A DNA stretch of 64,000 nucleotides. Origin: Actinomycetospora endophytica. Lineage in GTDB: Bacteria > Actinomycetota > Actinomycetes > Mycobacteriales > Pseudonocardiaceae. The position numbers were made by a program, and so were the translations under genes. The stretch spans positions 1-64,000 of the forward strand of contig NZ_JAJNDB010000005.1 of NCBI RefSeq assembly GCF_021026375.1, written 5' to 3'. The notes beneath the pieces are model-generated. The model ran no database searches. It saw nothing but the letters and a program-made list of their open reading frames with translations, and was not told the DNA's origin. Of this stretch, positions 1 through 64,000 are shown piece by piece; the stretch's first letter is position 1, and every line of letters starts with the position of its first letter.

Positions 1-111
1 CTCGACCCCACCGGCAAGGGCCGAACCCGTTGGACGTTGCGCTGGAAACCCGCCCTCAACGCCTTCGCCATCACGTTCCCCGGCCGTATCGTCCCGTCAA
101 GCACCTACTGA
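1..111 (+). CDS. IS256/mutator-type transposase, C-terminal end only (cut by window edge)
   Basis: The first 36 codons are open from the window edge and end with TGA at 109-111. The peptide carries the block RWKPALNAFAITFPGR, which resembles the C-terminal block of IS256-family transposases (typically WxxRWKxALNAFAITFxGR). The catalytic part lies outside the window, so whether the element is intact cannot be judged. No terminal inverted repeat is obvious in the roughly 80 bp after the stop. It marks the left edge as mobile-element territory. The assignment rests on one short motif. Confidence 0.5.
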   Translation, partial: LDPTGKGRTRWTLRWKPALNAFAITFPGRIVPSSTY

Positions 112-189
112 CCCATCAACGCCAATTACACCGATCATCGGACAGTCCCGTGCCGAGCGGACCGTCCGGACGCCAGAGGCGAGGAGCCG

Positions 190-1110
190 TCATGAGATGA
201 AGCGATGGATGGCCTCGTCGGCGTTGGCCTGGAACGCGGGGTTGGCCAGGTCGGGGAGGAAGTCTGCTTGGTTGACCAAGGGACCTTTGAGGGTGTTGGC
301 CGCGCTGGCGTAGAACATGCCGCTGGACAAGGACGGGTCGGTGACGCCGTCGACCAATCGCTTCGCGCCCACGTCAAGTTTGTGGGAGAGACCCAGGGTG
401 GGCATGACGTATTTGGCCGCTATACGCATCGGCAGTGGGAGGTCACTGGCTGCGTGGGTGCCGGTGGTGTTGCCGGGGCTCACGGTGATGAAGCGGCGGT
501 CGGGGTGTTGGCGGGCCAGGTAGGCCATCCATAGGGCCCCGATGTACTTGGCCTGCCCGAAAGCTAGGTTGAAGTCAGGTTTTCTGTTGGCGAAGTAGCT
601 GCCGTCGATGACAGCAGCGAGCTCGTCGGCTGAGGTTGATACGAACGACGGCCCCTTCATCCGCAACTTCGGGACCCCCCTGACTGCTTCACTTCCGGCG
701 AAGACCGCAACCTCGCCAAGCCGATCCTCGGCCAGGAGCCCTTCGAGGAGGACGACGTGGCCGAGGACGTTCGTCGCGAACACCGTGGTGACCCCGTCAG
801 CGGTCAGGTCAATCGTCTGCGGGCCGATGACACCGGCGTTCATGACCAGCGCGTCGACTGATCCGTCGATACCCGCGAGGCCGGCGCGCACCGAACCCGG
901 ATCGGCGACGTCCATGAGAACGATGTCGAAGATGCGCCGGCCGGTCCCGGCTTCAAGCTCGGCCTTTGCCGCTGTCGCCCGATCTTGGTTTCGGCACGCC
1001 AAGTAGATCCGCGCCATGTCGGGACGCAGCGCCAACTGCCGGGCCACGTCCTTCCCGATCCCGGCGTTGGCCCCGGTGATCAGAGCTGCCTTTCCTGGGA
1101 GTTCCCTCAT
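190..1110 (-). CDS. Short-chain dehydrogenase/reductase-family protein lacking the catalytic tyrosine
   Basis: A 306-residue Rossmann-fold protein of the retinol-dehydrogenase-like SDR type. The cofactor loop TGANAGIG is at residues 12-19, the NAG motif at 91-93, and a serine at 140 sits where the catalytic Ser is expected. In the YxxxK active-site motif the Tyr is replaced by Phe: the segment reads AFGQAKY, giving F184 and K188. The reading is unambiguous in the DNA. Normal SDR proton transfer would need another residue, so it may be a non-canonical enzyme or an NAD(P)-binding regulator. It is divergent from a TetR-family gene across a 148-bp gap with repeat operators, so repression by that protein is likely. 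Confidence 0.85.
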   Translation of the reverse strand: MRELPGKAALITGANAGIGKDVARQLALRPDMARIYLACRNQDRATAAKAELEAGTGRRIFDIVLMDVADPGSVRAGLAGIDGSVDALVMNAGVIGPQTIDLTADGVTTVFATNVLGHVVLLEGLLAEDRLGEVAVFAGSEAVRGVPKLRMKGPSFVSTSADELAAVIDGSYFANRKPDFNLAFGQAKYIGALWMAYLARQHPDRRFITVSPGNTTGTHAASDLPLPMRIAAKYVMPTLGLSHKLDVGAKRLVDGVTDPSLSSGMFYASAANTLKGPLVNQADFLPDLANPAFQANADEAIHRFIS

Positions 1111-1186
1111 TCTGATTCCCTCTCAGCTTCTGACCGGAGCAGCTTGCCGCCTGGATCCGTCATTCACCGTCTCGCCCTACTGTGCA

Positions 1187-1238
1187 GACTGGGTCGTACA
1201 ACTCACTATGGCAGCGTCCGACTGGGTTGTCAAACTCA
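1187..1238. promoter_or_regulatory. Two direct 19-bp operator-like repeats over a promoter for the SDR gene
   Basis: GACTGGGTCGTACAACTCA (1187-1205) and GACTGGGTTGTCAAACTCA (1220-1238) match at 16 of 19 positions and are spaced 33 bp start to start. Read on the minus strand, the second copy contains TTGACA (1233-1228), followed after 17 nt by CATAGT (1210-1205), a good sigma-70-type promoter for the SDR gene. The repeats cover the -35 and adjoin the -10, which is where a TetR repressor would act. Binding by the adjacent TetR protein is inferred. Confidence 0.55.
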
Positions 1239-1258
1239 GAATCTGTTAGTGTCGGCGC

Positions 1259-1888
1259 ATGAACGACGAGGCAGTCGACCGGCCGAGGCTGACCCCCAAG
1301 GGGGCGCGCACCCGGGCGCGGATAGTGGAGGCCGCTGCCGCACTGATCCATGCGCGCGGGGTGGCGAGCACGACCTTGGAAGAGGTCAAGGTGGCGGCCG
1401 AAGTCAGCGGCTCTCAGATGTACCACTACTTCCCTGACAAGAACGAACTCCTGCAGGCGGTCATCGACTACCAGGCCGACACCATCGTCAAGCACAATCG
1501 GCGGGCCCTCGGCAGCCCGAAGGGAGTCGAGGCCTGGCGGAAGATGGTGGTCGCCGGGGTGGGGAGCACCCAAGGGAAAGGGGGCTGCGCACTTGGTTCA
1601 CTCGGTGGCCAACTCGCCGAGAGCGACCCCGAGGCCCGAGCACTGATCGCGGCCGGCTTCGATCAGTGGGCAGCCGCCCTCAGCGATGGACTCAGGTCCC
1701 TTCGTGCCGAGGGGAGGCTCCGGTACGACATCGACCCGGACGACCTCGCCACTACTCTGCTCGCCACGCTCCAAGGAGGGCTTCTACTCGCCCAGGTGCA
1801 ACGGAGTACCCGTCCGTTCGAAACTGCGGTCGACACTCTCCTCGCCCTTGCCATCGGACTTGAGCCCTCGCAAGAGCCGACCGGATAA
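1259..1888 (+). CDS. TetR/AcrR-family transcriptional regulator
   Basis: A 209-residue protein with a standard TetR N-terminal helix-turn-helix: residues about 14-60 include TRARIVEAAAALIHARGV, the recognition region VKVAAEVSGSQMYHYFPDK, and then the LLQAVIDYQ helix. The C-terminal ligand domain is of the LmrA/YxaF-like type by general look, with a GCALGSLGGQLAESDPEAR stretch. It starts at ATG with only a weak ribosome binding site. The divergent SDR gene is the obvious target, because two direct repeats lie between the genes. The inducer cannot be read from sequence. Confidence 0.88.
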   Translation: MNDEAVDRPRLTPKGARTRARIVEAAAALIHARGVASTTLEEVKVAAEVSGSQMYHYFPDKNELLQAVIDYQADTIVKHNRRALGSPKGVEAWRKMVVAGVGSTQGKGGCALGSLGGQLAESDPEARALIAAGFDQWAAALSDGLRSLRAEGRLRYDIDPDDLATTLLATLQGGLLLAQVQRSTRPFETAVDTLLALAIGLEPSQEPTG

Positions 1889-2200
1889 TCGGGGGCGCCG
1901 CCCATGACAGCCACTCCTGACCAGGGGGTGCGCGTGGTCGAGGTGCTCGACAGCGACAGCTCTGGCTCGTCGCGGACTTGACATGGGCCGGAACTGTCGG
2001 ATTGCAACCGGACCTGGGTAGACCAGGCTGGCCGCATTCAGGCTTCTGACCGACGGCTCGTATGCACCGTCGGCCTGGAAGCTGTCCTCACCAGTGAGAA
2101 CGCAGGTCAGCGCGAAGCGCTATACAGTCTGTTGTCCAGTCGCTGAACGAGCACTTCCGATCATGCCCGTGGCATCGCTCAGAGCGACGCTCGGTGCCTT
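1889..2200. other. Gene-poor gap with only a 25-codon ORF
   Basis: 312 bp between the TetR gene and the convergent substrate-binding-protein gene. An ATG-initiated frame (1904-1981) encodes 25 residues beginning MTATPDQGVRVVEVLDS. It looks like the N-terminus of a lost protein but is too short to assign. No clear terminator hairpin was seen. Confidence 0.3.
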
Positions 2201-3076
2201 CTAGAGCACCGCGTCCTCGTAGCGGGCGCCCGCGGCGATGGCCGGGTCGAGCAGGTCCCAGGTCTGCATCCAGCGGTGCGAGCGCTCGAACATCTCCCGC
2301 GTGTAGGGCTGGGGCACGATCCGTTCGCCGGGTCCGAAGCGGCGTACGTCGACGAGGGCGGTGAGGTCGTTCGGCATCTCTCGCTCCCAGTAGTGGACGT
2401 AGCGCTGTGGCTCGAGATCGATCTCCTGCTGGGCGCGCAGGAGGGCGCGGAAGTAGCGCTCCGCGTCCTCGGGGTCCGTGCCGGGGGACAGGAAGAACCC
2501 CATGACGAAGGTGGTGTCGACGATCTTGGTGAACCCGCGCTGCTCGAGCACGTATGCGCCGGCACCCCAGGCGTTGACCGCCGGTAGCTGTCGGGCGAGC
2601 AGGAGCCGGACCCGGTCGAAGGGCAGACCGACGTATCCCAGGCGGATGTCCTCGCGGGGGAGGAAGGCCTCGAGCGCCTGCAGGGCCGAGTAGTGGCTGC
2701 CCGAGTGGTAGCCGACGCCGACCTCGACACCGGCCAGGTCGCGGGGATCCCGGACCGCGGAGTCGGGGGCGACGAAGATGCCGCCGGGGCAGACCGAGTA
2801 GGCCTTGCCGTACATGCGGCCGTGGTGCTCGCTGGCGGCGGCGTTGACCGCCCAGTGGCAGGCGCAGGAGACCTGTGCGGTCCGACCGCGGGCCATGTCC
2901 TCCAGAGCGCCGCTGCGCACGTCGGGAGGTGGGCCATCCGTCGGGTGTGCCGTGCCGGTCCCGCCCGCGAGGCTCGTCGCCTCGAATTCGTGGTCGAGGC
3001 CCTCCGCGCCGAAGAAGCCGTGCTCCTCGGCGACCCATTCCTGGAGCCGGACGTGCGGCTGGATGCGGAACACCAC
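2201..3076 (-). CDS. NMT1/THI5-like (SsuA/TauA-type) substrate-binding protein without signal peptide
   Basis: A 291-residue protein resembling periplasmic binding proteins of the NMT1/SsuA group that bind small organic ligands. The N-terminus reads FRIQPHVRLQEWVAEEHGFF, the typical opening in which the substrate-transporter helix follows the first strand. Further on come VCPGGIFVAPDSAVRDPRDL (the usual strand before the hinge) and VEVGVGYHSGSHYSALQAL. No lipobox or signal peptide precedes the fold, and no permease or ATPase gene is adjacent. It is therefore either an orphan cytoplasmic ligand-binding protein or an enzyme of the same fold. Start ATG at 3076. Confidence 0.65.
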   Translation of the reverse strand: MVFRIQPHVRLQEWVAEEHGFFGAEGLDHEFEATSLAGGTGTAHPTDGPPPDVRSGALEDMARGRTAQVSCACHWAVNAAASEHHGRMYGKAYSVCPGGIFVAPDSAVRDPRDLAGVEVGVGYHSGSHYSALQALEAFLPREDIRLGYVGLPFDRVRLLLARQLPAVNAWGAGAYVLEQRGFTKIVDTTFVMGFFLSPGTDPEDAERYFRALLRAQQEIDLEPQRYVHYWEREMPNDLTALVDVRRFGPGERIVPQPYTREMFERSHRWMQTWDLLDPAIAAGARYEDAVL

Positions 3077-3115
3077 GGTGATCGACCTCCTCGGCGGGCG
3101 GGTTCCCGACGTTTC

Positions 3116-3286
3116 TCAGGGTGCACCGGCGCGGGCGGTGAGCGCGAGGAACTCATCGCGGGACCGGGAGTCGGCGCGGGCGACCCGCCGAGGGGTCCGG
3201 CGTAGCCCGGCCGACGTCGTGTCCAGCCCCAGGGCCTGCATGAACCGGGTAGCCGCGCGCTCCACCGCGCCCAAGGGCACCACCAT
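3116..3286 (-). pseudogene. Fragment resembling the N-terminus of GTP cyclohydrolase I
   Basis: On the minus strand an open stretch reads TRFMQALGLDTTSAGLRRTP and continues RRVARADSRS before TGA at 3118-3116. It resembles the FolE N-terminal block (E. coli: EIMQLLNLD followed by LMETPHRIAKMY). The catalytic zinc and GTP-binding region that should follow is absent and the frame stops about 40 nt upstream of the substrate-binding-protein start. An ATG is available at 3286, and the frame stays open upstream of it. Probably a broken or truncated folE-like gene; the match is by eye over about 30 residues. Confidence 0.4.
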
Positions 3287-3414
3287 GTGGTCGCTGCCCG
3301 GCGCGGCGGCGTGGCGCGGAGCCCACGAGGGATCGCGCCGGGTCCGCGAGCCTGCCTCGTGACTGTGGTGGTGGCGTAGATGCCGGTCGCGGTGCGAAAA
3401 CCATCGGCCTGTTG

Positions 3415-5364
3415 CTAGGTCTTGAGACTGCGCGCGTGGTCTCGGGGGCCGTTGCTCGGTGTGTCGGTGCTTATCGAACGGCCTCGTTCGTCAACGGTGG
3501 CCACCATCGGTAGGCGGGCCCGCACTGTGGTGCCAGACCCAGGAGGGCTGGTGATCGTCAGTACGCCTTCGGCCGCGTCGACCCGATCCAGCAGCCCGAT
3601 CAGTCCGGTACCCCGGGTGGGGTCCACGCCGCCGACGCCGTCGTCACGGACCTCGACGATCAGGCTGCCATCCTCTGGACCGACCTGCACGAGCGCGCGG
3701 TCGGCCTTGGCGTGTTTGACCACGTTGGTCAGCGCCTCGGCCACGATGAAGTATGCGGTGGTCTCGATCGGCGCGGGCAGGCGCGGCGCTCGGACGGTGA
3801 CCTCGACCGGCACCGTCAGATCGGCGACCAGCGATTCGAGCCCGGCGCGCAGACCGCTGCGGGTCAGGGAGGCCGGCAGGATGCCGTGGACGATGTCGCG
3901 CAGCTCGTGGTTGGCGCGTTCGGCGTTGGCCAACGCTTCGTCGACCAAGGCGCTCGCGGTCTCGGTCGACTCGTCGGCGAGGGCGTTCCGGGCGAGCTTG
4001 AGCGCGATGATCGTGTGGACGAGCCGTTGTTGTGCCCCGTCGTGGACGTCGCGCTGGAGGCGTCGGCGGGTCTCGTCGGCGGTGGCCACGACGCGCGCTC
4101 GGGAGGCGATGAGCTCGGCTTTGGTCTCGGCGTTGGCGATCGCCACTGCGGCGAGCTCGGCGAACTGGGTCAGGCGCGCCTCGACCGCAGCCCGGACGGC
4201 GGGGTCGGTATTGCTCGACACGAGCGTGGCCCGGACGCGTCCCTCGACCATGATCGGGACCGCGGTGGTCGAGACGATGCCGACCTGGCTGGTGATGCCC
4301 GCCAGTGTCGTGTCCTGGTAGCTGTCGACGTGGGCGGGTCGGCCGGTGCGGAACATCTGGTCGACCGCGGTGCCGGCGCTGAACGGGACGTGCAGCCCGA
4401 TGGGTGCTGGGCAGTTGCAGGTGGCCACGACCACAGCACCGTCGGCGTCGGCGTCGTAGACCATCAGCGCCACCGGAAGGTCATCAAGCAGGGCAGAGGT
4501 CTCGTTCGCGATTGCGACGAAAACCTCTCCCGGTGCCGGTCCGCGGGCGACGAGTTCGGCCACCCGGCGCAGCGCGGCCTGCTCGTCGGCGAGCGCGCCC
4601 AGCTGGGTCCGTGATTGCGCCGCCGCGATGGCGGTGCCCACCAGGTCGGCGAAGTTGGCCAGGTGAGTCTCGTTCGTGTCGGGCAGCGGTTGGCGGGCTA
4701 CCACGACCAGCGCGCCCCACAGCGCGCCGTCGAGCAGGATCGGGACTGCCAGGCTCGCCGTGTAGCCGGCGCCGGCGGCGATACCCGGCCAGCGACCCGA
4801 GACGGCGGTGAGGTCGTCCACTCGGGCCGCGTGGCCGGTACGCCACACCGCCTGCACTGCGCCCTGACCGCCGGCCTGGGCGCGCATCCCCACCGTGACG
4901 CCGTCCGGGGCGCCGTCGATCGCGACGACCTCGGTGGCTCCGTCGTCGGCGTAGCGCAGCACGGTGGTGAAATCGACCCCCGCGAGCCGGGACCCCTGAG
5001 CTGCTACCTCCTCGAGCACCGCGTCGGTCGAGGCCCCGCGCGCGGCGAGTTCGGCTACCGTCCGCAGGGCTGTCTGTTCGTCGGCGAGAGCCCGTCGGTC
5101 GGTTCGCGCCTGGCTGTGGCCCAGGGCGGCGGCGACCAGATGCGCGAACTGCTCGAGGCGGCCTTCGGTGCCCGACGGTAGCGGTTGCGGGTGGGAGGTG
5201 GCGGTGAGCATTCCCCAGACCTGGCCGGCGACCGCGATCGGCGCCGAGACTGCCGCCGCCAGGTTCAGAGAAGCTATCTGTCGCAGCTCGGATGGTTGCT
5301 GGGCGGCGCGGTCGGTGCGGGGGGTGGTTGCAGCCCTGGGGCGCTGCTGGGGTCGCGGTGTCAT
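3415..5364 (-). CDS. GAF-domain sensor histidine kinase (NarX/DevS-like HisKA_3 class)
   Basis: A 649-residue soluble kinase with no membrane segment. Residues about 30-80 look like only the second half of a GAF domain (VSAPIAVAGQVWGMLTATS), followed by two complete GAF domains (about 95-250 and 265-410). Then comes HisKA_3 with the phospho-acceptor H441 in DVHDGAQQRL, and a HATPase_c domain with AEALTNVVKHAKA and DDGVGGVDPTRGTGLIG. It starts with an ATGA overlap (5364-5361) on the upstream response-regulator stop, so it is translationally coupled to its likely partner. The half GAF at the start suggests N-terminal loss or reassignment of the start. The ligand (heme, nucleotide or other) cannot be told. 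Confidence 0.9.
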   Translation of the reverse strand: MTPRPQQRPRAATTPRTDRAAQQPSELRQIASLNLAAAVSAPIAVAGQVWGMLTATSHPQPLPSGTEGRLEQFAHLVAAALGHSQARTDRRALADEQTALRTVAELAARGASTDAVLEEVAAQGSRLAGVDFTTVLRYADDGATEVVAIDGAPDGVTVGMRAQAGGQGAVQAVWRTGHAARVDDLTAVSGRWPGIAAGAGYTASLAVPILLDGALWGALVVVARQPLPDTNETHLANFADLVGTAIAAAQSRTQLGALADEQAALRRVAELVARGPAPGEVFVAIANETSALLDDLPVALMVYDADADGAVVVATCNCPAPIGLHVPFSAGTAVDQMFRTGRPAHVDSYQDTTLAGITSQVGIVSTTAVPIMVEGRVRATLVSSNTDPAVRAAVEARLTQFAELAAVAIANAETKAELIASRARVVATADETRRRLQRDVHDGAQQRLVHTIIALKLARNALADESTETASALVDEALANAERANHELRDIVHGILPASLTRSGLRAGLESLVADLTVPVEVTVRAPRLPAPIETTAYFIVAEALTNVVKHAKADRALVQVGPEDGSLIVEVRDDGVGGVDPTRGTGLIGLLDRVDAAEGVLTITSPPGSGTTVRARLPMVATVDERGRSISTDTPSNGPRDHARSLKT

Positions 5365-6047
5365 GACGGGCGGCCGGCGTGGCGCAGGTAGGTCAGCGCG
5401 GCCTGGACGCGGCGATGGGCGGTGTCAGCGGGGGTGATGCGCAGCTTCCGGAAGATCGCTGTCACGTGCTTCTCCACCGAGGCCTGGCTGAGCAACAGCG
5501 CCTGCGCGATTCCCCTGTTGGACAGGCCCTCGGCCAGGGCCGCGAGCACCGCGCGTTCGCGGGACGTGAGTGCCAGCAGCGGGTCGCCGGGAGCACGTTG
5601 ACCGAGCATGCGGCCGATGATCTCCGGGTCCAAGGCGCTGCCGCCCGCCGCGACACGGGTCACCGCGTCCACGAACGCTGCGACGTCCCCGACTCGTTCC
5701 TTGAGCAGATACCCGACCCCTGCGGGGTGCTCGCCGATCACAGCCATGCCGTACGCGGGTTCGCAGAATTGCGACAAGATCAGCACCGCGGTGCCCGGGT
5801 GCCGGCGACGGAGCTCGACAGCGGCCAGCAGCCCATCGTCCTCGCCGCGCGGCGGCATCTGCACGTCGACGATCACGATGTCGGGCCGGTGGGCGAGCGC
5901 GCGCAGCAGCAGGTCGTCGGCGTCGCCGGACTGGGCGACGACCTCCAGCCCCGCCTCGGTCAGGATGCGGGTGATCCCCTCGCGCAGCAGGACGTCGTCC
6001 TCTCCCACGATCACTCGCAGCGCGGGCGCCGTTTCACAGGTCGTCAT
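5361..6047 (-). CDS. NarL/FixJ-family response regulator
   Basis: A 228-residue regulator starting MTTCETAPALRVIVGEDD. The receiver has D61 in VIVDVQMPP as phospho-acceptor and the conserved Lys in GYLLKERV. A LuxR-type helix-turn-helix follows (LTSRERAVLAALAEGLSNRG, then ALLLSQASVEKHVTAIFRKL). I chose ATG 6047 because it lies where the receiver fold begins and overlaps the upstream receiver gene by 14 bp; a start at 6140 would add residues unlike any receiver. It forms an operon with the solo receiver upstream and the histidine kinase downstream (ATGA overlap). Confidence 0.9.
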   Translation of the reverse strand: MTTCETAPALRVIVGEDDVLLREGITRILTEAGLEVVAQSGDADDLLLRALAHRPDIVIVDVQMPPRGEDDGLLAAVELRRRHPGTAVLILSQFCEPAYGMAVIGEHPAGVGYLLKERVGDVAAFVDAVTRVAAGGSALDPEIIGRMLGQRAPGDPLLALTSRERAVLAALAEGLSNRGIAQALLLSQASVEKHVTAIFRKLRITPADTAHRRVQAALTYLRHAGRPS

Positions 6048-6447
6048 CGCCGTTGACCTCACCGCTTCCGATCTCGACCAGCCGCCGCATCGCCCGACCA
6101 GCCAGTTCGTCCTTGCGCACGAAGCCGATGGCTCCGGCACGGCGCGCCGCGGCCGCGTCCGCGCGGTCGCCGCCGGAGGAGAACAGCACGACTCGCATCG
6201 GCCATGGCCTGGTCCGGAGCTGTCGGGCGAGGGAGAAGCCGTCGCCGTCGGGCAGGCCGAGGTCGATCAGGACGGTGTCCGGGCGCAGCTCGTCGGCCTG
6301 CGCCAGAGCTTCGGCGACCGAGCCCGCCTCGCCGATGACCATGTGGCCCCATCGGTTCACGACCCGGGTGATGAGGTGGCGGAACGCGCCGTCGTCGTCG
6401 ACGACGAGGACCGAGAGCGGCACCCGCTCACCGTCGCAGGGTGGCAC
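6034..6447 (-). CDS. Stand-alone response-regulator receiver (CheY-like)
   Basis: A 137-residue single-domain receiver: VLVVDDDGAF acidic pocket, phospho-acceptor Asp in TVLIDLGLPDGDG, the Thr/Ser switch region VVLFSSGGD, and Lys in IGFVRKDEL. There is no output domain. It starts at GTG 6447 (alternative GTG 6423) and is first in the receiver - NarL regulator - kinase operon. It could be a phosphate sink, a competing target of the kinase, or an adaptor. Its 3' end overlaps the next gene by 14 bp. Confidence 0.85.
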   Translation of the reverse strand: MPPCDGERVPLSVLVVDDDGAFRHLITRVVNRWGHMVIGEAGSVAEALAQADELRPDTVLIDLGLPDGDGFSLARQLRTRPWPMRVVLFSSGGDRADAAAARRAGAIGFVRKDELAGRAMRRLVEIGSGEVNGDDDL

Positions 6448-6584
6448 CCCCGCCGGGGGTCGGGCTAGCCCGAAGCGGTTCTCCGGCTACCACGAAATCG
6501 GTCTCGGGACAGCGGTCCTACCCGGCTTCGGTGGACGTCGGGAGGCTCGGATGGCACCCCCGACCGATCCTGCGAGGAGGCCAG

Positions 6585-7460
6585 ATGGGCACCATCACCG
6601 TCGGGCGCGAGAACACCGCTCCGATCGAGCTCTACTACGAGGATCACGGCAGCGGTCCCGTGGTCGTGCTCGTGCACGGCTGGCCGCTCGACGGCCGCTC
6701 CTGGGAGCCGCAGATACACCCGTTGCTCGCGGCCGGCTACCGGGTGATCACCTACGACCGACGGGGGTTCGGCCGTTCGAGCAGACCCGGCGCCGGCTAC
6801 GACTTCGACACCCTCGCCGCCGACCTCGCGACGCTGATAGGCGAACTCGATCTCCGCGATGTCACGGTAGTCGGGTTCTCCCTGGGCACCGGCGAGCTGG
6901 CCCGTTACATCGGTCGCTATGGCACCGAGCGTCTGCGAAGCGCGGTGTTCATCGAGAGCCTCGCCCCGTCGTTCGTCAAATCCGCCGACAACCCCGACGG
7001 CGTCGACGACGCCGGGGTCGCCGGCGTGCAGAACGCGATCCTCGACGACCGGTACGCATGGCTGACCGGGCTGCTCGCCGACTTCCTCAATCTCGACGAC
7101 TACCTCGGCAAACGGGTCAGTGAGGAAGCGGTGCGCGCCGCCTGGGCCGCCGGCGCCGAGGCATCGCCCCACGCGACCCGGGCGTGTGTGTCCGGCTGGC
7201 TCGACGACTTCACCGCCGACCTCGAGCGCGTCGACATACCGACCCTCATCCTGCACGGCACCGCCGATCGCATCCTGTCCATCGACGGCCAGGGCCGTCG
7301 CCTGCACGCGGCGCTCCCGGCCGCCCGCTACGTCGAGATCGACGGCGGCCCCCACGTCATGTGCCTGACCCACGCCGCCGAGATCAACCGCGAACTACAC
7401 GCCTTCCTCGCCGACCCCACCACCTCCGGTGCACCCATCACCGACGGGGCAACGTCGTGA
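6585..7460 (+). CDS. Alpha/beta hydrolase, non-heme haloperoxidase (chloroperoxidase)-like
   Basis: A 291-residue alpha/beta-hydrolase of the non-heme chloroperoxidase group. Features are the oxyanion segment HGWPLDGRSWEPQ, YDRRGFGRSS, the nucleophile Ser in GFSLGTGELARYIGRYG, the catalytic Asp in LHGTADRILS and His in GGPHVMCLTH. Start ATG 6585 is chosen because GGAGG lies just 4 nt upstream and the family N-terminus (GTITVGREN) begins here; the upstream extension is low complexity. Its stop overlaps the GTG of a broken esterase gene, so the two were an operon. The natural substrate is unknown; many such proteins act as esterases or perhydrolases. Confidence 0.88.
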   Translation: MGTITVGRENTAPIELYYEDHGSGPVVVLVHGWPLDGRSWEPQIHPLLAAGYRVITYDRRGFGRSSRPGAGYDFDTLAADLATLIGELDLRDVTVVGFSLGTGELARYIGRYGTERLRSAVFIESLAPSFVKSADNPDGVDDAGVAGVQNAILDDRYAWLTGLLADFLNLDDYLGKRVSEEAVRAAWAAGAEASPHATRACVSGWLDDFTADLERVDIPTLILHGTADRILSIDGQGRRLHAALPAARYVEIDGGPHVMCLTHAAEINRELHAFLADPTTSGAPITDGATS

Positions 7461-8073
7461 CCACGCCTCGGCAGATCGTTCTCGAACCGGCCGCGCGGGA
7501 TGTCCTCGACGCCACCGCCAAGCCACCGTTCCGCTACGGCCTCGGACCCGCCGGAGCCCGCAAGGTGCTCGATGACCTGCAGGCCGCGCCGATCGACAAG
7601 GCACCCGTCGACGAGGAGCGGGTCATCGTGCCCGCCGCCGTCGGCGACGTTCGCGTGCGCCTCGTCCGGCCCCGCGGCGCCACGGCCGTGCTGCCCGTGG
7701 TCGTCTACGCGCACGGCGGCGGATGGATCCTCGGCAACGCCGACACCCACGACCGGCTGGTCCGCGAGCTCGCCGTCGGGGCTCGCGCGGCGGTGGCCTT
7801 CGTCGAGTACACCCCCTCCCCCGAAGCCCGGTACCCGGTCGCGATCGAGCAGGGCTACGCCACCGCGCAATGGATCGCTCTGGAGGGCGCCGGGCGCGGC
7901 CTCGCCCCCTCGCGGATGGCGGTCGCGGGCGAATCAGTGGGACAGTCACCACGGTGCGCTACGACCGCACCGTCCACGACTTCATGCTGCTCAACTCGCT
8001 GCGCGACACCCACGCCACCCGCGCGGCCATCGGCCGAGCCACCGCATTCCTGCGCGACGCCCTCGGAACGTAA
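7457..8073 (+). pseudogene. Fold-3 alpha/beta hydrolase (acetyl-esterase type) with its middle deleted and frame broken
   Basis: GTG 7457 overlaps the upstream hydrolase stop. The N-terminal half is normal: VYAHGGGWILGNADTHD carries the HGGG oxyanion hole, followed by VAFVEYTPSPEARYP and the nucleophile elbow GES (S160, 7934-7936). Directly afterwards, around 7936-7945, the sequence jumps in another frame to the family C-terminus, TVTTVRYDRTVHDFMLLNSL ending AFLRDALGT at 8073, which carries the catalytic His. Roughly 110-130 residues with the catalytic Asp are missing. The product cannot be a working esterase. Confidence 0.8.
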
Positions 8074-8316
8074 GCCCCGCACCGGCCCGACGTGGAAGGA
8101 ACACTGAACGCCTCCAAGGGGGCCCGGCTGGCCGAGAACCATCGTCGCCCTGGCCGGACCCAGATGGCCTCAGCGCACCACACGGCCCCAAGCCAAGCCA
8201 ACCATCACTCGCGGTGGGCGGTATAGGCCACGCAGGCCTGCCGTCCCTCCCGACAACAGCCCACCCGGTCTTGCCCGACACCCCGCCTCCCCGCACCCGG
8301 AAGGAAGGAACCTGTC

Positions 8317-8685
8317 ATGACACCCGACCCGGACGTAGGTACCCAGCCACAGGACGCCTTGGCCGAGACACTCAAACGCACCGAGATCCAGCGCGGCGAC
8401 TCCTCGATCGCAGGCCGGGAGATCGTCCAGGTCCGCACCGAGATCCCGGCCGGTGCTGCGTCTGGTTGGCACACCCACCCCGGCGAGGAAGTCGGATACA
8501 TCCTCGCCGGGACCGTGCAGATGGAGATCGAGGACCGCACCACCCTGACGCTGCACTCTGGAGACGGATTCCTCATCCCGCCCCGCACCAGCCACAATGC
8601 CACCGACCTCGGCCCCGAGACGGGTCAAATGCTCTCGACCTACATCACCGAGATCGGCAAGCCGATCGCCACCTTCACCACGTGA
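8317..8685 (+). CDS. Small cupin-domain protein
   Basis: A 122-residue single-domain cupin. Motif 1 is GWHTHPGEEVGYILAGTVQM with the His and Glu metal ligands, and motif 2 is DGFLIPPRTSHNATDLG. It is preceded by a purine-rich GGAAGGAAGG ribosome binding site. Such cupins bind a metal and serve as small enzymes or ligand sensors; nothing here fixes the substrate. It stands alone between a broken esterase and a convergent aldo/keto reductase. Confidence 0.8.
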   Translation: MTPDPDVGTQPQDALAETLKRTEIQRGDSSIAGREIVQVRTEIPAGAASGWHTHPGEEVGYILAGTVQMEIEDRTTLTLHSGDGFLIPPRTSHNATDLGPETGQMLSTYITEIGKPIATFTT

Positions 8686-8781
8686 CCACCGCGGACAGGC
8701 CCGAGCCCGGACGGCGTCGGCCAGAACCACCGCTGCCCAGGCTTTCCTTCATTCGAAGCTCCCGAGCCACCGCAGCAGGGC

Positions 8782-8895
8782 ATGCCCGATCACAGAGAAC
8801 CGACCGGGGCGATCTGGCGCGACAGCGTGATCGGGGAGATTCACGAAGGCGCCGAGCTACTGCTGGGTTATCGTCCGGCGCCTCTTCGGGCGGAA
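8782..8895 (+). pseudogene. Possible PAS-domain fragment
   Basis: An ATG-initiated stretch reads AIWRDSVIGEIHEGAELLLG followed by YRP. It resembles the opening of a PAS domain (consensus gvIxxwNxgAexLLGY). The similarity ends near 8890 and the frame then runs antisense into the aldo/keto reductase gene. It could be a leftover of a PAS-containing signalling protein. Low confidence because the match is short. Confidence 0.3.
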
Positions 8896-8920
8896 GCACA
8901 TCGGGTGCCAGGTCGGCTTC

Positions 8921-9949
8921 TCACGCCGTGGGTGCTCGCCGTCGTCGTCGCGGGTCGCGGATCGCGGGCGTGGGGTCGACATAGAGATCGGCCGGGTTCA
9001 GGTCGACTCCCGGGGGCACGATCTCATCGATCCGGTCGAGCACGTCGTCGCTGAGATGGACCTCGCGCCCGGCGAGCAGGTCGGCGAGCTGGTCGGGGCG
9101 GCGTGGGCCGATCAGCACCGACGTGACGGCGGGGTGGGCGAGCACGAACGCGATCGCGACGTGCGCCAGCGGTAGCCCGGCCTCGCCGGCCAGGGCCCGC
9201 AACTGCTCGACCGCGGTGACCTTCGCCCGCACCCCTCGCTCCTCGAGGTCGAACATCCTGGCCCCCCGTCCGGCGTTGCGGTGACCGCTGGTCGGGTCGG
9301 TGCGCCCGGAGAGCCAGCCGGAGTTGAGGGCGCCGAAGGTCAGCACTCCCATGCCGTAGCGCTCCGCGGTGGGCAGCACCCGGTTCTCCACCCCGCGGGT
9401 CAGGATCGAGTACGGGGGCTGCTCGGTGCGAAGCCGATGATGGCCACGCGCTTGCGCGGTCCACTGCGCCTCCACGATCTCCTCGGGCGCGAAGAACGAG
9501 CCGCCCAGGGCCCGGATCTTCCCGGCCCGCACGAGGTCGGAGAGCGCGCCCAGGGTCTCGTCGAGGTCGGTGTCGGGGTCGGGTCGGTGCAGTTGGTAGA
9601 GGTCGACGTGATCGGTGTCGAGGCGGCGGAGGCTGTCCTCGAGGGCGCGGCGAATCCAGCGGGGTGAAGCCCCCCGACGGTCCGGGCCCTCGTCCATCGG
9701 CAGCCCGAACTTGGTGGCGAGCACGACCTCGTCGCGGCGGCCTCGCAACGCCTTGCCCACGATCTGCTCGGACTCCCCGGCGGAGTAGACGTCGGCGGTG
9801 TCGACGACGTTGATGCCGGCGTCGAGCGCGGCGTGGACCATACCTACCGACTCGTCGTGGTCGGCGTTGCCCATCGCTCCCATCATCATCGTCCCGAGGG
9901 CGTATGAGCTCACCGAGATGCCGGTGCCGCCGAGGGTTCTGCGTTCCAT
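8921..9949 (-). CDS. Aldo/keto reductase
   Basis: A 342-residue TIM-barrel NAD(P)H-dependent oxidoreductase. The catalytic tetrad is visible: Asp and Tyr in NVVDTADVYSAGESE, Lys in VVLATKFGLP and His in LYQLHRPDPDTDL. The C-terminal cofactor-binding block is AVTSVLIGPRRPDQLADLLA. The substrate is unknown. It is divergent from a MmyB-type XRE regulator across 125 bp, a very common arrangement in which the regulator controls the neighbouring reductase. Confidence 0.9.
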   Translation of the reverse strand: MERRTLGGTGISVSSYALGTMMMGAMGNADHDESVGMVHAALDAGINVVDTADVYSAGESEQIVGKALRGRRDEVVLATKFGLPMDEGPDRRGASPRWIRRALEDSLRRLDTDHVDLYQLHRPDPDTDLDETLGALSDLVRAGKIRALGGSFFAPEEIVEAQWTAQARGHHRLRTEQPPYSILTRGVENRVLPTAERYGMGVLTFGALNSGWLSGRTDPTSGHRNAGRGARMFDLEERGVRAKVTAVEQLRALAGEAGLPLAHVAIAFVLAHPAVTSVLIGPRRPDQLADLLAGREVHLSDDVLDRIDEIVPPGVDLNPADLYVDPTPAIRDPRRRRRAPTA

Positions 9950-10021
9950 GTCAGCTGGTTCCTTTCGGTCGCACTGCAGCTGACCACCGCAGGACCTCTG
10001 GCCGGGAGTCCCATCGCTACC

Positions 10022-10041
10022 GGGGGTCCAGCAGTACCCCC
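10022..10041. promoter_or_regulatory. Inverted repeat in the divergent AKR/MmyB promoter region
   Basis: GGGGGT (10022-10027) and ACCCCC (10036-10041) form perfect 6-bp arms around 8 nt. The site lies between the divergent aldo/keto reductase and the XRE regulator, about 35 bp before the regulator ATG. It is a candidate operator for the regulator; no direct evidence. Confidence 0.4.
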
Positions 10042-10074
10042 CTCACCGACCCGGGACGTCCTACCGTGGATCGC

Positions 10075-10941
10075 ATGGCCGCGTCGCCGAACATCGCCCT
10101 GCGCGACTTCCTACGTTCGCGACGAGCGAGGCTCTCGCCCGACTCCGCCGGCATCGAGTCATCTCCGGGAACCCGTCGCGTCGCGGGACTGCGCCGCGAG
10201 GAGGTGGCCCGCCTGGCCGGCGTCAGCGTGGACTACTACATCCGTCTGGAGCGTGGCCGCACCGCCTCGGTCTCCGCGTCGGTCCTGGACGCGGTAGCGC
10301 GGGCTCTGCAGCTTGGCGAGTTGGAACGCGACCACCTGTTCGCCCTGGCCCACCCGGCCCGGACCTGCCCGGCCCGCTCGTCGGGCCAGCAGGTTCGGCC
10401 GGGGTTGCAGCTCGTGCTGGACAGCTTGACCGAGGTGCCGGCGCTCGTGCTCGGGCGGGGCCTGGACGTGCTCGCCGCGAACCCCCTCGCCCGCGCCCTC
10501 TACGTCGACTTCGACTCTCTGCCGCCCCGGTCACGGAACATGGCCCGGCTGGTCTTCCTCGACCCGACGGTGCGCGAGCTCTACACCGACTGGCCGGGCG
10601 CCGCACGCGGCATCGTGGCCTCGCTGCACCTCGAGGCCGGGCGCCACCCGCAGGACCCCGATCTCGCCGCCCTGGTCGGGGAGCTGTCGCTGCAGGACCC
10701 CGACTTCCGCCGGTGGTGGGCCGACCACGACGTCTACCGGCGCACTCATGGCCGCAAGCGCTACCGCCACGGGCTGGTCGGCGAGCTCGAGCTCGGCTAC
10801 GAGGCCTTTTCTCCGGCCGACGACCCCGACAAGACGCTCGGCATCTCGACCGTCGAGCCCGGGTCGGTCTCCGAGCAGCGGCTACGCCTCCTGGCCGGCT
10901 GGGCCCACCCACTGGCGGTGAACCCACACGCCGAGCCCTGA
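10075..10941 (+). CDS. MmyB-type XRE-family transcriptional regulator
   Basis: A 288-residue protein. The N-terminal HTH (ALRDFLRSRRARLSPD, then GLRREEVARLAGVSVDYYIR and LERGRT) is the signature of the MmyB group. The C-terminal MmyB ligand domain follows (LDVLAANPLARALY, NMARLVFLDPTVRELYTDW, and the C-terminal LLAGWAHPLAVNPH). Some family members bind fatty-acid-like ligands. I start at ATG 10075; upstream in-frame codons lie in the divergent promoter. It probably regulates the adjacent aldo/keto reductase and itself. Confidence 0.88.
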   Translation: MAASPNIALRDFLRSRRARLSPDSAGIESSPGTRRVAGLRREEVARLAGVSVDYYIRLERGRTASVSASVLDAVARALQLGELERDHLFALAHPARTCPARSSGQQVRPGLQLVLDSLTEVPALVLGRGLDVLAANPLARALYVDFDSLPPRSRNMARLVFLDPTVRELYTDWPGAARGIVASLHLEAGRHPQDPDLAALVGELSLQDPDFRRWWADHDVYRRTHGRKRYRHGLVGELELGYEAFSPADDPDKTLGISTVEPGSVSEQRLRLLAGWAHPLAVNPHAEP

Positions 10942-11595
10942 CCACCCGCCCCCCGGCGAGACCGGCGGACGGCTATGGCTCCCGCCAGCCCTGCCCGGTG
11001 CACATCCTCGGCCACTGATCCTGCGGTGGCCCGCGCCCACAGCAGCGACATGTTGAACGCGAAGATCGCCGTGCCGCTGGTGGGGCGACCCACCGGCTGC
11101 GGCACAGGCACCGGAACGAAGTGCGGCTGCATCACGGGCGCACCAGCTCGCGCTCGCCGACCCGGGTCCAGCGGCGATGCCTCGCTCGGTCCGGGTGCGA
11201 ACTCGGGCGAGCAAGCACCCACGGGGCGTGCACCGGCCACTACCAGGGCCACAACGGCACCAACGCGATCGCCGGCCACCCTTTGGCAGTCCGAGCCGGC
11301 GCCGCAGGCCAGACCTGTGTGGCCCCCGGCCAGCAGCCCTGGCGCCCGCGGTAGATCGACCGACGTCGCGGCCTGGGTGCGGTGCGTCGGTCTCACCGTC
11401 TGCGGGGGGATGCAGACGGTGAGACGTGGCCGGTGCCCTCAGGGGGGCGAGTGCCCCGACGCGCCCCACAGCCTGGCAGTTCGACGCGTTTTCCGACAGC
11501 CCCGGGTTACGGCACGCTGTGTAGTCGCTGACGGGCGAGCGCACCGACCCTGCTGCGGTGCCTGAACGGCGACGCCTGCTGAGGGCTCTGGTAGA
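10942..11595. other. 654-bp stretch with no recognisable gene
   Basis: Between the MmyB regulator and the convergent hydrolase there are open frames on both strands, but none has a family motif, a ribosome binding site or the codon pattern of its neighbours. It may be decayed sequence. I see no repeat or hairpin that stands out. Confidence 0.4.
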
Positions 11596-12420
11596 TCAGC
11601 TCTGCACGAAGGCCAGCAGGTCGGCGTTGATCGTCTCGGCTTCGGTGGTCGGACTGCCGTGCGGGAACCCTGGGTAGGTCTTCAGCGTGCCGTTCGCGAG
11701 GAGCTTCGCCGACAGCGGCCCGGAGTCGGCGTAGGGGACGATCTGGTCGTCGTCACCATGCATGACCAGCATGGGTACCGTGATCTTTTTCAGGTCGTCG
11801 GTGAAATCGGTCTGCGAGAAGGCGACGATGCCGTCGTAGTGGGCCTTCGCCCCACCCATCATGCCCTGGCGCCACCAGTTGTCGATGATCGCGTGCGACG
11901 GCTCCCGCCCAGGCCGATTGAACCCGTAGAAGGGGCCCGCAGCGACCGACCGGTAGAACTCCGAGCGGTTGGCGGCGAGCTGGGCCTGGAAATCGTCGAA
12001 GACGCTCTTCGGCAGGCCGCCGGGGTTGGCGTCGGTCTGCACCATCAGCGGCGGCACCGCGTCGATCAGGACCCCCTTCGCCACCCGGTCCTCACCGTGG
12101 CGGGCGATGTAGTGCACGACCTCCCCTCCACCGGTGGAGTGCCCGATGTGGACGGCGCCCCGGAGATCGAGCGCGGTGGTGAGCGCCGCGAGATCGTCGG
12201 CGTAGTGGTCCATATCGTGCCCGTCGCTGACCTGCTCGGAACGCCCGTGCCCGCGCCGGTCGTGGGCGATGACGCGGTAGCCGCGCCGGGAAAAGAAGAG
12301 CATCTGCGAGTCCCAGTCGTCGCCCGAGAGCGGCCAGCCGTGGCTGAAGACGATCGGTCGACCAGAGCCCCAGTCCTTGTAGAAGATCTCGACGCCGTCG
12401 GGCGAGGTCACGTAGGGCAT
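11596..12420 (-). CDS. Alpha/beta hydrolase, non-heme haloperoxidase-like
   Basis: A 274-residue protein of the same group as the hydrolase at 6585-7460 but clearly distinct in sequence. Motifs are [26 protein letters not shown], nucleophile Ser in [17 protein letters not shown], Asp in [10 protein letters not shown], and His in [11 protein letters not shown], where most relatives have HGMP. The family length is normal. It starts at ATG 12420. The next gene upstream on the same strand is a STAS-like protein ending at 12432, 11 bp away, so they may be cotranscribed. Confidence 0.88.
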
Positions 12421-12431
12421 GGCTGCTCCTG

Positions 12432-13028
12432 TTAGTTGGTTGACGGTGGCGGCCCCGGGAGAACCGGTTCTTCCCGGACACGTTTCATGGCGGGTCTGGT
12501 CGGCGCCGGCGACCCGGAGCGACCGGCTGGGTGCAGGGCCGAGGTGGGGTAAGCGGGGCCGGTCATCGGAAGATCGAGTTCGTCAGCAAGCGCCGGCGGT
12601 AAGTGGTGCAGCGCCATCGCGGCGCCGTCCACCAGACAGCGGATCCGGATCCGGCCGAGGACGCGGCCCAGGCGCGGGTGGGACTCGGCGAGCGCGGTGA
12701 GGTCGATGACCAGCTCCACGCCGGCCGACGGGCGCAGGTCGCGTAGCAGCGACTCGAGTTCGTCGACCGCGGCACGGTTGAACCGCCCGCCGAGAGCCAG
12801 CGCCACGCATCCCTCGCCGAAGGCGCTCTCGGCGGCTACTGGTCGCCGGGATCCGGCGGCGCAGGCCTCCACGGTCACCGCGGCGAGGGCGGCGGCCCGC
12901 CCGCTCGGCGATCCAGGTGGATGGGCCTGAGAGCCCGCGCCGTGAGGAATCGACGGCACGCTGATCGAGAGCAACTCTCCGAAGCCCGCCGCCGGGGCCG
13001 ACATGGCCGTGTTGGTCGGGTGATACAT
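12432..13028 (-). CDS. STAS-domain-like protein
   Basis: About 198 residues from ATG 13028. The central part ([20 protein letters not shown], then [20 protein letters not shown]) has the strand-helix pattern of STAS domains found in anti-sigma-factor antagonists, including a DLT-type loop near the usual phosphorylation site. N- and C-terminal tails are Pro/Ala-rich and probably disordered. Other possible starts are GTG 13097 and ATG 13004; none has a good ribosome binding site. Its partner is unknown; the RsbW-like kinase at 26.7 kb is the only visible candidate. Confidence 0.55.
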
Positions 13029-13740
13029 CGCCGCCAGAACCTTTGCGCTTGTCCACTCGCAATGGGCGACGGTGGCATATTCGAGGATCGGCGGCACCGC
13101 CGATCAGCCGAAAAGCCACTGATCGAAATCAATCTCAAGGCGAGTCGCCACGCGTGACTGGCGTCGCTCGCACAAGGGCTTCGTTCTGGAGGCGCCGCGT
13201 GCGCCATCGTCGACCTGAATGATCGATGCGGCTGGGGTCCGTTTTCCCGGCGCTTCAGTCTCCGCCCGGTCATGCGACGAAGCACCCCTCGCTCGAACAT
13301 CGCTGATCGATCGTTGCGCACGATGCACCGAGCGTAAGACAACGGGACGAAGCTCGACCCCGGTCCAGGAAATGAACAGTCGGTGACATGACGTTGCGGC
13401 GGACTCCCTGGCGAACCTGCCCCACGCGGGGCGCGGTCGGCGGTTGGTGCCGGCGACGACGCCCCAGGTCAAGCTCGTCGGATCGACTACGGGTGTGACG
13501 ACGAGGCCCGGCCGCTACCGGGCCGAACGAGCCGGCCGGCGGGGTGAGCCGCTCCCGCCGCTCACATGGACCCGTGGAGAGCCGACCAGAGTAGGAGTCC
13601 GAGACGGCCGAGGTCGACGTCGTGCACCCGGCAGACGCCACCGTCGCCCATCTCGCGCTCCGGCCCTGGTGGCGCCGGCCAGAGTGAATCGAGCCGGGCC
13701 TCGGCCGGGCGCCCCCGCCGATACGGCCGATCTCGGAGCC
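13029..13740. other. Long stretch without a supported gene
   Basis: About 700 bp upstream of the STAS-like gene. Several overlapping frames are open on both strands, but none carries a motif or a plausible start. Together with the two gene remnants that follow, the stretch up to 14120 looks like decayed sequence. Confidence 0.4.
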
Positions 13741-13868
13741 GGTGGGCTGACCGACAGCGAACGACGCATCGGCGAACTCGTGACAGCCGGGCCCACTGGG
13801 CGCCGCCCGTCGCCGTGCACGGTCCTCTCAGTCCCCGGACCGTCGGATGCCGTCGGTCCGATTCCGAG
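13741..13868 (+). pseudogene. Possible remnant of a LuxR-type helix-turn-helix
   Basis: One frame reads GGLTDSERRIGELVTAG, matching the first helix of LuxR-type DNA-binding domains (LTxxExxVxxLVAAG). About 15 codons later another frame reads VAVHGPLSPRTVG, which resembles the recognition part (LxxSPRTVExH). The frame change between them and the degraded middle suggest an old gene. The match is short and made by eye. Confidence 0.35.
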
Positions 13869-13894
13869 GGTCGTCCGGGACGGAGCGGGGAGCC

Positions 13895-14090
13895 GACGAA
13901 GACGGCCGCTCGCACGCCCGGCGGCATCGTCGAGGCGTTGCCGCAGACGTAGATCACGGCGTCCTGCCGCATGGCCTCCCAGACGTCGTCGGCGGCGCCC
14001 TCGAGCGCATGCTGGACCTAGCGGTACCGGTACCCGGACACCCGCGAGTAGGCGGGATACAGCGTGACCCACGCCGGCGGCGAAGCTGGC
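13895..14090 (-). pseudogene. Remnant of a cytochrome P450 reductase-type flavoprotein C-terminus
   Basis: The minus strand reads LYPAYSRVSGYRYR, then a TAG stop (14020-14018), then in the same frame VQHALEGAADDVWEAMRQDA and VIYVCGNASTMPPGVRAA. This resembles the NADPH-binding tail of P450 reductases and of self-sufficient CYP102-type enzymes (FSR..GYRYVQHAL, VYVCGxxSxMAPxVR). The in-frame stop and the abrupt loss of similarity near 13900 show it is not functional. The rest of the enzyme is absent from the window. Confidence 0.6.
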
Positions 14091-14120
14091 TGGAGGACCC
14101 CGAGAACGTGGCGCGAGCTG

Positions 14121-14762
14121 CTACGGCGTGCGGTTGATCATGCGTTCCCCGGGTCGCCCGAAGATGCTGAGGATCTCCGTGGGCTCCTCGCCGGTGCTGC
14201 CGAACCAGTGCGGCGTCCGTGTGTCGAACTCGGCAACGTCGCCGGGTCCCAGAAGTAGATCCTGGTCATCGAGGACGAGCCGCAGGCGCCCGGACAACAC
14301 GTAGATCCATTCGTGTCCGTCGTGGGCCCCGTTCTCCGGTTCGACCTTGCTCGTCGGGACGACGATCTTCCACGCCTGCACGCCACCGGGATGGCGAGTC
14401 AGAGGGATGACGGTGCGCCCCTTGACCCGCCCTGGCTTGAGCCGGATGCGCGGGTCTCCGACCTCTGGAGCCCCGACGAGGTCGTCGAGCGGCACCCGGT
14501 ACGCCAGCGAGAGCGCGAGGAGCAGCTCCAGGGTGGGCCGCCGTTGACCGTTCTCCAGCCGCGACAAGGTGCTCTTGGAGACGCCGGTGAGGTCCGACAG
14601 CGCACTCAGGGTTGCGCCGCGCTCTGCTCGGATCTGCTTGAGTCGAGGCGCCACCCTCTCAAGAGCATTCGCGATGGCCGCGCCGGCTGCTGGTTCGCCG
14701 CCCACCGGTCGCATTCCACTCGCATGTCCCGACAACGGCAACGTTGGTTGTTCGGCAGTCAC
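14121..14762 (-). CDS. XRE-family regulator with C-terminal cupin domain
   Basis: A 213-residue protein. The HTH covers residues about 38-95 (LKQIRAERGATLSALSDLTG, VSKSTLSRLENGQRRPTLEL). A cupin_2 domain follows, with HEWIYVLSGRLRLVLDDQD and LGPGDVAEFDTRTPHWFGS. This is the common HTH-cupin sensor-repressor layout. The GTG start at 14762 lies only 20 bp from the divergent flavoprotein remnant; ATG 14714 is an alternative that would leave room for a promoter. Ligand and targets are unknown; the broken reductase next door may have been one. Confidence 0.85.
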   Translation of the reverse strand: MTAEQPTLPLSGHASGMRPVGGEPAAGAAIANALERVAPRLKQIRAERGATLSALSDLTGVSKSTLSRLENGQRRPTLELLLALSLAYRVPLDDLVGAPEVGDPRIRLKPGRVKGRTVIPLTRHPGGVQAWKIVVPTSKVEPENGAHDGHEWIYVLSGRLRLVLDDQDLLLGPGDVAEFDTRTPHWFGSTGEEPTEILSIFGRPGERMINRTP

Positions 14763-14782
14763 GGCACCGCCAGCCTGGCGGC

Positions 14783-15076
14783 GTGACCGATCACGACGTA
14801 GCGATCATCGGCGGGGGTGCGGCTGGTCTGTCGGCGGCCCTGGTGTTGGCGCGGGCTCGCCGCAGCACAGCGGGTCTCTGGGCCGCCGGCAACGTCGTCG
14901 ACCCCCGCGCTCAGGTCATCAGCGCCGCCGGCGCCGGATCCGCGGCGGCCATCGCCGTCAACGCCGATCTCGTCGATGGCGACGTCAGGGACGCGGTCCG
15001 CGACCTCCACCCGGCACTCGCAGCACAGCGCTCCCCAGGAGTCAGTTCCGCCGCAACATCAGGAGGACTTCGATGA
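14783..15076 (+). pseudogene. Thioredoxin-reductase-like FAD oxidoreductase, middle deleted in frame
   Basis: From GTG 14783 the frame starts as a normal NAD(P)/FAD-dependent oxidoreductase (DHDVAIIGGGAAGLSAALVL, FAD loop GGGAAG at residues 10-15) up to LARARRS at residue 28. It then continues directly with the C-terminal FAD block GLWAAGNVVDPRAQVISAAG and AGSAAAIAVNADLVDGDVR. About 200 residues, including the redox CxxC and the NADPH domain, are missing, with the junction near 14866-14872. The frame stays open to TGA 15074-15076. At 97 codons it cannot be a reductase. The downstream ATG overlaps its stop. Confidence 0.8.
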
Positions 15077-15810
15077 GCATTCCACAAGATGCGTCAGCGA
15101 CCGCGGTAGGCGATCCGAGTCGACCCGGGCTACAGGCCGACACGGACGTCGGCGGCCTGAAGCACGACAGCGCGGAAGGGCAGGCAGCGCGTCGGCGTCT
15201 CGTGGCCAGAACCCTCGTCCGGGGTCTGGGGTGGGATGTCGGGCTCCCGTTGGCCACCTACTACGCGCTGCACTCGGCGGGCCTCAGGGACTTCACGGCG
15301 TTGCTCGCCGCTGCGCTCGTCGCGGCCTCGCGTGTGGTGATCGGCGCGGTACGCAACCGGGTGTTCAACGCATTCGCGGTGATGATGGTGGTGGTGTTCG
15401 GGCTGGGCCTGGTGCTGGCATTCGCCAGCGGGGACCCGCGGTTCCTGCTGGTGAAGGACTCGATCACCACCGCGGTCGTCGGAGTCACGTTCCTCATCAT
15501 GGCCGGGCTGGGGCACCCGCTGACCCTGGCCGCGATCCGGACCTCGATGCCCCGGGAACGCGCCGAGGAGATGGCCCGCCAGTTCGCCACCGTGCCCGCG
15601 GTGCACCGTTGGCACCTCAAGGCCTCCACGGTGTGGGGCCTCGGATTGCTCGCCGAGGCCTCCCTGCGGGTGATGCTGATCTACCTGCTGCCGATCACGA
15701 TCATGGTCGTCATCTCAGCCGGGCTGATGGTCACGACTTTCGGGCTGCTGATCGGCTGGACGGTGTGGGACATCAAGCGTCAACAGGTCCACGCCCGAAC
15801 ACATTCGTGA
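15073..15810 (+). CDS. VC0807-like integral membrane protein
   Basis: A 245-residue membrane protein with about six hydrophobic segments after a 45-residue polar N-terminus (TYYALHSAGLRDFTALLAAA, FNAFAVMMVVVFGLGLVLAF, TTAVVGVTFLIMAGLGHPLT, VMLIYLLPITIMVVISAG). It resembles the VC0807 family of unknown function. Start ATG 15073 has AGGAGG 6 nt upstream and an ATGA overlap with the flavoprotein remnant, so the two formed an operon before the reductase decayed. Confidence 0.75.
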   Translation: MSIPQDASATAVGDPSRPGLQADTDVGGLKHDSAEGQAARRRLVARTLVRGLGWDVGLPLATYYALHSAGLRDFTALLAAALVAASRVVIGAVRNRVFNAFAVMMVVVFGLGLVLAFASGDPRFLLVKDSITTAVVGVTFLIMAGLGHPLTLAAIRTSMPRERAEEMARQFATVPAVHRWHLKASTVWGLGLLAEASLRVMLIYLLPITIMVVISAGLMVTTFGLLIGWTVWDIKRQQVHARTHS

Positions 15811-16034
15811 GGTTCCTCCCGCTTCCCCGGAATGTTACGAGCTTGACTCCATACCGATCGCGAGTGGTCCTTGCTCGAGCGACCGAAATCGATCAGCCAG
15901 GGGCTCTTCAGCCGACCATTGGCAGCCGACGGGCGTACGACAGGCCTCCTGCCCGAACCCTGAGGGCTGCTTCCGCGACATCGCGTCGACGTGCGGTCCC
16001 ACGGGACGCGACGGAACCGCCGTGAGCAGAGCGC

Positions 16035-16976
16035 TCAGGATGCGTCCCGAGCCGTCGCACCGTCGATGCGGAGGCCACGGCGTGCGCGGTACTCGTCCAT
16101 CGTGAGGGGCCGTCCGCGAACGTCGGTGAGCGGCGGCTCGTGGGTGAGGTATTCCTCCTCGTTGCGCCGCCACGCAGCGACATACCGATGGAACGGGATC
16201 CGGGGGTGCAAGTGGTGGACCAGGTGGTAATTCTGGAAGAGCATCGCCGGAGAGAGCGTGGATTCGAACCCGATTCGGTTGCGGGTCGTCTTGAACTGGT
16301 TCTCGCGCGCCGTGGTCGTCAGGTCGTGGTGCGGCAGGTAGTCGAACGCATAGCCGAGCCACATCAGCGTCAGACGGATTGGCAGGAGGACGAACAGCAC
16401 CATCTGGTGGAACCGCCCGGTCTTGATGGCGGCTGCTGTGGTCCCGGCCAGCAGGAGGGCGTTGGCGCCCAGTTCCACCTGCTCGCTGCGGGGGCGTGAG
16501 GAAAGCTTCGGCGCATAGAAGAGGACGTAGTAGAGGTCGATGGTCAGCCAGCGCAGTGGGCGCTGCCAGGCCGGACCGCGTTCGGTGTAGTGGTCGGGGT
16601 CGCGTTCCGGGTTGTTCACGTGGCGGTGGTGCTCGAGGTGGATGAACTTCCAGGTGTGGAACCCGACGTGGGGGGCGAAGCCGGCGGTGCCGACCCGGCC
16701 CAGCGCGGTGTTCACCGCCTTGCTCGTCGACAGTGAGCCGTGGCCCGCGTCGTGGGCCACCGTGAACAGCATGTAGGACGCGAAGGCGTTGAGCAGCGTC
16801 GACACCGGCCACGGCCAACGCTTGGCCAGCGCCATCGCCGTGGAACCGACCCACAGTGCGAGGCCGCCCACGAGCAGCCCGGCGGCCGGCAGCGAGAGCT
16901 TGGGAACCGGCTCGTCCGGCTTGGGGAGCTTGCGGGAGGAGGTCGCCTTGCTCTGCGGAGAGTCTTGTTCGGCCAT
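16035..16976 (-). CDS. Membrane fatty-acid desaturase / carotenoid-hydroxylase-type di-iron enzyme
   Basis: A 313-residue membrane enzyme with the three histidine boxes HDAGHG, HLEHHRH and HLVHHLHP, plus hydrophobic spans around residues 30-75 and 165-215. This is the membrane di-iron desaturase/hydroxylase superfamily. Fatty acid desaturase is the default call; beta-carotene ketolase or hydroxylase relatives share the boxes. The PucR-type regulator gene lies upstream on the same strand across a 246-bp gap and is a candidate controller. Confidence 0.82.
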   Translation of the reverse strand: MAEQDSPQSKATSSRKLPKPDEPVPKLSLPAAGLLVGGLALWVGSTAMALAKRWPWPVSTLLNAFASYMLFTVAHDAGHGSLSTSKAVNTALGRVGTAGFAPHVGFHTWKFIHLEHHRHVNNPERDPDHYTERGPAWQRPLRWLTIDLYYVLFYAPKLSSRPRSEQVELGANALLLAGTTAAAIKTGRFHQMVLFVLLPIRLTLMWLGYAFDYLPHHDLTTTARENQFKTTRNRIGFESTLSPAMLFQNYHLVHHLHPRIPFHRYVAAWRRNEEEYLTHEPPLTDVRGRPLTMDEYRARRGLRIDGATARDAS

Positions 16977-17222
16977 GTCCGCCCTCTCGTGGGTTGTCGA
17001 TGCACGTCGTTGGGCCCGACCCGACGACGCGAATGTCCCTCAGGCACCCGGGCTACGCCTCTTCGGACCGCCTTGCGGTCTCGACGTCGTGGAGCGCTCC
17101 AGCAACCGCAGCGTAGGAGTACGGGGTCGCGCCCGGAACCGGTCGCGAGCCGTTCTCACCGCTGTTGTTCGCTCGGACAGCATCGTGCGGCCGACATTGT
17201 GCCGTCGGACAATTCGGGGGCC

Positions 17223-18686
17223 TCAGACGCCGTCCTGGTCGCCAACGAGGCGCCACGCCTGGACCGCCACCGCGAGGTCTGCGACCGCCCCGGGCACGTC
17301 GGTGAACCGCCCTGTGAGCTCGCCGAGCTTGCGCAGCCGATAACGAACGGTGTTTGCGTGACAGTAGAGACGTTTCCCCGCGACGGGGATCGATCCCTCA
17401 CTCTCCAACCACACCTCGAAGGTCTGCAGGAGCACGTTCCGGTCCTGCTCGGGAAGGGCCAGGACGGGGCCGAGGACGTCAGTGGCCACACCGGCTGCGA
17501 CGTCGGGCGCCCCGGCCACCAGCATCGCTATCGGCGTCCGCGCGAACAGTCGCACCCACGAGTCGCCGCCACCGCGGCTACGGGCCGCGATGCCAGCCAG
17601 GTAATAGGCCTGCGGGGCGGCGTCGAGATCGCTGAACAGCGGGCCGACGCCGACTCGACCGAGTGCGTGCTCCTCGAGGCACGACACCGCGGGGGCAGGG
17701 TCGGGTGTGGGCAGCGACAGCACCCCGAGGGCCTCACGGGACGCAAGTCGCCACGCCGAGATCACCTCACACTCGCGGAGCGCCTCGGAGATGCCGGGCA
17801 GCGGGTCACCCTGGCCGGGTGCATCCGCTGAGACCACCACTAGGAAGTGACCCCGCTGCGGCATACCGAGCCGGGCCGCGACCTCGCCGAGGGACCCTCG
17901 ACCGACCACTGATCCAGTGACCAGGGCCTCCACCGTCGCCGAGCGTTCGCGGTCCCGACGAAGCAGCATCTCCGTCGTGGCGTCCCGATGCGCCCCGGTC
18001 ACGGCGTGCCCGAAGTGATCGGCCCGCCACCACAACTCGCTCGCCGCGTCCACGACCTCGCGGTAGCCCACGGCACCGCTGTCGACCATCGCCTGCGTAA
18101 TGGCCTCCCACAGGAGGGCGAAGCCGATGCGGTAGGCCGCCAGAACGTCGGCCAGCGGGACGCCACGTAACGCGTGGTCACGCCCGGTCAACCGCGGCTG
18201 CGCCTCCGGGTCCGCGTCGTCGACGGGCTCGCGATCCAGCAGGTACTCGATGTTGCGCCGAACGTAATCCGCCACCTCACCGCGCGCGAACCGTTCGGGG
18301 TCCCGGTAGAACTCGCTGGCCTCGACGATCCTCGCGGCGACGGCGCGAGCCAGCTGCTCGAGGTCGGTCCGCACGATCGGGGCCAGGCGCGCCAGGCCAC
18401 GCGCGGCGTCAGCGGACATGGCGTCGCAGACTACCCACGCCGACGTCCTGAGCCGGCGTCGCGGAAGCAGCGCACGTTCGAGCCGGATCGCCTCCTGACG
18501 GTCGAGAGCCTCGACGATGACCTCTCGGGCACGCTCGCCGCTGACTCCGGTCGCGGCGCCGACCTCGTCCCAGCTCGCGCCGTCGGCTCGCGCGGCGTGC
18601 ATCGCCTGCGACTGCCACCCCGAGAGCAAAGCGTCGAGTTCGGCCGTATCCATGGGCAACCGCGCCGGCCCTCCGGAGGCGGTCAT
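17223..18686 (-). CDS. PucR/CdaR-type helix-turn-helix transcriptional regulator
   Basis: A 487-residue protein. An N-terminal segment (ASWDEVGAATGVSGERAREV) looks like a short HTH of its own. A long central sensor region with a GGDEF-like CdaR fold follows, and the C-terminal PucR HTH is at the end (RLYCHANTVRYRLRKLGELT). The C-terminal YCHANTVRYRLRKL motif is diagnostic. I start at ATG 18686; a longer frame to 18854 adds residues without homology. It probably regulates neighbouring genes such as the desaturase. Ligand unknown. Confidence 0.85.
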   Translation of the reverse strand: MTASGGPARLPMDTAELDALLSGWQSQAMHAARADGASWDEVGAATGVSGERAREVIVEALDRQEAIRLERALLPRRRLRTSAWVVCDAMSADAARGLARLAPIVRTDLEQLARAVAARIVEASEFYRDPERFARGEVADYVRRNIEYLLDREPVDDADPEAQPRLTGRDHALRGVPLADVLAAYRIGFALLWEAITQAMVDSGAVGYREVVDAASELWWRADHFGHAVTGAHRDATTEMLLRRDRERSATVEALVTGSVVGRGSLGEVAARLGMPQRGHFLVVVSADAPGQGDPLPGISEALRECEVISAWRLASREALGVLSLPTPDPAPAVSCLEEHALGRVGVGPLFSDLDAAPQAYYLAGIAARSRGGGDSWVRLFARTPIAMLVAGAPDVAAGVATDVLGPVLALPEQDRNVLLQTFEVWLESEGSIPVAGKRLYCHANTVRYRLRKLGELTGRFTDVPGAVADLAVAVQAWRLVGDQDGV

Positions 18687-19049
18687 CGGCTCAAAGGTGC
18701 GACCCTCACTCGTCGGCCGCGAGTTGCCACGACTCGGAAGAATGGAGCCAGATGGGGCGGCCCGCCCGGCTATGAGGGCGACCCTCACCCGCGAAGTCGG
18801 AGGCTCGATAGCGGCGGCTCGAGCCGGATCTGGGGCAGGTTCGCCGTCCGGCACGGGCTGGCGGCGATGAAGTCCGGGTCGGTGTTGCCCCCGCCCCAGA
18901 CTTCCAGGCCCCCGGAGCCGGCGCCCGTACCGTCGGACGCCCTCACCCGGCGTCGATCGAGATCAACTTAAGAACGTCGTCAGGCACCCGGACCCGAGGG
19001 GGGCCGCTTCCGCCGGCGAGACCCGGCAGCCCGCAGCCGCGGGTCGGTA
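18687..19049. other. Intergenic stretch upstream of the PucR-type gene
   Basis: 363 bp between the DUF2237 gene stop and the PucR-type gene start, both on the minus strand. No motif-bearing frame was found. It should hold the promoter of the regulator gene, but I see no convincing -35/-10 pair. Confidence 0.4.
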
Positions 19050-19406
19050 CTATTCGGCAACGGCGTGCGCGCGAAGGTCGGCGAGGTCTATCCACTCCAG
19101 CGAGCGTGCGTGGGATGCCTCGAGGACGACGGGCGGCGCGACCCCGCCGTCGAGGGCCTCTTTCCACCGGCTCGCGCACAGGCACCAGCGATCCCCGGGC
19201 AAGAGCCCCGGGAAGTTGGCGTTGGGCCGCGTCAGGTCGTTGCCTCGGGCGGCCGAGAACTCGAGGAACTCGGCGGTGACCCGGGCGCACACGGTGTGCA
19301 CGCCGTTGTCGTCGGGACCGGTCTCGCAGCAGCCGTCCCGATAGAAGCCGGTGATCGGATCGTGGCTGCAGTCGGCGAGCTCGCCGCCGAGGACATTGCG
19401 GGCCAT
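19050..19406 (-). CDS. DUF2237-family protein
   Basis: A 118-residue protein matching the DUF2237 family over its full length: NVLGGELADCSHDPITGFYR, DGCCETGPDDNGVHTVCARV, GDRWCLCASRWKEALDGGVA, PPVVLEASH. The many conserved Cys residues (GCCETG, CLCA) suggest metal or cofactor binding; the family has no established function. Start ATG 19406 has GGAGG a few bases upstream. Confidence 0.85.
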   Translation of the reverse strand: MARNVLGGELADCSHDPITGFYRDGCCETGPDDNGVHTVCARVTAEFLEFSAARGNDLTRPNANFPGLLPGDRWCLCASRWKEALDGGVAPPVVLEASHARSLEWIDLADLRAHAVAE

Positions 19407-19544
19407 GGGTTCCTCCTCGCAGGGATGGCGATCAGCGCAGAGTGATACCCACCAGCGCGTCGATCGCAGCCGCCGCCCCCGGGACCACCGCCGCTCGGTC
19501 CTCCCTCCGAGTTCACCGGTCCCTCGTCACTCCACCCGGACCGT

Positions 19545-19889
19545 TCACTGGCCCCATGGGCTCTGGGGCAACACCCAGTAGTTGTCGGTCGCTGGTTCGG
19601 GGCCCGGCCAGGACACTCCCACGATCACGCCGTCGTCGCACATGGCCTCCAGCGCGGCCACGATCTCGACGCGTCCCACCGTGATCGGGCTACGCCGAGT
19701 CGTGAGAAGCGTGCGTAGGCCGATGAGCTCATTCACGAGTTGCTCGGTGGAGCGCGGGAAACCGTGCGCAAGAATCAGCTGGACCATGATCGCCTGCTGG
19801 AGCTGTGAGGTCGGGCGCGGCGAGCAAGAGGGCATCAGTGGGCCTCGCAGACAATCGGGGACGGCAGTCAACGGTCGTCGGGTCGACAT
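19545..19889 (-). CDS. Hypothetical protein, winged-helix-like
   Basis: About 114 residues from GTG or ATG-type starts near 19889 (ATG 19835 is an alternative, and the frame is open to 20003). The core LQQAIMVQLILAHGFPRSTE, QLVNELIG and VEIVAALEAMCDDGVIVGVS has the helix pattern of a small winged-helix domain. I recognise no family. The gene lies alone between DUF2237 and the hairpin-rich gap. Confidence 0.5.
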   Translation of the reverse strand: MSTRRPLTAVPDCLRGPLMPSCSPRPTSQLQQAIMVQLILAHGFPRSTEQLVNELIGLRTLLTTRRSPITVGRVEIVAALEAMCDDGVIVGVSWPGPEPATDNYWVLPQSPWGQ

Positions 19890-20049
19890 GCAGCGCCGCT
19901 GCGTCGGGCGGGGGCGATTGCGCCGGTCGAGTGCTCGCGTCGGGCTCCGACCCGAGCGGCTCGATGGCGCGGTGACGAGGCGTTCTCGGAAGTTGGGGTT
20001 CACGGGCGGTCATCGGTGGGCCCTCCCACGGGGCGCCGATCGGAGCGGG

Positions 20050-20137
20050 GAGGTCGGGTCCCGAGCCGTAGGTGCGCGCACAGCCACAGGGACCCGACCT
20101 CGACGGGGCACGTCCGGGGGGACCTCGTGCCCCGTCG
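20050..20137. repeat. Two adjoining perfect hairpins
   Basis: GAGGTCGGGTCCC (20050-20062) pairs perfectly with GGGACCCGACCTC (20089-20101) around 26 nt. CGACGGGGCACG (20101-20112) pairs perfectly with CGTGCCCCGTCG (20126-20137) around 13 nt. The two share base 20101. They lie between divergently transcribed genes, so neither is the terminator of a flanking gene, and no T-tract follows. They may be a structured RNA, a protein-binding element or the end of a lost mobile element. Confidence 0.75.
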
Positions 20138-20165
20138 TCGAGTACATCGATCCGACCACCGCCGG

Positions 20166-20187
20166 CGTTATCAAACCGTTATCAACA
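20166..20187 (+). repeat. Tandem 11-bp direct repeat
   Basis: CGTTATCAAAC is followed immediately by CGTTATCAACA, two 11-bp units differing at the end, in a locally AT-richer patch about 195 bp before the next plus-strand gene. Each contains TTATCAA, and the second reads TTATCAACA, one base from a DnaA-box core TTATCCACA. It is more likely a regulatory repeat than an origin. Confidence 0.5.
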
Positions 20188-20382
20188 GATTCAGCCGCTA
20201 CGAATGCACGTTCCGCTGGCAGCGCGTGACCTGTCCCCGATTGATCGAGACGAGTCCTTCTGCCTCTCGGAGCAACGTTCTGCCTGTTACTGGTTCAGGC
20301 CATGACGCCTCTGCACAAATGGTCCGGTGTCCGGTCGACCGAGCTACATCGAACGGCCCAACCTCATCGGGCGGGAGCGTTC

Positions 20383-20706
20383 ATGGCGCACCGAACCCCG
20401 CGCGGCTCCGTTGGGCGGGGCAAGCCCGACAACACCGCAGCGAGAGGGGTGGAAGATCGCGTGACCGATCTCGATCCGCTCTCCCCCCGTGCCCGTCGTT
20501 GGCTGGCCGACGCCGCAGTACGTCTTGCCCATCTCGCGACGCTGCGCGCAGAGGCCGGCGTGTGGTGCCGAATCGCCGCCTCGGACGCTGACGACCAGGC
20601 CACACGGTCCGCGCGCATCGCCGCCGCCGAACGCTACGAAGCCGACGCCCACGCGCTCCAAGCCATCGCCACGAGCACCTTCAGCGAACTCGACCGCCGA
20701 CAATGA
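20383..20706 (+). CDS. Small hypothetical protein
   Basis: 107 residues from ATG 20383; GTG 20461 is another possible start with a purine-rich GAGAGGGGTGGAAG before it. The C-terminal two thirds is an Ala/Arg-rich helical region (RRWLADAAVRLAHLATLRAE, RSARIAAAERYEADAHALQ). No family was recognised. A downstream frame with a membrane helix follows in the +1 frame without a start codon of its own. Confidence 0.5.
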   Translation: MAHRTPRGSVGRGKPDNTAARGVEDRVTDLDPLSPRARRWLADAAVRLAHLATLRAEAGVWCRIAASDADDQATRSARIAAAERYEADAHALQAIATSTFSELDRRQ

Positions 20707-20707
20707 G

Positions 20708-20935
20708 GCCGGCGACCCACCGAGCGTTCCTGAGCGCCGCTGGGCGAACGGCACCGAAATCGCCGCCATTGCCGTCATCGGACTGGCCCTCGGGGCCACC
20801 GCAGGCGCAGCCGTCCTGCTCCCCGCGATCATCGGGCGTGCACCGGAGCGCGAGCCGCACCCGCGGCCCCTTGCCGACGCGGACGCGCTCGAGATGAGCA
20901 GTCCGACGAGCCGTCCACGGGCGGGATGGGTCTGA
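20708..20935 (+). other. Open frame with one membrane helix and no start codon
   Basis: In the +1 frame relative to the preceding gene, an open stretch ends with TGA at 20933-20935. It encodes a clear hydrophobic segment, EIAAIAVIGLALGATAGAAV, followed by LLPAIIGRAPE and a polar tail. No ATG, GTG or TTG lies between the preceding stop and the helix. It could be the real C-terminus of the preceding gene reached by a frameshift, or a broken gene. Confidence 0.35.
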
Positions 20936-21046
20936 GGCAGCCAGGCCGGAGCTCAGTAGCCGGGGCGCGAGTGCCGTGCTGGAGGCGCCCGTGAGGGACC
21001 GTGCTGACTTGGGAGATCAGGGCCGTTCAGGGCATATCGTCGTCGG

Positions 21047-22219
21047 ATGCGAGTCCTGTTCGCCAGCACCGGCGGAGCGGGGCATGTCACCCCGATGCTT
21101 CCGTTCGCCGGAGCTTGTCGGCGGGCTGGACACGATGTCCTGCTCGTGGGTCCGCCTGGCCTCTCGTCGGCGGCTGCGACGGAGGGCCTGACCCTCGCGG
21201 TGGGCGCGCTGCCGGACGACGAGGAGACCAGGCCGGTCTGGACCCAGGTCCCGCACCTGTCCCGACTCGAGGCTGAACGCCTGGTCATCAGCCAGGTCTT
21301 TGCGACGCTCAACGTCCGGGCGATGCTGCCCGCGATGCGCGACACCGTGCACAGCTGGCGGCCCGACGTGATCGTGCGAGAGCCCGCTGAGTTCGCTTCG
21401 GCCGTGGTGGCGGACGAGGAGAGCGTCCCGCACGTTCAAGTCGGAATCGGGTTGATCTCTTCCCAACGGCAGATCATGGAGGTCGCGGCGGACGCAGTCG
21501 ACGCGTGGCGTTCGGGACTGATCGCGCGGATCGCGGACACGCCGTACCTGACGTTCTTCCCTCCCTCGCTCGACTCCGGAGAAGAGCCGGAGCTGTCGCC
21601 GACGCACCCGTTTCGCCTACCTGAGGCCACCGCCGCACCGCTGTCGGACCACTGGCCCGGCGACGATCGACCCCTGGTGTACGTCACGTTCGGCAGCGTG
21701 ACAGCGAACGTCCCGTGGGCGGCCCCGATCTACGAGGTCGCCGTGGAAGCGGTGGCCACTCTTCCGGCAAGGGTGTTGCTCACCACCGGCCACGGGGTCG
21801 AGGACGGCGCGATGGTCCCGCCGGGCCCGCACGTACACATCGCCCGGTGGGTTCCGCAAGCCGACGTGCTCGCACGAGCCAGCGTGGTGGTCTGCCACGG
21901 GGGTTCAGGGACGACACTCGGGGCGCTGGCGGCCGGTGTCCCACTGGTGATCGCCCCGCTGTTCGCCGACCAGCCGGCGAACGCCCGACGGGTCGCTGAA
22001 CTCGGCGCGGGCGTCGAGGTCGGCTCGCGCGATCAGGACGCTCTGACCACCGTGATCGACCCGGCCGACTTGCAGCGTGCGATCACCGAGGTGCTCTCCG
22101 ACCCCGCACCGGCCGCCGTCGCGCGACGCGTGGCCGACGAGATCGGCTCACTACCGTCGGTCGACGACGCCGTCGCTGTCATCACCGAAGCTGCGGGACG
22201 AGCCCTCCGAGCAACATGA
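21047..22219 (+). CDS. UGT/MGT-type glycosyltransferase (GT1, GT-B fold)
   Basis: A 390-residue glycosyltransferase resembling macrolide and UDP-glucuronosyl-type enzymes. The N-terminal acceptor domain begins MRVLFASTGGAGHVTPMLPF. The C-terminal donor domain includes PLVYVTFGSVTA, the donor-binding motif HIARWVPQADVLARASVVVC and HGGSGTTLGALAAGVPLV, with IAPLFADQPANARRVAELGA. The length is normal. It probably transfers a nucleotide-activated sugar to a small hydrophobic acceptor, either in natural-product tailoring or xenobiotic inactivation. No biosynthetic cluster surrounds it. Confidence 0.88.
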   Translation: MRVLFASTGGAGHVTPMLPFAGACRRAGHDVLLVGPPGLSSAAATEGLTLAVGALPDDEETRPVWTQVPHLSRLEAERLVISQVFATLNVRAMLPAMRDTVHSWRPDVIVREPAEFASAVVADEESVPHVQVGIGLISSQRQIMEVAADAVDAWRSGLIARIADTPYLTFFPPSLDSGEEPELSPTHPFRLPEATAAPLSDHWPGDDRPLVYVTFGSVTANVPWAAPIYEVAVEAVATLPARVLLTTGHGVEDGAMVPPGPHVHIARWVPQADVLARASVVVCHGGSGTTLGALAAGVPLVIAPLFADQPANARRVAELGAGVEVGSRDQDALTTVIDPADLQRAITEVLSDPAPAAVARRVADEIGSLPSVDDAVAVITEAAGRALRAT

Positions 22220-22227
22220 TCAACCGG

Positions 22228-22399
22228 CCGGCCACTGCGCACCACGCCGGCGCGCTCGAGGCGGAGCTGAAGAAGATCCGCCGCTATCGGCTGATCATCA
22301 TCGCCGAGATCGGCTACATCCCCTTCGCTCTCGCCGGCGACTCCTACCGCACGGGCGCGCCGCGAGCTCCTCGCCCAGGACCGCAGCCAAAGCGCCTAG
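22228..22399 (+). pseudogene. IS21-family IstB remnant, internally deleted and frameshifted
   Basis: The frame reads AHHAGALEAELKKIRRYRLI and IIAEIGYIPF, matching IstB just before and at Walker B, with the usual Asp of IIDE changed to Ala. It jumps directly to ALAGDSYRT, which in intact IstB lies about 70-80 residues later. One frame over, ARRELLAQDRSQSA and TAG 22397-22399 match the IstB C-terminus. N-terminus, Walker A and IstA are absent. It abuts the glycosyltransferase stop and overlaps the end of the convergent GrpB-family gene. Confidence 0.7.
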
Positions 22400-23049
22400 C
22401 CGGCCGCCACGACGCGCAGCACGAAGTCCTTCTTCGCCCTCCCATATGCCTCGCGGTCGTCCGGGTGCTCCGCCGCGGCCAGCTGCTTGACCTGCGAATA
22501 CTCTGCCCGTAAGCGACGACTCGAACGCAGCCGATCCCGAAAGAGCAGTTGGTCGCACCAGCGGTCCTGACCCGACGGCATCAGATGCAGATGCGCCAAC
22601 CGCGACGACGCATCCGGGCTGACGCGCACGAACAGCCACCGCCATGCCCGCTGATCGAGCTCACGGGGCACGAACATCCATCCAACGCCGGCCGCCTTCT
22701 CGTCGACCGCGGCGAGCGCTGCTGCCGGGTCCGGCGCGACGGCCTGAAGATCGATGATCGGCTTGGCGCGCAGCCCCGGGACCGACGTCGAACCAACATG
22801 AACCACGTCGCTGGTCAGCCACCCCGCGAACAGCTCATCGACCTCCCCGGCAAACCGAGTCGCCAGGCCAGCCCACATCGGATCGTGATCCACCACATGC
22901 ACCGGCTCTGTCGCCCACGCCGGCCATTCCCCGCTTCCACCCCCGCCTGCCACGAGGCGAACGAACCAGCCCTCCTGGAGAGGGTCAAGATCCAACCTCC
23001 GCGGGGGCAGTTCCAGGGACCGTTGACACGCCCGGGGCTGGTCCGACAT
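22396..23049 (-). CDS. GrpB/UPF0157-family protein
   Basis: About 217 residues from ATG 23049. The GrpB domain begins at PVHVVDHDPMWAGLATRFAG and carries VHVGSTSVPGLRAKPIIDLQ and the HLHLMP motif, characteristic of this nucleotidyltransferase-fold family. About 45 residues precede the usual family start, so the true start may be further downstream. The biochemical role of the family is not settled. It is convergent with the glycosyltransferase and the IstB remnant. Confidence 0.75.
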   Translation of the reverse strand: MSDQPRACQRSLELPPRRLDLDPLQEGWFVRLVAGGGGSGEWPAWATEPVHVVDHDPMWAGLATRFAGEVDELFAGWLTSDVVHVGSTSVPGLRAKPIIDLQAVAPDPAAALAAVDEKAAGVGWMFVPRELDQRAWRWLFVRVSPDASSRLAHLHLMPSGQDRWCDQLLFRDRLRSSRRLRAEYSQVKQLAAAEHPDDREAYGRAKKDFVLRVVAAG

Positions 23050-23391
23050 CGAGCTCACCGCGGCGCGGAGTGCCCCGGCCCACCACGCATGCGTTCCGTT
23101 CGGCCGTCGGGGGCCGCGGGACGGCTCGTGGTCGGCCCGCTCCCCGACCGCATCGGACGACGGCTCCCGAGCCGGGCCGGCAGTGGTCAGCAGATCCAGC
23201 AGGCTGCCATCAAGATGGAGTCCACGACCTCGGATCATGGATGCGAATGACGCTTGCTGCCCCGGAGCCCCGCATCTCTCAGCATGGTGATCATCAGCGT
23301 CGGCCGCCGCGCAGAGTCCGTGTTCCGGCGACGTCGGCCGTGCAGGGACTACGGAGGCCTGTTGCGCCTGTCGGGCGTTCAGCCCACAGGC

Positions 23392-23607
23392 CTATCCGTG
23401 TTCGCGGAGATGACGGGCGAAGGAGCCATCCGCGCGGCGCGCGGCGCGGGCGAACCCGGCGAGCTCGGCGACGTCGTGTTCCCGAAGCCAGTTGGACAGG
23501 GTGTCCGGTACGGCGACGCCGGGGTCGGAGTCGGGTTCGGGTGCGTCGAACGGGAGCAACGGATCTCCTCGCCGGCATCGCAGCCGGCCGGTCGGGGTGT
23601 CGGCCAT
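23392..23607 (-). CDS. Small acidic hypothetical protein
   Basis: 71 residues from ATG 23607. Codon third positions are GC-rich as in real genes here. The N-terminal half is acidic (PFDAPEPDSDPGVAVPDTLS), followed by a helical segment NWLREHDVAELAGFARAARR. No family was recognised and no strong ribosome binding site is seen. It is supported mainly by codon usage and composition. Confidence 0.45.
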   Translation of the reverse strand: MADTPTGRLRCRRGDPLLPFDAPEPDSDPGVAVPDTLSNWLREHDVAELAGFARAARRADGSFARHLREHG

Positions 23608-23944
23608 CGCCGAGCCTGGGGCGGCGAAGCGCCCGCATCAGGTGCCACCGACATGGCGGCCGGTCGCGGGCGGCCGTGGCCCTCCCTCACTGAGGCCGCG
23701 CTCTGTGCAGAGGCTGTTCCGGCTGCCGACCAGTGGAGTGTTGCACGCGTTCCGACCGTCGGCGCATCAGGGCCCGCCCGGCTGTTCGTCTCTCGCCCCC
23801 TTGTTCGGCCCCTCGCAGAACACGATCGACCCCACCTCGAAGGCCGGTCCTCGCGCCGTGGTGTGGTCGCAGTGGCACATGGTCGGCCGGGTCGCGACGC
23901 GCGGACGGCTGGTTCCCCGTTCCAGTGCCGCGAGGAGACCAGCC
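23608..23944. other. 337-bp gap before mscL
   Basis: No frame with a recognisable motif. A plus-strand open frame running into mscL contains a stretch of mixed composition but no start with a ribosome binding site. The promoter of the mscL pair should lie here. Confidence 0.4.
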
Positions 23945-24652
23945 ATGCTGCGTGGGTTCAAGGACTTCCTGCTACGCGGCAACGTCGTCGATCTGTCGGT
24001 CGCGGTGGTGGTCGGCGCCGCGTTCACTGCCGTGGTCGCGGCGTTCACCAACGCGTTCCTCAAGCCGTTGATCCAGCTGGTCTCCCCCAGCGGAGGGCAG
24101 TTCGCGGGGACGCTGGAGGTCAACGGAGTGGTGTTCGACTACGCGAGCTTCCTCAACCAGATCATCACCTTCTTCCTCACCGCCGCGGTGGTCTACTTCG
24201 CGATCGTGGCCCCGATGAAGGCCATCCAGAACCGCCGGCTGCGCGGAGAGGAGTCCGGCCCCGCGGAGTCCACCGACATCGAACTGCTCACCGAGATCCG
24301 CGACCTGTTGGCCGCCACCCAGGTCGGCTCCGGTGAGGTCAGCCCCGCCAAGGCCGTCGCGGCGCAACCCGACGGAGTCGCCGTGCCCGCCGCCGTGGCC
24401 TCGTCGACCGGGGCGACCAGCCGACACGCTGGCGACGCGGAGGCCCCACTGCCGGGACAGGATGCGCAGCAGGCCCCGGTGGACGCGACGCGCCGCGCGC
24501 GGCCGTCGTCGGGCGCCGATCACGACGAGCCCACCCGGCCGCTGCCGCGAGAGCTCCAAGCCGTGTCGGCGGACTCGCCACCCGGCCCCGCGCCGTACCC
24601 CGCGGCGTGGCCGCGGCTATCGAACGGCCGCGGTCCGGGTCGTCGGTCCTGA
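23945..24652 (+). CDS. mscL: Large-conductance mechanosensitive channel MscL with long C-terminal tail
   Basis: A 235-residue membrane protein. Residues 1-about 115 are a typical MscL: MLRGFKDFLLRGNVVDLSVA, TM1 (VAVVVGAAFTAVVAAF), a periplasmic loop, TM2 (FLNQIITFFLTAAVVYFAIV), then the cytoplasmic ESTDIELLTEIRDLLA helix. Most MscL proteins are about 130-150 residues and end there. This one adds some 105 Ala/Pro/Asp-rich residues, probably disordered. Start ATG 23945 has GAGGAG upstream. The last base of its TGA is the A of the next gene's ATG, so the two are translationally coupled. Role: release of solutes on hypo-osmotic shock. Confidence 0.92.
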   Translation: MLRGFKDFLLRGNVVDLSVAVVVGAAFTAVVAAFTNAFLKPLIQLVSPSGGQFAGTLEVNGVVFDYASFLNQIITFFLTAAVVYFAIVAPMKAIQNRRLRGEESGPAESTDIELLTEIRDLLAATQVGSGEVSPAKAVAAQPDGVAVPAAVASSTGATSRHAGDAEAPLPGQDAQQAPVDATRRARPSSGADHDEPTRPLPRELQAVSADSPPGPAPYPAAWPRLSNGRGPGRRS

Positions 24653-25479
24653 TGCCGTCATCGATCCTCATGTTCGAGCGGTTCAGCGGTCGGGCCCGCC
24701 ATGTGGTGGCCCTGGCCCAGGACGAGACCAAGGTGCTCGGACACCCGCGAACCGGGCCCGAGCACCTCCTGCTGGGCCTGCTCCGCGAGGAACGCGAAGC
24801 GATGCCCATCCATGCGGACCACGGTCAGGCGACCGAACGCGAATCGACCCGACGGGCGGCACGCACACCGCTGGGTGAGGCCGGGATCGAGCTCGCCCAC
24901 GCCCGGGCCCGGCTGCACGATCCGGTCCCGCGTCGAACGGCTATGGGGCGGCCGGGACCAGCCGACCACATCGGATTCACCGCCGACTCCGAGTCCGCGC
25001 TCGAACTCGCGGCCGCACACGCCGACGACGCCGGCCGACTGGTCATGCCCGCTGACCTCCTGCGCGCGATGCTCGACAACAGGCACAGCGCCGCGGTGAG
25101 CCTGTTGTTCTCGCTGGAAGTCAACCTCGACCACCTCACCGAACTGGCGTGGGCTGCCGCCAGGGACAGTCACACCCAGGACGAGGCGCCGCCCCCGCGC
25201 CTGCGGCTGGCGACCAAGCCTGCTGACCCTTCTCAGCCGAGACCACACCCCGATCCACCGGCGGTGATCAGTCCTGACACGCCGGCCCCGGCGACCTCGG
25301 ACCTGCTGCTTCACCGGCTCTCGGTGCAGCTCGACGAGATTCAGCGCACTCTGGAGGCCCTCACCGCCCGCCTGGACATGGGCGAAGGTCGCACCCCGAA
25401 AGCAGACGATGCCACTGCGTTTACAGCCGGGCCCGCCGGAACCGACACCGACAGTACGACCGAAACGGCCCGATCGTGA
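24652..25479 (+). CDS. Clp N-terminal (ClpC-like) domain protein without ATPase domain
   Basis: A 275-residue protein. FERFSGRARHVVALAQDETK and GPEHLLLGLLREE (residues about 8-45) match the first Clp N repeat of ClpC. A second, degenerate repeat follows around residues 100-165 (ADHIGFTADSESALELAAAH, ADDAGRLVMPADLLRAMLD). The rest is a Pro-rich linker and a short helical segment (HRLSVQLDEIQRTLEALTAR). No Walker motifs are present. Such proteins may act as adaptors or decoys of ClpC. The start at ATG 24652 (TGATG overlap with mscL) is preferred; ATG 24670 would begin exactly where ClpC proteins do. Confidence 0.8.
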   Translation: MPSSILMFERFSGRARHVVALAQDETKVLGHPRTGPEHLLLGLLREEREAMPIHADHGQATERESTRRAARTPLGEAGIELAHARARLHDPVPRRTAMGRPGPADHIGFTADSESALELAAAHADDAGRLVMPADLLRAMLDNRHSAAVSLLFSLEVNLDHLTELAWAAARDSHTQDEAPPPRLRLATKPADPSQPRPHPDPPAVISPDTPAPATSDLLLHRLSVQLDEIQRTLEALTARLDMGEGRTPKADDATAFTAGPAGTDTDSTTETARS

Positions 25480-26148
25480 CGTCAGCGCCGATTCAATCGA
25501 CGACCTATCGTGCCGAACGCGGAGCAAGTGGGGCCCGGGAGCACCGCACGATAGCGCGAGGGCACGATCACCCGATTGCTGCCGATATCGCGATCACTCT
25601 GGCGACATGAGCGCCATCAGCGGTGTCACCCGACAGGACAGCTCCCACGAGACCCGGCGGACTTCGACCCACGGGAGGGGTAACCCATCGTGAACGGGCT
25701 CGTCGAATTCGTTGTCGCCGTGCCTTGAGTGACGCCCACCGGCAGCGCTCGGCATGGACACTCGGGACTTCACCACGCGGGCCACTTCCTCAGCCGGTCC
25801 GTGAATCCCACCCATGGCACTCGACGCTTCCGCTGGCGCCTGCTCGGTAGCGCCGCGCCCATCACGAGGTCGTCACCCGTCATCGGGCAGAGGCCGGCCC
25901 GGAGACTGATCATGTCTAGCTCGACCTCATGCCCCCCGGCCGATGAGCGCAGTCGTGACTCGGAGTCGGCGAACATCGAGCCCTCGCCGGCTCCGGGCCG
26001 CTCGACGGGATGACCGAGCATGATCGACGGCTGATCCCGCCGGAGCGGGCTCAACATCGCAACTGCGTGCGGCGCACACCCGACCCCGCTCCGACGCGAT
26101 CCCGGATTCGGACGGGTGAGGACGGGGACTTTCGGGCTCCCTCGATGC
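25480..26148. other. 669-bp gap without a convincing gene
   Basis: Several short frames are open. One on the minus strand (about 26018-25770) begins MLGHPVERPGAGEGSMFADS and has fair codon bias, but no motif and no ribosome binding site. Nothing else stands out. The promoter for the SRPBCC gene should be in its right end. Confidence 0.35.
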
Positions 26149-26556
26149 ATGGCTGACTTCACCGGGTCCACCACCGTCGATGCGCCGCAAGAAGCCTTGT
26201 TCGAGTTCCTCTCCGACGTCGGCAACCTGCCGCGCTACTTCGCCCGGATGACCTCCGCCGAGCACGTCGACGGCGATCGGGTCCACACCACCGCCACGCT
26301 GCCCGACGGAACCAAGGTCGAAGGCCAGGCATGGTTCACCGTCGACCCCGCGACCCAGCACATCGCCTGGGGAGCCGAAGGCTCCAGCGAATACCACGGC
26401 ACGCTCGACGTCAGCGGCACCGAGACCGGGAGCCAGGTCCAGGTGCACCTGCACACCACCCGCGTCGACTCCGACAACGACCAGGTCAGCGACGGGATCG
26501 ACCGCACGCTGGCCAGCATCAAGCTTCTCGTCGAGAAGCAGGACGTGATGTCCTGA
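26149..26556 (+). CDS. SRPBCC-family protein (polyketide cyclase/START-like fold)
   Basis: 135 residues spanning a single SRPBCC domain: ADFTGSTTVDAPQEALFEFL and SDVGNLPRYFARMTSAEHV are the classic opening, TTATLPDGTKVEGQAWFTVD and QHIAWGAEGSSEYHGTLDVS form the central strands, and the C-terminal helix is DGIDRTLASIKLLVEKQ. It binds a small hydrophobic ligand by analogy; the function is open. Start ATG 26149. Confidence 0.8.
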   Translation: MADFTGSTTVDAPQEALFEFLSDVGNLPRYFARMTSAEHVDGDRVHTTATLPDGTKVEGQAWFTVDPATQHIAWGAEGSSEYHGTLDVSGTETGSQVQVHLHTTRVDSDNDQVSDGIDRTLASIKLLVEKQDVMS

Positions 26557-26674
26557 CCCGCCACCAACAGGTCCGCGGCCTGCTCGAGGTCCGCGGTCCT
26601 GCGCTGTCGGCGCCCGTGGCGCGATCACGGTTCCAACGGATTGACGGCGGGAGGCGGTCCTCATCGACGAGGCC

Positions 26675-27136
26675 GTGATCGGCACGGTCGGGCCGGACTG
26701 TGTGTGCTGGCCTGCTCCCGACCGGGAGCGAGACCACATCGACCAGATACGCGAGCGACTGCCCGCCGGCCCGGCCGCGATCCGTCAGCTGCGGCGCCTG
26801 ATGCGGAGCTGGGTTGCGGCCGTCGCGCTCGACGACGAGTTGGCCGAGTCGATCGTGCTGATCGTGGACGAAGCCGTCACGAACGCCGTCGAGCACGCGT
26901 GTCCCGACCGGACCTGCCAGATCGAGCTCGTCGCGGGACCTCGAGGCTGCGGAGACGGGGTCGCCGTTGTCGTCGTCGACGACGGGGTCTGGCAGGAGCC
27001 GACCGACCCCGGATATCGCGGCCGCGGGGTCACGCTGATCGGGCAGCTCGCGCAACGCAGCACCATCGAGACCACCGAGCACGGCACCGTCGTGCGCATG
27101 TGCTGGCCCTGGCCGAGCGACTCACCGGTGCCTTGA
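26675..27136 (+). CDS. RsbW-like anti-sigma-factor serine kinase (HATPase_c_2)
   Basis: 153 residues from GTG 26675. It has the GHKL ATPase signature: N-box IVLIVDEAVTNAVEHAC, G1 box VVVVDDGVWQEP, and GYRGRGVTLIGQLAQRSTIE, with the C-terminal EHGTVVRMCWP strand. Such proteins bind and inhibit sigma factors and phosphorylate STAS antagonists. No sigma-factor gene is adjacent; the STAS-like gene at 12.4 kb is far away, so partners are uncertain. Confidence 0.8.
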   Translation: MIGTVGPDCVCWPAPDRERDHIDQIRERLPAGPAAIRQLRRLMRSWVAAVALDDELAESIVLIVDEAVTNAVEHACPDRTCQIELVAGPRGCGDGVAVVVVDDGVWQEPTDPGYRGRGVTLIGQLAQRSTIETTEHGTVVRMCWPWPSDSPVP

Positions 27137-27182
27137 GATCGGTTTCGGATTGGCGCTCGATCGGGATCGGGTAGCACGTCCG

Positions 27183-27506
27183 ATGACCAGTTGTCTGCCC
27201 GCACCAGACGGCTCGGCCGTCGCCCTGCGCGCCGCGATCGAGTCCATGCCCGAAGGCGAGCCGGGACAGCCCATGCCCCAGTTCTCCCAGGACGGCGGGG
27301 TGACCCTCAGTGACGTGGTCGGGCACTCGGCACGCGTCCAACCGCTCGGACAGCGGGCCCGGATCAGCATCCTCGATGCCGATCACATGGTGGCCGAAGC
27401 CGAGGTCGATCTCGCGTCGCTGGTTGCCGGCTTCCGCGCGGGCGGAGACGCCTACAGCTGCGCAGCCCAGGCCCTGCGTCGAGAGAACGGACCCCTTCAT
27501 CGGTAA
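27183..27506 (+). CDS. Hypothetical protein
   Basis: 107 residues from ATG 27183, 46 bp after the RsbW-like gene on the same strand and possibly cotranscribed. Visible features: an acidic, Pro-containing middle (SMPEGEPGQPMPQFSQDGG) and a C-terminal helical part (AEAEVDLASLVAGFRAGGDA). No family was recognised. Codon bias supports a real gene. Confidence 0.5.
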   Translation: MTSCLPAPDGSAVALRAAIESMPEGEPGQPMPQFSQDGGVTLSDVVGHSARVQPLGQRARISILDADHMVAEAEVDLASLVAGFRAGGDAYSCAAQALRRENGPLHR

Positions 27507-27635
27507 CGAGCGGCAACAGCTCAAGAGCCCGGCTCCGACACCGGGGGTTGCGACGCCGACCACGGATCCAGCGCGCTCCGAGCTGATCGGCCAACTCCCA
27601 GAACGGACGAAGCCGGAACGACGCTCTGACCTGCG

Positions 27636-27707
27636 TGGGCGCGGCAGGATTCGAACCTGCGACCGACGGCTTGTAAGGCCGGTGCTCTTCCGCTGAGCTA
27701 CGCGCCC
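27636..27707 (-). tRNA. tRNA-Val (anticodon UAC)
   Basis: On the minus strand a full cloverleaf can be drawn. The acceptor stem is GGGCGCG/CGCGCCC, the D-arm GCTC...GAGC, the anticodon loop CTTACAA with UAC at positions 34-36, and the T-arm GCAGG TTCGAAT CCTGC; the discriminator is A. The anticodon stem CCGGC/GCCGT has one mismatch at 27-43. CCA is not encoded. The 3' end points left, towards the accessory region. Confidence 0.93.
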
Positions 27708-27710
27708 GGT

Positions 27711-27750
27711 GTGGATGAGTCTCCGCGCCGAGGCACGGAGACGCATCCAC
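27711..27750 (-). terminator. Hairpin between ahpE and tRNA-Val
   Basis: GTGGATGAGTCTCCG (27711-27725) pairs with CGGAGACGCATCCAC (27736-27750) at 14 of 15 positions around a 10-nt loop. It starts 9 bp after the ahpE stop and ends 4 bp before the tRNA 5' end. No T-run follows on the minus strand, which is usual for actinobacterial terminators. Likely ends the ahpE transcript. Confidence 0.7.
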
Positions 27751-27758
27751 TTAAACCC

Positions 27759-28229
27759 TCAGGCCGAGGCCTTGAGCTCCTCGATGGCGTCCCGCCACCC
27801 CTGCTGGTTGCGGGCGTCGCCGGGACCGTTGTGCTCGGCGAACCGCACCACGCCGTCCTTGTCCACGAGGAACGTCCCGCGGAAGGCGAAGCCGAGGTCC
27901 GAGGAGAACACCCCGTAGCTCGCGGCGGTGGCGCCGTGCGGCCAGAAGTCCGAGAGCAGCGGGAAGGTGTAGCCCTCCTGGTTCGCCCAGGCCTTGAGCG
28001 ACCAGGTGGTGTCGACCGAGATCCCGAGGATCTGGACGTCGTCGTTCTGGAACGCCGACAGGTCGTCACGCGCCGAGCACAGCTCGCCGGTGCAGATGCC
28101 CGAGAACGCGAACGGGTAGAAGACCAGGAGCACGGCCTGCTTGCCGGCGAAGTCGGAGAGCGAGACCTCCGCGCCGTCCTGGTTCTTGAGCGTGAAGCCG
28201 GGGGCCTTCTGGCCGACCTCGACCGTCAT
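27759..28229 (-). CDS. ahpE: AhpE-type 1-Cys peroxiredoxin
   Basis: A 156-residue thioredoxin-fold peroxidase. VGQKAPGFTLKNQDGAEVSL opens the domain. The peroxidatic Cys is C46 in YPFAFSGICTGELC, with a second Cys at 51. FPLLSDFWPHGATAASYGVF and RGTFLVDKDGVVRFAEHN closely follow mycobacterial AhpE. It reduces hydrogen and organic peroxides and peroxynitrite, recycled by thiol partners. It lies next to DUF3052 and aceE, the same order known from mycobacteria, which supports the call. Confidence 0.92.
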   Translation of the reverse strand: MTVEVGQKAPGFTLKNQDGAEVSLSDFAGKQAVLLVFYPFAFSGICTGELCSARDDLSAFQNDDVQILGISVDTTWSLKAWANQEGYTFPLLSDFWPHGATAASYGVFSSDLGFAFRGTFLVDKDGVVRFAEHNGPGDARNQQGWRDAIEELKASA

Positions 28230-28301
28230 GGGGTGCGTCTCCTTCGGTGGGGACCGTGCGGGTCGGGGATCACCCTAGCGATCACCCCGACCCGGGCATC
28301 C

Positions 28302-28745
28302 TCACCGCTTGCCCCGGCCCCCCGATTTCGGCGCGACGAGCCGGGTCCCGACCCAGCCGTCGGAGACGTTGACGTTCGAGGTCTGCGACAGACCCGCCGT
28401 CGGCGCGGCCTCCGCGATGTCGGAGGGCTCGACGTGCCCGTCGTAGCCGGTCTTGGGTGTCAGCACCCAGACCACGCCGTTCTCGTCGAGAGGGGACCGG
28501 ACGTCCATGAGGGTGTCCACGAGGTCACCGTCCCCGTCGCGCCACCAGAGGACGACGATGTCGACGACCTCCTGGGCGTCCTCGTCGAGGAGCTCCTCAC
28601 CGCTCCGGTCGGAGATCGCATCGCGGACCTCATCGTCCACGTCCGAGTCCCATCCGACTTCCTGGACGATCATCCCCGGCTCGACTCCGAGCTTGCCGGC
28701 CAGATCACTCCGGCTGCCGTCGGTGTCCCCCGCGGCCGCGACCAC
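28302..28745 (-). CDS. DUF3052-family protein
   Basis: 147 residues matching the actinobacterial DUF3052 family: SDLAGKLGVEPGMIVQEVGW, DVVDIVVLWWRDGDGDL-like central strand (VVDIVVLWWRDGDGDLVDTL) and VVWVLTPKTGYDGHVEPSDI. It is acidic. Function unknown; the gene is commonly found divergent from aceE in actinobacteria, as here, suggesting a link to pyruvate dehydrogenase or its regulation (inference). Confidence 0.88.
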   Translation of the reverse strand: MVAAAGDTDGSRSDLAGKLGVEPGMIVQEVGWDSDVDDEVRDAISDRSGEELLDEDAQEVVDIVVLWWRDGDGDLVDTLMDVRSPLDENGVVWVLTPKTGYDGHVEPSDIAEAAPTAGLSQTSNVNVSDGWVGTRLVAPKSGGRGKR

Positions 28746-29060
28746 GTCTCTCGTCCCTCCTCGGTGCCGGGTGCGAGAGCCCCGTCTGACCCCCGCCCGT
28801 CACGCACAGCGAACACTCCCGCGCGATCGCGCGCAACCAGCCACGCGGCGGAGGTCGCAGGAGTCCTCGTGACGGCCCTTCCCGGACGGCCCGCGACACC
28901 CCTCGTGGCTACTGACGGGTAGAGATGACGGCGGGGCCATGGGGGACGACGATGTACCCACCTGGGGTGACCCCGCAGGCAGAATCGGTTCCGAACGCCC
29001 GCCGCACCGGGCTCGCCGGACCCCCGACCGTCGGACCCACGCGACGAGGAGCAGCAGCAG
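28746..29060. other. Divergent promoter region between DUF3052 and aceE
   Basis: 315 bp without a supported gene. It must contain the promoters for aceE (right) and DUF3052 - ahpE (left). I see no clear operator dyad or riboswitch-like fold. Confidence 0.5.
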
Positions 29061-31880
29061 TTGTCATCGCAGAACGACTCCCCCACCAACACCCCCCGGG
29101 ACTCACGGGTCCACGTCATCCGTGACGGCCTCTCGACGCACCTTCCGGACATCGATCCGGACGAGACGGCCGAGTGGATCGAGTCGTTCGACCAGGTGCT
29201 CGACGGTGCGGGCCAGCAACGCGCCCGGTACCTGATGCTGCAGCTGCTCCAGCGCGCCCGCGAGCGCCGCGTCGCCGTCCCGAGCCTGTTCTCGACCGAC
29301 TACGTCAACACCATCCCGACCGACCAGGAGCCCTGGTTCCCGGGCGACGAGGACACCGAGCGCCGCTACCGAGCGTGGATCCGCTGGAACGCGGCGACCA
29401 TGGTCCACCGCGCGCAGCGTCCGGGGGTCGGCGTCGGCGGGCACATCTCCACGTACGCGTCGGCGGCGTCGCTGTACGAGGTCGGCTTCAACTGGTTCTT
29501 CCGCGGCAAGGACCACCCCGGCGGCGGCGACCACGTCTACATCCAGGGCCACGCCTCCCCCGGCATCTACGCGCGCGCCTTCCTCGAGGGCCGCCTGGGC
29601 GCCGAGCACCTCGACGGGTTCCGCCAGGAGCTCAGCCACGCCGGCCCGGGCGGTGGACTGCCGTCCTACCCGCACCCCCGGCTGATGCCGTGGTTCTGGG
29701 AGCACCCGACCGTGTCGATGGGCCTCGGCCCGATCAACGCGATCTTCCAGGCGCGGTTCGACCGCTACCTCGAGAACCGGGGCATCAAGGACACCGCCCA
29801 GCAGCACACCTGGGCGTTCCTCGGCGACGGCGAGATGGACGAGCCGGAGTCGCGCGGCGCGATCCACGTCGCGGCCGCCGAGGGCCTGGACAACCTGACC
29901 TTCGTCGTGAACTGCAACCTCCAGCGCCTCGACGGGCCGGTGCACGGCAACGGCAAGGTCATCCAGGAGCTGGAGTCGTTCTTCCGCGGCGCGGGCTGGA
30001 ACGTCATCAAGGTGATCTGGGGCCGCGAGTGGGACCGGCTGCTGCACGCCGACCGCGACGGCGCCCTGATCAACCTCATGAACACCACGCCGGACGGCGA
30101 CTTCCAGACCTACAAGGCCAACGACGGCGCCTACGTCCGCGAGCACTTCTTCGGGCGCGACCCGCGCACCAAGGACCTCGTCAAGGACATGTCCGACGAC
30201 GACGTCTGGAACCTCAAGCGCGGCGCTCACGACTACCGCAAGGTCTACGCCGCCTACCAGGCGGCGCTCGAGCACGAGGGCCGCCCGACGGTCATCCTCG
30301 CCAAGTCGATCAAGGGCTACACGCTCGGACCGCACTTCGAGGGCCGCAACGCGACGCACCAGATGAAGAAGCTGACGCTCGAGGACCTCAAGACCTTCCG
30401 CGACGAGGTCCGCGTCCCGATCAGCGACACCGAACTCGAGCGCGACCCCTACCTGCCGCCGTACTACCACCCCGGCAAGGACGCCCCCGAGATCGAGTAC
30501 ATGCTCGAGCGCCGCCGCCAGCTCGGCGGGTCGCTGCCCGAGCGCCGGCTGCGCAGCAAGCCGCTCGTGCTGCCGGGCGACAAGGTCTACGACGTCGTGC
30601 GCCGCGGCTCCGGCAAGCAGGAGATCGCGACGACGATGGCGTTCGTCCGGCTGGTCAAGGAGCTGACCCGCGACGACGAGATCGGCAAGCGGGTCATCCC
30701 GATCATCCCCGACGAGGCCCGCACGTTCGGGATGGACTCGTTCTTCTCGAACCTCAAGATCTACAACCCGCAGGGCCAGCTCTACACCTCGGTCGACGCC
30801 GACCAGCTGCTCGCCTACCGCGAGTCCGAGACCGGGCAGCTGCTGCACGAGGGCATCAACGAGGCCGGGTCGGTGGCCTCGTTCACCGCGGTCGGGACGT
30901 CCTACGCCACCCACGGCGAGACGATGATCCCGATCTACATCTTCTACTCGATGTTCGGCTTCCAGCGCACCGGCGACGGCATCTGGGCGGCCGCCGACCA
31001 GATGGCCCGCGGGTTCCTGCTGGGCGCGACGGCGGGTCGCACGACGCTCGTCGGCGAGGGCCTGCAGCACAACGACGGTCACTCGCACCTGCTCGCGGCG
31101 ACCAACCCCGGCGTCGTCGCGTACGACCCGGCGTTCGCGTTCGAGATCGGGCACATCGTGCGCGACGGGCTCGAGCGGATGTACGGCGAGTCCAGCAACG
31201 GCGCCGCGGGCGAGCCCGCCGCCGAGCCGGAGCGCGACCCGAACGTCATGTACTACCTGACGGTCTACAACGAGCCCTACCGCCAGCCCGCCGAGCCCGA
31301 GGGCGTGGACGTCGACGGGTTGTTGCGCGGCCTGTACCGCTACGCGCAGGCGCCGGGCGGGCCGGGGCCGCGGGCGCAGATCCTCGCCTCCGGTGTCGCG
31401 ATGCCGTGGGCGCAGAAGGCGCAGGAGATGCTCGCGACCGAGTGGGGCGTACAGGCCGACCTGTGGTCGGCGACGTCCTACGGCGAGCTGCGCCGCGACG
31501 GCGTGGAGTGCGAGAAGCACAACCAGGCCCACCCCGACGACGAGCCCCGGACCCCGTTCGTCACGACGGCGCTGGCCGACGCCGCCGGCCCGGTGGTCGC
31601 CGTGTCGGACTGGATGCGCGCCGTCCCGGACCTCATCCGCCCCTGGGTCCCCGGCGACTACACCACCCTCGGCACCGACGGGTTCGGGCTCTCCGACACC
31701 CGCCCGGCCACCCGGCGGCACTTCGGGGTCGACGCCGAGAACGTCGTCGTCGCCGTCCTCGCGGCGCTCGCGCGGCGCGGCGAGGTGGATCTGGCGACGG
31801 TGCGCGACGCCGCCCGCCGCTACCAGATCGACGATCCACAGGCCGCCGGACCGCAGGACTCGGACAGCGGTGTGGCGTGA
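29061..31880 (+). CDS. aceE: Pyruvate dehydrogenase E1 component, homodimeric
   Basis: A 939-residue thiamine-diphosphate enzyme of the homodimeric AceE type. The N-terminal region reads [20 protein letters not shown], followed by [19 protein letters not shown]. The ThDP/Mg-binding motif is [14 protein letters not shown] with the distal [16 protein letters not shown]; the pyrimidine domain has [20 protein letters not shown]. It decarboxylates pyruvate and acetylates the E2 lipoyl domain. The start is TTG 29061 with GAGGAG upstream; the next in-frame ATG is far into the conserved region. E2 and E3 genes are not in the window. Confidence 0.95.
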
Positions 31881-32122
31881 TCGGCCCGATCGTCCTGGTG
31901 CACGGGCGGCACCCGTCGTCGTCGTGACCTCCCGGTGACTTTTCGGCACTCGGGGCTGGTCTCAGCAGCGGGGGATCCCGCTAGGCTGTCGCCGACCGCG
32001 CGGTCCACCTCGTAGCCAACGGGGCGCCCGGCGGGTCCGGCGGTTGGAGTACATCGCTCCGGCGGCGGCTTGAAGGCCGAGGGCATGAAGAAGCCCCCGG
32101 GACATCGGTATGAGGAGCAGGA

Positions 32123-32326
32123 ATGGCAGAAGGCACCGTCAAGTGGTTCAACAGCGAGAAGGGCTTCGGCTTCCTCGCTCCCGACGGTGGTGGCGCTGAC
32201 GTCTTCGTCCACTACTCGGCGATCCAGGCCCGCGGGTTCCGGACGCTGGACGAGGGGCAGCGCGTCTCGTTCGACGTCGAGCAGGGTCAGAAGGGTCTGC
32301 AGGCCGTTCAGGTCACGCCGCTGTAA
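32123..32326 (+). CDS. cspA: Cold-shock-domain protein (CspA family)
   Basis: A 67-residue single cold-shock domain: [20 protein letters not shown] carries RNP1 and [20 protein letters not shown] carries RNP2, ending [12 protein letters not shown]. It binds single-stranded RNA and DNA as a chaperone. The start has AGGAG 6-9 nt upstream, and a strong terminator follows. The roughly 240-bp leader after aceE may hold cold-responsive structure, which I could not evaluate. Confidence 0.95.
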
Positions 32327-32352
32327 GTAGCGCGCACACGCGTCACTCGGGA

Positions 32353-32389
32353 CGGGGCTCCGGTCGGTTCGCCGACCGGGGCCCCGTTT
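32353..32389 (+). terminator. Rho-independent terminator of the cold-shock gene
   Basis: A 15-bp stem, 32353-32367 with 32372-32386 (one T-G pair), closed by a TTCG tetraloop and followed by TTT. It lies 26 bp after the cold-shock stop. Confidence 0.9.
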
Positions 32390-32453
32390 CTCATGTGGGG
32401 GGACGGTCCGCGAGGCAGACTGAGGAGCGTCGCGAGGGGGCGGAGGTGAGCTG

Positions 32454-33791
32454 ATGGCGGGCAGCCGCGAGCGCCCGGTGTCCGAGGCGACGATGCGCCG
32501 CCTGGAGCTCGCCACCGGCGGCGTCGCCGGCGCCGGGGTCGCCGAGATGTCGGCCCGCCTGCCCTGGTTCTCCCGCCTCACCGCCGACCAGCGCGCCGGC
32601 GTCCTGATGGTCACCCAGCTCGGTGCGGCCAACTTCGTCACCTGGCTGCGCGACCCGGAGGCCACCCCCCGCCTCACCGCCGAGGCCTTCCGCAGCGCTC
32701 CACCCGACCTGGCCCGCCGGATGACGCTGCGCCAGACCGTCGAGCTCGTCCGCATCGCCACCGAGGTCTTCGAGGACCGCATCCCCGCGCTGGCCGGCAA
32801 CCGCACCGAGCGCGCCGCGCTGGTCGCCGCGGTGCTGCGCTTCGGCCGGGAGGTGGCGTTCGCCGCGGCGACGGTCTACGCGTCGGCGGCCGAGTCGCGC
32901 GGCGCCTGGGACGCGCGCCTGGAGGCCCTCGTCGTCGACGCCGTCGTGCGCGGCGACCGCGACTCCGACGGCGCGCTGCTCTCCCGCGCCTCGGCGCTGG
33001 GCTGGGACCCGGCGGTGCGTGCGGTGGCCCTCGTCGGCGACCCGCCCACCGAGGGCGACGGCGACGGCCCGGACCCGCTGCACGGAGTGCGCCGCGCCGC
33101 CTACCGGGCCGGGGTCTCCGTGCTGCTCGGGGCGCACGGCTCCCACCTGGTCATGATCATGTCGCTCGACGACGGCAGGCACGGGCACGCCGGGCGGGGC
33201 CCGGACCACCCCGCCGACGACGACGAGCCCGACCCGACCGACCCCGACGGGCTCGACGACGAGCCGCCCCCGGCCCGCGTCGCCGACCTCACCCGCGGCG
33301 AGTCCAAGGCGGCGCTCGCGCTCGCGGACGCGTTCGGGCCCGGACCCGTCGTCGCGGGGCCCGTGGTCGCCGGACTGCTCGACGCGCACCGTTCGGCGGC
33401 CAGTGCGCTCGCGGGGCACCGCGCGGTCGCCGCCTGGCCCGGTGCGCCGCGTCCGGTGTCGGCCGACGAGCTGCTGCCCGAGCGGGTGCTGGCCGGTGAC
33501 GCCGCCGCCGTGGAGGCGCTGGTGCGGGACGTGGCCCGCCCGTTGCGGGAGGCGGGCGGGTCGCTCGTCGAGACGGTCGACTCGTACCTGGAGCACGCCG
33601 GCGTGCTCGAGGCCTGCGCGCGCTCGCTCTACGTGCACCCGAACACCGTGCGGTACCGGCTGCGTCGAGTGGCCGACCTCACCGGCGCCCACGCCTCGGA
33701 CGCGCGCGGATCGAGGTTGTTGCACATGGCCATCGCGCTCGATCGGTTGCGTACGACCGCCGACGGCACGGACTCGCCGGCGAGGCGCTGA
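32454..33791 (+). CDS. fasR: PucR-type transcriptional regulator of fatty acid synthesis (FasR-like)
   Basis: A 445-residue protein: an N-terminal RsbR-like helical region (RLPWFSRLTADQRAGVLMVT), a variable sensor part interrupted by an Asp/Pro-rich low-complexity loop (about residues 240-280), and the C-terminal PucR HTH (LYVHPNTVRYRLRRVADLTG). In Streptomyces a protein of this architecture, FasR, lies immediately upstream of fabD and activates the fabDHPF operon; position and domains agree here. Candidate operator dyads lie between this gene and fabD. Symbol assigned by synteny and architecture. Confidence 0.85.
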   Translation: MAGSRERPVSEATMRRLELATGGVAGAGVAEMSARLPWFSRLTADQRAGVLMVTQLGAANFVTWLRDPEATPRLTAEAFRSAPPDLARRMTLRQTVELVRIATEVFEDRIPALAGNRTERAALVAAVLRFGREVAFAAATVYASAAESRGAWDARLEALVVDAVVRGDRDSDGALLSRASALGWDPAVRAVALVGDPPTEGDGDGPDPLHGVRRAAYRAGVSVLLGAHGSHLVMIMSLDDGRHGHAGRGPDHPADDDEPDPTDPDGLDDEPPPARVADLTRGESKAALALADAFGPGPVVAGPVVAGLLDAHRSAASALAGHRAVAAWPGAPRPVSADELLPERVLAGDAAAVEALVRDVARPLREAGGSLVETVDSYLEHAGVLEACARSLYVHPNTVRYRLRRVADLTGAHASDARGSRLLHMAIALDRLRTTADGTDSPARR

Positions 33792-33828
33792 CCAGCAGGA
33801 ATACGGCGAGTTCAGCCGCGCGTGGCCA

Positions 33829-33895
33829 CGATTGGACTCTCAATCGATTCCGTCGTCACGCGGCGTTTACCTGCCTGGTTGTAGGAACCCCACAA
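33829..33895 (+). promoter_or_regulatory. Two dyads in the fabD operon promoter region
   Basis: CGATTG (33829-33834) and CAATCG (33841-33846) form perfect arms around 6 nt. TTGTAGGAACCCCACAA (33879-33895) is a 17-bp imperfect palindrome with arms TTGTnGG/CCnACAA. Both lie in the 173-bp gap between fasR and fabD. The second is a good candidate for the FasR binding site; the first may end the fasR transcript or be a second operator. Confidence 0.5.
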
Positions 33896-33964
33896 CGATC
33901 CCCGACGAGGATTCGTCACCGCGACGCCTGCTGCGCGCAACCCGCGCGTGGTGGGGTACGGCGT

Positions 33965-34912
33965 GTGATCGCAATCCTCGCGCCCGGTCAGGGCGCCCAG
34001 AAGCCGGGGATGCTCGGGCCGTGGCTGGAGCGCCCCGGCCTCCGTGAGCGGCTGGCCGCGTTCTCCGACGCCGCCGGGCTGGACCTGGAGCACTTGGGGA
34101 CCGAGGCGGACGCGGAGGCGATCGCCGACACCGCGGTCACCCAGCCGCTGCTGGTCGCCTCGGCGCTGCTCTCCGGGGAGGCACTGCTCGGTGAGCTGGG
34201 CGGCATCGACTCGCTGCCGGCGGGCACCACCGTCGGGGGGCACTCCGTCGGCGAGCTCGCCGCCGCGGCGATCGCGGGAGTGCTGACCCCGGAGAAGGCG
34301 GTCGCCCTCGCGGCCGTGCGCGGCCGCGAGATGGCCGCCGCGTGCGCGGTCGAGCCGACCTCGATGGCCGCGATCCTCGGCGGGGAGGCGGACGTCGTCC
34401 TGGCCGCCCTGGCCGAGCGCGACCTCGAGCCGGCCAACCGCAACGGCACCGGCCAGGTCGTCGCGGCCGGGCGCACCTCCGACATCGAGGCCCTCGCCGC
34501 CGAGCCGCCCGAGGGCGTCCGGGTCCGGCCCCTCGCCGTCGCCGGCGCCTTCCACACCCGCTTCATGGAGCCCGCCGAGAAGGCGCTGTCGGCGTGGGTC
34601 GGCGAGCACCGCGACGAGCTGGCCCCGGCCGACCCGGTGCTGGCGCTGCTGTCGGACGCCGACGGCACCGTCGTGACCTCGGGGTCCGACGTGCTGGACC
34701 GCCTCGTCGCCCAGGTGACGCTCTCGGTCCGCTGGGACGCCTGCATGGACACCCTGCGCGAGAACGGCATCACCGGCGCCGTCGAGCTCACGCCGGCCGG
34801 GACGCTGACCGGCATGGTCAAGCGCCAGATCAAGGGCACCGCCACGGCCAACGTCTCCACGCCCGACGACCTCGCGGCGGCCGTCGAGCTCGTCCGGGGT
34901 GAGCAGGCATGA
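33965..34912 (+). CDS. fabD: Malonyl-CoA:ACP transacylase FabD
   Basis: A 315-residue acyltransferase. It has the typical N-terminus APGQGAQKPGMLGPW, nucleophile S94 in GGHSVGELAAAA, a conserved NRNGTGQVVAAG loop and catalytic H197 in GAFHTRFM. It moves malonyl from CoA to acyl carrier protein, giving the extender units for FabH and FabF. GTG start at 33965. It is the first gene of fabD-fabH-acpP-fabF and overlaps fabH by ATGA. Confidence 0.95.
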   Translation: MIAILAPGQGAQKPGMLGPWLERPGLRERLAAFSDAAGLDLEHLGTEADAEAIADTAVTQPLLVASALLSGEALLGELGGIDSLPAGTTVGGHSVGELAAAAIAGVLTPEKAVALAAVRGREMAAACAVEPTSMAAILGGEADVVLAALAERDLEPANRNGTGQVVAAGRTSDIEALAAEPPEGVRVRPLAVAGAFHTRFMEPAEKALSAWVGEHRDELAPADPVLALLSDADGTVVTSGSDVLDRLVAQVTLSVRWDACMDTLRENGITGAVELTPAGTLTGMVKRQIKGTATANVSTPDDLAAAVELVRGEQA

Positions 34913-35901
34913 GCCTCAGCACCACGATCCGCCACCCCGACCCGGTCGTCGGCGCCCGCCTGCTGGGCCTGGGCAGCTCGCAGCCCGACCGCATCGTCAC
35001 CAACGACGAGCTCGCGCAGCGCGTCGAGACCAACGACGACTGGATCCGCAGCCGGGTCGGGATCGCCGAGCGCCGCTTCGCCGCCGAGTCCGACAGTGTC
35101 GTCTCGATGGGCGCGGACGCCGCCTCCAAGGCACTCGCCGACGCCGGCCTCTCCCCCACCGACCTCGACGCGGTCGTCGTCGCCACCTGCACGATGCCCA
35201 CCCCCATCCCCAACGCGGCGGCGCAGCTGGCCGACCGGATCGGGATCAACGGGATCGGCGCGTTCGACGTCAACACCGCCTGCGCCGGCTTCTGCTACGG
35301 CACCGCCATGGCCTCGGACATGATCCGCTCGGGCACCGCGCGCCACGTCCTCGTCGTCGGCTCGGAGAAGCTCTCCGACTGGCTCGACATGGACGACCGC
35401 TCGACCTGCATCATCTTCGCCGACGGCGCCGGGGCGGCCGTGGTCGGTCCGGCGAGCTCGCCCGAGGAGGTCGGCGTCGGCCCGGTGGCCTGGGGCGCCG
35501 CGGGCGACCTGGTGTCCACCATCGGGATCGACGAGAAGAACTACCTGCGCCAGGAGGGCCAGTCGGTCTTCCGCTGGGCCACCACGAAGATCGCCCCGAT
35601 CGCGATGCAGGCGCTGGAGAAGGCGGGCCTGACGCCGGCCGACATCGACGTCCTGGTGCCGCACCAGGCCAACCTGCGCATCGTCGAGGCGATCGCGAAG
35701 AAGCTGAAGTCCCAGGGTGCGCGCGACGACCTCGTCGTCGCCGACGACATCGTCCACTCCGGCAACACCTCGTCGGCCTCCATCCCGATGGCGATCGACC
35801 ACATGCGGGGGGCAGGGCGGGTGCGCTCCGGCGACGTGGCGCTGCTCATCGGGTTCGGCGCCGGCCTGTCGTACGGCGGCCAGGTCGTCGTTCTCCCCTA
35901 G
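34909..35901 (+). CDS. fabH: 3-oxoacyl-ACP synthase III FabH
   Basis: A 330-residue thiolase-fold condensing enzyme with the Cys-His-Asn triad: C125 in FDVNTACAGFCYG, H252 in VLVPHQANLRIVE and N286 in IVHSGNTSSASIP. It condenses an acyl-CoA primer with malonyl-ACP to start fatty acid chains. The ATG overlaps the fabD stop (ATGA), so translation is coupled. Confidence 0.95.
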   Translation: MSLSTTIRHPDPVVGARLLGLGSSQPDRIVTNDELAQRVETNDDWIRSRVGIAERRFAAESDSVVSMGADAASKALADAGLSPTDLDAVVVATCTMPTPIPNAAAQLADRIGINGIGAFDVNTACAGFCYGTAMASDMIRSGTARHVLVVGSEKLSDWLDMDDRSTCIIFADGAGAAVVGPASSPEEVGVGPVAWGAAGDLVSTIGIDEKNYLRQEGQSVFRWATTKIAPIAMQALEKAGLTPADIDVLVPHQANLRIVEAIAKKLKSQGARDDLVVADDIVHSGNTSSASIPMAIDHMRGAGRVRSGDVALLIGFGAGLSYGGQVVVLP

Positions 35902-35943
35902 ATTCCCCGCACCGCACGTAGTCACCCAACCGAAAGGAACCAC

Positions 35944-36186
35944 GTGGCGACCAAGGAAGAGATCCTCCCGGACCTGGCGAGCATCGTCGAGGAGGTGGCC
36001 GGCGTCGACGCCTCGGAGGTCACCCCCGAGAAGTCGTTCGTCGACGACCTCGACATCGACTCGCTCTCGATGGTGGAGATCGCGGTGCAGGCCGAGGACA
36101 AGTTCGGGGTCAAGATCCCGGATGACGAGCTGGCCAAGCTCAGCACGGTGTCCGACGCCGTCGACTACATCTCCTCGCACTCGTGA
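35944..36186 (+). CDS. acpP: Acyl carrier protein
   Basis: 80 residues, GTG start with AAAGGA about 7 nt upstream. The phosphopantetheine attachment site is S40 in DDLDIDSLSMVEI. Acidic four-helix ACP of FAS-II (AcpM-like but without the long mycobacterial tail). Its stop overlaps the fabF start (GTGA). Confidence 0.95.
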   Translation: MATKEEILPDLASIVEEVAGVDASEVTPEKSFVDDLDIDSLSMVEIAVQAEDKFGVKIPDDELAKLSTVSDAVDYISSHS

Positions 36187-37445
36187 GCGCTGCCGGCCGG
36201 GGGGTCGTCGTCACCGGGATGGGCGCGACGACCCCGCTCGGCGGAGACGTGCAAGCCACCTGGGACGGCCTCCTGGCCGGCGCCAGCGGGACCCGGCCGA
36301 TCGAGGACGACTGGCCGTCCCGCTTCGAGCTCCCGGTCGACTACGCCTCCCAGCTCGCCGTCGAGCCCTCCGAGATCCTCAAGCGCGTCGAGATGCGTCG
36401 TCTCGACCGGTCCGAGCAGGTCGCGATCGTCGCAGCCCGCCAGGCCTGGGAGCACGCCGACCTCGGCGACTACCCGGCCACCGAGGACGGGACGCCGAAG
36501 GTCGACGGGCTGCGGCTCGCCGTCGTCATCGGGACCGGCATCGGCGGCGCGACGACGCTGCTGAACCAGGACGACCTCCTGGAGCAGCAGGGCCTCCGCA
36601 AGGTCGCGGTCCTGACGATCCCGATGCTCATGCCCAACGGGCCCGCGGCCCACGTCGGGCTCGAGTTCGGCGCGGCGGCGGGCATCCACGCCCCGGTGTC
36701 GGCGTGCGCGTCCGGCGCCGAGGCCATCGCCTGGGGCTGGCGGATGCTGCAGGCGGACGAGGTCGACGTCGTCGTGGCCGGCGGCGCGGAGGCGTGCATC
36801 GCGCCGATCACGCTCGCCGGGTTCTGCCAGGCCCGGACGATGGCCACCGGCTGGGAGGACCCGACGCTGGCCTCCCGCCCGTTCGACGCGAAGCGCAACG
36901 GCTTCGTGCTCGGCGAGGGCTCGGGCATCGTCGTGATGGAGCGCGAGGAGTTCGCGAAGGCCCGAGGCGCGACGGTGCACGGCCGGATCGCCGGGATCGG
37001 GACGAGTGCCGACGCGTACCACATCACCGCCCCCGACCCCGAGGGCGTCGGCCAGTCGCGGGCGATCGCCTCGGCCCTGCGCACCGCGGGGCTGGAGCCG
37101 TCCGACGTCGGGCACGTCAACTGCCACGCGACCTCCACCCCGGTCGGTGACGTGGCGGAGACGGTGGCCGTCCGCAAGGCCGTCGGGGACCACCCGGTGC
37201 TCACGGCCCCGAAGGGCTCGCTCGGGCACCTGCTCGGCGCGGCGGGGGCCGTCGAGGCCATCGCCACGATCCTGGCGGTGCGTGAGGGGCTGGTGCCGCC
37301 CACGGCGAACCTCACCGACCTCGACTCCGACGTGGAGCTCGACGTCGTCGGCGGCGAGGCCCGCAAGGTCACGCTCGACGCCGCCATCAACGACTCCTTC
37401 GGCTTCGGAGGGCACAACGTCGCGCTCGCCGTCACTCCTGCCTGA
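36183..37445 (+). CDS. fabF: 3-oxoacyl-ACP synthase II FabF (KasA/KasB-like)
   Basis: A 420-residue elongating ketosynthase with C175 in APVSACASGAEAIAWG, H315 in VNCHATSTPVGD and H349 in GSLGHLLGAAGAVEA. GTG 36183 overlaps the acpP stop. It extends acyl-ACP with malonyl-ACP. Only one elongating synthase gene is present here, unlike the kasA-kasB pair of mycobacteria. The next gene, 147 bp away, is an acyl-CoA carboxylase subunit, as in the mycobacterial order ending in accD6. Confidence 0.95.
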   Translation: MSAAGRGVVVTGMGATTPLGGDVQATWDGLLAGASGTRPIEDDWPSRFELPVDYASQLAVEPSEILKRVEMRRLDRSEQVAIVAARQAWEHADLGDYPATEDGTPKVDGLRLAVVIGTGIGGATTLLNQDDLLEQQGLRKVAVLTIPMLMPNGPAAHVGLEFGAAAGIHAPVSACASGAEAIAWGWRMLQADEVDVVVAGGAEACIAPITLAGFCQARTMATGWEDPTLASRPFDAKRNGFVLGEGSGIVVMEREEFAKARGATVHGRIAGIGTSADAYHITAPDPEGVGQSRAIASALRTAGLEPSDVGHVNCHATSTPVGDVAETVAVRKAVGDHPVLTAPKGSLGHLLGAAGAVEAIATILAVREGLVPPTANLTDLDSDVELDVVGGEARKVTLDAAINDSFGFGGHNVALAVTPA

Positions 37446-37592
37446 CCCGGTGCCGTCCGCCGGCACCACGAGGCCCTGCTCCGACGACCAGGCCGCCCCC
37501 GGACGGTGCGGTCCGCCGACCCGTACCGCGCCGTCCACCCTGCCCACCGCCACCCGCCCGACCGGCGGGTGGCGGCCCGGAGAGGAGTTCGC

Positions 37593-39056
37593 ATGACCGC
37601 CCTCGACTCCCGTCCCCCGACCCTGACGGCCGAGGCCCCGCCGTCGCTGCCCGCCCCGGAGGAGCTCGACCCGCGCTCGCCGTACGTCCGGGGCGCCGCC
37701 CTGGTCGAGGAGGGCACGTTCTCGCCGCTGCGCCCGCCGGACTCCTCGGGCGCGATGGCCGCCCACGGCCGGATCAACGGCTCCCGGGTGGTCGTCTACA
37801 TCACCGACGGCTCGGTGATGGGCGGGGCGATGGGCTCGGAAGGCTGCGGGCACATCGTGGAGGCCATCGACACCGCGCTGCGGCTGCGCTGCCCGGTGAT
37901 CGGGCTCTGGCACTCGGGCGGTGCCCGCCTGGCGGAGGGTGTGCAGGCGCTCGACGCGGTCGGGCAGGTCTTCGCCGCGATGGTGCGGGCGTCCGGTCGC
38001 GTGCCGCAGATCTCGGTGGTGCTCGGGCCGGCCGCGGGGGGTGCCGCCTACGGGCCGGCGCTGACCGACCTCGTGATCATGGCGCCGCAGGGCCGGGTGT
38101 TCGTGACCGGCCCCGACGTCGTGCGCTCGGTGACCGGCGAGACCGTCGACGCCGAGGGCCTGGGCGGTCAGGACGCGCACGGGAAGCGCTCCGGCGTGGT
38201 GCACGTGCTGGCCGACTCCGAGGCCGACGCCATGGCCCGGGCGCGCCGGCTGACCGGCCTGTTCTCGACGCCGGGCTCCTTCGACGTGCGCTCGACGCGC
38301 TCCTCGGACCTGCGCTCGCTGCTGCCCGAAGCCAAGAAGCGCGCCTACGACGTGCACCCGCTGCTGCGCGAGCTCCTCGACCCGGTTCCGGAGGGCGAGT
38401 CGCCGTTCGAGGAGCTGCAGGCCCGGTACGCGCCGAACATCGTGACCGGGTTCGGGCGGCTGGGTGGCCGGTCGGTCGGCGTGATCGCGAACAACCCGCT
38501 GCGGTTGGGCGGCTGCCTGGACTCGCCGTCGGCGGAGAAGGCCGCGCGGTTCGTGCGGCTCTGCGACGCGTTCGGGATCCCGCTCGTAGTGGTCGTCGAC
38601 GTGCCCGGCTACCTGCCGGGGGTCGGCCAGGAGTGGGACGGGGTCGTGCGCCGCGGGGCGAAGCTGCTGCACGCCTTCGCCGAGGCGACCGTGCCCCGCG
38701 TGACCCTGGTGACCCGCAAGTCCTTCGGCGGGGCGTACATCGCGATGAACTCCCGGTCGCTGGGCGCGACCGCGGTGTTCGCCTGGCCGGAGGCCGAGGT
38801 CGCCGTCATGGGCGCGAAGGCCGCCGTCGGGATCCTCAACCGCAAGCAGCTCGCGGCCGCCCCGGAGGACGAGCGCGAGGCGCTGCACACCGAGCTGGCC
38901 GAGGAGCACGAGCGGACCGCGGGCGGGGTGAACCGCGCGCTGGACATCGGCGTGGTCGACGAGATCATCGACCCGGCGCAGTCCCGGGCCCGCCTCGTGG
39001 ACGCCCTGGCCGGTGCGCCGGCGGGGCGGGGGCATCACGGGAACATCCCGTTGTAG
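37593..39056 (+). CDS. accD6: Acyl-CoA carboxylase carboxyltransferase beta subunit (AccD6-like)
   Basis: 487 residues with the N- and C-terminal carboxyltransferase folds. LWHSGGARLAEGVQALDAVG and GPAAGGAAYGPALTDLVIM form the acyl-CoA site; VVVVDVPGYLPGVGQEW and TRKSFGGAYIAMNSRSLGAT form the carboxybiotin side. It makes malonyl-CoA (or methylmalonyl-CoA) with a biotinylated alpha subunit encoded elsewhere. ATG 37593 has GAGGAG upstream. The position after fabF matches mycobacterial accD6. The stop codon abuts the first palindromic repeat. Confidence 0.9.
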   Translation: MTALDSRPPTLTAEAPPSLPAPEELDPRSPYVRGAALVEEGTFSPLRPPDSSGAMAAHGRINGSRVVVYITDGSVMGGAMGSEGCGHIVEAIDTALRLRCPVIGLWHSGGARLAEGVQALDAVGQVFAAMVRASGRVPQISVVLGPAAGGAAYGPALTDLVIMAPQGRVFVTGPDVVRSVTGETVDAEGLGGQDAHGKRSGVVHVLADSEADAMARARRLTGLFSTPGSFDVRSTRSSDLRSLLPEAKKRAYDVHPLLRELLDPVPEGESPFEELQARYAPNIVTGFGRLGGRSVGVIANNPLRLGGCLDSPSAEKAARFVRLCDAFGIPLVVVVDVPGYLPGVGQEWDGVVRRGAKLLHAFAEATVPRVTLVTRKSFGGAYIAMNSRSLGATAVFAWPEAEVAVMGAKAAVGILNRKQLAAAPEDEREALHTELAEEHERTAGGVNRALDIGVVDEIIDPAQSRARLVDALAGAPAGRGHHGNIPL

Positions 39057-39128
39057 GTGCGCTGCGCGCACGTGAGCACTAATTGACGCTATAGCGTCAA
39101 TTAGTGCTCACAAGCGCGAAGCGCACCT
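39055..39128. repeat. Palindromic repeat copy 1 (40-bp perfect core, 74 bp with outer arms)
   Basis: The core 39072-39111 is a perfect palindrome: 20 bp reading GTGAGCACTAATTGACGCTA followed by its exact reverse complement. Outer arms AGGTGCGCTgCGCG (from 39055) and CGCGaAGCGCACCT (to 39128) continue the dyad. It begins at the last two bases of the accD6 stop codon. Related cores lie at 40114 and 47569. It may act as a bidirectional terminator or be a REP-like element. Confidence 0.95.
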
Positions 39129-39130
39129 TG

Positions 39131-40117
39131 ATGGAGCCGATCGCCCTTCGGCTACGTCCAACCCATGTGGACGACTCAGAAGCATGGCAACGGCTGATTC
39201 GCGATCAGGGACCCGTCGCGAGTACCGAGCAGATCCTCGCGCACGAGATGACCTTCGCCGAGATCAGGGCGAACGTGCGCGCGAAGCGCTGGATCCCGAT
39301 GCTCCACGGCGTGTACGCGCTGGTGACGGGCGAACCGACGCCGGAGATGTGGCGCCGGGCGGCGTTGCTGTTCATCCGCGGCCCAGCAGTGCTGAGCCAT
39401 GCGACCGCCGCGGCGGTGCTGAAGCTCCCGGGCGGCAGCGACAAGGGCCCGCTCCACGTGACGGTGCCCTACGGATCTTCCGCGCGCGGCTGCGCCCAGG
39501 TGATCGTGCATCGCAGCCGCGCCTTCGAGCACCTCGCCCTGCGGGGCACCGACCCGCCGGTCACCAGCAAGGCCCACACCCTGGTCGACCTCGCCGTGGA
39601 GGCGCCGAGCGCCCGCGAGGCGATGCGCCTCCTCACTGCCGGCGCGACCCAGGCCCATGTGCCCGGCGAGCGTGTCCGGGCTGCCCTGGAGGTCCGTCGT
39701 CCGCGCCGCTACCGCCGGGCACTGGTGGCTGCGGCGAAGCTGCTCGTCGACGGCGTGGAGTCGGTGCTCGAGGCCTGGTACGCCGACGACGTCGAGCTCG
39801 CGCACGGCCTGCCGATCGGCACCCGTCAGGTCGCCCGGATCGTCGAGGGACGCCGCCGGGCGGAGGACATCGAGTACCCGATGCCCTGCGGGGTGCTCAC
39901 CGTGCGCCTCGACGGCTGGCGCACCCACGCGAACCGTCGTACCGCTCGCGTCGACCGGGCGCGCGACAACGCGGCCGAGCTCGAAGGACGGGCCCGTCTG
40001 ACCTTCGGGTACGAGGAGGTGAAGGACGCCTCGTGCGCCGTCGCCGCGGCCGTCGCGACCCGCCTGCGCCAGCTCGGCTGGGAGGGCGAGTTCATCCGGT
40101 GCACTGCGTGCCTGTGA
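39131..40117 (+). CDS. AbiEi-antitoxin-like / DUF559-type protein
   Basis: About 328 residues from ATG 39131 (the frame is open to 39104 inside the palindrome). The N-terminal part (STEQILAHEMTFAEIRANVR, AKRWIPMLHGVYALVTGEPT, AVLSHATAAAVLKLPG) has the winged-helix layout of AbiEi-type antitoxin domains common in actinobacteria, and THANRRTARVDRARDNAAEL with LTFGYEEVKDASCAVAAAVA near the end is like the endonuclease-fold half of these proteins. No AbiEii toxin gene is adjacent. It is bracketed by palindrome copies 1 and 2, and copy 2 supplies its stop codon. Confidence 0.65.
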   Translation: MEPIALRLRPTHVDDSEAWQRLIRDQGPVASTEQILAHEMTFAEIRANVRAKRWIPMLHGVYALVTGEPTPEMWRRAALLFIRGPAVLSHATAAAVLKLPGGSDKGPLHVTVPYGSSARGCAQVIVHRSRAFEHLALRGTDPPVTSKAHTLVDLAVEAPSAREAMRLLTAGATQAHVPGERVRAALEVRRPRRYRRALVAAAKLLVDGVESVLEAWYADDVELAHGLPIGTRQVARIVEGRRRAEDIEYPMPCGVLTVRLDGWRTHANRRTARVDRARDNAAELEGRARLTFGYEEVKDASCAVAAAVATRLRQLGWEGEFIRCTACL

Positions 40118-40153
40118 GCACTAATTGACGCTATGACGTCAATTAGTGCTCAC
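40114..40153. repeat. Palindromic repeat copy 2
   Basis: 40 bp with the same 20-bp left half as copy 1, GTGAGCACTAATTGACGCTA, and a right half differing only at two central bases (TGACG instead of TAGCG). GAGCGCGAAGCGCACC follows, as in copy 1. The left end GTGA contains the TGA stop (40115-40117) of the AbiEi-like gene. It sits between convergent genes. Confidence 0.95.
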
Positions 40154-40171
40154 GAGCGCGAAGCGCACCTA

Positions 40172-40780
40172 CTAACAGGGCGTCCGCAACGAGCTCCCCG
40201 CCATCGGGTCGACGATGCGCAGCGACCCGCGCTCGGTGACCACGCTCGTCGACACCTGCCAGCAGAGCCGCGACACGGGCACGTCCTGGGGCGCCGCCGC
40301 CGGGTCCTGGGTGGTGATCATCCCCATCGGGATCACGTACTCGCCGTCCCCCACGGGGTCGATCCGCCGCAGGATCACCGATCCCACCTTGACCGTCCGG
40401 TTGCGGTCGGCGAACTGCGCGGCGGAGACCGAGGCGGCCGAGGTGGCGGACGACGTCGCGACCCAGGCCCCGTAGTTCCCCGAGTTCCGGGCGTCGACCT
40501 GGCGCTGGACGAGGTCGCGGATCTCGGCCGACCGGGGTGATTCGGCCGCCGTCGGCGTGAGCGTCACGGTGGGCGGGCCCGCGGACCCGTCGTCGGGCAG
40601 CGTCACGCCGGCGAGCGCCGGGCCGGTGTCGCCGAGGGCGTCCCGCGCGGTCCCGGCCGCCCGGCCGGCGAGCCCCGCCGCGACCGCACCGAGCACGACG
40701 AGCACCACGACGAGCGCGATCGGGACGGTCACCGCGGGCCGGATGAGCGACGCCCACCGGCCGCTCCGGGCCCGTGTCAC
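40172..40780 (-). CDS. Membrane-anchored hypothetical protein (Mce-associated-like layout)
   Basis: About 202 residues from GTG 40780. A short basic N-terminus (TRARSGRWASLIRP) is followed by one membrane helix (VTVPIALVVVLVVLGAVAAG), a Pro/Thr-rich linker, and an exported domain with SAEIRDLVQRQVDARNSGNY, SAASVSAAQFADRNRTVKVG and two Cys (RLCW and the C-terminal TPC). The layout resembles single-pass actinobacterial proteins with an NTF2-like outer domain; no firm family. A start at 40888 would overlap the upstream DUF3145 gene. Confidence 0.55.
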   Translation of the reverse strand: MTRARSGRWASLIRPAVTVPIALVVVLVVLGAVAAGLAGRAAGTARDALGDTGPALAGVTLPDDGSAGPPTVTLTPTAAESPRSAEIRDLVQRQVDARNSGNYGAWVATSSATSAASVSAAQFADRNRTVKVGSVILRRIDPVGDGEYVIPMGMITTQDPAAAPQDVPVSRLCWQVSTSVVTERGSLRIVDPMAGSSLRTPC

Positions 40781-40847
40781 CCCGGGAGTCGGATCGACGC
40801 GTGTGACATGGCAATCACTCTGCCAGCCCGCGGGGCGGCCGTGGCGC

Positions 40848-41345
40848 TCAGCCCACCTGGTGGAGCCAGCCGACCGCCGCGCCGTCACCCGCGTAGCGGT
40901 ACGGCTCGAGGGCGTCGTCCCACCGACGGCCGAGGAGCTCGTCGAGACCGTGGTAGAGCGCGTCGCGACCGTCCCGGCGCGCCGAGGCCATCGCCGCGCG
41001 CAGCTGGTCCTCGCCGAGCACCACGTCGCCGTTCGCGCTGGTCCGGCCGTGCCAGAGCCCGAGGCCGGGGACGTGGCTGAAGCGCTCGCCGTCGGTACCG
41101 GGACTGGGCTCCTCGGTGACCTCGAAGCGGAGCATGCCCCAGGCGCGCAGCGCGCTCGCCAGGCGTGCGCCGCTACCGACCGGGCCGGTCCACGAGCACT
41201 CGGCCCTCATCTGGCCCGGGGCCGCGTCCTGCGCGGTCCAGTCCAGCACGACACGGGCGTCGAGGACGCCCGAGATGGCCCACTCGACGTGCGGATTGAC
41301 CGCAGGCGGCGACGAGTGGACGTAGACCACGCCACGGGTGCTCAC
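40848..41345 (-). CDS. DUF3145-family protein
   Basis: 165 residues matching actinobacterial DUF3145 along the whole length: STRGVVYVHSSPPAVNPHVE at the N-terminus, RAECSWTGPVGSGARLASAL, RFEVTEEPSPGTDGERFSHV, and the C-terminal ALEPYRYAGDGAAVGWL. Function unknown. The family is often found beside the FAS-II genes, as here, which hints at a lipid-related role. Confidence 0.9.
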   Translation of the reverse strand: MSTRGVVYVHSSPPAVNPHVEWAISGVLDARVVLDWTAQDAAPGQMRAECSWTGPVGSGARLASALRAWGMLRFEVTEEPSPGTDGERFSHVPGLGLWHGRTSANGDVVLGEDQLRAAMASARRDGRDALYHGLDELLGRRWDDALEPYRYAGDGAAVGWLHQVG

Positions 41346-41543
41346 TGCTGACCTCCGGTCGAGACGAGAAGCGTCTTCCCCAACGTCCTCGTGTCGTCCG
41401 CGGCGCGGTGATCAACCGTAGCGGTGTCGCGGAGGAGTGTGCCCGGTGAGACCCCTGGTGCGCCAGTGGTCCTGCGTGTTCGGCGTGTCGCGTGCCCGGA
41501 AACCGTCGACCGGCGGGACCCGGTCGCCTAACGTCATCGGACG

Positions 41544-42866
41544 ATGACGGAGGGCGACAGTCAGGAGGAGGAGCAGGGTCCCGACGACGAGCGCCCCGCC
41601 TCGTTCCGAGACGCCCTCGCCGTCGCCCCGTTCCGGCGACTGTGGGCGGGACAACTGCTCTCGATCCTGGGCGACCAGGTCGCCCGCGTCGCGCTGACCG
41701 TCCTCGTCTTCGACCGCACCTCGTCCGCGGCCCTCACCGCGCTGACCTACGCGCTGACGTTCCTGCCCGACCTCGTCGCCGGCCCGCTGCTCTCCGGGCT
41801 CGCGGACCGTTTCCCGCGACGGGCCACGATGGTCGTCACCGACGTGGCGCGAGCGGTGCTCGTCGCGGTGATGGCCGTGCCCGGGATGCCGCTCACGGCC
41901 CTGGCCACCCTGCTGGTCGCCGTCCAGATGCTCGCGGCGCCGTTCCTGGCCGCGCGGTCGGCGATCCTGCCGCACCTGCTCGACGGCGACCGCTACGTCG
42001 CCGGGTCGGCGGTCATCGGCACGACCTACCAGTCCGCCCAGGTCCTCGGCTTCGCCCTGGGCGGCCCGCTCGTGACGGCGCTCGGGACCTCCCCCGCGCT
42101 CGGCGTGGACGCGGCGACCTTCGTCGTCTCGGCCCTGGTGCTGCGGTTCGGACTGCCCGAGCACCGCGCGGACGGCACGACGACGGCGGGCCCCGGCCTG
42201 CGCGGGTGGGCGGCGGAGGCCCGGGCGGCGGTCGCGCGGATCGGCGAGGGCGCCCGGATCGTGGGCGGCGACGCCCGGCTGCGGTCGCTGATCGTGCTCG
42301 CGTGCGTGTCGGCCTTCGTGGTCACCGTCGAGGGGCTGGCCGCCCCGTACGCGGCCGAGCTCGGGGCCGGGACCGTGGCGGTGGGCGTGCTGCTCGCCGC
42401 GAACCCGCTCGGGGCGGCGACGGGGATCGTGGCGCTCACCCGGCTCGCGGCGCCGGCGACGCGGGTGCGCCTGCTCGGACCGCTCGCGGTGGGGTCGTGC
42501 GTCCCGCTGGTGGCGTCCGCGCTCGACCCGCCGCTGCCCGTGGTGATCGCGCTGTGGGTGGTCTCCGGGCTGTGCTGCGCCTATCAGATCCCGGCGAACG
42601 CGGCGTTCGTCACGGCGGTGCCCGACGCCCACCGCGGACAGGCGTTCGGCCTCGCGGTGACGGCGCTGCGGGTCACCCAGGGGCTCGGGGTCCTCGTGTC
42701 CGGCGTCGTCGCGCAGGAGACCTCGCCGTCCGGGGCGGTCGCGATCAGCGGCGCCGTCGGGGTCGTCGTCGCGCTGGGGGCCGCCCGGGCCTGGGCCCGC
42801 GCCCGCGACCGCGCGGCCGACGAGGCGCCCCCGGAGACGACGACGGGCACCTCCGACGCCGCGTGA
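41544..42866 (+). CDS. Major facilitator superfamily transporter
   Basis: A 440-residue membrane protein with about 12 hydrophobic spans after a 30-residue acidic N-terminus. MFS markers are FRRLWAGQLLSILGDQVARV in TM1 and the loop 2-3 motif GLADRFPRRATMVVTD. It belongs to the MFS_3/enterobactin-exporter-like group that often exports small metabolites or drugs. Substrate unknown. The tiny Trp-repeat gene lies convergent, 35 bp after its stop. Confidence 0.88.
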   Translation: MTEGDSQEEEQGPDDERPASFRDALAVAPFRRLWAGQLLSILGDQVARVALTVLVFDRTSSAALTALTYALTFLPDLVAGPLLSGLADRFPRRATMVVTDVARAVLVAVMAVPGMPLTALATLLVAVQMLAAPFLAARSAILPHLLDGDRYVAGSAVIGTTYQSAQVLGFALGGPLVTALGTSPALGVDAATFVVSALVLRFGLPEHRADGTTTAGPGLRGWAAEARAAVARIGEGARIVGGDARLRSLIVLACVSAFVVTVEGLAAPYAAELGAGTVAVGVLLAANPLGAATGIVALTRLAAPATRVRLLGPLAVGSCVPLVASALDPPLPVVIALWVVSGLCCAYQIPANAAFVTAVPDAHRGQAFGLAVTALRVTQGLGVLVSGVVAQETSPSGAVAISGAVGVVVALGAARAWARARDRAADEAPPETTTGTSDAA

Positions 42867-42901
42867 GCGGCGCCCGGGAGGTGCCCGGTCGTCGGGGTCG
42901 G

Positions 42902-43012
42902 TCAGCGCCAGTGCGCGTCCCGCCAGTGCGCGTCGCGCGCCCAGTTGGAGTCGTCGGGCCGGGTCGACGGCGAGGCGATGCGGGCCCAGTTCGAGTCGGA
43001 CGTGGTGCGCAT
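42902..43012 (-). CDS. 36-residue Trp-repeat peptide
   Basis: ATG 43012 is preceded by a consensus AAGGAG (43024-43019) at 6 nt spacing, the best ribosome binding site in this part of the window. The peptide contains DSNWAR twice and ends with DAHWR twice in tandem; it is rich in Trp, Asp, Arg and Ser and has no Cys or hydrophobic stretch. No family was recognised. It could be a precursor peptide, a small regulatory protein or a translated leader. Neighbours are the MFS gene (convergent) and the GGDEF gene (divergent). Confidence 0.6.
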   Translation of the reverse strand: MRTTSDSNWARIASPSTRPDDSNWARDAHWRDAHWR

Positions 43013-43288
43013 GGGGTGCTCCTTCGTGGTGATGTTCCGGTCCGTGTCCGTGCCCGAGGTCACCGAGCCCGCTCGGACCGTCCCCGTCAGGGGAGATGTG
43101 TCACTCCGCGTGAGAACTGGAAGGGCGGAACGAGTGGCCGACTCGATCACCCTCTGCGGTTGGACGACTCCAGCCTGACAAGGGTGGCCCTCGGTCACCA
43201 GAGAGCGACTGGGCGTCAACCATCCAGGTGAGAAGCCACGAAAGGGTGATCCATTCGACCCCGTCCCCGTGGCTCGGGGTACCGTTTG

Positions 43289-44713
43289 ATGACCGTCCTG
43301 GCGGACGAAACCGACAGGAGCGGAGGGCTCCGCCCGGCGATCAGGACACTGTCAACGGCCGATTCCAGGCCTCGGAGGCTGCAGAACGTGACCGCTCCCG
43401 GTGCGCGGCCGACGGGCTCGACGCCCGGGCCGCCCGCGCGCACCGAGCAGTCGCCCGGGCGGCTCGCCACCGTCTCCCCCGGCCGCTGGACCCTCTGGTC
43501 GCTGCCCCGGCCGGCCCTGGTCTACGTCCTCGCGGTCGATCTCGCGGCGGTCGCGGTGATCGTCGCGGCGTTCGTCTGGCGCCCCGTCACCGGCCGCGAC
43601 TGGCTCGTCGCGGGGCTGCTCTTCCTGGGCGCCGCGGTGCACGCCGAGGCCGCCCGGCACATCGAGCGGATCCGGATCACCCGCAACGACCGGCCCTTCA
43701 TCGACCTCAAGTCGATGTGGACCTTCGCCGGGCTGCTGCTGATCCACCTCGGGCCCACGCTGATGCTGGTCACCGCGACGTTCGCCTACTGGTGGATACG
43801 CAACGAGCAACGACCGGCGCCCCACCGGTGGACGTTCTCCTGGGCCACGGTGGTGCTCGGGACGAGCGCGGCCTCGCTGGTCCTGCTCGGCATCGACAAG
43901 AGCACACTGCTCACCGCCGCCGCCGGGCCGCAGGGGCTGGTCCTCATCGCCCTGGCCGCGCTGGTGCGCTGGACGGTCAACCACGGCCTCGTCGTCGGGA
44001 TCATCCTGCTGATCTCGCCGTCGCCGTCCGTGCGGCGCCACCTCGCGAGCCCGTCGGACACGCTGCTCGGGCTGGGCGCGCTGGCCCTGGGCGCGGCGCT
44101 CGCGGTCCTGGCCGCGGCGTCGCCGTGGCTCGTGCCGATCCTGCTGGTCCCGGTGATCATGCTGCACCGCGGCGTGCTCGTGGACCAGTTCCGGCAGGCG
44201 GCCCGGACCGACCCGAAGACCGGGCTGGCCAACGGGGCCGCCTGGTCCGAGATGGCCGAGAAGGAGATCGCGCGGACCCGCCGGCTCGGCACCGGTCTCG
44301 CGGTGCTCATGGTCGACCTGGACAACTTCAAGGCCGTCAACGACGCCCACGGCCACCTGGCGGGCGACGAGGTGCTGCGCGCGGTGGCCGCCGCGCTGTC
44401 CGCCGAGGTCCGCGGGTACGACGCGGTGGGTCGCTTCGGCGGCGAGGAGTTCGTCGTCCTGCTCTCGGGAGTCGACACCGCGTCCGCGGCGCTGACCGCC
44501 GACCGGCTGCGGGCCCGGATCGGGGCCCTCGACGTCACGGTGGACGCCCCGGGCGGCACGTCGCGGATCCGGGGTCTCACCGCCTCCGTCGGGTGCGTCG
44601 CCAGCCCGAAGGCGGCGGGCACCGTCGACGAACTGGTGGGCGCCGCCGACAGCGCGCTCTACGAGGCGAAGCGGGCGGGGCGCGACCGCGTGGTCACCGC
44701 CCCGCCGGCCTGA
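43289..44713 (+). CDS. Membrane diguanylate cyclase (GGDEF domain)
   Basis: 474 residues. After a Pro-rich N-terminus there are about six or seven membrane spans (LVYVLAVDLAAVAVIVAAFV, WLVAGLLFLGAAVHAEAARH, MWTFAGLLLIHLGPTLMLVT and others). A C-terminal GGDEF domain follows: TDPKTGLANGAAWSEMAEKE, the active site GGEEF at 384-388 in AVGRFGGEEFVVLL, and an inhibitory-site RGYD at 375-378 five residues before it. It should make cyclic di-GMP with product inhibition. ATG 43289 is preferred over the adjoining TTG 43286. Confidence 0.9.
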   Translation: MTVLADETDRSGGLRPAIRTLSTADSRPRRLQNVTAPGARPTGSTPGPPARTEQSPGRLATVSPGRWTLWSLPRPALVYVLAVDLAAVAVIVAAFVWRPVTGRDWLVAGLLFLGAAVHAEAARHIERIRITRNDRPFIDLKSMWTFAGLLLIHLGPTLMLVTATFAYWWIRNEQRPAPHRWTFSWATVVLGTSAASLVLLGIDKSTLLTAAAGPQGLVLIALAALVRWTVNHGLVVGIILLISPSPSVRRHLASPSDTLLGLGALALGAALAVLAAASPWLVPILLVPVIMLHRGVLVDQFRQAARTDPKTGLANGAAWSEMAEKEIARTRRLGTGLAVLMVDLDNFKAVNDAHGHLAGDEVLRAVAAALSAEVRGYDAVGRFGGEEFVVLLSGVDTASAALTADRLRARIGALDVTVDAPGGTSRIRGLTASVGCVASPKAAGTVDELVGAADSALYEAKRAGRDRVVTAPPA

Positions 44714-44733
44714 CGCCCGTCAGACCACCGGCC

Positions 44734-45909
44734 TCAGCGGAACGCGGCGAGCCCGGTCAGGGCCTGTCCGATCGAGAGCGCGTGCATCTCCTCGGTGCCC
44801 TCGTAGGTCAGCACCGTCTCGAGGTTCGTCATGTGCCGGAACACCGGGTACTCGAGGGTGATCCCGTTGCCGCCGAGCACGGTGCGCGCGGTGCGGGCGA
44901 CGTCGAGCGCGGCGCGGACGTTGGCCATCTTCCCGAAGCTCACCTGCGAGGGGTGCAGCTCGTGGGCGTCCTTGAGGCGGCCGATGCGGGCGGCGGTGAG
45001 GTCGGCCTGGTTCACGGCGACGACCATGTCCGCGAGCTTGCGCTGGGTGAGCTGGAACCCGGCGATCGGCTTGTCGAACTGCTCCCGGTCGAGCGCGTAG
45101 GACAGCGCGGCCTCGAAGCACGAGCGGGCCGCCCCGACCGCGCCCCACAGGATCCCGTAGCGCGCCTCGTTCAGGCACGACAGCGGGCCCTTGAGGCCGC
45201 TGACCTCGGGGAACATCGCGTCGGCGGGCAGCCGCACGCCGTCGAGCACCAGCTCGGCGGTGAGCGAGGCGCGCAGCGAGAGCTTGTGCTTGACCTCGTT
45301 CGCGCTGAACCCGGGGGTGTCGGTGGGCACGACGAAGCCGCGGATCCCCTTCGAGCCCGCGTCCGGGTCGGTCTGGGCCCACACGACGGCGACGTCGGCC
45401 AGGGTCCCGTTGGTGATCCACATCTTGGAGCCGTCGAGGACCCAGTCGTCGCCGTCGCGGCGGGCGCGGGTGCGCATCGAGCCGGGGTCGGACCCGGCGT
45501 CGGGCTCGGTCAGCCCGAAGCAGCCGAGCGCGTCGCCCGTGGCCATCCGGGGCAGCCACTGCTGCTTGTGCTCCTCGGTGCCCCAGCGGTGGATCGCGAA
45601 CATGGCGAGCGAGCCCTGGACGCTGACGAACGACCGCAGCCCGGAGTCGACGGCCTCGAGCTCGCGGCAGGCCAGCCCGTACGACGTGGCATTGGTCCCC
45701 GCGCACCCGTAGCCCTCGAGGTGCATGCCGAGCAGGCCGAGCGCGCCGAGGCCCTTCGCGATGTCCCGCGGGAGGGTGTTGGACTCGTACCAGTCGGCGA
45801 TGCGCGGGGCGAGCTCGGCGTTCGCGTAGTCCCGCACCGCGTCGCGGATGTCGCGCTCCTCGGCGGACAGCTCGGCGTCGACGGCGAGGAAGTCAGAGGG
45901 GTCCGGCAT
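44734..45909 (-). CDS. gcdH: Glutaryl-CoA dehydrogenase-like acyl-CoA dehydrogenase
   Basis: A 391-residue FAD acyl-CoA dehydrogenase. The segments YGLACRELEAVDSGLRSFVS, GCFGLTEPDAGSDPGSM, SKMWITNGTLADVAVVWAQT and ARTVLGGNGITLEYPVFRHM, and the catalytic E370 in TYEGTEEMHAL, follow the glutaryl-CoA dehydrogenase subgroup. It would oxidise and decarboxylate glutaryl-CoA from lysine or tryptophan breakdown. ATG 45909. No other genes of that pathway are near. It is convergent with the GGDEF gene, 20 bp apart. Confidence 0.85.
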   Translation of the reverse strand: MPDPSDFLAVDAELSAEERDIRDAVRDYANAELAPRIADWYESNTLPRDIAKGLGALGLLGMHLEGYGCAGTNATSYGLACRELEAVDSGLRSFVSVQGSLAMFAIHRWGTEEHKQQWLPRMATGDALGCFGLTEPDAGSDPGSMRTRARRDGDDWVLDGSKMWITNGTLADVAVVWAQTDPDAGSKGIRGFVVPTDTPGFSANEVKHKLSLRASLTAELVLDGVRLPADAMFPEVSGLKGPLSCLNEARYGILWGAVGAARSCFEAALSYALDREQFDKPIAGFQLTQRKLADMVVAVNQADLTAARIGRLKDAHELHPSQVSFGKMANVRAALDVARTARTVLGGNGITLEYPVFRHMTNLETVLTYEGTEEMHALSIGQALTGLAAFR

Positions 45910-45941
45910 GGTCCCCACGGTAGGGCCTCGTGGCCGAACGG

Positions 45942-46412
45942 TCAGTGCACCGGAGCGTGAGGTCCGTGCCAGAAACCGGCGAACCCGGGGTGCAGATCGA
46001 GGGCGTCGACCTCGCCCAGCGGCACCCACCGCAGCTCGGTCGCCTCGCCGTCGGTGGGCTCCAGGTCCGGGGGCGGGACGGTCAGCCCGCCGTGCACCGT
46101 CGTGTAGGACCAGCCGCCGTGGTCGTCCACCGTCTCGTCGGTCACGACGACGACGGCGGCCTCCAGTCCGGTCTCCTCCCCCGCCTCCCGCAGCGCGGTG
46201 TCGCGGGCGGTCTCGGCGCTGTCGCGGGCCCCGCCGGGGATGCCCCAGGTGCCGCCGTGATGGCTCCAGAACACCCGATGGGCGAGCAGCACGCGGTCGT
46301 CGGCGGTGACGAGGAGACCCGCCGCGCCGAAGCGCCCCCAGTGCCGGTGACCCTGCGCGCAGTGCACCCAACCGTCGCCGTTGGTACCCCGGTCCTCGTC
46401 GCGCGCCGCCAC
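45942..46412 (-). CDS. NUDIX hydrolase
   Basis: 156 residues from GTG 46412. The NUDIX box is complete: GGARDSAETARDTALREAGE followed by ETGL. VHCAQGHRHWGRFGAAGLLV precedes it and the C-terminus ends FAGFWHGPHAPVH. It hydrolyses a nucleoside diphosphate linked to another moiety; substrate unknown. It lies 32 bp upstream of the gcdH start on the same strand and is divergent from the YbdK-type ligase gene. Confidence 0.85.
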   Translation of the reverse strand: MAARDEDRGTNGDGWVHCAQGHRHWGRFGAAGLLVTADDRVLLAHRVFWSHHGGTWGIPGGARDSAETARDTALREAGEETGLEAAVVVVTDETVDDHGGWSYTTVHGGLTVPPPDLEPTDGEATELRWVPLGEVDALDLHPGFAGFWHGPHAPVH

Positions 46413-46431
46413 CCCACGATGATCCCTGGTC

Positions 46432-47553
46432 GTGGAACCCGGTGCTCGCCGCCTCGGCGTGGAGGAGGAACTGCTGCTCGTCGACCCCGACGACGGGCGC
46501 CCGCTCGGGCTCTCGGGCGCGGTCCGCGACACCGGCGAGGCCGGTGACGAGCTCGACGGCGAGATGCGCGCCGAGCAGGTCGAGACCGGCAGCACGCCCC
46601 ACCACGAGGCGGACGCCCTCGCGGCGGACCTCGTCGCCCGCCGTCGCACGGCCCTCGACGCCGCGGGGACCCAGGGCGCCGTCGTCGCGGGGCTCGCCAC
46701 CTCCCCCGTCGCTCCCGACCCGCTCGCCCCGCCGCCCGGGCGGTACGGCCGCATCCTCGAGCGCTTCGGCCCGATCGCCTCCGAACAGCTGACCAATGGC
46801 CAGCACGTGCACGTGGAGATCGCCTCGCGGGAGGAGGGGGTGGGCGTGCTCGACCGGATCGGGCCCTGGCTCCCCGTGCTCCGGGCGCTCTCGGCCAACT
46901 CGCCGTTCTGGCGCGACGACGACACCAACCACGCCAGCTACCGCTCGCTGGTGTGGAACCGGTGGCCCTCCGCCGGCCCCACCCCGGTGTTCGGGAGCCC
47001 CGCCGCCTACGACGCGACCGTGGCCGCGATGATCGCCACCGGGACCGTGCTCGACGAGGGGATGGTCTACTTCGACGCCCGCCTGGCCGCGTCCTTCCCG
47101 ACGGTGGAGGTGCGGGTCGCCGACGTGGCGGGCGAGGTCGAGGAGGCCGTCGTCGTCGCGCTCCTGGCCCGGGCGCTGGTGGACACCGCGGCGCGCGCGT
47201 GGGCGGCCGGGGAACCGGCCCCGTCGTCGCCGGTCGAGGCGCTGCGGCTGGCGCACTGGCGCGCGGCCCGGTCGGGCTGCGTGCCGGGGCACGACGCCGA
47301 GGCCGGGGTGCTGGTCGACCCGCGCACGGGCCGGGCGTCCGGGGCGGACACCGTCGTCGCGGCGCTGCTCGAGCACGTGGACACGGCGCTCGGGGCCGAC
47401 CGGGAACGGGTGCGCGAGGGGTGTGCCCGCGTCCTGGCCGGCGGCACCGGGGCGGCGCACCAGCGGCGGGTGTTCGCCGACGCGGGCGGCCATGCCGGTG
47501 ACGGGGTGCGGGCGGTGGCGCTGGACGCGGCCGCCCGGTGCGCTCCGCGCTAG
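46432..47553 (+). CDS. Glutamate-cysteine ligase 2-type (YbdK) carboxylate-amine ligase
   Basis: 373 residues from GTG 46432. The YbdK/GCS2 signature RLGVEEELLLVDPDDGRPLG opens the fold, followed by MRAEQVETGSTPHH, TNGQHVHVEIASREEGVGVL and FPTVEVRVADVAGEVEEAVV. It joins a carboxylate to an amine using ATP; the E. coli relative has weak gamma-glutamylcysteine ligase activity. Actinobacteria use mycothiol, so the substrate here is open. The TAG stop is directly followed by the third palindromic repeat. Confidence 0.85.
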   Translation: MEPGARRLGVEEELLLVDPDDGRPLGLSGAVRDTGEAGDELDGEMRAEQVETGSTPHHEADALAADLVARRRTALDAAGTQGAVVAGLATSPVAPDPLAPPPGRYGRILERFGPIASEQLTNGQHVHVEIASREEGVGVLDRIGPWLPVLRALSANSPFWRDDDTNHASYRSLVWNRWPSAGPTPVFGSPAAYDATVAAMIATGTVLDEGMVYFDARLAASFPTVEVRVADVAGEVEEAVVVALLARALVDTAARAWAAGEPAPSSPVEALRLAHWRAARSGCVPGHDAEAGVLVDPRTGRASGADTVVAALLEHVDTALGADRERVREGCARVLAGGTGAAHQRRVFADAGGHAGDGVRAVALDAAARCAPR

Positions 47554-47568
47554 GTGCGCTGCGCGCCT

Positions 47569-47608
47569 GTGAGCAGTAATTGACCCTATAGCGTCAATTA
47601 CTGCTCAC
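47569..47608. repeat. Palindromic repeat copy 3
   Basis: 40 bp: GTGAGCAGTAATTGACCCTA followed by TAGCGTCAATTACTGCTCAC. The arms match each other except for one position and differ from copies 1 and 2 by a compensated C-G swap (GCAGTAA/TTACTGC instead of GCACTAA/TTAGTGC). It is preceded by TAGGTGCGCTGCGCGC, as copy 1 is. It supplies the TGA stop of the minus-strand SDR gene and sits between convergent genes. Confidence 0.95.
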
Positions 47609-49143
47609 AGGCCGGAGGCACCTCCGACGATCCCCCGCGCCATCGACGGGAACACCAACGGCGCCCCGACTCGCAGCGCCGTGCCGTAGGCGACTCCCCC
47701 GAGCCCCGACGGCCGGAACCCGACCTCGATCTCCAGCCGCGCACCCTCGCCCTGCGGCACCACCGTGAAGCTCAGCCACAGCCGCCCGGGCACTCGCAGG
47801 TCGGCCCGCAGGCGCAGCATCCGCTCCGGCTCGATCGCCTCCACCCGCCAGGCGTCCACCACGTCCCCGACGACGAGGTCCCGCCCGTGCGGCCGCCCGC
47901 GGTAGGCCCCGACCCCGCCGAGCAGCTGATCGGCCCAGCCCAGCGCGGTGAACACCCCCGGCGGCGTGTACCACCCGGTGTCGCCGCCGAGACGCTGCAG
48001 CGAGCCCCACACCGCCCGCGCCGACGCTCGCGAGTCCGCCCGCGTCGTCCACCGCCAGGTCGCCCCGCCCGACCCCGCCGGGTCGGTGGCCAGCGCGAGG
48101 GCCGCCGGCCGCGCGACCGCGTCGGCCCACGACGCCTCTGCCGCCTCGGTCGCCGAGAGCCCGTCGCCGGAGGCCGACGAGGACGGTGCCGGGTCGCGCT
48201 CCTCCGGATCGGATCCGTCCCGGCGGCGTCCCAGCGCGGCGCGCACCGCCGCGTCGTAGGTCGTCGGTCCGTCCGGCGGCGGCCCCATCAGGGCGGTCGC
48301 GGCGGCGAAGGAGTCGTCGCACACGAGCTCGTGGCGCAGCGACTCGACCAGCGGCTCCACCAGCGCGCGGGGCAACGGGGAGAGCAGCTCCATCGCGGCC
48401 GCGGCCACGGTGGGTCCGCCGGGTGGGACGGGCACCGGCAGCGGGACCGCGATCCGCTGCGGCAGGCCGGCGATGCGCGCGTAGCGCTGCACGAGGTCGA
48501 GGTAGGTGATCACGTCGGGCCCGCCGACGTCGAACGCCCGGTCCACCTCGGCGGGCAACTCGGTGGCCGCGGTCAGGTAGTGCAGGACGTCGTCGACGGC
48601 GATCGGCTGGGTGCGGTGGTGCAGCCAGCTGATCGCGGGCAGGACCGGCACCCGCTCGGCCAGGTAGCGGATCATCTCGAAGCTCGCGGACCCGGAGCCC
48701 ACGACGATGGACGCCTCGAGCGCCGCCGTCGGGACCGCCGAGGCGAGGAAGATGTCCGCCACCTCGGCCCGGGAGGCCAGGTGGCGCGAGGCGTCGCCGT
48801 CGTCCGGGCGCAGGCCGCCGAGGTAGACCAGCCGGCCCACGCCCGCGCCGGCGGCGGCGCCCGCCACCGCCTCGGCGGCGGCCCGGTCGCGCTCCGGGAA
48901 GTCCGAGCGGCCGAGGGCGTGCGCGAGGTGGATGACGACGTCGGCGCCCTCGACGAGCCGCGTCAGCGCGGCCGGATCCCCGCCGAGCTCGCCGGGGACG
49001 ACGTCGACCCGGTCGGCCCAGGCGCACAGCGCGAGCTTGTCGGGCGAGCGGATCAGGACGGTGACCTCGTCACCGCGCGCGAGCAGGCGGGGGACGAGCC
49101 GGGTCCCCAGGTAGCCGGTGGATCCGATGACGGCACAGCGCAC
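47605..49143 (-). CDS. SDR/NmrA-type oxidoreductase with DUF2867 domain
   Basis: A 512-residue two-domain protein. The N-terminal atypical SDR (MRCAVIGSTGYLGTRLVPRL, GADVVIHLAHALGRSDFPER) runs to about residue 310. The C-terminal DUF2867 domain covers about 330-512 (WRWTTRADSRASARAVWGSL, LDVGDVVDAWRV-type strand VVGDVVDAWRVEAIEPERML, RLEIEVGFRPSGLGGVAYGT). This fusion is common in actinobacteria; function unknown, perhaps quinone or lipid-related. Its stop lies within palindrome copy 3. Confidence 0.88.
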   Translation of the reverse strand: MRCAVIGSTGYLGTRLVPRLLARGDEVTVLIRSPDKLALCAWADRVDVVPGELGGDPAALTRLVEGADVVIHLAHALGRSDFPERDRAAAEAVAGAAAGAGVGRLVYLGGLRPDDGDASRHLASRAEVADIFLASAVPTAALEASIVVGSGSASFEMIRYLAERVPVLPAISWLHHRTQPIAVDDVLHYLTAATELPAEVDRAFDVGGPDVITYLDLVQRYARIAGLPQRIAVPLPVPVPPGGPTVAAAAMELLSPLPRALVEPLVESLRHELVCDDSFAAATALMGPPPDGPTTYDAAVRAALGRRRDGSDPEERDPAPSSSASGDGLSATEAAEASWADAVARPAALALATDPAGSGGATWRWTTRADSRASARAVWGSLQRLGGDTGWYTPPGVFTALGWADQLLGGVGAYRGRPHGRDLVVGDVVDAWRVEAIEPERMLRLRADLRVPGRLWLSFTVVPQGEGARLEIEVGFRPSGLGGVAYGTALRVGAPLVFPSMARGIVGGASGL

Positions 49144-49179
49144 CGGCCCATCCTGACGGCCGGGCCCGGGCCGCGCGCG

Positions 49180-49395
49180 TCACCCGCGCACGTTCGGCTT
49201 GCCCTCCTGGTCGGCCCAGCGCTGGTCGATGCCGATGATGCTCTTGCGCCCGCGCATGATGCGGGCCACCTGCCAGACACCGATCACGCCGAGGACGAGC
49301 CCGATGATCGGGTAGTGCAGGACGAACGCCACGAGCGCACCCGCGCAGATGGCCCCGACGACGATGTCACGCAGTGCCAGGACGATCGCTTTCAT
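49180..49395 (-). CDS. Small membrane protein
   Basis: 71 residues from ATG 49395, with GGAGG 5 nt upstream. Two hydrophobic spans (IVVGAICAGALVAFVLHYPI, IGLVLGVIGVWQVARIM) and a polar C-terminus (GRKSIIGIDQRWADQEGKP). No family recognised. The start codon was chosen from the ribosome binding site. Confidence 0.65.
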   Translation of the reverse strand: MKAIVLALRDIVVGAICAGALVAFVLHYPIIGLVLGVIGVWQVARIMRGRKSIIGIDQRWADQEGKPNVRG

Positions 49396-49509
49396 CGGCA
49401 CCTCCGCGCCCCGTCGATGTCATGGGCATCACCGGTCAGTGTGCCTCCTGGGCCGGTGGGGCGCACGTATCGTGGTGAACCGAGCTGCTCACCCTCGGCG
49501 ACATCGATC

Positions 49510-49525
49510 TGTGGTGCAAATCACA
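49510..49525. promoter_or_regulatory. CRP-like binding site upstream of whiB1
   Basis: TGTGGTGCAAATCACA matches the CRP pattern TGTGA-N6-TCACA at nine of ten defined positions. It lies in the 499-bp gap between the divergent small membrane gene and whiB1, about 55 bp before a TATTCT -10-like element (49580-49585). In M. tuberculosis whiB1 is controlled by the cAMP receptor protein, which fits. No other gene is seen in this gap. Confidence 0.55.
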
Positions 49526-49894
49526 GTTCACTCGAACGCCAAAGGCGATCACACTCGTTTGTTCTGAGCGTTGTCCGGTTATTCTTGTGGGCCGGACCGC
49601 GCCTCGGAGCGCTGTCCGGTGCCGGAGTCCTTCGCGAGGGTGGGAGACCATCCCGGCGGGGACCCGGAGAGGACCGCACGATGACCGGCCTCGGGGCCCA
49701 GCGCCCCGTCGAGACCGGCCGTCGGCGTCCCCATGAGGCAGCACCCACGACGACCGACCCGTCACGGCGTCACCGACGCCGGGCTCGCGAACGCGCGCGC
49801 CACGACGGCGCACGACCACGCACGACCCCTGGCGTCCCGGACCACCGGACGCCCGACCAGCACGCACTCGATCGAAGAAAGGACTGCAGGACCC

Positions 49895-50149
49895 ATGGAC
49901 TGGGAGCTCGCGGCATGCCGCGACCACGACCCCGAACTCTTCTTCCCCGTCGGCACCGAGGGCCCCGGAGCCGAGCAGGCGACCGCAGCCAAGTACATCT
50001 GCGGCACCTGCCCGATCAGCTCGGCCTGCCTGCGCTGGGCGCTCGACACCGGCCAGGAGGCCGGCGTGTGGGGCGGCACCTCGGAGGAGGACCGTCGCGA
50101 CATGCGGCGTGCCGGCCGCGGCGGGCGAACGATCGCCGTCAACGCCTGA
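49895..50149 (+). CDS. whiB1: WhiB1-type iron-sulfur transcription factor
   Basis: 84 residues, the length of mycobacterial WhiB1. The four cluster Cys are C8, C36, C39 and C45 (MDWELAACRDHDPELFFPVG, YICGTCPISSACLRWALDTG), followed by GVWGG at 57-61 and a basic C-terminus. It binds a [4Fe-4S] cluster, reacts with NO and in mycobacteria binds the main sigma factor. Start ATG 49895 with GAAAGGA upstream. It has a strong terminator and a CRP-like site in its upstream region. Confidence 0.93.
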   Translation: MDWELAACRDHDPELFFPVGTEGPGAEQATAAKYICGTCPISSACLRWALDTGQEAGVWGGTSEEDRRDMRRAGRGGRTIAVNA

Positions 50150-50159
50150 GAACACACCA

Positions 50160-50190
50160 CGGGCCCGGTTCCACCCTGGAACCGGGCCCG
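50160..50190. terminator. Strong terminator hairpin after whiB1
   Basis: A 13-bp perfect stem, CGGGCCCGGTTCC (50160-50172) with GGAACCGGGCCCG (50178-50190), and a 5-nt loop. It lies between convergent whiB1 and the DUF2188 gene and can serve both; no long T-run on either side. Confidence 0.88.
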
Positions 50191-50215
50191 TCGTCGTGTG
50201 TGCGGGACGTCCGCG

Positions 50216-51133
50216 TCAGCGGCGTCCGGTGACCTTCCGGGCCGCCTCGGCGAGCAGGTGCCCGCTGGTGGAGACCACGGCGCCGGTCACGCTGAACGTG
50301 GTGCGCACCGCGAAGCCCGCGACCTGGCCCGCGATGCGGACCGGGTTGTAGGACGGTGCGGTGTGCTGGACCTGCCGGGAGGTCTCCTCGACGGCGGCGT
50401 CGACCTTGCGGGCCTGCGCCTCGGAGACGCTGGTGATCTTGCCGGCGACGTCGTCCCCGACGGTGTTCAGCTCGCTCTCGACGCCGGAGCTGACCTTGTC
50501 GGCCCGCTCCGCGCCGGAGACGGCCTTGCTGCCGGCCTCGTCGGCGGCCGCGCCGACCGTCTGACCGGCCCGCTTGCCCGCGGCCGCGGTGTCCTTCGCG
50601 ATGCGCTCGCCCGCGCGCCCGGTGGTCTCGGCCACCTGGGAGCCGGTCGTGCGCGTGATCGCCGCGGCGTCCCGGACGGCGGGCTTGGGCGCCTTGCCGT
50701 TGCGGACGGCCTTGGCCTCGCCGGCCACCCCGGACGCGCCGGCCTCGGCCTGCGCCACCGCCTTCTTGCCCGACGTCTCGGCACGATCGGCGATCTTCTC
50801 GCCGGTGGCCTTGGCGTCGGAGGCGACGGTGTCGGCCGTCGCCTTGGCCTTGCCCGCCGCGGCCTTGCCGGTCGCCTGGGCGCCCGCGGCGGTGGCCTTG
50901 GCGGCGTTCTTCGCCGGCTCGGTCGAGGGGGCGCCCGACTTCACGGTCTGTGTCTCGCGGACCTTGCCGTCGGTGCCGTACACGACCACCTTGCCGCCAC
51001 CGTCCTTGGCGACGATCTCGGTGGCGCGCGCGACGGCCTCGGCCTGCGTCGGCGCCTTGGCGCTGGCGCGCTGCGCGCCCTTCTTCAGGACCTGCCAGCC
51101 GTCGTCGGTCGGCTTCACGTCACGGTCGGCCAT
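50216..51133 (-). CDS. DUF2188 domain with long Ala/Lys-rich (LEA/histone-like) tail
   Basis: 305 residues. Residues 1-about 65 form a DUF2188-like domain (DRDVKPTDDGWQVLKKGAQR, KVVVYGTDGKVRETQTVKSG). The rest is an Ala/Lys/Thr/Gly-rich region with irregular 11-residue-like repeats (AAGKAKATADTVASDAKATG, GERIAKDTAAAGKRAGQTVG) resembling LEA or histone H1-like proteins, ending in a more hydrophobic stretch (IAGQVAGFAVRTTFSVTGAV). It might bind DNA or protect against stress. ATG 51133 is preferred over 51145. Confidence 0.75.
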   Translation of the reverse strand: MADRDVKPTDDGWQVLKKGAQRASAKAPTQAEAVARATEIVAKDGGGKVVVYGTDGKVRETQTVKSGAPSTEPAKNAAKATAAGAQATGKAAAGKAKATADTVASDAKATGEKIADRAETSGKKAVAQAEAGASGVAGEAKAVRNGKAPKPAVRDAAAITRTTGSQVAETTGRAGERIAKDTAAAGKRAGQTVGAAADEAGSKAVSGAERADKVSSGVESELNTVGDDVAGKITSVSEAQARKVDAAVEETSRQVQHTAPSYNPVRIAGQVAGFAVRTTFSVTGAVVSTSGHLLAEAARKVTGRR

Positions 51134-51264
51134 GGCGGTGTCCACTACTCCCTGGTCTCGGACTGTGCATCCGTGTCGAGTCGGCGCGGTGCGCGGCCGA
51201 CGGGGTCACGGTGAGTGTTCCCCCGCTCCGACCTGCACAAACACGTTACCGTGACCACCGCCAC

Positions 51265-54200
51265 TCACCCAGTGAGGGCAGCGGTCACCTTCTCCTGGAG
51301 ATCGAGGTAGCGCTGGGCGGTCTCGTCCCGCACCTCCCCGAGCCGTTCGAGCAGCGCCGCGGCCGCCGAGCCCTCGGGGGCGAGGACGTCGCCGTAGCGT
51401 CGCAGCAGCTCGGGCCCGATCACCGAGCCCGCCGTCGCGGCGGCCGCCGAGCCCGCCGCCTGGCCCCACGCGATCGGGCCCAGCGGCGTGCACCCGAAGA
51501 ACTGGCTCACGCCCGGGGTCTGCACCACCGCGAACAGCGCGCCCGCGCTCACCGCGCTGGCCCCGATCACCAGCGGGCTGCGGTGGCCGCCGGCGACGAC
51601 CGTCTGGCCCAGCTGGGTCCCGACGAGCGCCGCGAGGGCCACGGTGCGTGCCCGGGCCGGGCTGCCGTACGGCGTGGCCTGCGCCTGGGCCCAGGCGAGC
51701 GCCGCGCCCCCGGCGGTGGCGACCGCCCGCAGGCTGATCTCCCGGTTGAGCGCGTCGCCGAGCGAGGCCTCGGGGCCCTCGGCGAGCAGCGAGTGCGCGT
51801 CGGAGGCCTGCGGCGCCCGGACCGCGAGCGCGAGCGACGGCGCGAGGTCGGTGAGCAGGTTGACCAGCAGCAGCTGGCGCGCGGTCAGCGGGGAGGTCCC
51901 CGTCGTCGAGGCGCCCAGCACGGTGAACCCGATCTCGCCCAGGTTCCCGCCCACGAGCACGCCCAGCGCCTCGCGGACCGAGGCCCACATCGCCCGGCCC
52001 TCGACGAGCGCGGCGAGGATCGTCTCCAGCCGGTCGTCGGTGACGACGAGGTCGGCGGCGGCGCGGGCGGCCGGGGTGCCGCGGCGGCCCAGCGCGATGC
52101 CCACGTCGGCGAGCCGGATCGCCGGGGCGTCGTTGGCGCCGTCCCCGGTCATCGCGACGGTGCGACCGAGGCGCTGGAACGCCTGCACCGCGCGGACCTT
52201 GTGCGCCGGGGTGCCCCGGGCGACCACCCGCACCTTCGGCAGCACGGCGTCGAGGGCGTCGTCGTCGAGCTCGTCCATCTCCTGGCCGGTGATGACGGTG
52301 TCGCCCTCGGCGAGGACGTCGAGCTCGCCCGCGACCGCCTCGGCGGTGCTCGGGTGGTCACCGGTGATCATGACGACCTGCACGCCCGCGTCCCGCAGGT
52401 CGCGCACCGTGGCCTGCGACCCGGCGCGCACCGGGTCGGTGAAGCCCACGAAGCCGACGAAGTGCAGGTCGGCCACGTCGTCGTCGGTCACCTCGAGCAG
52501 TTCGTCGGCGTCGGTGCCGTCGCGGTCCGGCCACGGCTCCGAGCGCTCGGCGACGGCGAGGACGCGCATGCCCTGCCCGGCGAGCAGCTCGGTGTGCTCG
52601 ACGAGGCGCTGCCGGGCCTCGTCGTCGAGCGGGGTGCCCGCCCAGTCGGTGCACCGGGCGATGACGACCTCGGGCGCACCCTTGATCGAGTGCACCTTCT
52701 CGCGGCCGTCCTCGGTCCGCGCCTCCCCCAGCGTCGCGTGGTAACCGCGGCTGGGATCGAAGTCGAGCGAGGCCAGCGGCCACCACCCGGGGCGCTTGTG
52801 CTCGGGGGCGACGTCGAAGGACTGCGCGCCGAAGACGACGGCGCGGTCGGTGAGGTGCGCCAGGCGCTCCCCCGCCTTCGGACGCGGGGTGGCCCGCAGC
52901 GCGGCGGCGAGGACGCGGCGCTGGCGCTTGCGCAGCCGGTCGGTGGGCCGCAGCTTGACGCCGTCGGAGATCGCCGAGAGCGCGAGCTTGCCCTCGGTGA
53001 GCGTGCCGGTCTTGTCGAAGCACAGCACGTCGACCCGGCCGACGGCCTCGATGGTCTTCGGGTTGCGCACCAGCGCGCCCTCGGCGGACAGCCGCCGGGC
53101 GGAGGCGAGCTGGGCCGCCGAGACGATGAACGGGAGGCCCTCGGGCACCGAGGCGACCGCGAGGCTCACGCCGGCGTGCAGGTTCTGCTGCATCGGCAGG
53201 CCGCGGATCGCGCCCGCGCCGACCACGGCGCCCGCGGAGGCGAGCGCCAGCGGCGTGGTCACCTGGGTGATGCCGGAGAGGCGCTGGTCGACGCCGGCGA
53301 CCGGGGCGTTCGCCCGGGCGGCGGCGGTGGACCGTCCGACCTCGGTCGACGAGCCGGTGGCCACCACGACGGCGCGGCCGCGGCCGGTGGCGACGGTGGT
53401 GCCCTCGTAGAGCATCGAGCGGCGGTCGGCCACCGAGCGGGCGATCACCGGCACCGGGTTCTTCGGCACCGGCAGCGACTCACCGGTCAGCGAGGACTCG
53501 TCGAGCTCGAGGGCGTCGGCGCGCAGCACGCGGCAGTCGGCCGGCACCACGTCGTCCGGGCCGAGCTCGACGACGTCGCCGACGACGACGTCGTCCGCGG
53601 TCACCGTCGTCGGGACCCCGTCGCGCAGCACGCGGGCCCGGGTCGACGAGCGCTCCAGCAGGCCGGCGACGGCGCGGTCGGTCACCACGCGCTGCACCCC
53701 GCCGATGAGCGCGGAGGCGGCGGTGACCCCGACGACGATGGCCGCGTCGACCACCGCGCCGATGGCCGCGGAGAGCACCGCGCCGCCGGCGAGCACCGGG
53801 GTCAGCGGGTTGTTCAGCTCGTCGAGGAAGGCGCGGCCGAGCGAGGGGGTCTCCTCGCCCTCCGCGGCCGGGTCCTCCTGGCGACGGCGCAGGACCTCGG
53901 CGGCGGACAGGCCGCGGTCGGTGGTGTCGAGGCGGGCCAGGACGGTGTCGGCGGGCATGACGTGCCACGGGGTCCGGGAGACGCCCGGCACGAGGGTCTT
54001 GCGGCCCAGCTCCGAGGCCGACCAGGCGCCGGCGCCGAGCGCGACGCCCGCCGCGCCGTTGACGGCGAGCCCGGCCAGTGAGGGCCCCCGCGGCGCGGTG
54101 CCCGCGGTGGCCATCGCGGCGCCGAGCGCGGTGCCGGCCCGGGCGAGCGCGACCGCCCGGCCGGAGGTGGCCTTGGCGACCTTCACGCCCTCGATGAGCA

Positions 54201-56016
54201 GCGCCGCCGTCGTGAGGTCGTCGCCGATGAGCACGTGCGCGCCCCAGGCGGCGGTGCCGTCGGCGCGGGCGACGCCGACGCCGAGGTCGGCGGCCGCGAG
54301 CGCGCGGCGGTCCCGCGAGACCACGAGCACGCCCGCGCCCTCGCTCTGCAACATCCGCACCGCGGACGCCAGGCCCTCGCCGCCGGGGACCTCACGGTCC
54401 ACGGTGCGGCGGGTGGCGGGCACCCCGGAGTCGGCGCCGGGCAGCGACACGGCCTCGCCCGCGTCGTCCTCGTCGGGCGCCCCCTCGATGACGGTGTCCG
54501 GCCGGCTCGGGGCGGGCACGGCCGTCGTCTCGTCGGTGCCGACGACGAGCGTGAGCCCGGCGCGGCGGGCGGCGGCACCGAGGGCCTCGGCGGCCGCGGC
54601 GGGCTCGGGCAGGGCGCCGACGACGGCGACCAGCTCGTCGCCGAAGGTCAGGGCGAGCACCACGGTGGCGCCCTCGGCGCGCAGCGCGTCGACGGCGTCG
54701 GCGACGCCGGGCTCGTCCTCGCGGCCCGCGGCGAGCGGGGCGAGCGTCCAGCCGCTCTCGTGCTCCACCTGCTGCGAGGCGTCCGACGGGTCGAACAGCT
54801 CGTGGACCAGCGGGGTGAGCGACTCGATCCCGACCTCGGAGCCGTCGGGCGCCGTGAGGCCCTCGCCGTTGACCAGCACCAGGTCGCCGAGCATCAGCGC
54901 GCCGGTGGTGAGCGCGGACGCGTCGAGGACGACGGTGTCGATGCGGTCCATCCGGCGCAGGACGGTCGGCTCGACGATCACCGCGCCGCGCTTGGAGACC
55001 ACGCGCCCGAAGGTGGTGGCGAAGCCCTCGCGGCCCATCCGGCCGGCCTTGGGCAGCGTCGAGAGCGCCACGCCGATCGCGCGGCGCGGGCCGCCGAGGG
55101 CCATCGTCGTGCCGAAGCCGCCGAGCGCGGCCAGCCCGACGTGGTCGCCGTGGCGCTCGATCGGGCCGTCCGGGAAGGGCACCGGGCGCGCGTCGAGTGT
55201 GAGTGCGTCCTCGGCGTCGGCGGTGACCTGCTCGGGGCTGGCCATCAGCCGGGGCTCGGCGCGGGCGAACGCGTCGTCGGCGGCCCGGGCCTCGGCCACC
55301 TGCATCGCGCGGTATGCGGCGTCCACGAGCAGGCCGGTCGCGCCCTGCCCGAGGCCCTGCCCGGCGGCGTTGGTGAGCGCGAGCAGCACGTCGGCCCGCT
55401 GCCGGCCCATCGCCCGCTCGACGGCGGCGCGCAGCCGCGGCTGGTGGTCGACGAAGGACGCCGCGGAGGCGTACTCGACCGGCAGCGGCGTGCGGCGCAG
55501 CACGGCGCCGACGCCGGCGAACCCGAGGCCGGCCAGGTCGGCCGCGAAGGCGGTGAGGGCCCGCGACGCGGCGGTGGTCGAGTGACCGCCCGCCGGGTGG
55601 CGGATCCCCGCCTCGTCGAGTGCCTCCTGCTCCTCGAGGAGCTCCACGAGGTCGATCAGGTCGTCGGTGATCTCGTCCGGGTCGGTGCTGCCGGTGGCCG
55701 GGTCGACGTCGGCGCCCTCGCCCTCGGCGTCGGCCAGCGCGACCACGACGACGCCGAGGGTGGCGTTCACCGTCGCCCAGTCCACCGACGGGTGGGCCGT
55801 GAGCGCCTTCTCGATGGCCCGCAGCAGTTCGGCCCCGGACTGTCGGGACGTGGCCGGGACCCCGATGTGGAGCCGACCGTCACCGCGCCACACCCGACGT
55901 CCTCGGTAGCGCGAGGGGTCGAGGGCGTCGACGGCGGCCCGGGCGATGCCGAACGGGTCGGCGATCCGGGTCAGCAGCGAGCGCCGGGGGCGCGGTGACT
56001 CTTCGTCAGGCCTCAT
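51265..56016 (-). CDS. ctpI: Giant cation-transporting P-type ATPase (CtpI-like)
   Basis: 1583 residues, the size class of mycobacterial CtpI. The C-terminal half is a complete P-type ATPase: SLTGESLPVPK actuator motif, phosphorylated D1001 in VLCFDKTGTLTEG, HSIKGAPEVVIARC in the nucleotide domain, MTGDGANDAPAIRLADVGIA around 1290, and C-terminal membrane spans. The N-terminal half echoes the same order in degenerate form: VVLDASALTTGALML (D365, no KTGT) and AAADLGVGVARADGTAAWGA. Ion unknown. It lies alone, downstream of an FAD monooxygenase on the same strand. Confidence 0.88.
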   Translation of the reverse strand: MRPDEESPRPRRSLLTRIADPFGIARAAVDALDPSRYRGRRVWRGDGRLHIGVPATSRQSGAELLRAIEKALTAHPSVDWATVNATLGVVVVALADAEGEGADVDPATGSTDPDEITDDLIDLVELLEEQEALDEAGIRHPAGGHSTTAASRALTAFAADLAGLGFAGVGAVLRRTPLPVEYASAASFVDHQPRLRAAVERAMGRQRADVLLALTNAAGQGLGQGATGLLVDAAYRAMQVAEARAADDAFARAEPRLMASPEQVTADAEDALTLDARPVPFPDGPIERHGDHVGLAALGGFGTTMALGGPRRAIGVALSTLPKAGRMGREGFATTFGRVVSKRGAVIVEPTVLRRMDRIDTVVLDASALTTGALMLGDLVLVNGEGLTAPDGSEVGIESLTPLVHELFDPSDASQQVEHESGWTLAPLAAGREDEPGVADAVDALRAEGATVVLALTFGDELVAVVGALPEPAAAAEALGAAARRAGLTLVVGTDETTAVPAPSRPDTVIEGAPDEDDAGEAVSLPGADSGVPATRRTVDREVPGGEGLASAVRMLQSEGAGVLVVSRDRRALAAADLGVGVARADGTAAWGAHVLIGDDLTTAALLIEGVKVAKATSGRAVALARAGTALGAAMATAGTAPRGPSLAGLAVNGAAGVALGAGAWSASELGRKTLVPGVSRTPWHVMPADTVLARLDTTDRGLSAAEVLRRRQEDPAAEGEETPSLGRAFLDELNNPLTPVLAGGAVLSAAIGAVVDAAIVVGVTAASALIGGVQRVVTDRAVAGLLERSSTRARVLRDGVPTTVTADDVVVGDVVELGPDDVVPADCRVLRADALELDESSLTGESLPVPKNPVPVIARSVADRRSMLYEGTTVATGRGRAVVVATGSSTEVGRSTAAARANAPVAGVDQRLSGITQVTTPLALASAGAVVGAGAIRGLPMQQNLHAGVSLAVASVPEGLPFIVSAAQLASARRLSAEGALVRNPKTIEAVGRVDVLCFDKTGTLTEGKLALSAISDGVKLRPTDRLRKRQRRVLAAALRATPRPKAGERLAHLTDRAVVFGAQSFDVAPEHKRPGWWPLASLDFDPSRGYHATLGEARTEDGREKVHSIKGAPEVVIARCTDWAGTPLDDEARQRLVEHTELLAGQGMRVLAVAERSEPWPDRDGTDADELLEVTDDDVADLHFVGFVGFTDPVRAGSQATVRDLRDAGVQVVMITGDHPSTAEAVAGELDVLAEGDTVITGQEMDELDDDALDAVLPKVRVVARGTPAHKVRAVQAFQRLGRTVAMTGDGANDAPAIRLADVGIALGRRGTPAARAAADLVVTDDRLETILAALVEGRAMWASVREALGVLVGGNLGEIGFTVLGASTTGTSPLTARQLLLVNLLTDLAPSLALAVRAPQASDAHSLLAEGPEASLGDALNREISLRAVATAGGAALAWAQAQATPYGSPARARTVALAALVGTQLGQTVVAGGHRSPLVIGASAVSAGALFAVVQTPGVSQFFGCTPLGPIAWGQAAGSAAAATAGSVIGPELLRRYGDVLAPEGSAAAALLERLGEVRDETAQRYLDLQEKVTAALTG

Positions 56017-56295
56017 AGGGGGCGGGACTCGTCCTCTCGGAGCAGCAGCAGTGGCGACCGGTCAACGGGGCGCCGCGACGACGAGCCGACCCGATCGCGG
56101 GCGACGGCACGTCGGCGTCCGGAGGACGACGCTCGGTGTCCGCCCGCAGCGTTCAGGTGGCCCAGCGTAGTCGGCGCCCTCCATCCCCGATCGAGTGCCA
56201 GCTTACGGACGGGGACGGCCCGGACGCCCGGACGAGGCGGTGACCGTCGGGTGAACGTCCTCCGGACGGCCCTGTCCGCTGCGCTCGATCCGTGC

Positions 56296-57534
56296 TCAGC
56301 GCCGCCCCACGCGGCGCAGCAGCCACGCCACCCACGGTTCGGACACGGCGCGCAGCGCGGTCTGGCGCAGGGCCGTGACCACGCGGTTCCCCGGCAGGAA
56401 GAAGTGCCGGGCGCGGCGGGCGGCGCTGCGCGCCACGTCGGTCACGGGCCGCCGCTCCGCCTCCCACGCGACGAGCGCGGCGGGGACGTCGGGCACGGTG
56501 TCGTCGATCACCCGCAGGTGGCTCCCGAGGCTCTCGCCCCCGGCGAGGGCGAGGGCCGACCCGTGGCCGGAGTACAGCGTCGGGCACCAGGCCGAGTCGC
56601 CCAGCAGCACCACGCGGCCGCGGCTCCACCGCTCGAGATGGATCTGCCCCACGGTGTCCGCGTGCGTCGCCCCGGCCCCGGCCACGAGGTCGAGGAGCTC
56701 GGGCATGAGGCCGTCGAAATCGCCGTAGACCGCGCGCAGCGCCTCCACCGGCCGGGAGGTCGGCTCGGTGCCCGCCGCCTGCGGCAGGTCGGTGCGGTAG
56801 GTGAAGAACACCACCGGGTCGTGCCCCGCCATCCCCATGAGGTGGGCGCTGCGGCCGGGCTCGACCAGGACCACGTAGTCGCCCTCCACGAGCGCACCGG
56901 GCAGCCGCGGGAGGACCGCGGACACCACGACGTGGTCGAAGTCGTGCCGGAACTCCTCCTCCGGCCCGAAGACGAGGTCGCGCACCGTCGAGCGCACGCC
57001 GTCGGCCCCGACGACGAGGTCCCACCGCTCGGTGGACTCGGCGCCGTCGTGGGACAGGGTGACCGCGCCGTGGGCCGGCGAGACGGCGAGGGGCGCGGTC
57101 GCGAAGCGGACCTCGACCCCGGGCGGCAGGCCCTCCCAGAGCGCCGCCTCGAGGTCGCCGCGGACCAGCGCGAGGCTGACGCCGTCCTCGACGAGAGCGG
57201 CCTCGACCCGCGAGGTCGTGCGCCCGCGGCCGTCGACGCCGGTGATGTGCCCGTCGATCGGGAGCCGGGTGCGCAGCGACTCCTCCACGCCGAGCCGGGT
57301 GGCCGCCTCGACGCCCTCGGCGGCCAGCCGGACGAAGTACCCGCCGGTGCGGCGGGCCGGGGCGCGCTCGCACACCGTGACCCGCCAGCCCGCCCGGTGC
57401 AGCGACGTCGCCGCGGCGAGGCCGGCGATCCCGGCGCCGACGACGAGGGCCCGGGGCCCCGCCGTCGACGGGACGGACGTCCGCTTCCGCCCGGTTCGTG
57501 CCGGTTCGTCCACCGTGGTCACGGGGACGACCAT
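56296..57534 (-). CDS. FAD-dependent monooxygenase (PHBH/UbiH-type)
   Basis: 412 residues. FAD-binding GxGxxG in RALVVGAGIAGLAAATSLHR, the DG motif in LVVGADGVRSTVRDLVF, and the second FAD motif GRVVLLGDSAWCPTLYSGHG with SALALAGGESLGSHL. This is the class A flavoprotein monooxygenase fold. The substrate is unknown; relatives act on aromatic compounds and natural products. ATG or GTG near 57534; residues 1-25 are low complexity, so the true start may be later. Confidence 0.85.
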   Translation of the reverse strand: MVVPVTTVDEPARTGRKRTSVPSTAGPRALVVGAGIAGLAAATSLHRAGWRVTVCERAPARRTGGYFVRLAAEGVEAATRLGVEESLRTRLPIDGHITGVDGRGRTTSRVEAALVEDGVSLALVRGDLEAALWEGLPPGVEVRFATAPLAVSPAHGAVTLSHDGAESTERWDLVVGADGVRSTVRDLVFGPEEEFRHDFDHVVVSAVLPRLPGALVEGDYVVLVEPGRSAHLMGMAGHDPVVFFTYRTDLPQAAGTEPTSRPVEALRAVYGDFDGLMPELLDLVAGAGATHADTVGQIHLERWSRGRVVLLGDSAWCPTLYSGHGSALALAGGESLGSHLRVIDDTVPDVPAALVAWEAERRPVTDVARSAARRARHFFLPGNRVVTALRQTALRAVSEPWVAWLLRRVGRR

Positions 57535-57678
57535 AGGCGTGCGGCCGACGGGGCGCCGTCGGCGGCGAGGCTCGTCACGGGCCGGCGCCGGATCCGGGCC
57601 CCGGACGTGCGACGACCCCCGGACATGCGACGGCCCCCGGACGCGGTGCGCACGGGGGCCGGAGCGATCGGGCCCGGC

Positions 57679-57879
57679 CTAGATCGTGGCGGGCTCCCAG
57701 CGGACGAACGAGCGACAGTCGCACTGCGCGCAGTCCTCGGCGGCGGTGTAGTGCTCGTGGGACTCACGCGGGTGCTTGCAGGTGCAGAGATCCACGAGCG
57801 GGATCCGGGCCAGCGACGGCGGCATGGGGCGACGCCCGACGGCCGGGAGGTAGGTGCGGGAAGGGTCGATGAGCTTCAT
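57679..57879 (-). CDS. Cys-rich miniprotein coupled to a MerR-type gene
   Basis: 66 residues from ATG 57879. The C-terminal half holds LVDLCTCKHPRESHEHYTAA and EDCAQCDCRSFVRW, giving five Cys and three His that could form a zinc site. The start overlaps the stop of the MerR-type gene (ATGA), so both are made together. No family recognised. It could be a metal-binding partner of the regulator. Confidence 0.65.
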   Translation of the reverse strand: MKLIDPSRTYLPAVGRRPMPPSLARIPLVDLCTCKHPRESHEHYTAAEDCAQCDCRSFVRWEPATI

Positions 57880-58373
57880 GGCTGAGTGACGTCCGTGGTG
57901 GTCGCAGGGGTGGTCGACGAACGTGCGGTGGCCGGGACGCACCCGGTCGCACGGTGGAGCCCGGGCGCGCGGTATGCACGTTCGGGCGATCCGCTCCGGG
58001 CGATCGACTCGGATCGAATCTTCACTGCCTCGGCCGCCTCGCGGCGCATCCGGTCCAGTTCGCGCCGGGTGCGCTCGAGCTCGGCCCGGGCGAGATCCCG
58101 CTCGCGTGAGACCTCGTCCACCCGGTCCTCCAGGGAGACGACCTTCCAGGCCGCGGTGAGGGTCAGACCCTCGTCGAAGAGCGCACGCACCCTGGCGGCG
58201 AGGGCCAGCTGCCGGCGCGTCCAGCGCCGATGTCCACCCGCCGATCTCTGCGGGCGCAGCATCCGGCCCGCGTCCAGACTGCGGAGGAAGGCCGGTTGCA
58301 CTCCGATGACATCCGCTGCCTGACCAGTGGTCAGCGCGGGTACGTCCTCGTCATCGAGGCCCTCGGCGCCCAC
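57876..58373 (-). CDS. MerR-type helix-turn-helix regulator with coiled coil
   Basis: About 165 residues from GTG 58373 (TTG 58448 is possible). LTTGQAADVIGVQPAFLRSL and SAGGHRRWTRRQLALAARVR form a MerR-type winged HTH in which the usual tyrosine-arginine positions are varied. A coiled coil follows (LEDRVDEVSRERDLARAELE, RTRRELDRMRREAAEAVK). The tail is disordered. A strong promoter with repeated AAGTTCT sits just upstream. Effector unknown. Confidence 0.8.
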   Translation of the reverse strand: MGAEGLDDEDVPALTTGQAADVIGVQPAFLRSLDAGRMLRPQRSAGGHRRWTRRQLALAARVRALFDEGLTLTAAWKVVSLEDRVDEVSRERDLARAELERTRRELDRMRREAAEAVKIRSESIARSGSPERAYRAPGLHRATGCVPATARSSTTPATTTDVTQP

Positions 58374-58462
58374 GGCTCCGTCGCGTCCTTGCGGTCGTTT
58401 CCCGGGAGGCCCGGGACTGCTCGTTCCTGCAGACCGCGCGCGACCCAACGTCGGGCGGCCCG

Positions 58463-58498
58463 TGCGAAAGTTCTACTCGCCACTGCAAGTTCTGTCAA
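58463..58498 (-). promoter_or_regulatory. Promoter of the MerR-type gene with direct repeats
   Basis: On the minus strand TTGACA (58498-58493), a 17-nt spacer, then TAGAAC (58475-58470). On the plus strand AAGTTCT occurs twice (58468-58474 and 58487-58493), 19 bp apart, overlapping both promoter elements. This suggests autoregulation by the MerR-type protein, though a promoter this close to TTG 58448 leaves only a short leader for that start. Confidence 0.5.
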
Positions 58499-58656
58499 CG
58501 ATTCAGATCCGGGTTTCGCCCGCACCGCCCGCTGCCGATCCCAGGACGAACCGCCGCGAGGGCGATCACATCTTCGAGCGAACGCCGAGTGTGAATGCGC
58601 CGGACGGGGGAACACGTGAGTACGATGTCTGGGCGCCAGGGGGAGGTTGAGCCGGC

Positions 58657-60216
58657 ATGACGACGGTAGGCATCCCGATGTTGCCGGAGCGCCTCGCCGA
58701 GCGGTACGAGGTCGGTCCGGTCATCGGTCGAGGACTCGGTTCCGCCGTGTTCCGCGCGCACGACACCCTCCTGGGCCGCGACGCGGCCGTGAAGACGTTC
58801 CGCGTCGAGTCCGACCCGCGCGCCGGTCGCGAGCTCAACCTGCTCGCGATGATGGACCACCCCGGGCTGGTGCCGGTCTACGACGTCGAGGAGCACGACG
58901 GCATCGCGTTCGTCGTGATGGCGCTGCTCGACGGCGGATCCCTCGCCTCCCTCCTCGGCGACGACGGCGAGCACCCCGACGGGCTGCCGCTGATCGAGGC
59001 GCTGCGCACCGGCGGCACCGTCGCCGGCGCGCTCGACCACGTCCACCGCGCCGGGGTGCTGCACCGGGCGGTCACGCCGGCCAACGTCCTCTACGACTCC
59101 GACGGGCGCGCCCACCTCTCCGACTTCGGCGTCGCCTTCGTCGCGGACGCCCCGCGCATCACCGACACCGGGCTGACGGTCGGCGCCGCGCCCTACCTGT
59201 CCCCGGAGCAGGTGCGCGGCGAGCACGCCGGGACCCGGTCGGACGTCTACTCCCTCGGCCTCGTGCTCATCGAGGCGCTCACCGGACGCCGCGCGTTCCC
59301 CGGGGATCCGCTGTCCTCCGCGCAGGCCCGGCTCGAGCGGGACGCGACGATCCCCGACGGCCTCCCCGCCGACGTCGCGCGGCTGCTCGCCGCGATGACC
59401 GCCGGGGACGCCGGCCTCCGACCCGAGGCGACGGACGCGTCCGTCGCGCTGCGCCGCGCCCTGGTCGCCGCCGAGCCCCTGACGATGCCCTCGGTGATCG
59501 TGGGCCCGTCGTCGGACAAGGCGCCGTCGCTGCTCGGCGGCCTCGGCGGCCTGGCGATGACGCCGGGTACCGCCGCGTCCGGTCCGGCCCCGGGGCGCCG
59601 GCGCTCGACGCTCGCCCGCCTCTCCCCCTCGCATCCCCGCGGCACCCCCCGCGCGACCGGCACCCGCGGCATCGTCGTGCTCGCCGGGCTGGCCGCGAGC
59701 GCGGTCCTCGCGGGCACGGTCGCGTTCGCGGGTTCCGGCCCGGTCGCCGTCACCGCCGACTCCGCGCGTCCCGCCGCGATCGTGCCGGGTGGCGCGACCG
59801 TCGGGGCGCCCGATCCGCACGCGTCGGCGGCCGCCGCGGCACCGGCCGCGCCGCCCGCGTCGTCGGAGGGCAGCTCGGAGGGCGCCGATTCCGCCGGTGG
59901 GAGCAACACGGAACCGACCGACGACGCCGCGGCGCCGGCGACGACCCGCGCGCCGCAGACCGAGGACGCCCCGGTCCGCGAGGTCGCCGCCCCGGCCCGC
60001 GAGACGACGGCGAAGGCACCGTCGAGCAGCTCGACGACCTCGTCCGCCGAACCCACCTCGTCCGCCGAGCCGACGCCGCACTCGGAGCCGACCCGCACCA
60101 CCACGCCGAGCAGCGACGCCTCCCCCAGCAAGCGCCCCGCGCCGCAGGGACCGGTGGCGGGCGTGCTCAAGGGCGTCGGCGGGCTCGTCGGTGGCGTCCT
60201 CGGCGGAGGACGCTGA
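58657..60216 (+). CDS. Membrane-anchored Ser/Thr kinase-like protein lacking catalytic residues (pseudokinase)
   Basis: 519 residues. The PknB-like fold covers about 16-270: glycine loop VIGRGLGSAVF, ATP-anchoring K46 in AAVKTF, and D156 of the DFG motif in LSDFGVAFV. The catalytic loop that should read HRDxKPxN reads HRAVTPAN (136-143), so both the catalytic Asp and the Lys are replaced. A juxtamembrane Arg/Pro region, one membrane helix (339-360) and a long Ser/Thr/Pro/Ala-rich exported tail ending in Gly-rich sequence follow. It probably binds nucleotide and acts as a scaffold. ATG 58657. Confidence 0.85.
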   Translation: MTTVGIPMLPERLAERYEVGPVIGRGLGSAVFRAHDTLLGRDAAVKTFRVESDPRAGRELNLLAMMDHPGLVPVYDVEEHDGIAFVVMALLDGGSLASLLGDDGEHPDGLPLIEALRTGGTVAGALDHVHRAGVLHRAVTPANVLYDSDGRAHLSDFGVAFVADAPRITDTGLTVGAAPYLSPEQVRGEHAGTRSDVYSLGLVLIEALTGRRAFPGDPLSSAQARLERDATIPDGLPADVARLLAAMTAGDAGLRPEATDASVALRRALVAAEPLTMPSVIVGPSSDKAPSLLGGLGGLAMTPGTAASGPAPGRRRSTLARLSPSHPRGTPRATGTRGIVVLAGLAASAVLAGTVAFAGSGPVAVTADSARPAAIVPGGATVGAPDPHASAAAAAPAAPPASSEGSSEGADSAGGSNTEPTDDAAAPATTRAPQTEDAPVREVAAPARETTAKAPSSSSTTSSAEPTSSAEPTPHSEPTRTTTPSSDASPSKRPAPQGPVAGVLKGVGGLVGGVLGGGR

Positions 60217-60222
60217 GGAGCC

Positions 60223-60501
60223 TCAGGTCTCGACGGCCTCCACCAGGACGTCACCCTCGCCGTACCGGCGCACCCGCGCCTCGATGCCCGCGAGCGACGC
60301 GGCCGCCCGGCTGCACGGGAAGCCGTACTTCGCCCGGACCCGCTCGCTCGCCTCGGTCAGGGCCTCCCGACTGCGCCGCGCGAAGTCCTCGAGCGGGTAG
60401 GCGGTGCCCGCGTCGAGGTGCTCGGCGAGGACCAGCGAGGGCGAGTAGACGCGCTCCCGCGTCCCGTCGGGCCAGCGCAGGCGGACGTGCATCTCGGGCA
60501 T
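60223..60501 (-). CDS. MSMEG_0570-family nitrogen-starvation-response protein
   Basis: 92 residues from ATG 60501. PEMHVRLRWPDGTRERVYSP, SLVLAEHLDAGTAYPLEDFA and ASERVRAKYGFPCSRAAASL match the MSMEG_0570 family along its length. The family usually occurs in a conserved cluster induced under nitrogen starvation in mycobacteria; none of the other cluster genes are next to it here. Function unknown. ATG 60513 is an alternative start. Confidence 0.88.
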   Translation of the reverse strand: MPEMHVRLRWPDGTRERVYSPSLVLAEHLDAGTAYPLEDFARRSREALTEASERVRAKYGFPCSRAAASLAGIEARVRRYGEGDVLVEAVET

Positions 60502-60542
60502 GTGGGCGATCATGCCGTGCGGGTGTGACGACGGCGTGACGC

Positions 60543-61304
60543 TCAGCTCCCGGCGGGCAGCGGCTGACCCGGGGTCGCCCCGCAGGGAGGGCCCCACAGC
60601 CCGCGGTCGGCGGCGGCGGCCTCGGACTGCTCCCGCGCGAAGACCGGCGCGTACCAGAGCTTGCGGGTGGTGTCGGCCTGGACGACACCCGCCTGCAGGG
60701 CCGCGTCGGTGTAGTTGAGCTGGCTGGCGAGCACGACGTAGGCCAGCCGCCGGCCCTGGTCGTCGGTCTCGGGCACCGTCGGGTCCGGGACGAGCGTGAC
60801 GGTCTGGCCGGAGAGGCGGTCGTCGGCGAAGGTCAGTGCCGCCTTGGCGCCGCACTCGGCGGTGATGCGCTGCGGACCGGCGAGGCGCGGTGCCGTGATG
60901 CCGAGGACGGACACCGTCTGCTCCTGCCCGTCCACCCGCACCACGATCTCGTCCCCGGAGTCCACGCGCACGACCTCGCCGAGCGACGTCGGATGGGTCG
61001 CCGCCGGGGTGGCCGACACCGGGGCGTCCGACACCGGGCTCGCGCTGGCCGCGGGGGCCGCGGCGGGGACCTCGGTGGGGCCGGGCGCGGTCATCCGGCC
61101 GGCCAGCACCCCGAGCACGAGCAGCACCACGCCGGCGAGCACCGCCAGCAGCACTGTCAGACGTGGGCGCCGCCGTCGGGGCCGGACGGCATGGTGCGCA
61201 CCGGTGGGGGGCCCGCCGTGGTGGGTCGCGATGTGCTGCGTCCCGACGGCAGGGCGCGGCGCGGTGGCGGGCCCGGTCGCCCGACCTGCACCGTGGTTGC
61301 CCAT
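60543..61304 (-). CDS. Membrane-anchored, degenerate thermonuclease (SNase)-like protein
   Basis: About 253 residues from ATG 61304, with GGAGG 8 nt upstream. A basic N-terminus, one membrane helix (LTVLLAVLAGVVLLVLGVLA), a Pro/Ala linker, then an SNase-like domain (ITAECGAKAALTFADDRLSG, QTVTLVPDPTVPETDDQGRR, LAYVVL, ADRGLWGPPC). The catalytic segment that should read VRLIGIDTPE reads VSVLGITAPR, so the Arg, Asp, Thr and Glu of the active site are all replaced. It is probably not a nuclease; it may bind an exported ligand. Confidence 0.75.
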   Translation of the reverse strand: MGNHGAGRATGPATAPRPAVGTQHIATHHGGPPTGAHHAVRPRRRRPRLTVLLAVLAGVVLLVLGVLAGRMTAPGPTEVPAAAPAASASPVSDAPVSATPAATHPTSLGEVVRVDSGDEIVVRVDGQEQTVSVLGITAPRLAGPQRITAECGAKAALTFADDRLSGQTVTLVPDPTVPETDDQGRRLAYVVLASQLNYTDAALQAGVVQADTTRKLWYAPVFAREQSEAAAADRGLWGPPCGATPGQPLPAGS

Positions 61305-61567
61305 CCCGCCATCCTCCCCGGTCATCCGTCCGAGGACGGTCTAGTCCCCAACCTCCGCGCCCGCCAATCCTGCGGTTCTCCGCCGCTCGGGTGGTGCCGG
61401 GTCGTGAACGGGTGACGCGATGGGCATCCCGGGCCCGGCCGTCGTGCGCGACGCGTGGCCACGGAGACCCTCACGAACAGGTACGGCGCGACCGAGTCAC
61501 CGTGACTCGGTTGCCGGAGAGCACTCGGTCGCCACGGCCGACGGTGCGACATCCGCGGGCAGCCCGC

Positions 61568-63202
61568 TCAGAGCCCCCGGGCGAGGGTGCGCACGTCGAG
61601 GCGGCGCAGGACCCGGTCGGCCACCTCAGGATCGGTGCCCGGCTCGGAGCGGGCGGCCACCACCTCGCGCCGTGCCGCGGCGAGGGCCACGGCCTGCAGG
61701 CGGGTCCACTGCTCGCGGCGGCGCTGCAGCCGGGCGAGCCGTTCGCGGTAGTCGTCGTCGCGGTCGCCGTCGGGGTCGTCGGGACGTGGGGCGTCGTCAC
61801 CGGAGAGGGCGGCGCCGACGCGCGCGAACCGCGTCCGCAGCTCGTCGAGGATCTGCTCACCCTGCTCGTCGTCGACGCCGAGCGCCTCGCGGTCGACCGC
61901 GGCGAGCTCGTCGAGCGCGGCCCGCCGGGCGCGGCCGGCCATCCGGCGCTCGGCCTCGCCCGCCACGTCGGCGTCCTCCCGCAGGCCGAGCGCCCGGATC
62001 AGCACCGGCAGCGTCAGGCCGGGACCGACCAGCGTCACGACGAGCACCGAGCAGGCAATGATCACCAGCTCGGCACGGTCGGGGAACGGTGCCCCGCCGT
62101 CCACCGTCATGGGCAGGGCCAGGGCGAGCGCGAGGGTGGCGAGCCCGCGCATCCCGGCCCAGGCGAGCACGAGGGATTCGCCCACCGTGGCGGGCACGGC
62201 GCGCTCGGTCGGGGTCGGCCGCCCCGAGCGCACGGTGATCAGGGCGAGCATCATCCAGACCAGCCGGACCCCGATCACGACGAGGCACACGATCCCGGCG
62301 TGGGCGAGGATCGTCCCGAGCGAGCGGTCGGCCTGGTCGATCACCGCGCGCAGCTCGAGCCCGATCAGCGCGAACGCCACCCCGGTCACCAGCATCTCGA
62401 CCACGTTCCAGAACGCGGAGCCGGTCAGCCGGGCCTCGGACGCGTCGGCGTCGGAGTGCTGGCGCAGCTGCAGAGCGGCCACCACGACCGCGATCACGCC
62501 CGAGGCTTCAAGAGCGTCCGCGGCGAGGTAGACCGCGAAGGGCAGCACGAGCGTGAGGCCGTTGCTGGCGACGACGTCGGTGAGCCGGTCGAGCACCAGG
62601 CGCGCGAGCCACGCGGCGGCGAGCCCGATCGCGACGGCCACCGCGGCGCCGTAGACGAAGCGCAGCGCGCCACCGAGCACGCCGAGATCCCCCTGGGTCT
62701 GCGCCGCGAGCACCGCCGTCTGGAAGATCACCAGCGCGGTGGCGTCGTTGAACAGGCCCTCGCTCTGCAGCGTCGCGACCAGCCGGCGCGGCACCCGCAG
62801 CGGACCGGCCACCGCCTCCACCGCGACCGGGTCCGGCGGCGCCACGGCCGCCCCGAGCGCCAGGGCGGCGGCGACCCCGATCCCGGTGAGCGCGACGAGG
62901 GTCCCGGCCACGGCCGCGACGGTGGCGACCACCAGCCCGATCGCCAGGAACGCGATGGTGCGCCAGCGCAGCCGGAAGAGCGCCCAGGAGGTCCGCTGCG
63001 CGGTGGCGTAGAGCAGCGGCGGCAGGAAGAGCGGGAGGATCAGCTCCGGTTCGATGTCCGGGGCCTCGATGCCGGGCACGAACGCCGCCGCCGCACCCAG
63101 CAGGAGCAGCAGCACCGGCCACGGCAGGCGCAGGCGGTCGCCCGCACCGGCGAGCAGCACCGCGACCAGCATGGCGCCGACGACGACCAGGAGCACGGCC
63201 AC
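61568..63202 (-). CDS. CPA1-family Na+/H+ antiporter
   Basis: 544 residues, about 12 membrane spans. Family motifs: LRLPWPVLLLLLGAAAAFVP, LPLFLPPLLYATAQRTSW, ALGAAVAPPDPVAVEAVAGP with the ion-binding Asp region, and LQSEGLFNDATALVIFQTAV with the essential ND pair. A long cytoplasmic Arg/Asp-rich tail (about residues 425-544) follows. It exchanges Na+ or K+ for H+. GTG 63202. Confidence 0.9.
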   Translation of the reverse strand: MAVLLVVVGAMLVAVLLAGAGDRLRLPWPVLLLLLGAAAAFVPGIEAPDIEPELILPLFLPPLLYATAQRTSWALFRLRWRTIAFLAIGLVVATVAAVAGTLVALTGIGVAAALALGAAVAPPDPVAVEAVAGPLRVPRRLVATLQSEGLFNDATALVIFQTAVLAAQTQGDLGVLGGALRFVYGAAVAVAIGLAAAWLARLVLDRLTDVVASNGLTLVLPFAVYLAADALEASGVIAVVVAALQLRQHSDADASEARLTGSAFWNVVEMLVTGVAFALIGLELRAVIDQADRSLGTILAHAGIVCLVVIGVRLVWMMLALITVRSGRPTPTERAVPATVGESLVLAWAGMRGLATLALALALPMTVDGGAPFPDRAELVIIACSVLVVTLVGPGLTLPVLIRALGLREDADVAGEAERRMAGRARRAALDELAAVDREALGVDDEQGEQILDELRTRFARVGAALSGDDAPRPDDPDGDRDDDYRERLARLQRRREQWTRLQAVALAAARREVVAARSEPGTDPEVADRVLRRLDVRTLARGL

Positions 63203-63385
63203 CGGGCGACCCTGCCAGACCTGGCCCGGCCCCGCCGGGCTCGTCCCCCGGCCCGGCGGCAGCGTGTGGAGGCCTGGGCGCCGGGGTGATCAGGGGTACG
63301 TGGGGCCAGGTTCGGGGTCGGTCGAGCCTGCGTGGCGTACCCCTCGCCAAGGGGCCGCGGCGCGGAGGGCGCTCCGCCTAGCTGC

Positions 63386-63925
63386 TCAGTGCCAGCCGTA
63401 CGAGCCGCGGAGCGCGTTCGCGACGGCGTCGAACCGGTCGCGCGGCATGGTCGCGCCCTCGCGGCGGATGCCGTGCTCCGGGACCTCCAGCACGCGGTCG
63501 AGCCGGATGTAGGAGTCACGGCCCTCGCGGTCCCAGGGACCCGAGCCGATCGGCAGCCAGTTCGCGTCGTCCGCGCGGTGTCCCTGCGAGGAGAGCATCA
63601 GCCCGAGCAGCTCCCCCGCCACCGAGGCGCGCGCGACGACGAGCACCGGCCGGTCCTTGCCCTGCGAGGCGTCCTCCTCGAAGGGCACCCAGGTCCAGAC
63701 GATCTCGCCGGGGTCGGCGGCGCCGTCCATGTCCGGCGCGTAAGAGATCTCGCGCGCGCGCTCGGACGACGGCACCGTCCGCACGCCGCCGTTGCGGTCC
63801 TGCCCCGGCAGCGGGGGCGGCGGGCCCGCGGGCTTCCGACGCCCGCCGTCGTTGTCGCCCGACGACGTCAGCAGGTCGAGCCCGACCTGTACCGCGCGGT
63901 TCACGAAGTCCCCGAAGTTCGCCAC
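63386..63925 (-). CDS. PemK/MazF-family protein
   Basis: 179 residues. An N-terminal extension (ANFGDFVNRAVQVGLDLLTS and a Pro-rich linker) precedes a PemK/MazF fold: PGEIVWTWVPFEEDASQGKD, RPVLVVARASVAGELLGLML, RDSYIRLDRVLEVPEHGIRR. In toxins of this family these strands form an endoribonuclease. No antitoxin gene lies next to it, and the long N-terminal extension is typical of a conserved solitary actinobacterial version that may not be a toxin. ATG 63925. Confidence 0.8.
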   Translation of the reverse strand: MANFGDFVNRAVQVGLDLLTSSGDNDGGRRKPAGPPPPLPGQDRNGGVRTVPSSERAREISYAPDMDGAADPGEIVWTWVPFEEDASQGKDRPVLVVARASVAGELLGLMLSSQGHRADDANWLPIGSGPWDREGRDSYIRLDRVLEVPEHGIRREGATMPRDRFDAVANALRGSYGWH

Positions 63926-64000
63926 GCGCCCAGGATGCCGTGTCCCGGCTCCGTCCAGACGTCCGCCCCGGAGCCGGACGTCAGAGCCCGTCGCGAAGGG
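63926..64000. other. Right window edge, possible 3' end of another minus-strand gene
   Basis: A minus-strand frame enters from the right edge and stops at TGA around 63982-63980, reading LRDGL at its end. Too little is present to say what it is. Confidence 0.25.

What the first reader, a model, noticed from the sequence alone, without database searches (positions are those of the whole stretch)
39055..47608. Family of three 40-bp palindromes that end neighbouring genes
Copies at 39072-39111 (perfect), 40114-40153 (two central mismatches) and 47569-47608 (one mismatch) share the half-site GTGAGCAnTAATTGACGCTA. Copy 3 differs from the others by a compensated swap (GCAGTAA/TTACTGC versus GCACTAA/TTAGTGC), so the hairpin or dyad is conserved rather than the bare sequence. 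Copies 1 and 3 follow a TAG stop directly (TAGGTGCGCTGCGCGC). Copies 2 and 3 supply a TGA stop through their GTGAG end. All sit at gene 3' ends, two of them between convergent genes. This looks like a REP-type repeat or a spreading bidirectional terminator family that I cannot match to a known one.
Basis: seen in the sequence. Interest (0 to 1): 0.75.

Follow-up and report, generated by a model that had tools for sequence, protein, structure and literature searches.

The report
Three-hairpin repeats capping Actinomycetospora genes
These bacteria carry many short three-hairpin DNA repeats that sit at the ends of genes, usually supply the stop signal, stay in place between related species and yet have had their central sequence swapped to a species-specific version; they look like the known REP repeats but lack the enzyme that moves REPs.

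Summary
The three palindromes belong to a repeat of about 72-76 bp: edge AGGTG, a 3-5 bp mini-hairpin, 2 nt, a 40-bp palindrome, 2 nt, mini-hairpin, CACCT. The window's genome holds 183 exact GTGAGCA-N26-TGCTCAC copies (reversed control 0); 18 of 18 sampled genomes of the genus (Actinomycetospora) hold 2-183, and 144 genomes of other Pseudonocardiaceae genera hold 0-2 each. In 2.2 Mb, 109 of 124 gene ends facing an element stop inside it, 75 on a TAG exactly at its edge. Positions are inherited between species but cores are not: 0 of 13 sites shared with a close relative keep the same core. Segments between elements are inverted or missing in that relative, so elements seem to recombine. Mini-hairpin loops read T-N-C (324 of 355), which on the other strand is GNA, an extra-stable DNA mini-hairpin loop. 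G.U pairs show no excess over A.C mismatches and there is no U-tract, so folded DNA may matter more than an RNA terminator. The Y1 (RAYT) transposase domain was found in 0 of 18 genomes. Best reading: a REP-like gene-end repeat homogenised by recombination; enzyme and function are unproven.

The parts
39055..39128 (.). Copy 1, whole element AGGTG...CACCT (left arm GCGC-TGC-GCGC, 40-bp palindrome, right arm GCGC-GAA-GCGC)
39072..39111 (.). Copy 1, 40-bp perfect palindrome, core ATTGACGC
39054..39056 (+). TAG stop of the upstream gene at the edge of copy 1 (AG lies inside the element)
40097..40170 (.). Copy 2, whole element (left edge CGGTG, left arm GCAC-TGC-GTGC with a compensated A-T pair)
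40114..40153 (.). Copy 2, 40-bp palindrome, 18/20 pairs
40115..40117 (+). TGA stop of gene 39248-40117 supplied by the GTGAG end of copy 2
40169..40174 (-). Two TAG codons in tandem at the right edge of copy 2; the outer one (40172-40174) ends the minus-strand gene 40172-40732, the inner one is the element's edge
47552..47623 (.). Copy 3, whole element (right arm is a 3-bp stem)
47569..47608 (.). Copy 3, 40-bp palindrome, 19/20 pairs, outer swap GCAGTAA/TTACTGC
47551..47553 (+). TAG stop of gene 46459-47553 at the edge of copy 3
47605..47607 (-). TGA stop of minus-strand gene 47605-49143 inside copy 3
37593..39056 (+). Gene ended by copy 1; 94% identical ortholog in G155 (acyl-CoA carboxylase beta-like is a recalled name, not from a search)
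39248..40117 (+). Gene between copies 1 and 2; the segment is inverted in G155
40172..40732 (-). Convergent gene that stops 3 nt outside the edge of copy 2
46459..47553 (+). Gene ended by copy 3
47605..49143 (-). Convergent gene ended by copy 3; its 3' end was compared across the genus

Best explanation
A genus-specific, non-coding, REP-like DNA repeat with a three-hairpin fold acts as gene-end punctuation. It closes reading frames with its own TAG/TGA/TAA codons and probably marks or helps the end of transcription from both sides. Its positions are largely inherited, while its palindromic core is repeatedly overwritten from other copies by recombination (gene conversion or strand switching at folded DNA), which makes the cores species-specific. 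Shown: anatomy, copy number, restriction to the genus within the genomes sampled, stop-codon supply, gene-end placement, inherited position with no detectable memory in the core, rearrangements bounded by elements, loop signature, no Y1 transposase domain. Inferred: that recombination between copies does the overwriting, and that the folded single strand (cruciform) is the substrate. Not shown: any effect on transcription or translation, and any enzyme.
For: Copies: 183 exact in the own genome, 0 in the reversed control. Spacing: 45 matches with 26 inner bases, 0-2 for every other spacing from 10 to 59. Three-hairpin fold: arms pair locally in 649 of 656 cells but across in 490 of 656 (82 elements); 8 pairs with changes on both sides against a shuffled mean of 3.7, 5 against 4.5 for one long stem. 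Placement in own 864 kb plus G155 1.33 Mb: 49 convergent, 31 tandem, 3 divergent of 83, background 372/1254/369. Stops: 75 TAG at the edge and 34 deeper inside, of 124 gene ends; TAG is 373 of 2000 stops overall. Shared sites: 13 of 23 own sites, corresponding to 10 distinct G155 elements, all with another core. Ortholog core identity 0.577, random cross pairs 0.546, paralogs 0.66 and 0.68. Rearrangements: a ~1 kb inversion between copies 1 and 2; ~5.2 kb between own C9:430574 and C9:435739 is replaced by one element in G155, likewise C9:404303 and C9:404792. Loops T-N-C in 324 of 355 against T..C in 183 of 3997 control hairpins; PMC4686876 (passages) names GNA and GNNA loops as extraordinarily stable DNA mini-hairpins. 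G.T 34 versus A.C 39.
Against: No converting enzyme or event was observed; selection by a coevolving DNA-binding protein would also give species-specific cores. Arms show only weak orthologous memory (0.649 versus 0.613, p 0.06), so fixed arms with a converted core are not proven. The G.U contrast with control hairpins is not significant (Fisher p 0.073). Some core positions do not covary (position 16 own 0.56 against 0.51 expected; position 18 G155 0.38 against 0.42), and inner bases 13-17 are identical in both halves in only 24 of 48 own and 28 of 42 G155 elements. T-N-C loops could be shared ancestry rather than constraint, although they recur in the GTGCG class (11 of 15). AA/TT half-and-half hybrids were 0 of 90 in own plus G155, which frequent random crossing at the centre would not give; such hybrids do appear in the G042 and G118 listings.
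Confidence: 0.5

Rival explanations
1. An ordinary bidirectional intrinsic terminator family selected as an RNA hairpin at gene ends; repeats arise by duplication and drift. A related RNA-level version is a hairpin next to the stop codon that stalls ribosomes and lowers expression, as reported for E. coli REPs within 15 nt of the stop (PMC12306157, passages).
For: Gene-end and convergent placement; very strong RNA hairpins, -51 to -63 kcal/mol, z -9 to -13 in 8 folds of 4 elements; compensated changes; stops lie inside or at the element.
Against: No U-tract: T is 0-8% in 14 of the first 15 positions after the 40-mer and 27% in the other. No excess of G.T over A.C in the sense strand (34 versus 39, 89 elements), whereas PMC5381666 (abstract and passages) reports GU as the most frequent intermediate in Bacillus cereus terminators and local control hairpins give 49 versus 30 (the contrast itself has p 0.073). 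A terminator does not explain the fixed 40-bp length or the core turnover.
Confidence: 0.22
2. Binding sites of a coevolving DNA-binding or nucleoid protein that reads the palindromic core; the core shifts in all copies when the protein's specificity shifts.
For: Exact dyad, fixed spacing, near-invariant GTGAG ends, species-specific core with 0 of 13 shared sites alike.
Against: Several core classes coexist in one genome; several core positions covary within a genome beyond the consensus (positions 8-11: observed 0.75-1.0, expected 0.47-0.70); no reason for the loop signature of the arms or for stop-codon edges.
Confidence: 0.13
3. A REP/MITE-type non-autonomous mobile element, moved by an unidentified transposase that targets gene ends.
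For: Copy number; stop-codon supply like GTAG REPs (PMC3733652, passages); symmetric ends; orthologous sites without element, such as own C9:476461, where G155 has TGA at the same codon, and own C13 ~97100, where G155 has an element and own none.
Against: No Y1_Tnp in 18 of 18 genomes; no target duplication noticed at the few sites aligned; no longer element with a gene between two half-elements noticed in 2.2 Mb; positions often shared (13 of 23, against 66 of 1241 G155 genes with an element at their end) while cores differ, which transposition alone does not give.
Confidence: 0.15

Closest known systems
REP / BIME elements with GTAG tag (RAYT-associated), PMC3733652
   Same: Short palindromic repeats in high copy near gene ends, often supplying the TAG stop to flanking ORFs (passages read).
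   Different: Symmetric three-hairpin element with a 40-bp centre; edge AGGTG at both ends; no Y1 transposase domain in 18 of 18 genomes; species-specific core at inherited sites.
Rho-independent (intrinsic) bidirectional terminators
   Same: GC-rich hairpin at gene 3' ends, between convergent genes.
   Different: No U-tract, fixed length, no G.U preference, repeat family with homogenised core.
Inverted DNA-uptake-sequence terminators (PMC2267715, passage citing Kingsford 2007)
   Same: Repeated inverted words that may end genes as hairpins.
   Different: Different word, halves abutted, flanked by mini-hairpin arms; no link to uptake tested.
GNA/GNNA extraordinarily stable DNA mini-hairpins (PMC4686876, passages citing Hirao 1994 and Yoshizawa 1997)
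   Same: Arms read GCGC-GNA-GCGC or GCGC-GTCA-GCGC on one strand, C-G closed.
   Different: Described there as a chemical motif for aptamers, not as part of a genomic repeat.

Membership tests
REP/BIME (RAYT-mobilised) | Short palindromic repeat in many copies outside genes | tested here: met
   183 exact copies; 0 of 83 deep inside a called gene
REP/BIME (RAYT-mobilised) | GTAG (or CGTC) tetranucleotide tag at one end | tested here: not met
   Both ends are AGGTG; on sides without a gene end, A in 28 of 32 but TA in only 9 of 32
REP/BIME (RAYT-mobilised) | RAYT / Y1 tyrosine transposase gene in the genome | tested here: not met
   PF01797 in 0 of 18 genus genomes, control rings in 5 of 14 (own genome)
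REP/BIME (RAYT-mobilised) | Repeat ends supply stop codons (reported property, PMC3733652) | tested here: met
   109 of 124 gene ends
Intrinsic terminator | Stable hairpin just after the gene | tested here: met
Intrinsic terminator | U-tract after the hairpin | tested here: not met
   T fraction by position in 89 sense-known elements
Intrinsic terminator | Stops transcription | not testable with these tools
   no transcript data
MITE | Terminal inverted repeats | tested here: met
   whole element is symmetric
MITE | Target-site duplication and empty sites | tested here: inconclusive
   orthologous sites without element exist, no clear duplication seen by eye; direction of change unknown
MITE | Related autonomous element | tested here: inconclusive
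   none noticed in 2.2 Mb; whole genomes not scanned for it
Known Rfam RNA family | Match at the gathering score | tested here: not met
   only a tRNA in the window

The most novel reading that the evidence does not exclude
A self-homogenising DNA repeat whose folded single strand (40-bp hairpin flanked by two GNA/GNNA mini-hairpins) is the substrate of an unidentified, non-Y1 activity that copies a whole palindromic core from element to element at fixed gene ends, so that each species carries its own core signature at inherited sites.
Probability: 0.28. Interest if true: 0.82.

Novelty: new variant of a known kind. Interest (0 to 1): 0.62.

Why it matters
It offers a natural test of how short dispersed palindromes evolve in concert without a known transposase: in several species of the genus there are about 50-180 sites per genome, many shared between the two species compared, with diagnostic cores. 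It also bears on how genes acquire stop codons and C-termini from repeats, and on whether gene-end palindromes in actinomycetes act as DNA or as RNA.

Tried and rejected
Single long stem instead of three hairpins: rejected, because the arms hardly covary with each other (the covariation score of the long stem still exceeds most shuffles, 6 of 500, through the shared central part). RAYT-driven REP: rejected for this genus on the Pfam domain. Spread outside the genus: 74 of the 80 loci listed by the genome-contig scan are Actinomycetospora; the other 6 have only 2-6 of 13 inner pairs and look like coding DNA (ABC-transporter-like for some, by eye and recalled). A long element carrying a gene between two half-elements: none noticed; that list is mostly chance GTGAG words. 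Covariance-model count in the own genome: saturated at 150 scored of 6653 candidates, so not used as a count. Literature: listings of searches for palindromic, concerted, terminator and gyrase-linked repeats and two naming Actinomycetospora showed no title or abstract start that describes this family; the held PMC library only, and full texts were not read (passages of PMC3733652, PMC2267715, PMC12306157, PMC5381666 and PMC4686876 were).

Limits of my counts. Genes were called by a home-made caller, not by a standard program. One search kept only elements with a recognised AGGT-type arm: 42 of 48 own and 41 of 41 G155 40-mers with at least 14 pairs; of 129 gene 3' ends facing them, 5 without a recognised arm on that side were dropped, leaving 124. 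Of the 10 sites scored as without element, at least one runs off a contig end (C13:152005), one looks like a paralog hit (C9:529869, 73% identity, another contig), one holds a degenerate 40-mer (C13:436777) and one keeps remains of the arms only (C9:345246), so true losses or gains are fewer. The 13 shared own sites map to 10 distinct G155 elements, because in three cases two own elements flank a segment that is inverted or missing in G155; the permutation tests ignore this. Alignment A2 was a subset of 21 of 39 copies chosen for equal arm length. The control hairpins are all 4-bp stems with 3-nt loops in own C13:1-464000, while family arms may have 3-6 bp stems. The script had an off-by-one and was redone. 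My notebook (and others) holds one miscount, 11 genomes with 18-77 GTGAGCG copies; the answer shows 10. Searches asked for eleven and two stretches that do not exist.
Full report
Observation. Six half-sites are found in the window and none in 100 shuffles. The visible 40-mers are the middle of a longer symmetric element: AGGTG, mini-hairpin, 2 nt, 40-bp palindrome, 2 nt, mini-hairpin, CACCT.

Copy number and host. The window lies in a 6.98 Mb genome (17 contigs, 96.67% complete). It has 39 copies within two mismatches of TTGACGCTATAGCGTCAA, with none for the reversed word, and 183 exact GTGAGCA-N26-TGCTCAC copies. All 18 genomes held for the genus have this pattern (2-183). A sister form, GTGAGCG-N26-CGCTCAC, occurs in 13 of 18: 10 genomes with 18-77 copies and 3, the own genome among them, with 1-2. 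Among 150 genomes of the family from 46 genera, the 144 from other genera have 0-2 matches each (reversed control 0-1). A looser pattern that asks only for T-N-C loops, GTG..CAC and the 40-bp spacing gives 6-75 matches in 10 of 10 genus genomes and 0-3 in the other 190 (reversed control 0-5). A scan of named genomes lists Actinomycetospora for 74 of 80 loci; the 6 others are not palindromic inside. The relative G155 is Actinomycetospora sp. TBRC 11914: named loci of that strain are found letter for letter in it, and the genus belongs to Pseudonocardiaceae.

Anatomy. Spacing is strict: with up to one mismatch, 45 matches in 864 kb have 26 inner bases and every other spacing from 10 to 59 gives 0-2. 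Exceptions exist: a 39-nt and an enlarged element in G155 and a 41-bp palindrome in G158. The arms are local hairpins: 649 of 656 local pairs match against 490 of 656 for arm-to-arm pairing in the 82 of 228 elements with both arms in the 3-nt-loop register, and 60 of 66 non-GCGC arms are fully self-complementary (1000 shuffles: mean 36.6, maximum 44). On 21 copies the three-hairpin structure has 21 cells with changes on both sides against a shuffled mean of 5.0; one long stem has 11 against 8.2. Other classes share the 40-bp length and often the arms: of 261 palindromes GTG..CAC with at least 15 of 20 pairs in held DNA, 210 begin GTGAG, 21 GTGAA, 20 GTGCG and 10 otherwise.

Gene ends. In own 864 kb and G155 1.33 Mb, 83 armed elements lie 49 between convergent, 31 between tandem and 3 between divergent genes; all adjacent gene pairs give 372, 1254 and 369. 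None of the 83 lies deep inside a called gene. Of 124 gene 3' ends facing an element, 75 stop on a TAG whose T is just outside and whose AG is the element's edge, 34 stop further inside (29 TGA, 5 TAA), 9 stop within 30 nt before it and 6 elsewhere. TAG is 373 of 2000 stops overall. On sides that face no gene end the A of the edge is present in 28 of 32 but TA in only 9 of 32; on sides whose gene stops deeper inside, A is present in 21 of 34 and TA in 4 of 34. So AGGTG is the usual edge and the T is mostly supplied or kept by the gene. At own C9:476461, where G155 lacks the element, G155 has TGA at the same codon.

Comparison between species. In G155 the gene ends of the three window sites carry elements with another core, CTTTCTGGTG instead of CTAATTGACG. 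Of 86 own elements examined, 23 had a flank with an ortholog in the held G155 DNA and 13 of these have an element there (10 distinct G155 elements). None of the 13 has the same core. Elements end 66 of 1241 called G155 genes, so the sharing reflects inheritance of position. Core identity between orthologs (0.577) is like random cross-species pairs (0.546) and below paralogs (0.66, 0.68); 2 of 13 own cores are closer to their ortholog than to the mean own paralog, and shuffling partners gives p 0.87. Arms show only a weak excess (0.649 versus 0.613, p 0.06). The gene end at copy 3 was read in 15 further genus genomes: 8 have a 40-bp palindrome of another kind (5 begin GTGAGCG, 3 GTGCGTGA), 1 a 41-bp one, 1 a shorter imperfect one by eye, and 5 none.

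Recombination. The gene between copies 1 and 2 is inverted in G155. The 5.2 kb between own C9:430574 and C9:435739 is missing in G155, where one element stands at the junction, and the same holds for the 0.5 kb between C9:404303 and C9:404792. G155 also has an element with an enlarged centre that looks like two cores fused. No element of own or G155 joins an AA-class half to a TT-class half (0 of 90; 6 of 90 join AA to another type), so cores mostly switch as whole palindromes; at the same time inner bases 13-17 differ between halves in 24 of 48 own and 14 of 42 G155 elements. AA/TT hybrids do occur in listings of G042 and G118.

DNA or RNA. In 89 elements with a gene end on one side only, stem mismatches read in the transcribed strand are 34 G.T and 39 A.C (p 0.64); 129 other gene-end hairpins give 49 and 30 (p 0.042); the contrast between the two has p 0.073. 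PMC5381666 (abstract and passages) reports GU as the most frequent intermediate in Bacillus cereus terminators. There is no U-tract. Arm loops of 3 nt read T-N-C towards the 40-mer in 324 of 355, closed by C-G in 345 of 355, against T..C in 183 of 3997 control hairpins; 4-nt loops are T..C in 62 of 80. On the other strand these are GNA and GNNA, which PMC4686876 (passages) describes as extraordinarily stable DNA mini-hairpins. The letters also resemble an RNA UNCG loop, but the closing pair does not fit that register (inference). This points to selection or processing at the level of folded DNA; shared ancestry of the loops is the main alternative.

What it most likely is. A REP-like gene-end repeat with a three-hairpin fold, whose cores are homogenised by recombination. 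It fails two features that define RAYT-mobilised REPs, the tag and the transposase, so I do not file it as a REP, though it resembles one in form, number and stop-codon supply (PMC3733652, passages). Punctuation of transcription from both sides is likely from its placement but untested; an effect on translation next to the stop codon, as reported for E. coli REPs (PMC12306157, passages), is also open.

Noticed in passing
window 39128-40098 versus G155 C7:68464-69486: The roughly 1 kb segment between copies 1 and 2 is inverted relative to the close relative, with elements at both ends.
   Followed up: partly
own C9:430574-435739 (in L083): A 5.2 kb stretch bounded by two elements is absent in G155, where a single element marks the junction.
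   Followed up: partly
G155 C1 about 498984 (position 278984 of the joined stretch starting at 220001): An element with an enlarged centre that looks like two cores fused head to head.
   Followed up: no
own C13 about 110722 (outside the window): An unrelated hairpin AGGTGTGGCGC...GCGCCACACCT stands where G155 has a three-hairpin element.
   Followed up: no
own C13:119724, 170614, 417755; C9:357753, 393363, 511892: A second 40-bp class, GTGCGTG...CACGCAC, with mini-hairpin arms; in several cases a TGAC loop gives the TGA stop.
   Followed up: partly
own C13:139349, 254612, 280988: A third 40-bp palindrome type, GTGCGGCGGAAC...GTTCCGCCGCAC, mostly farther from called gene ends.
   Followed up: no
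window 27636-27707, minus strand: tRNA gene, the only Rfam match in the window at the gathering score.
   Followed up: no
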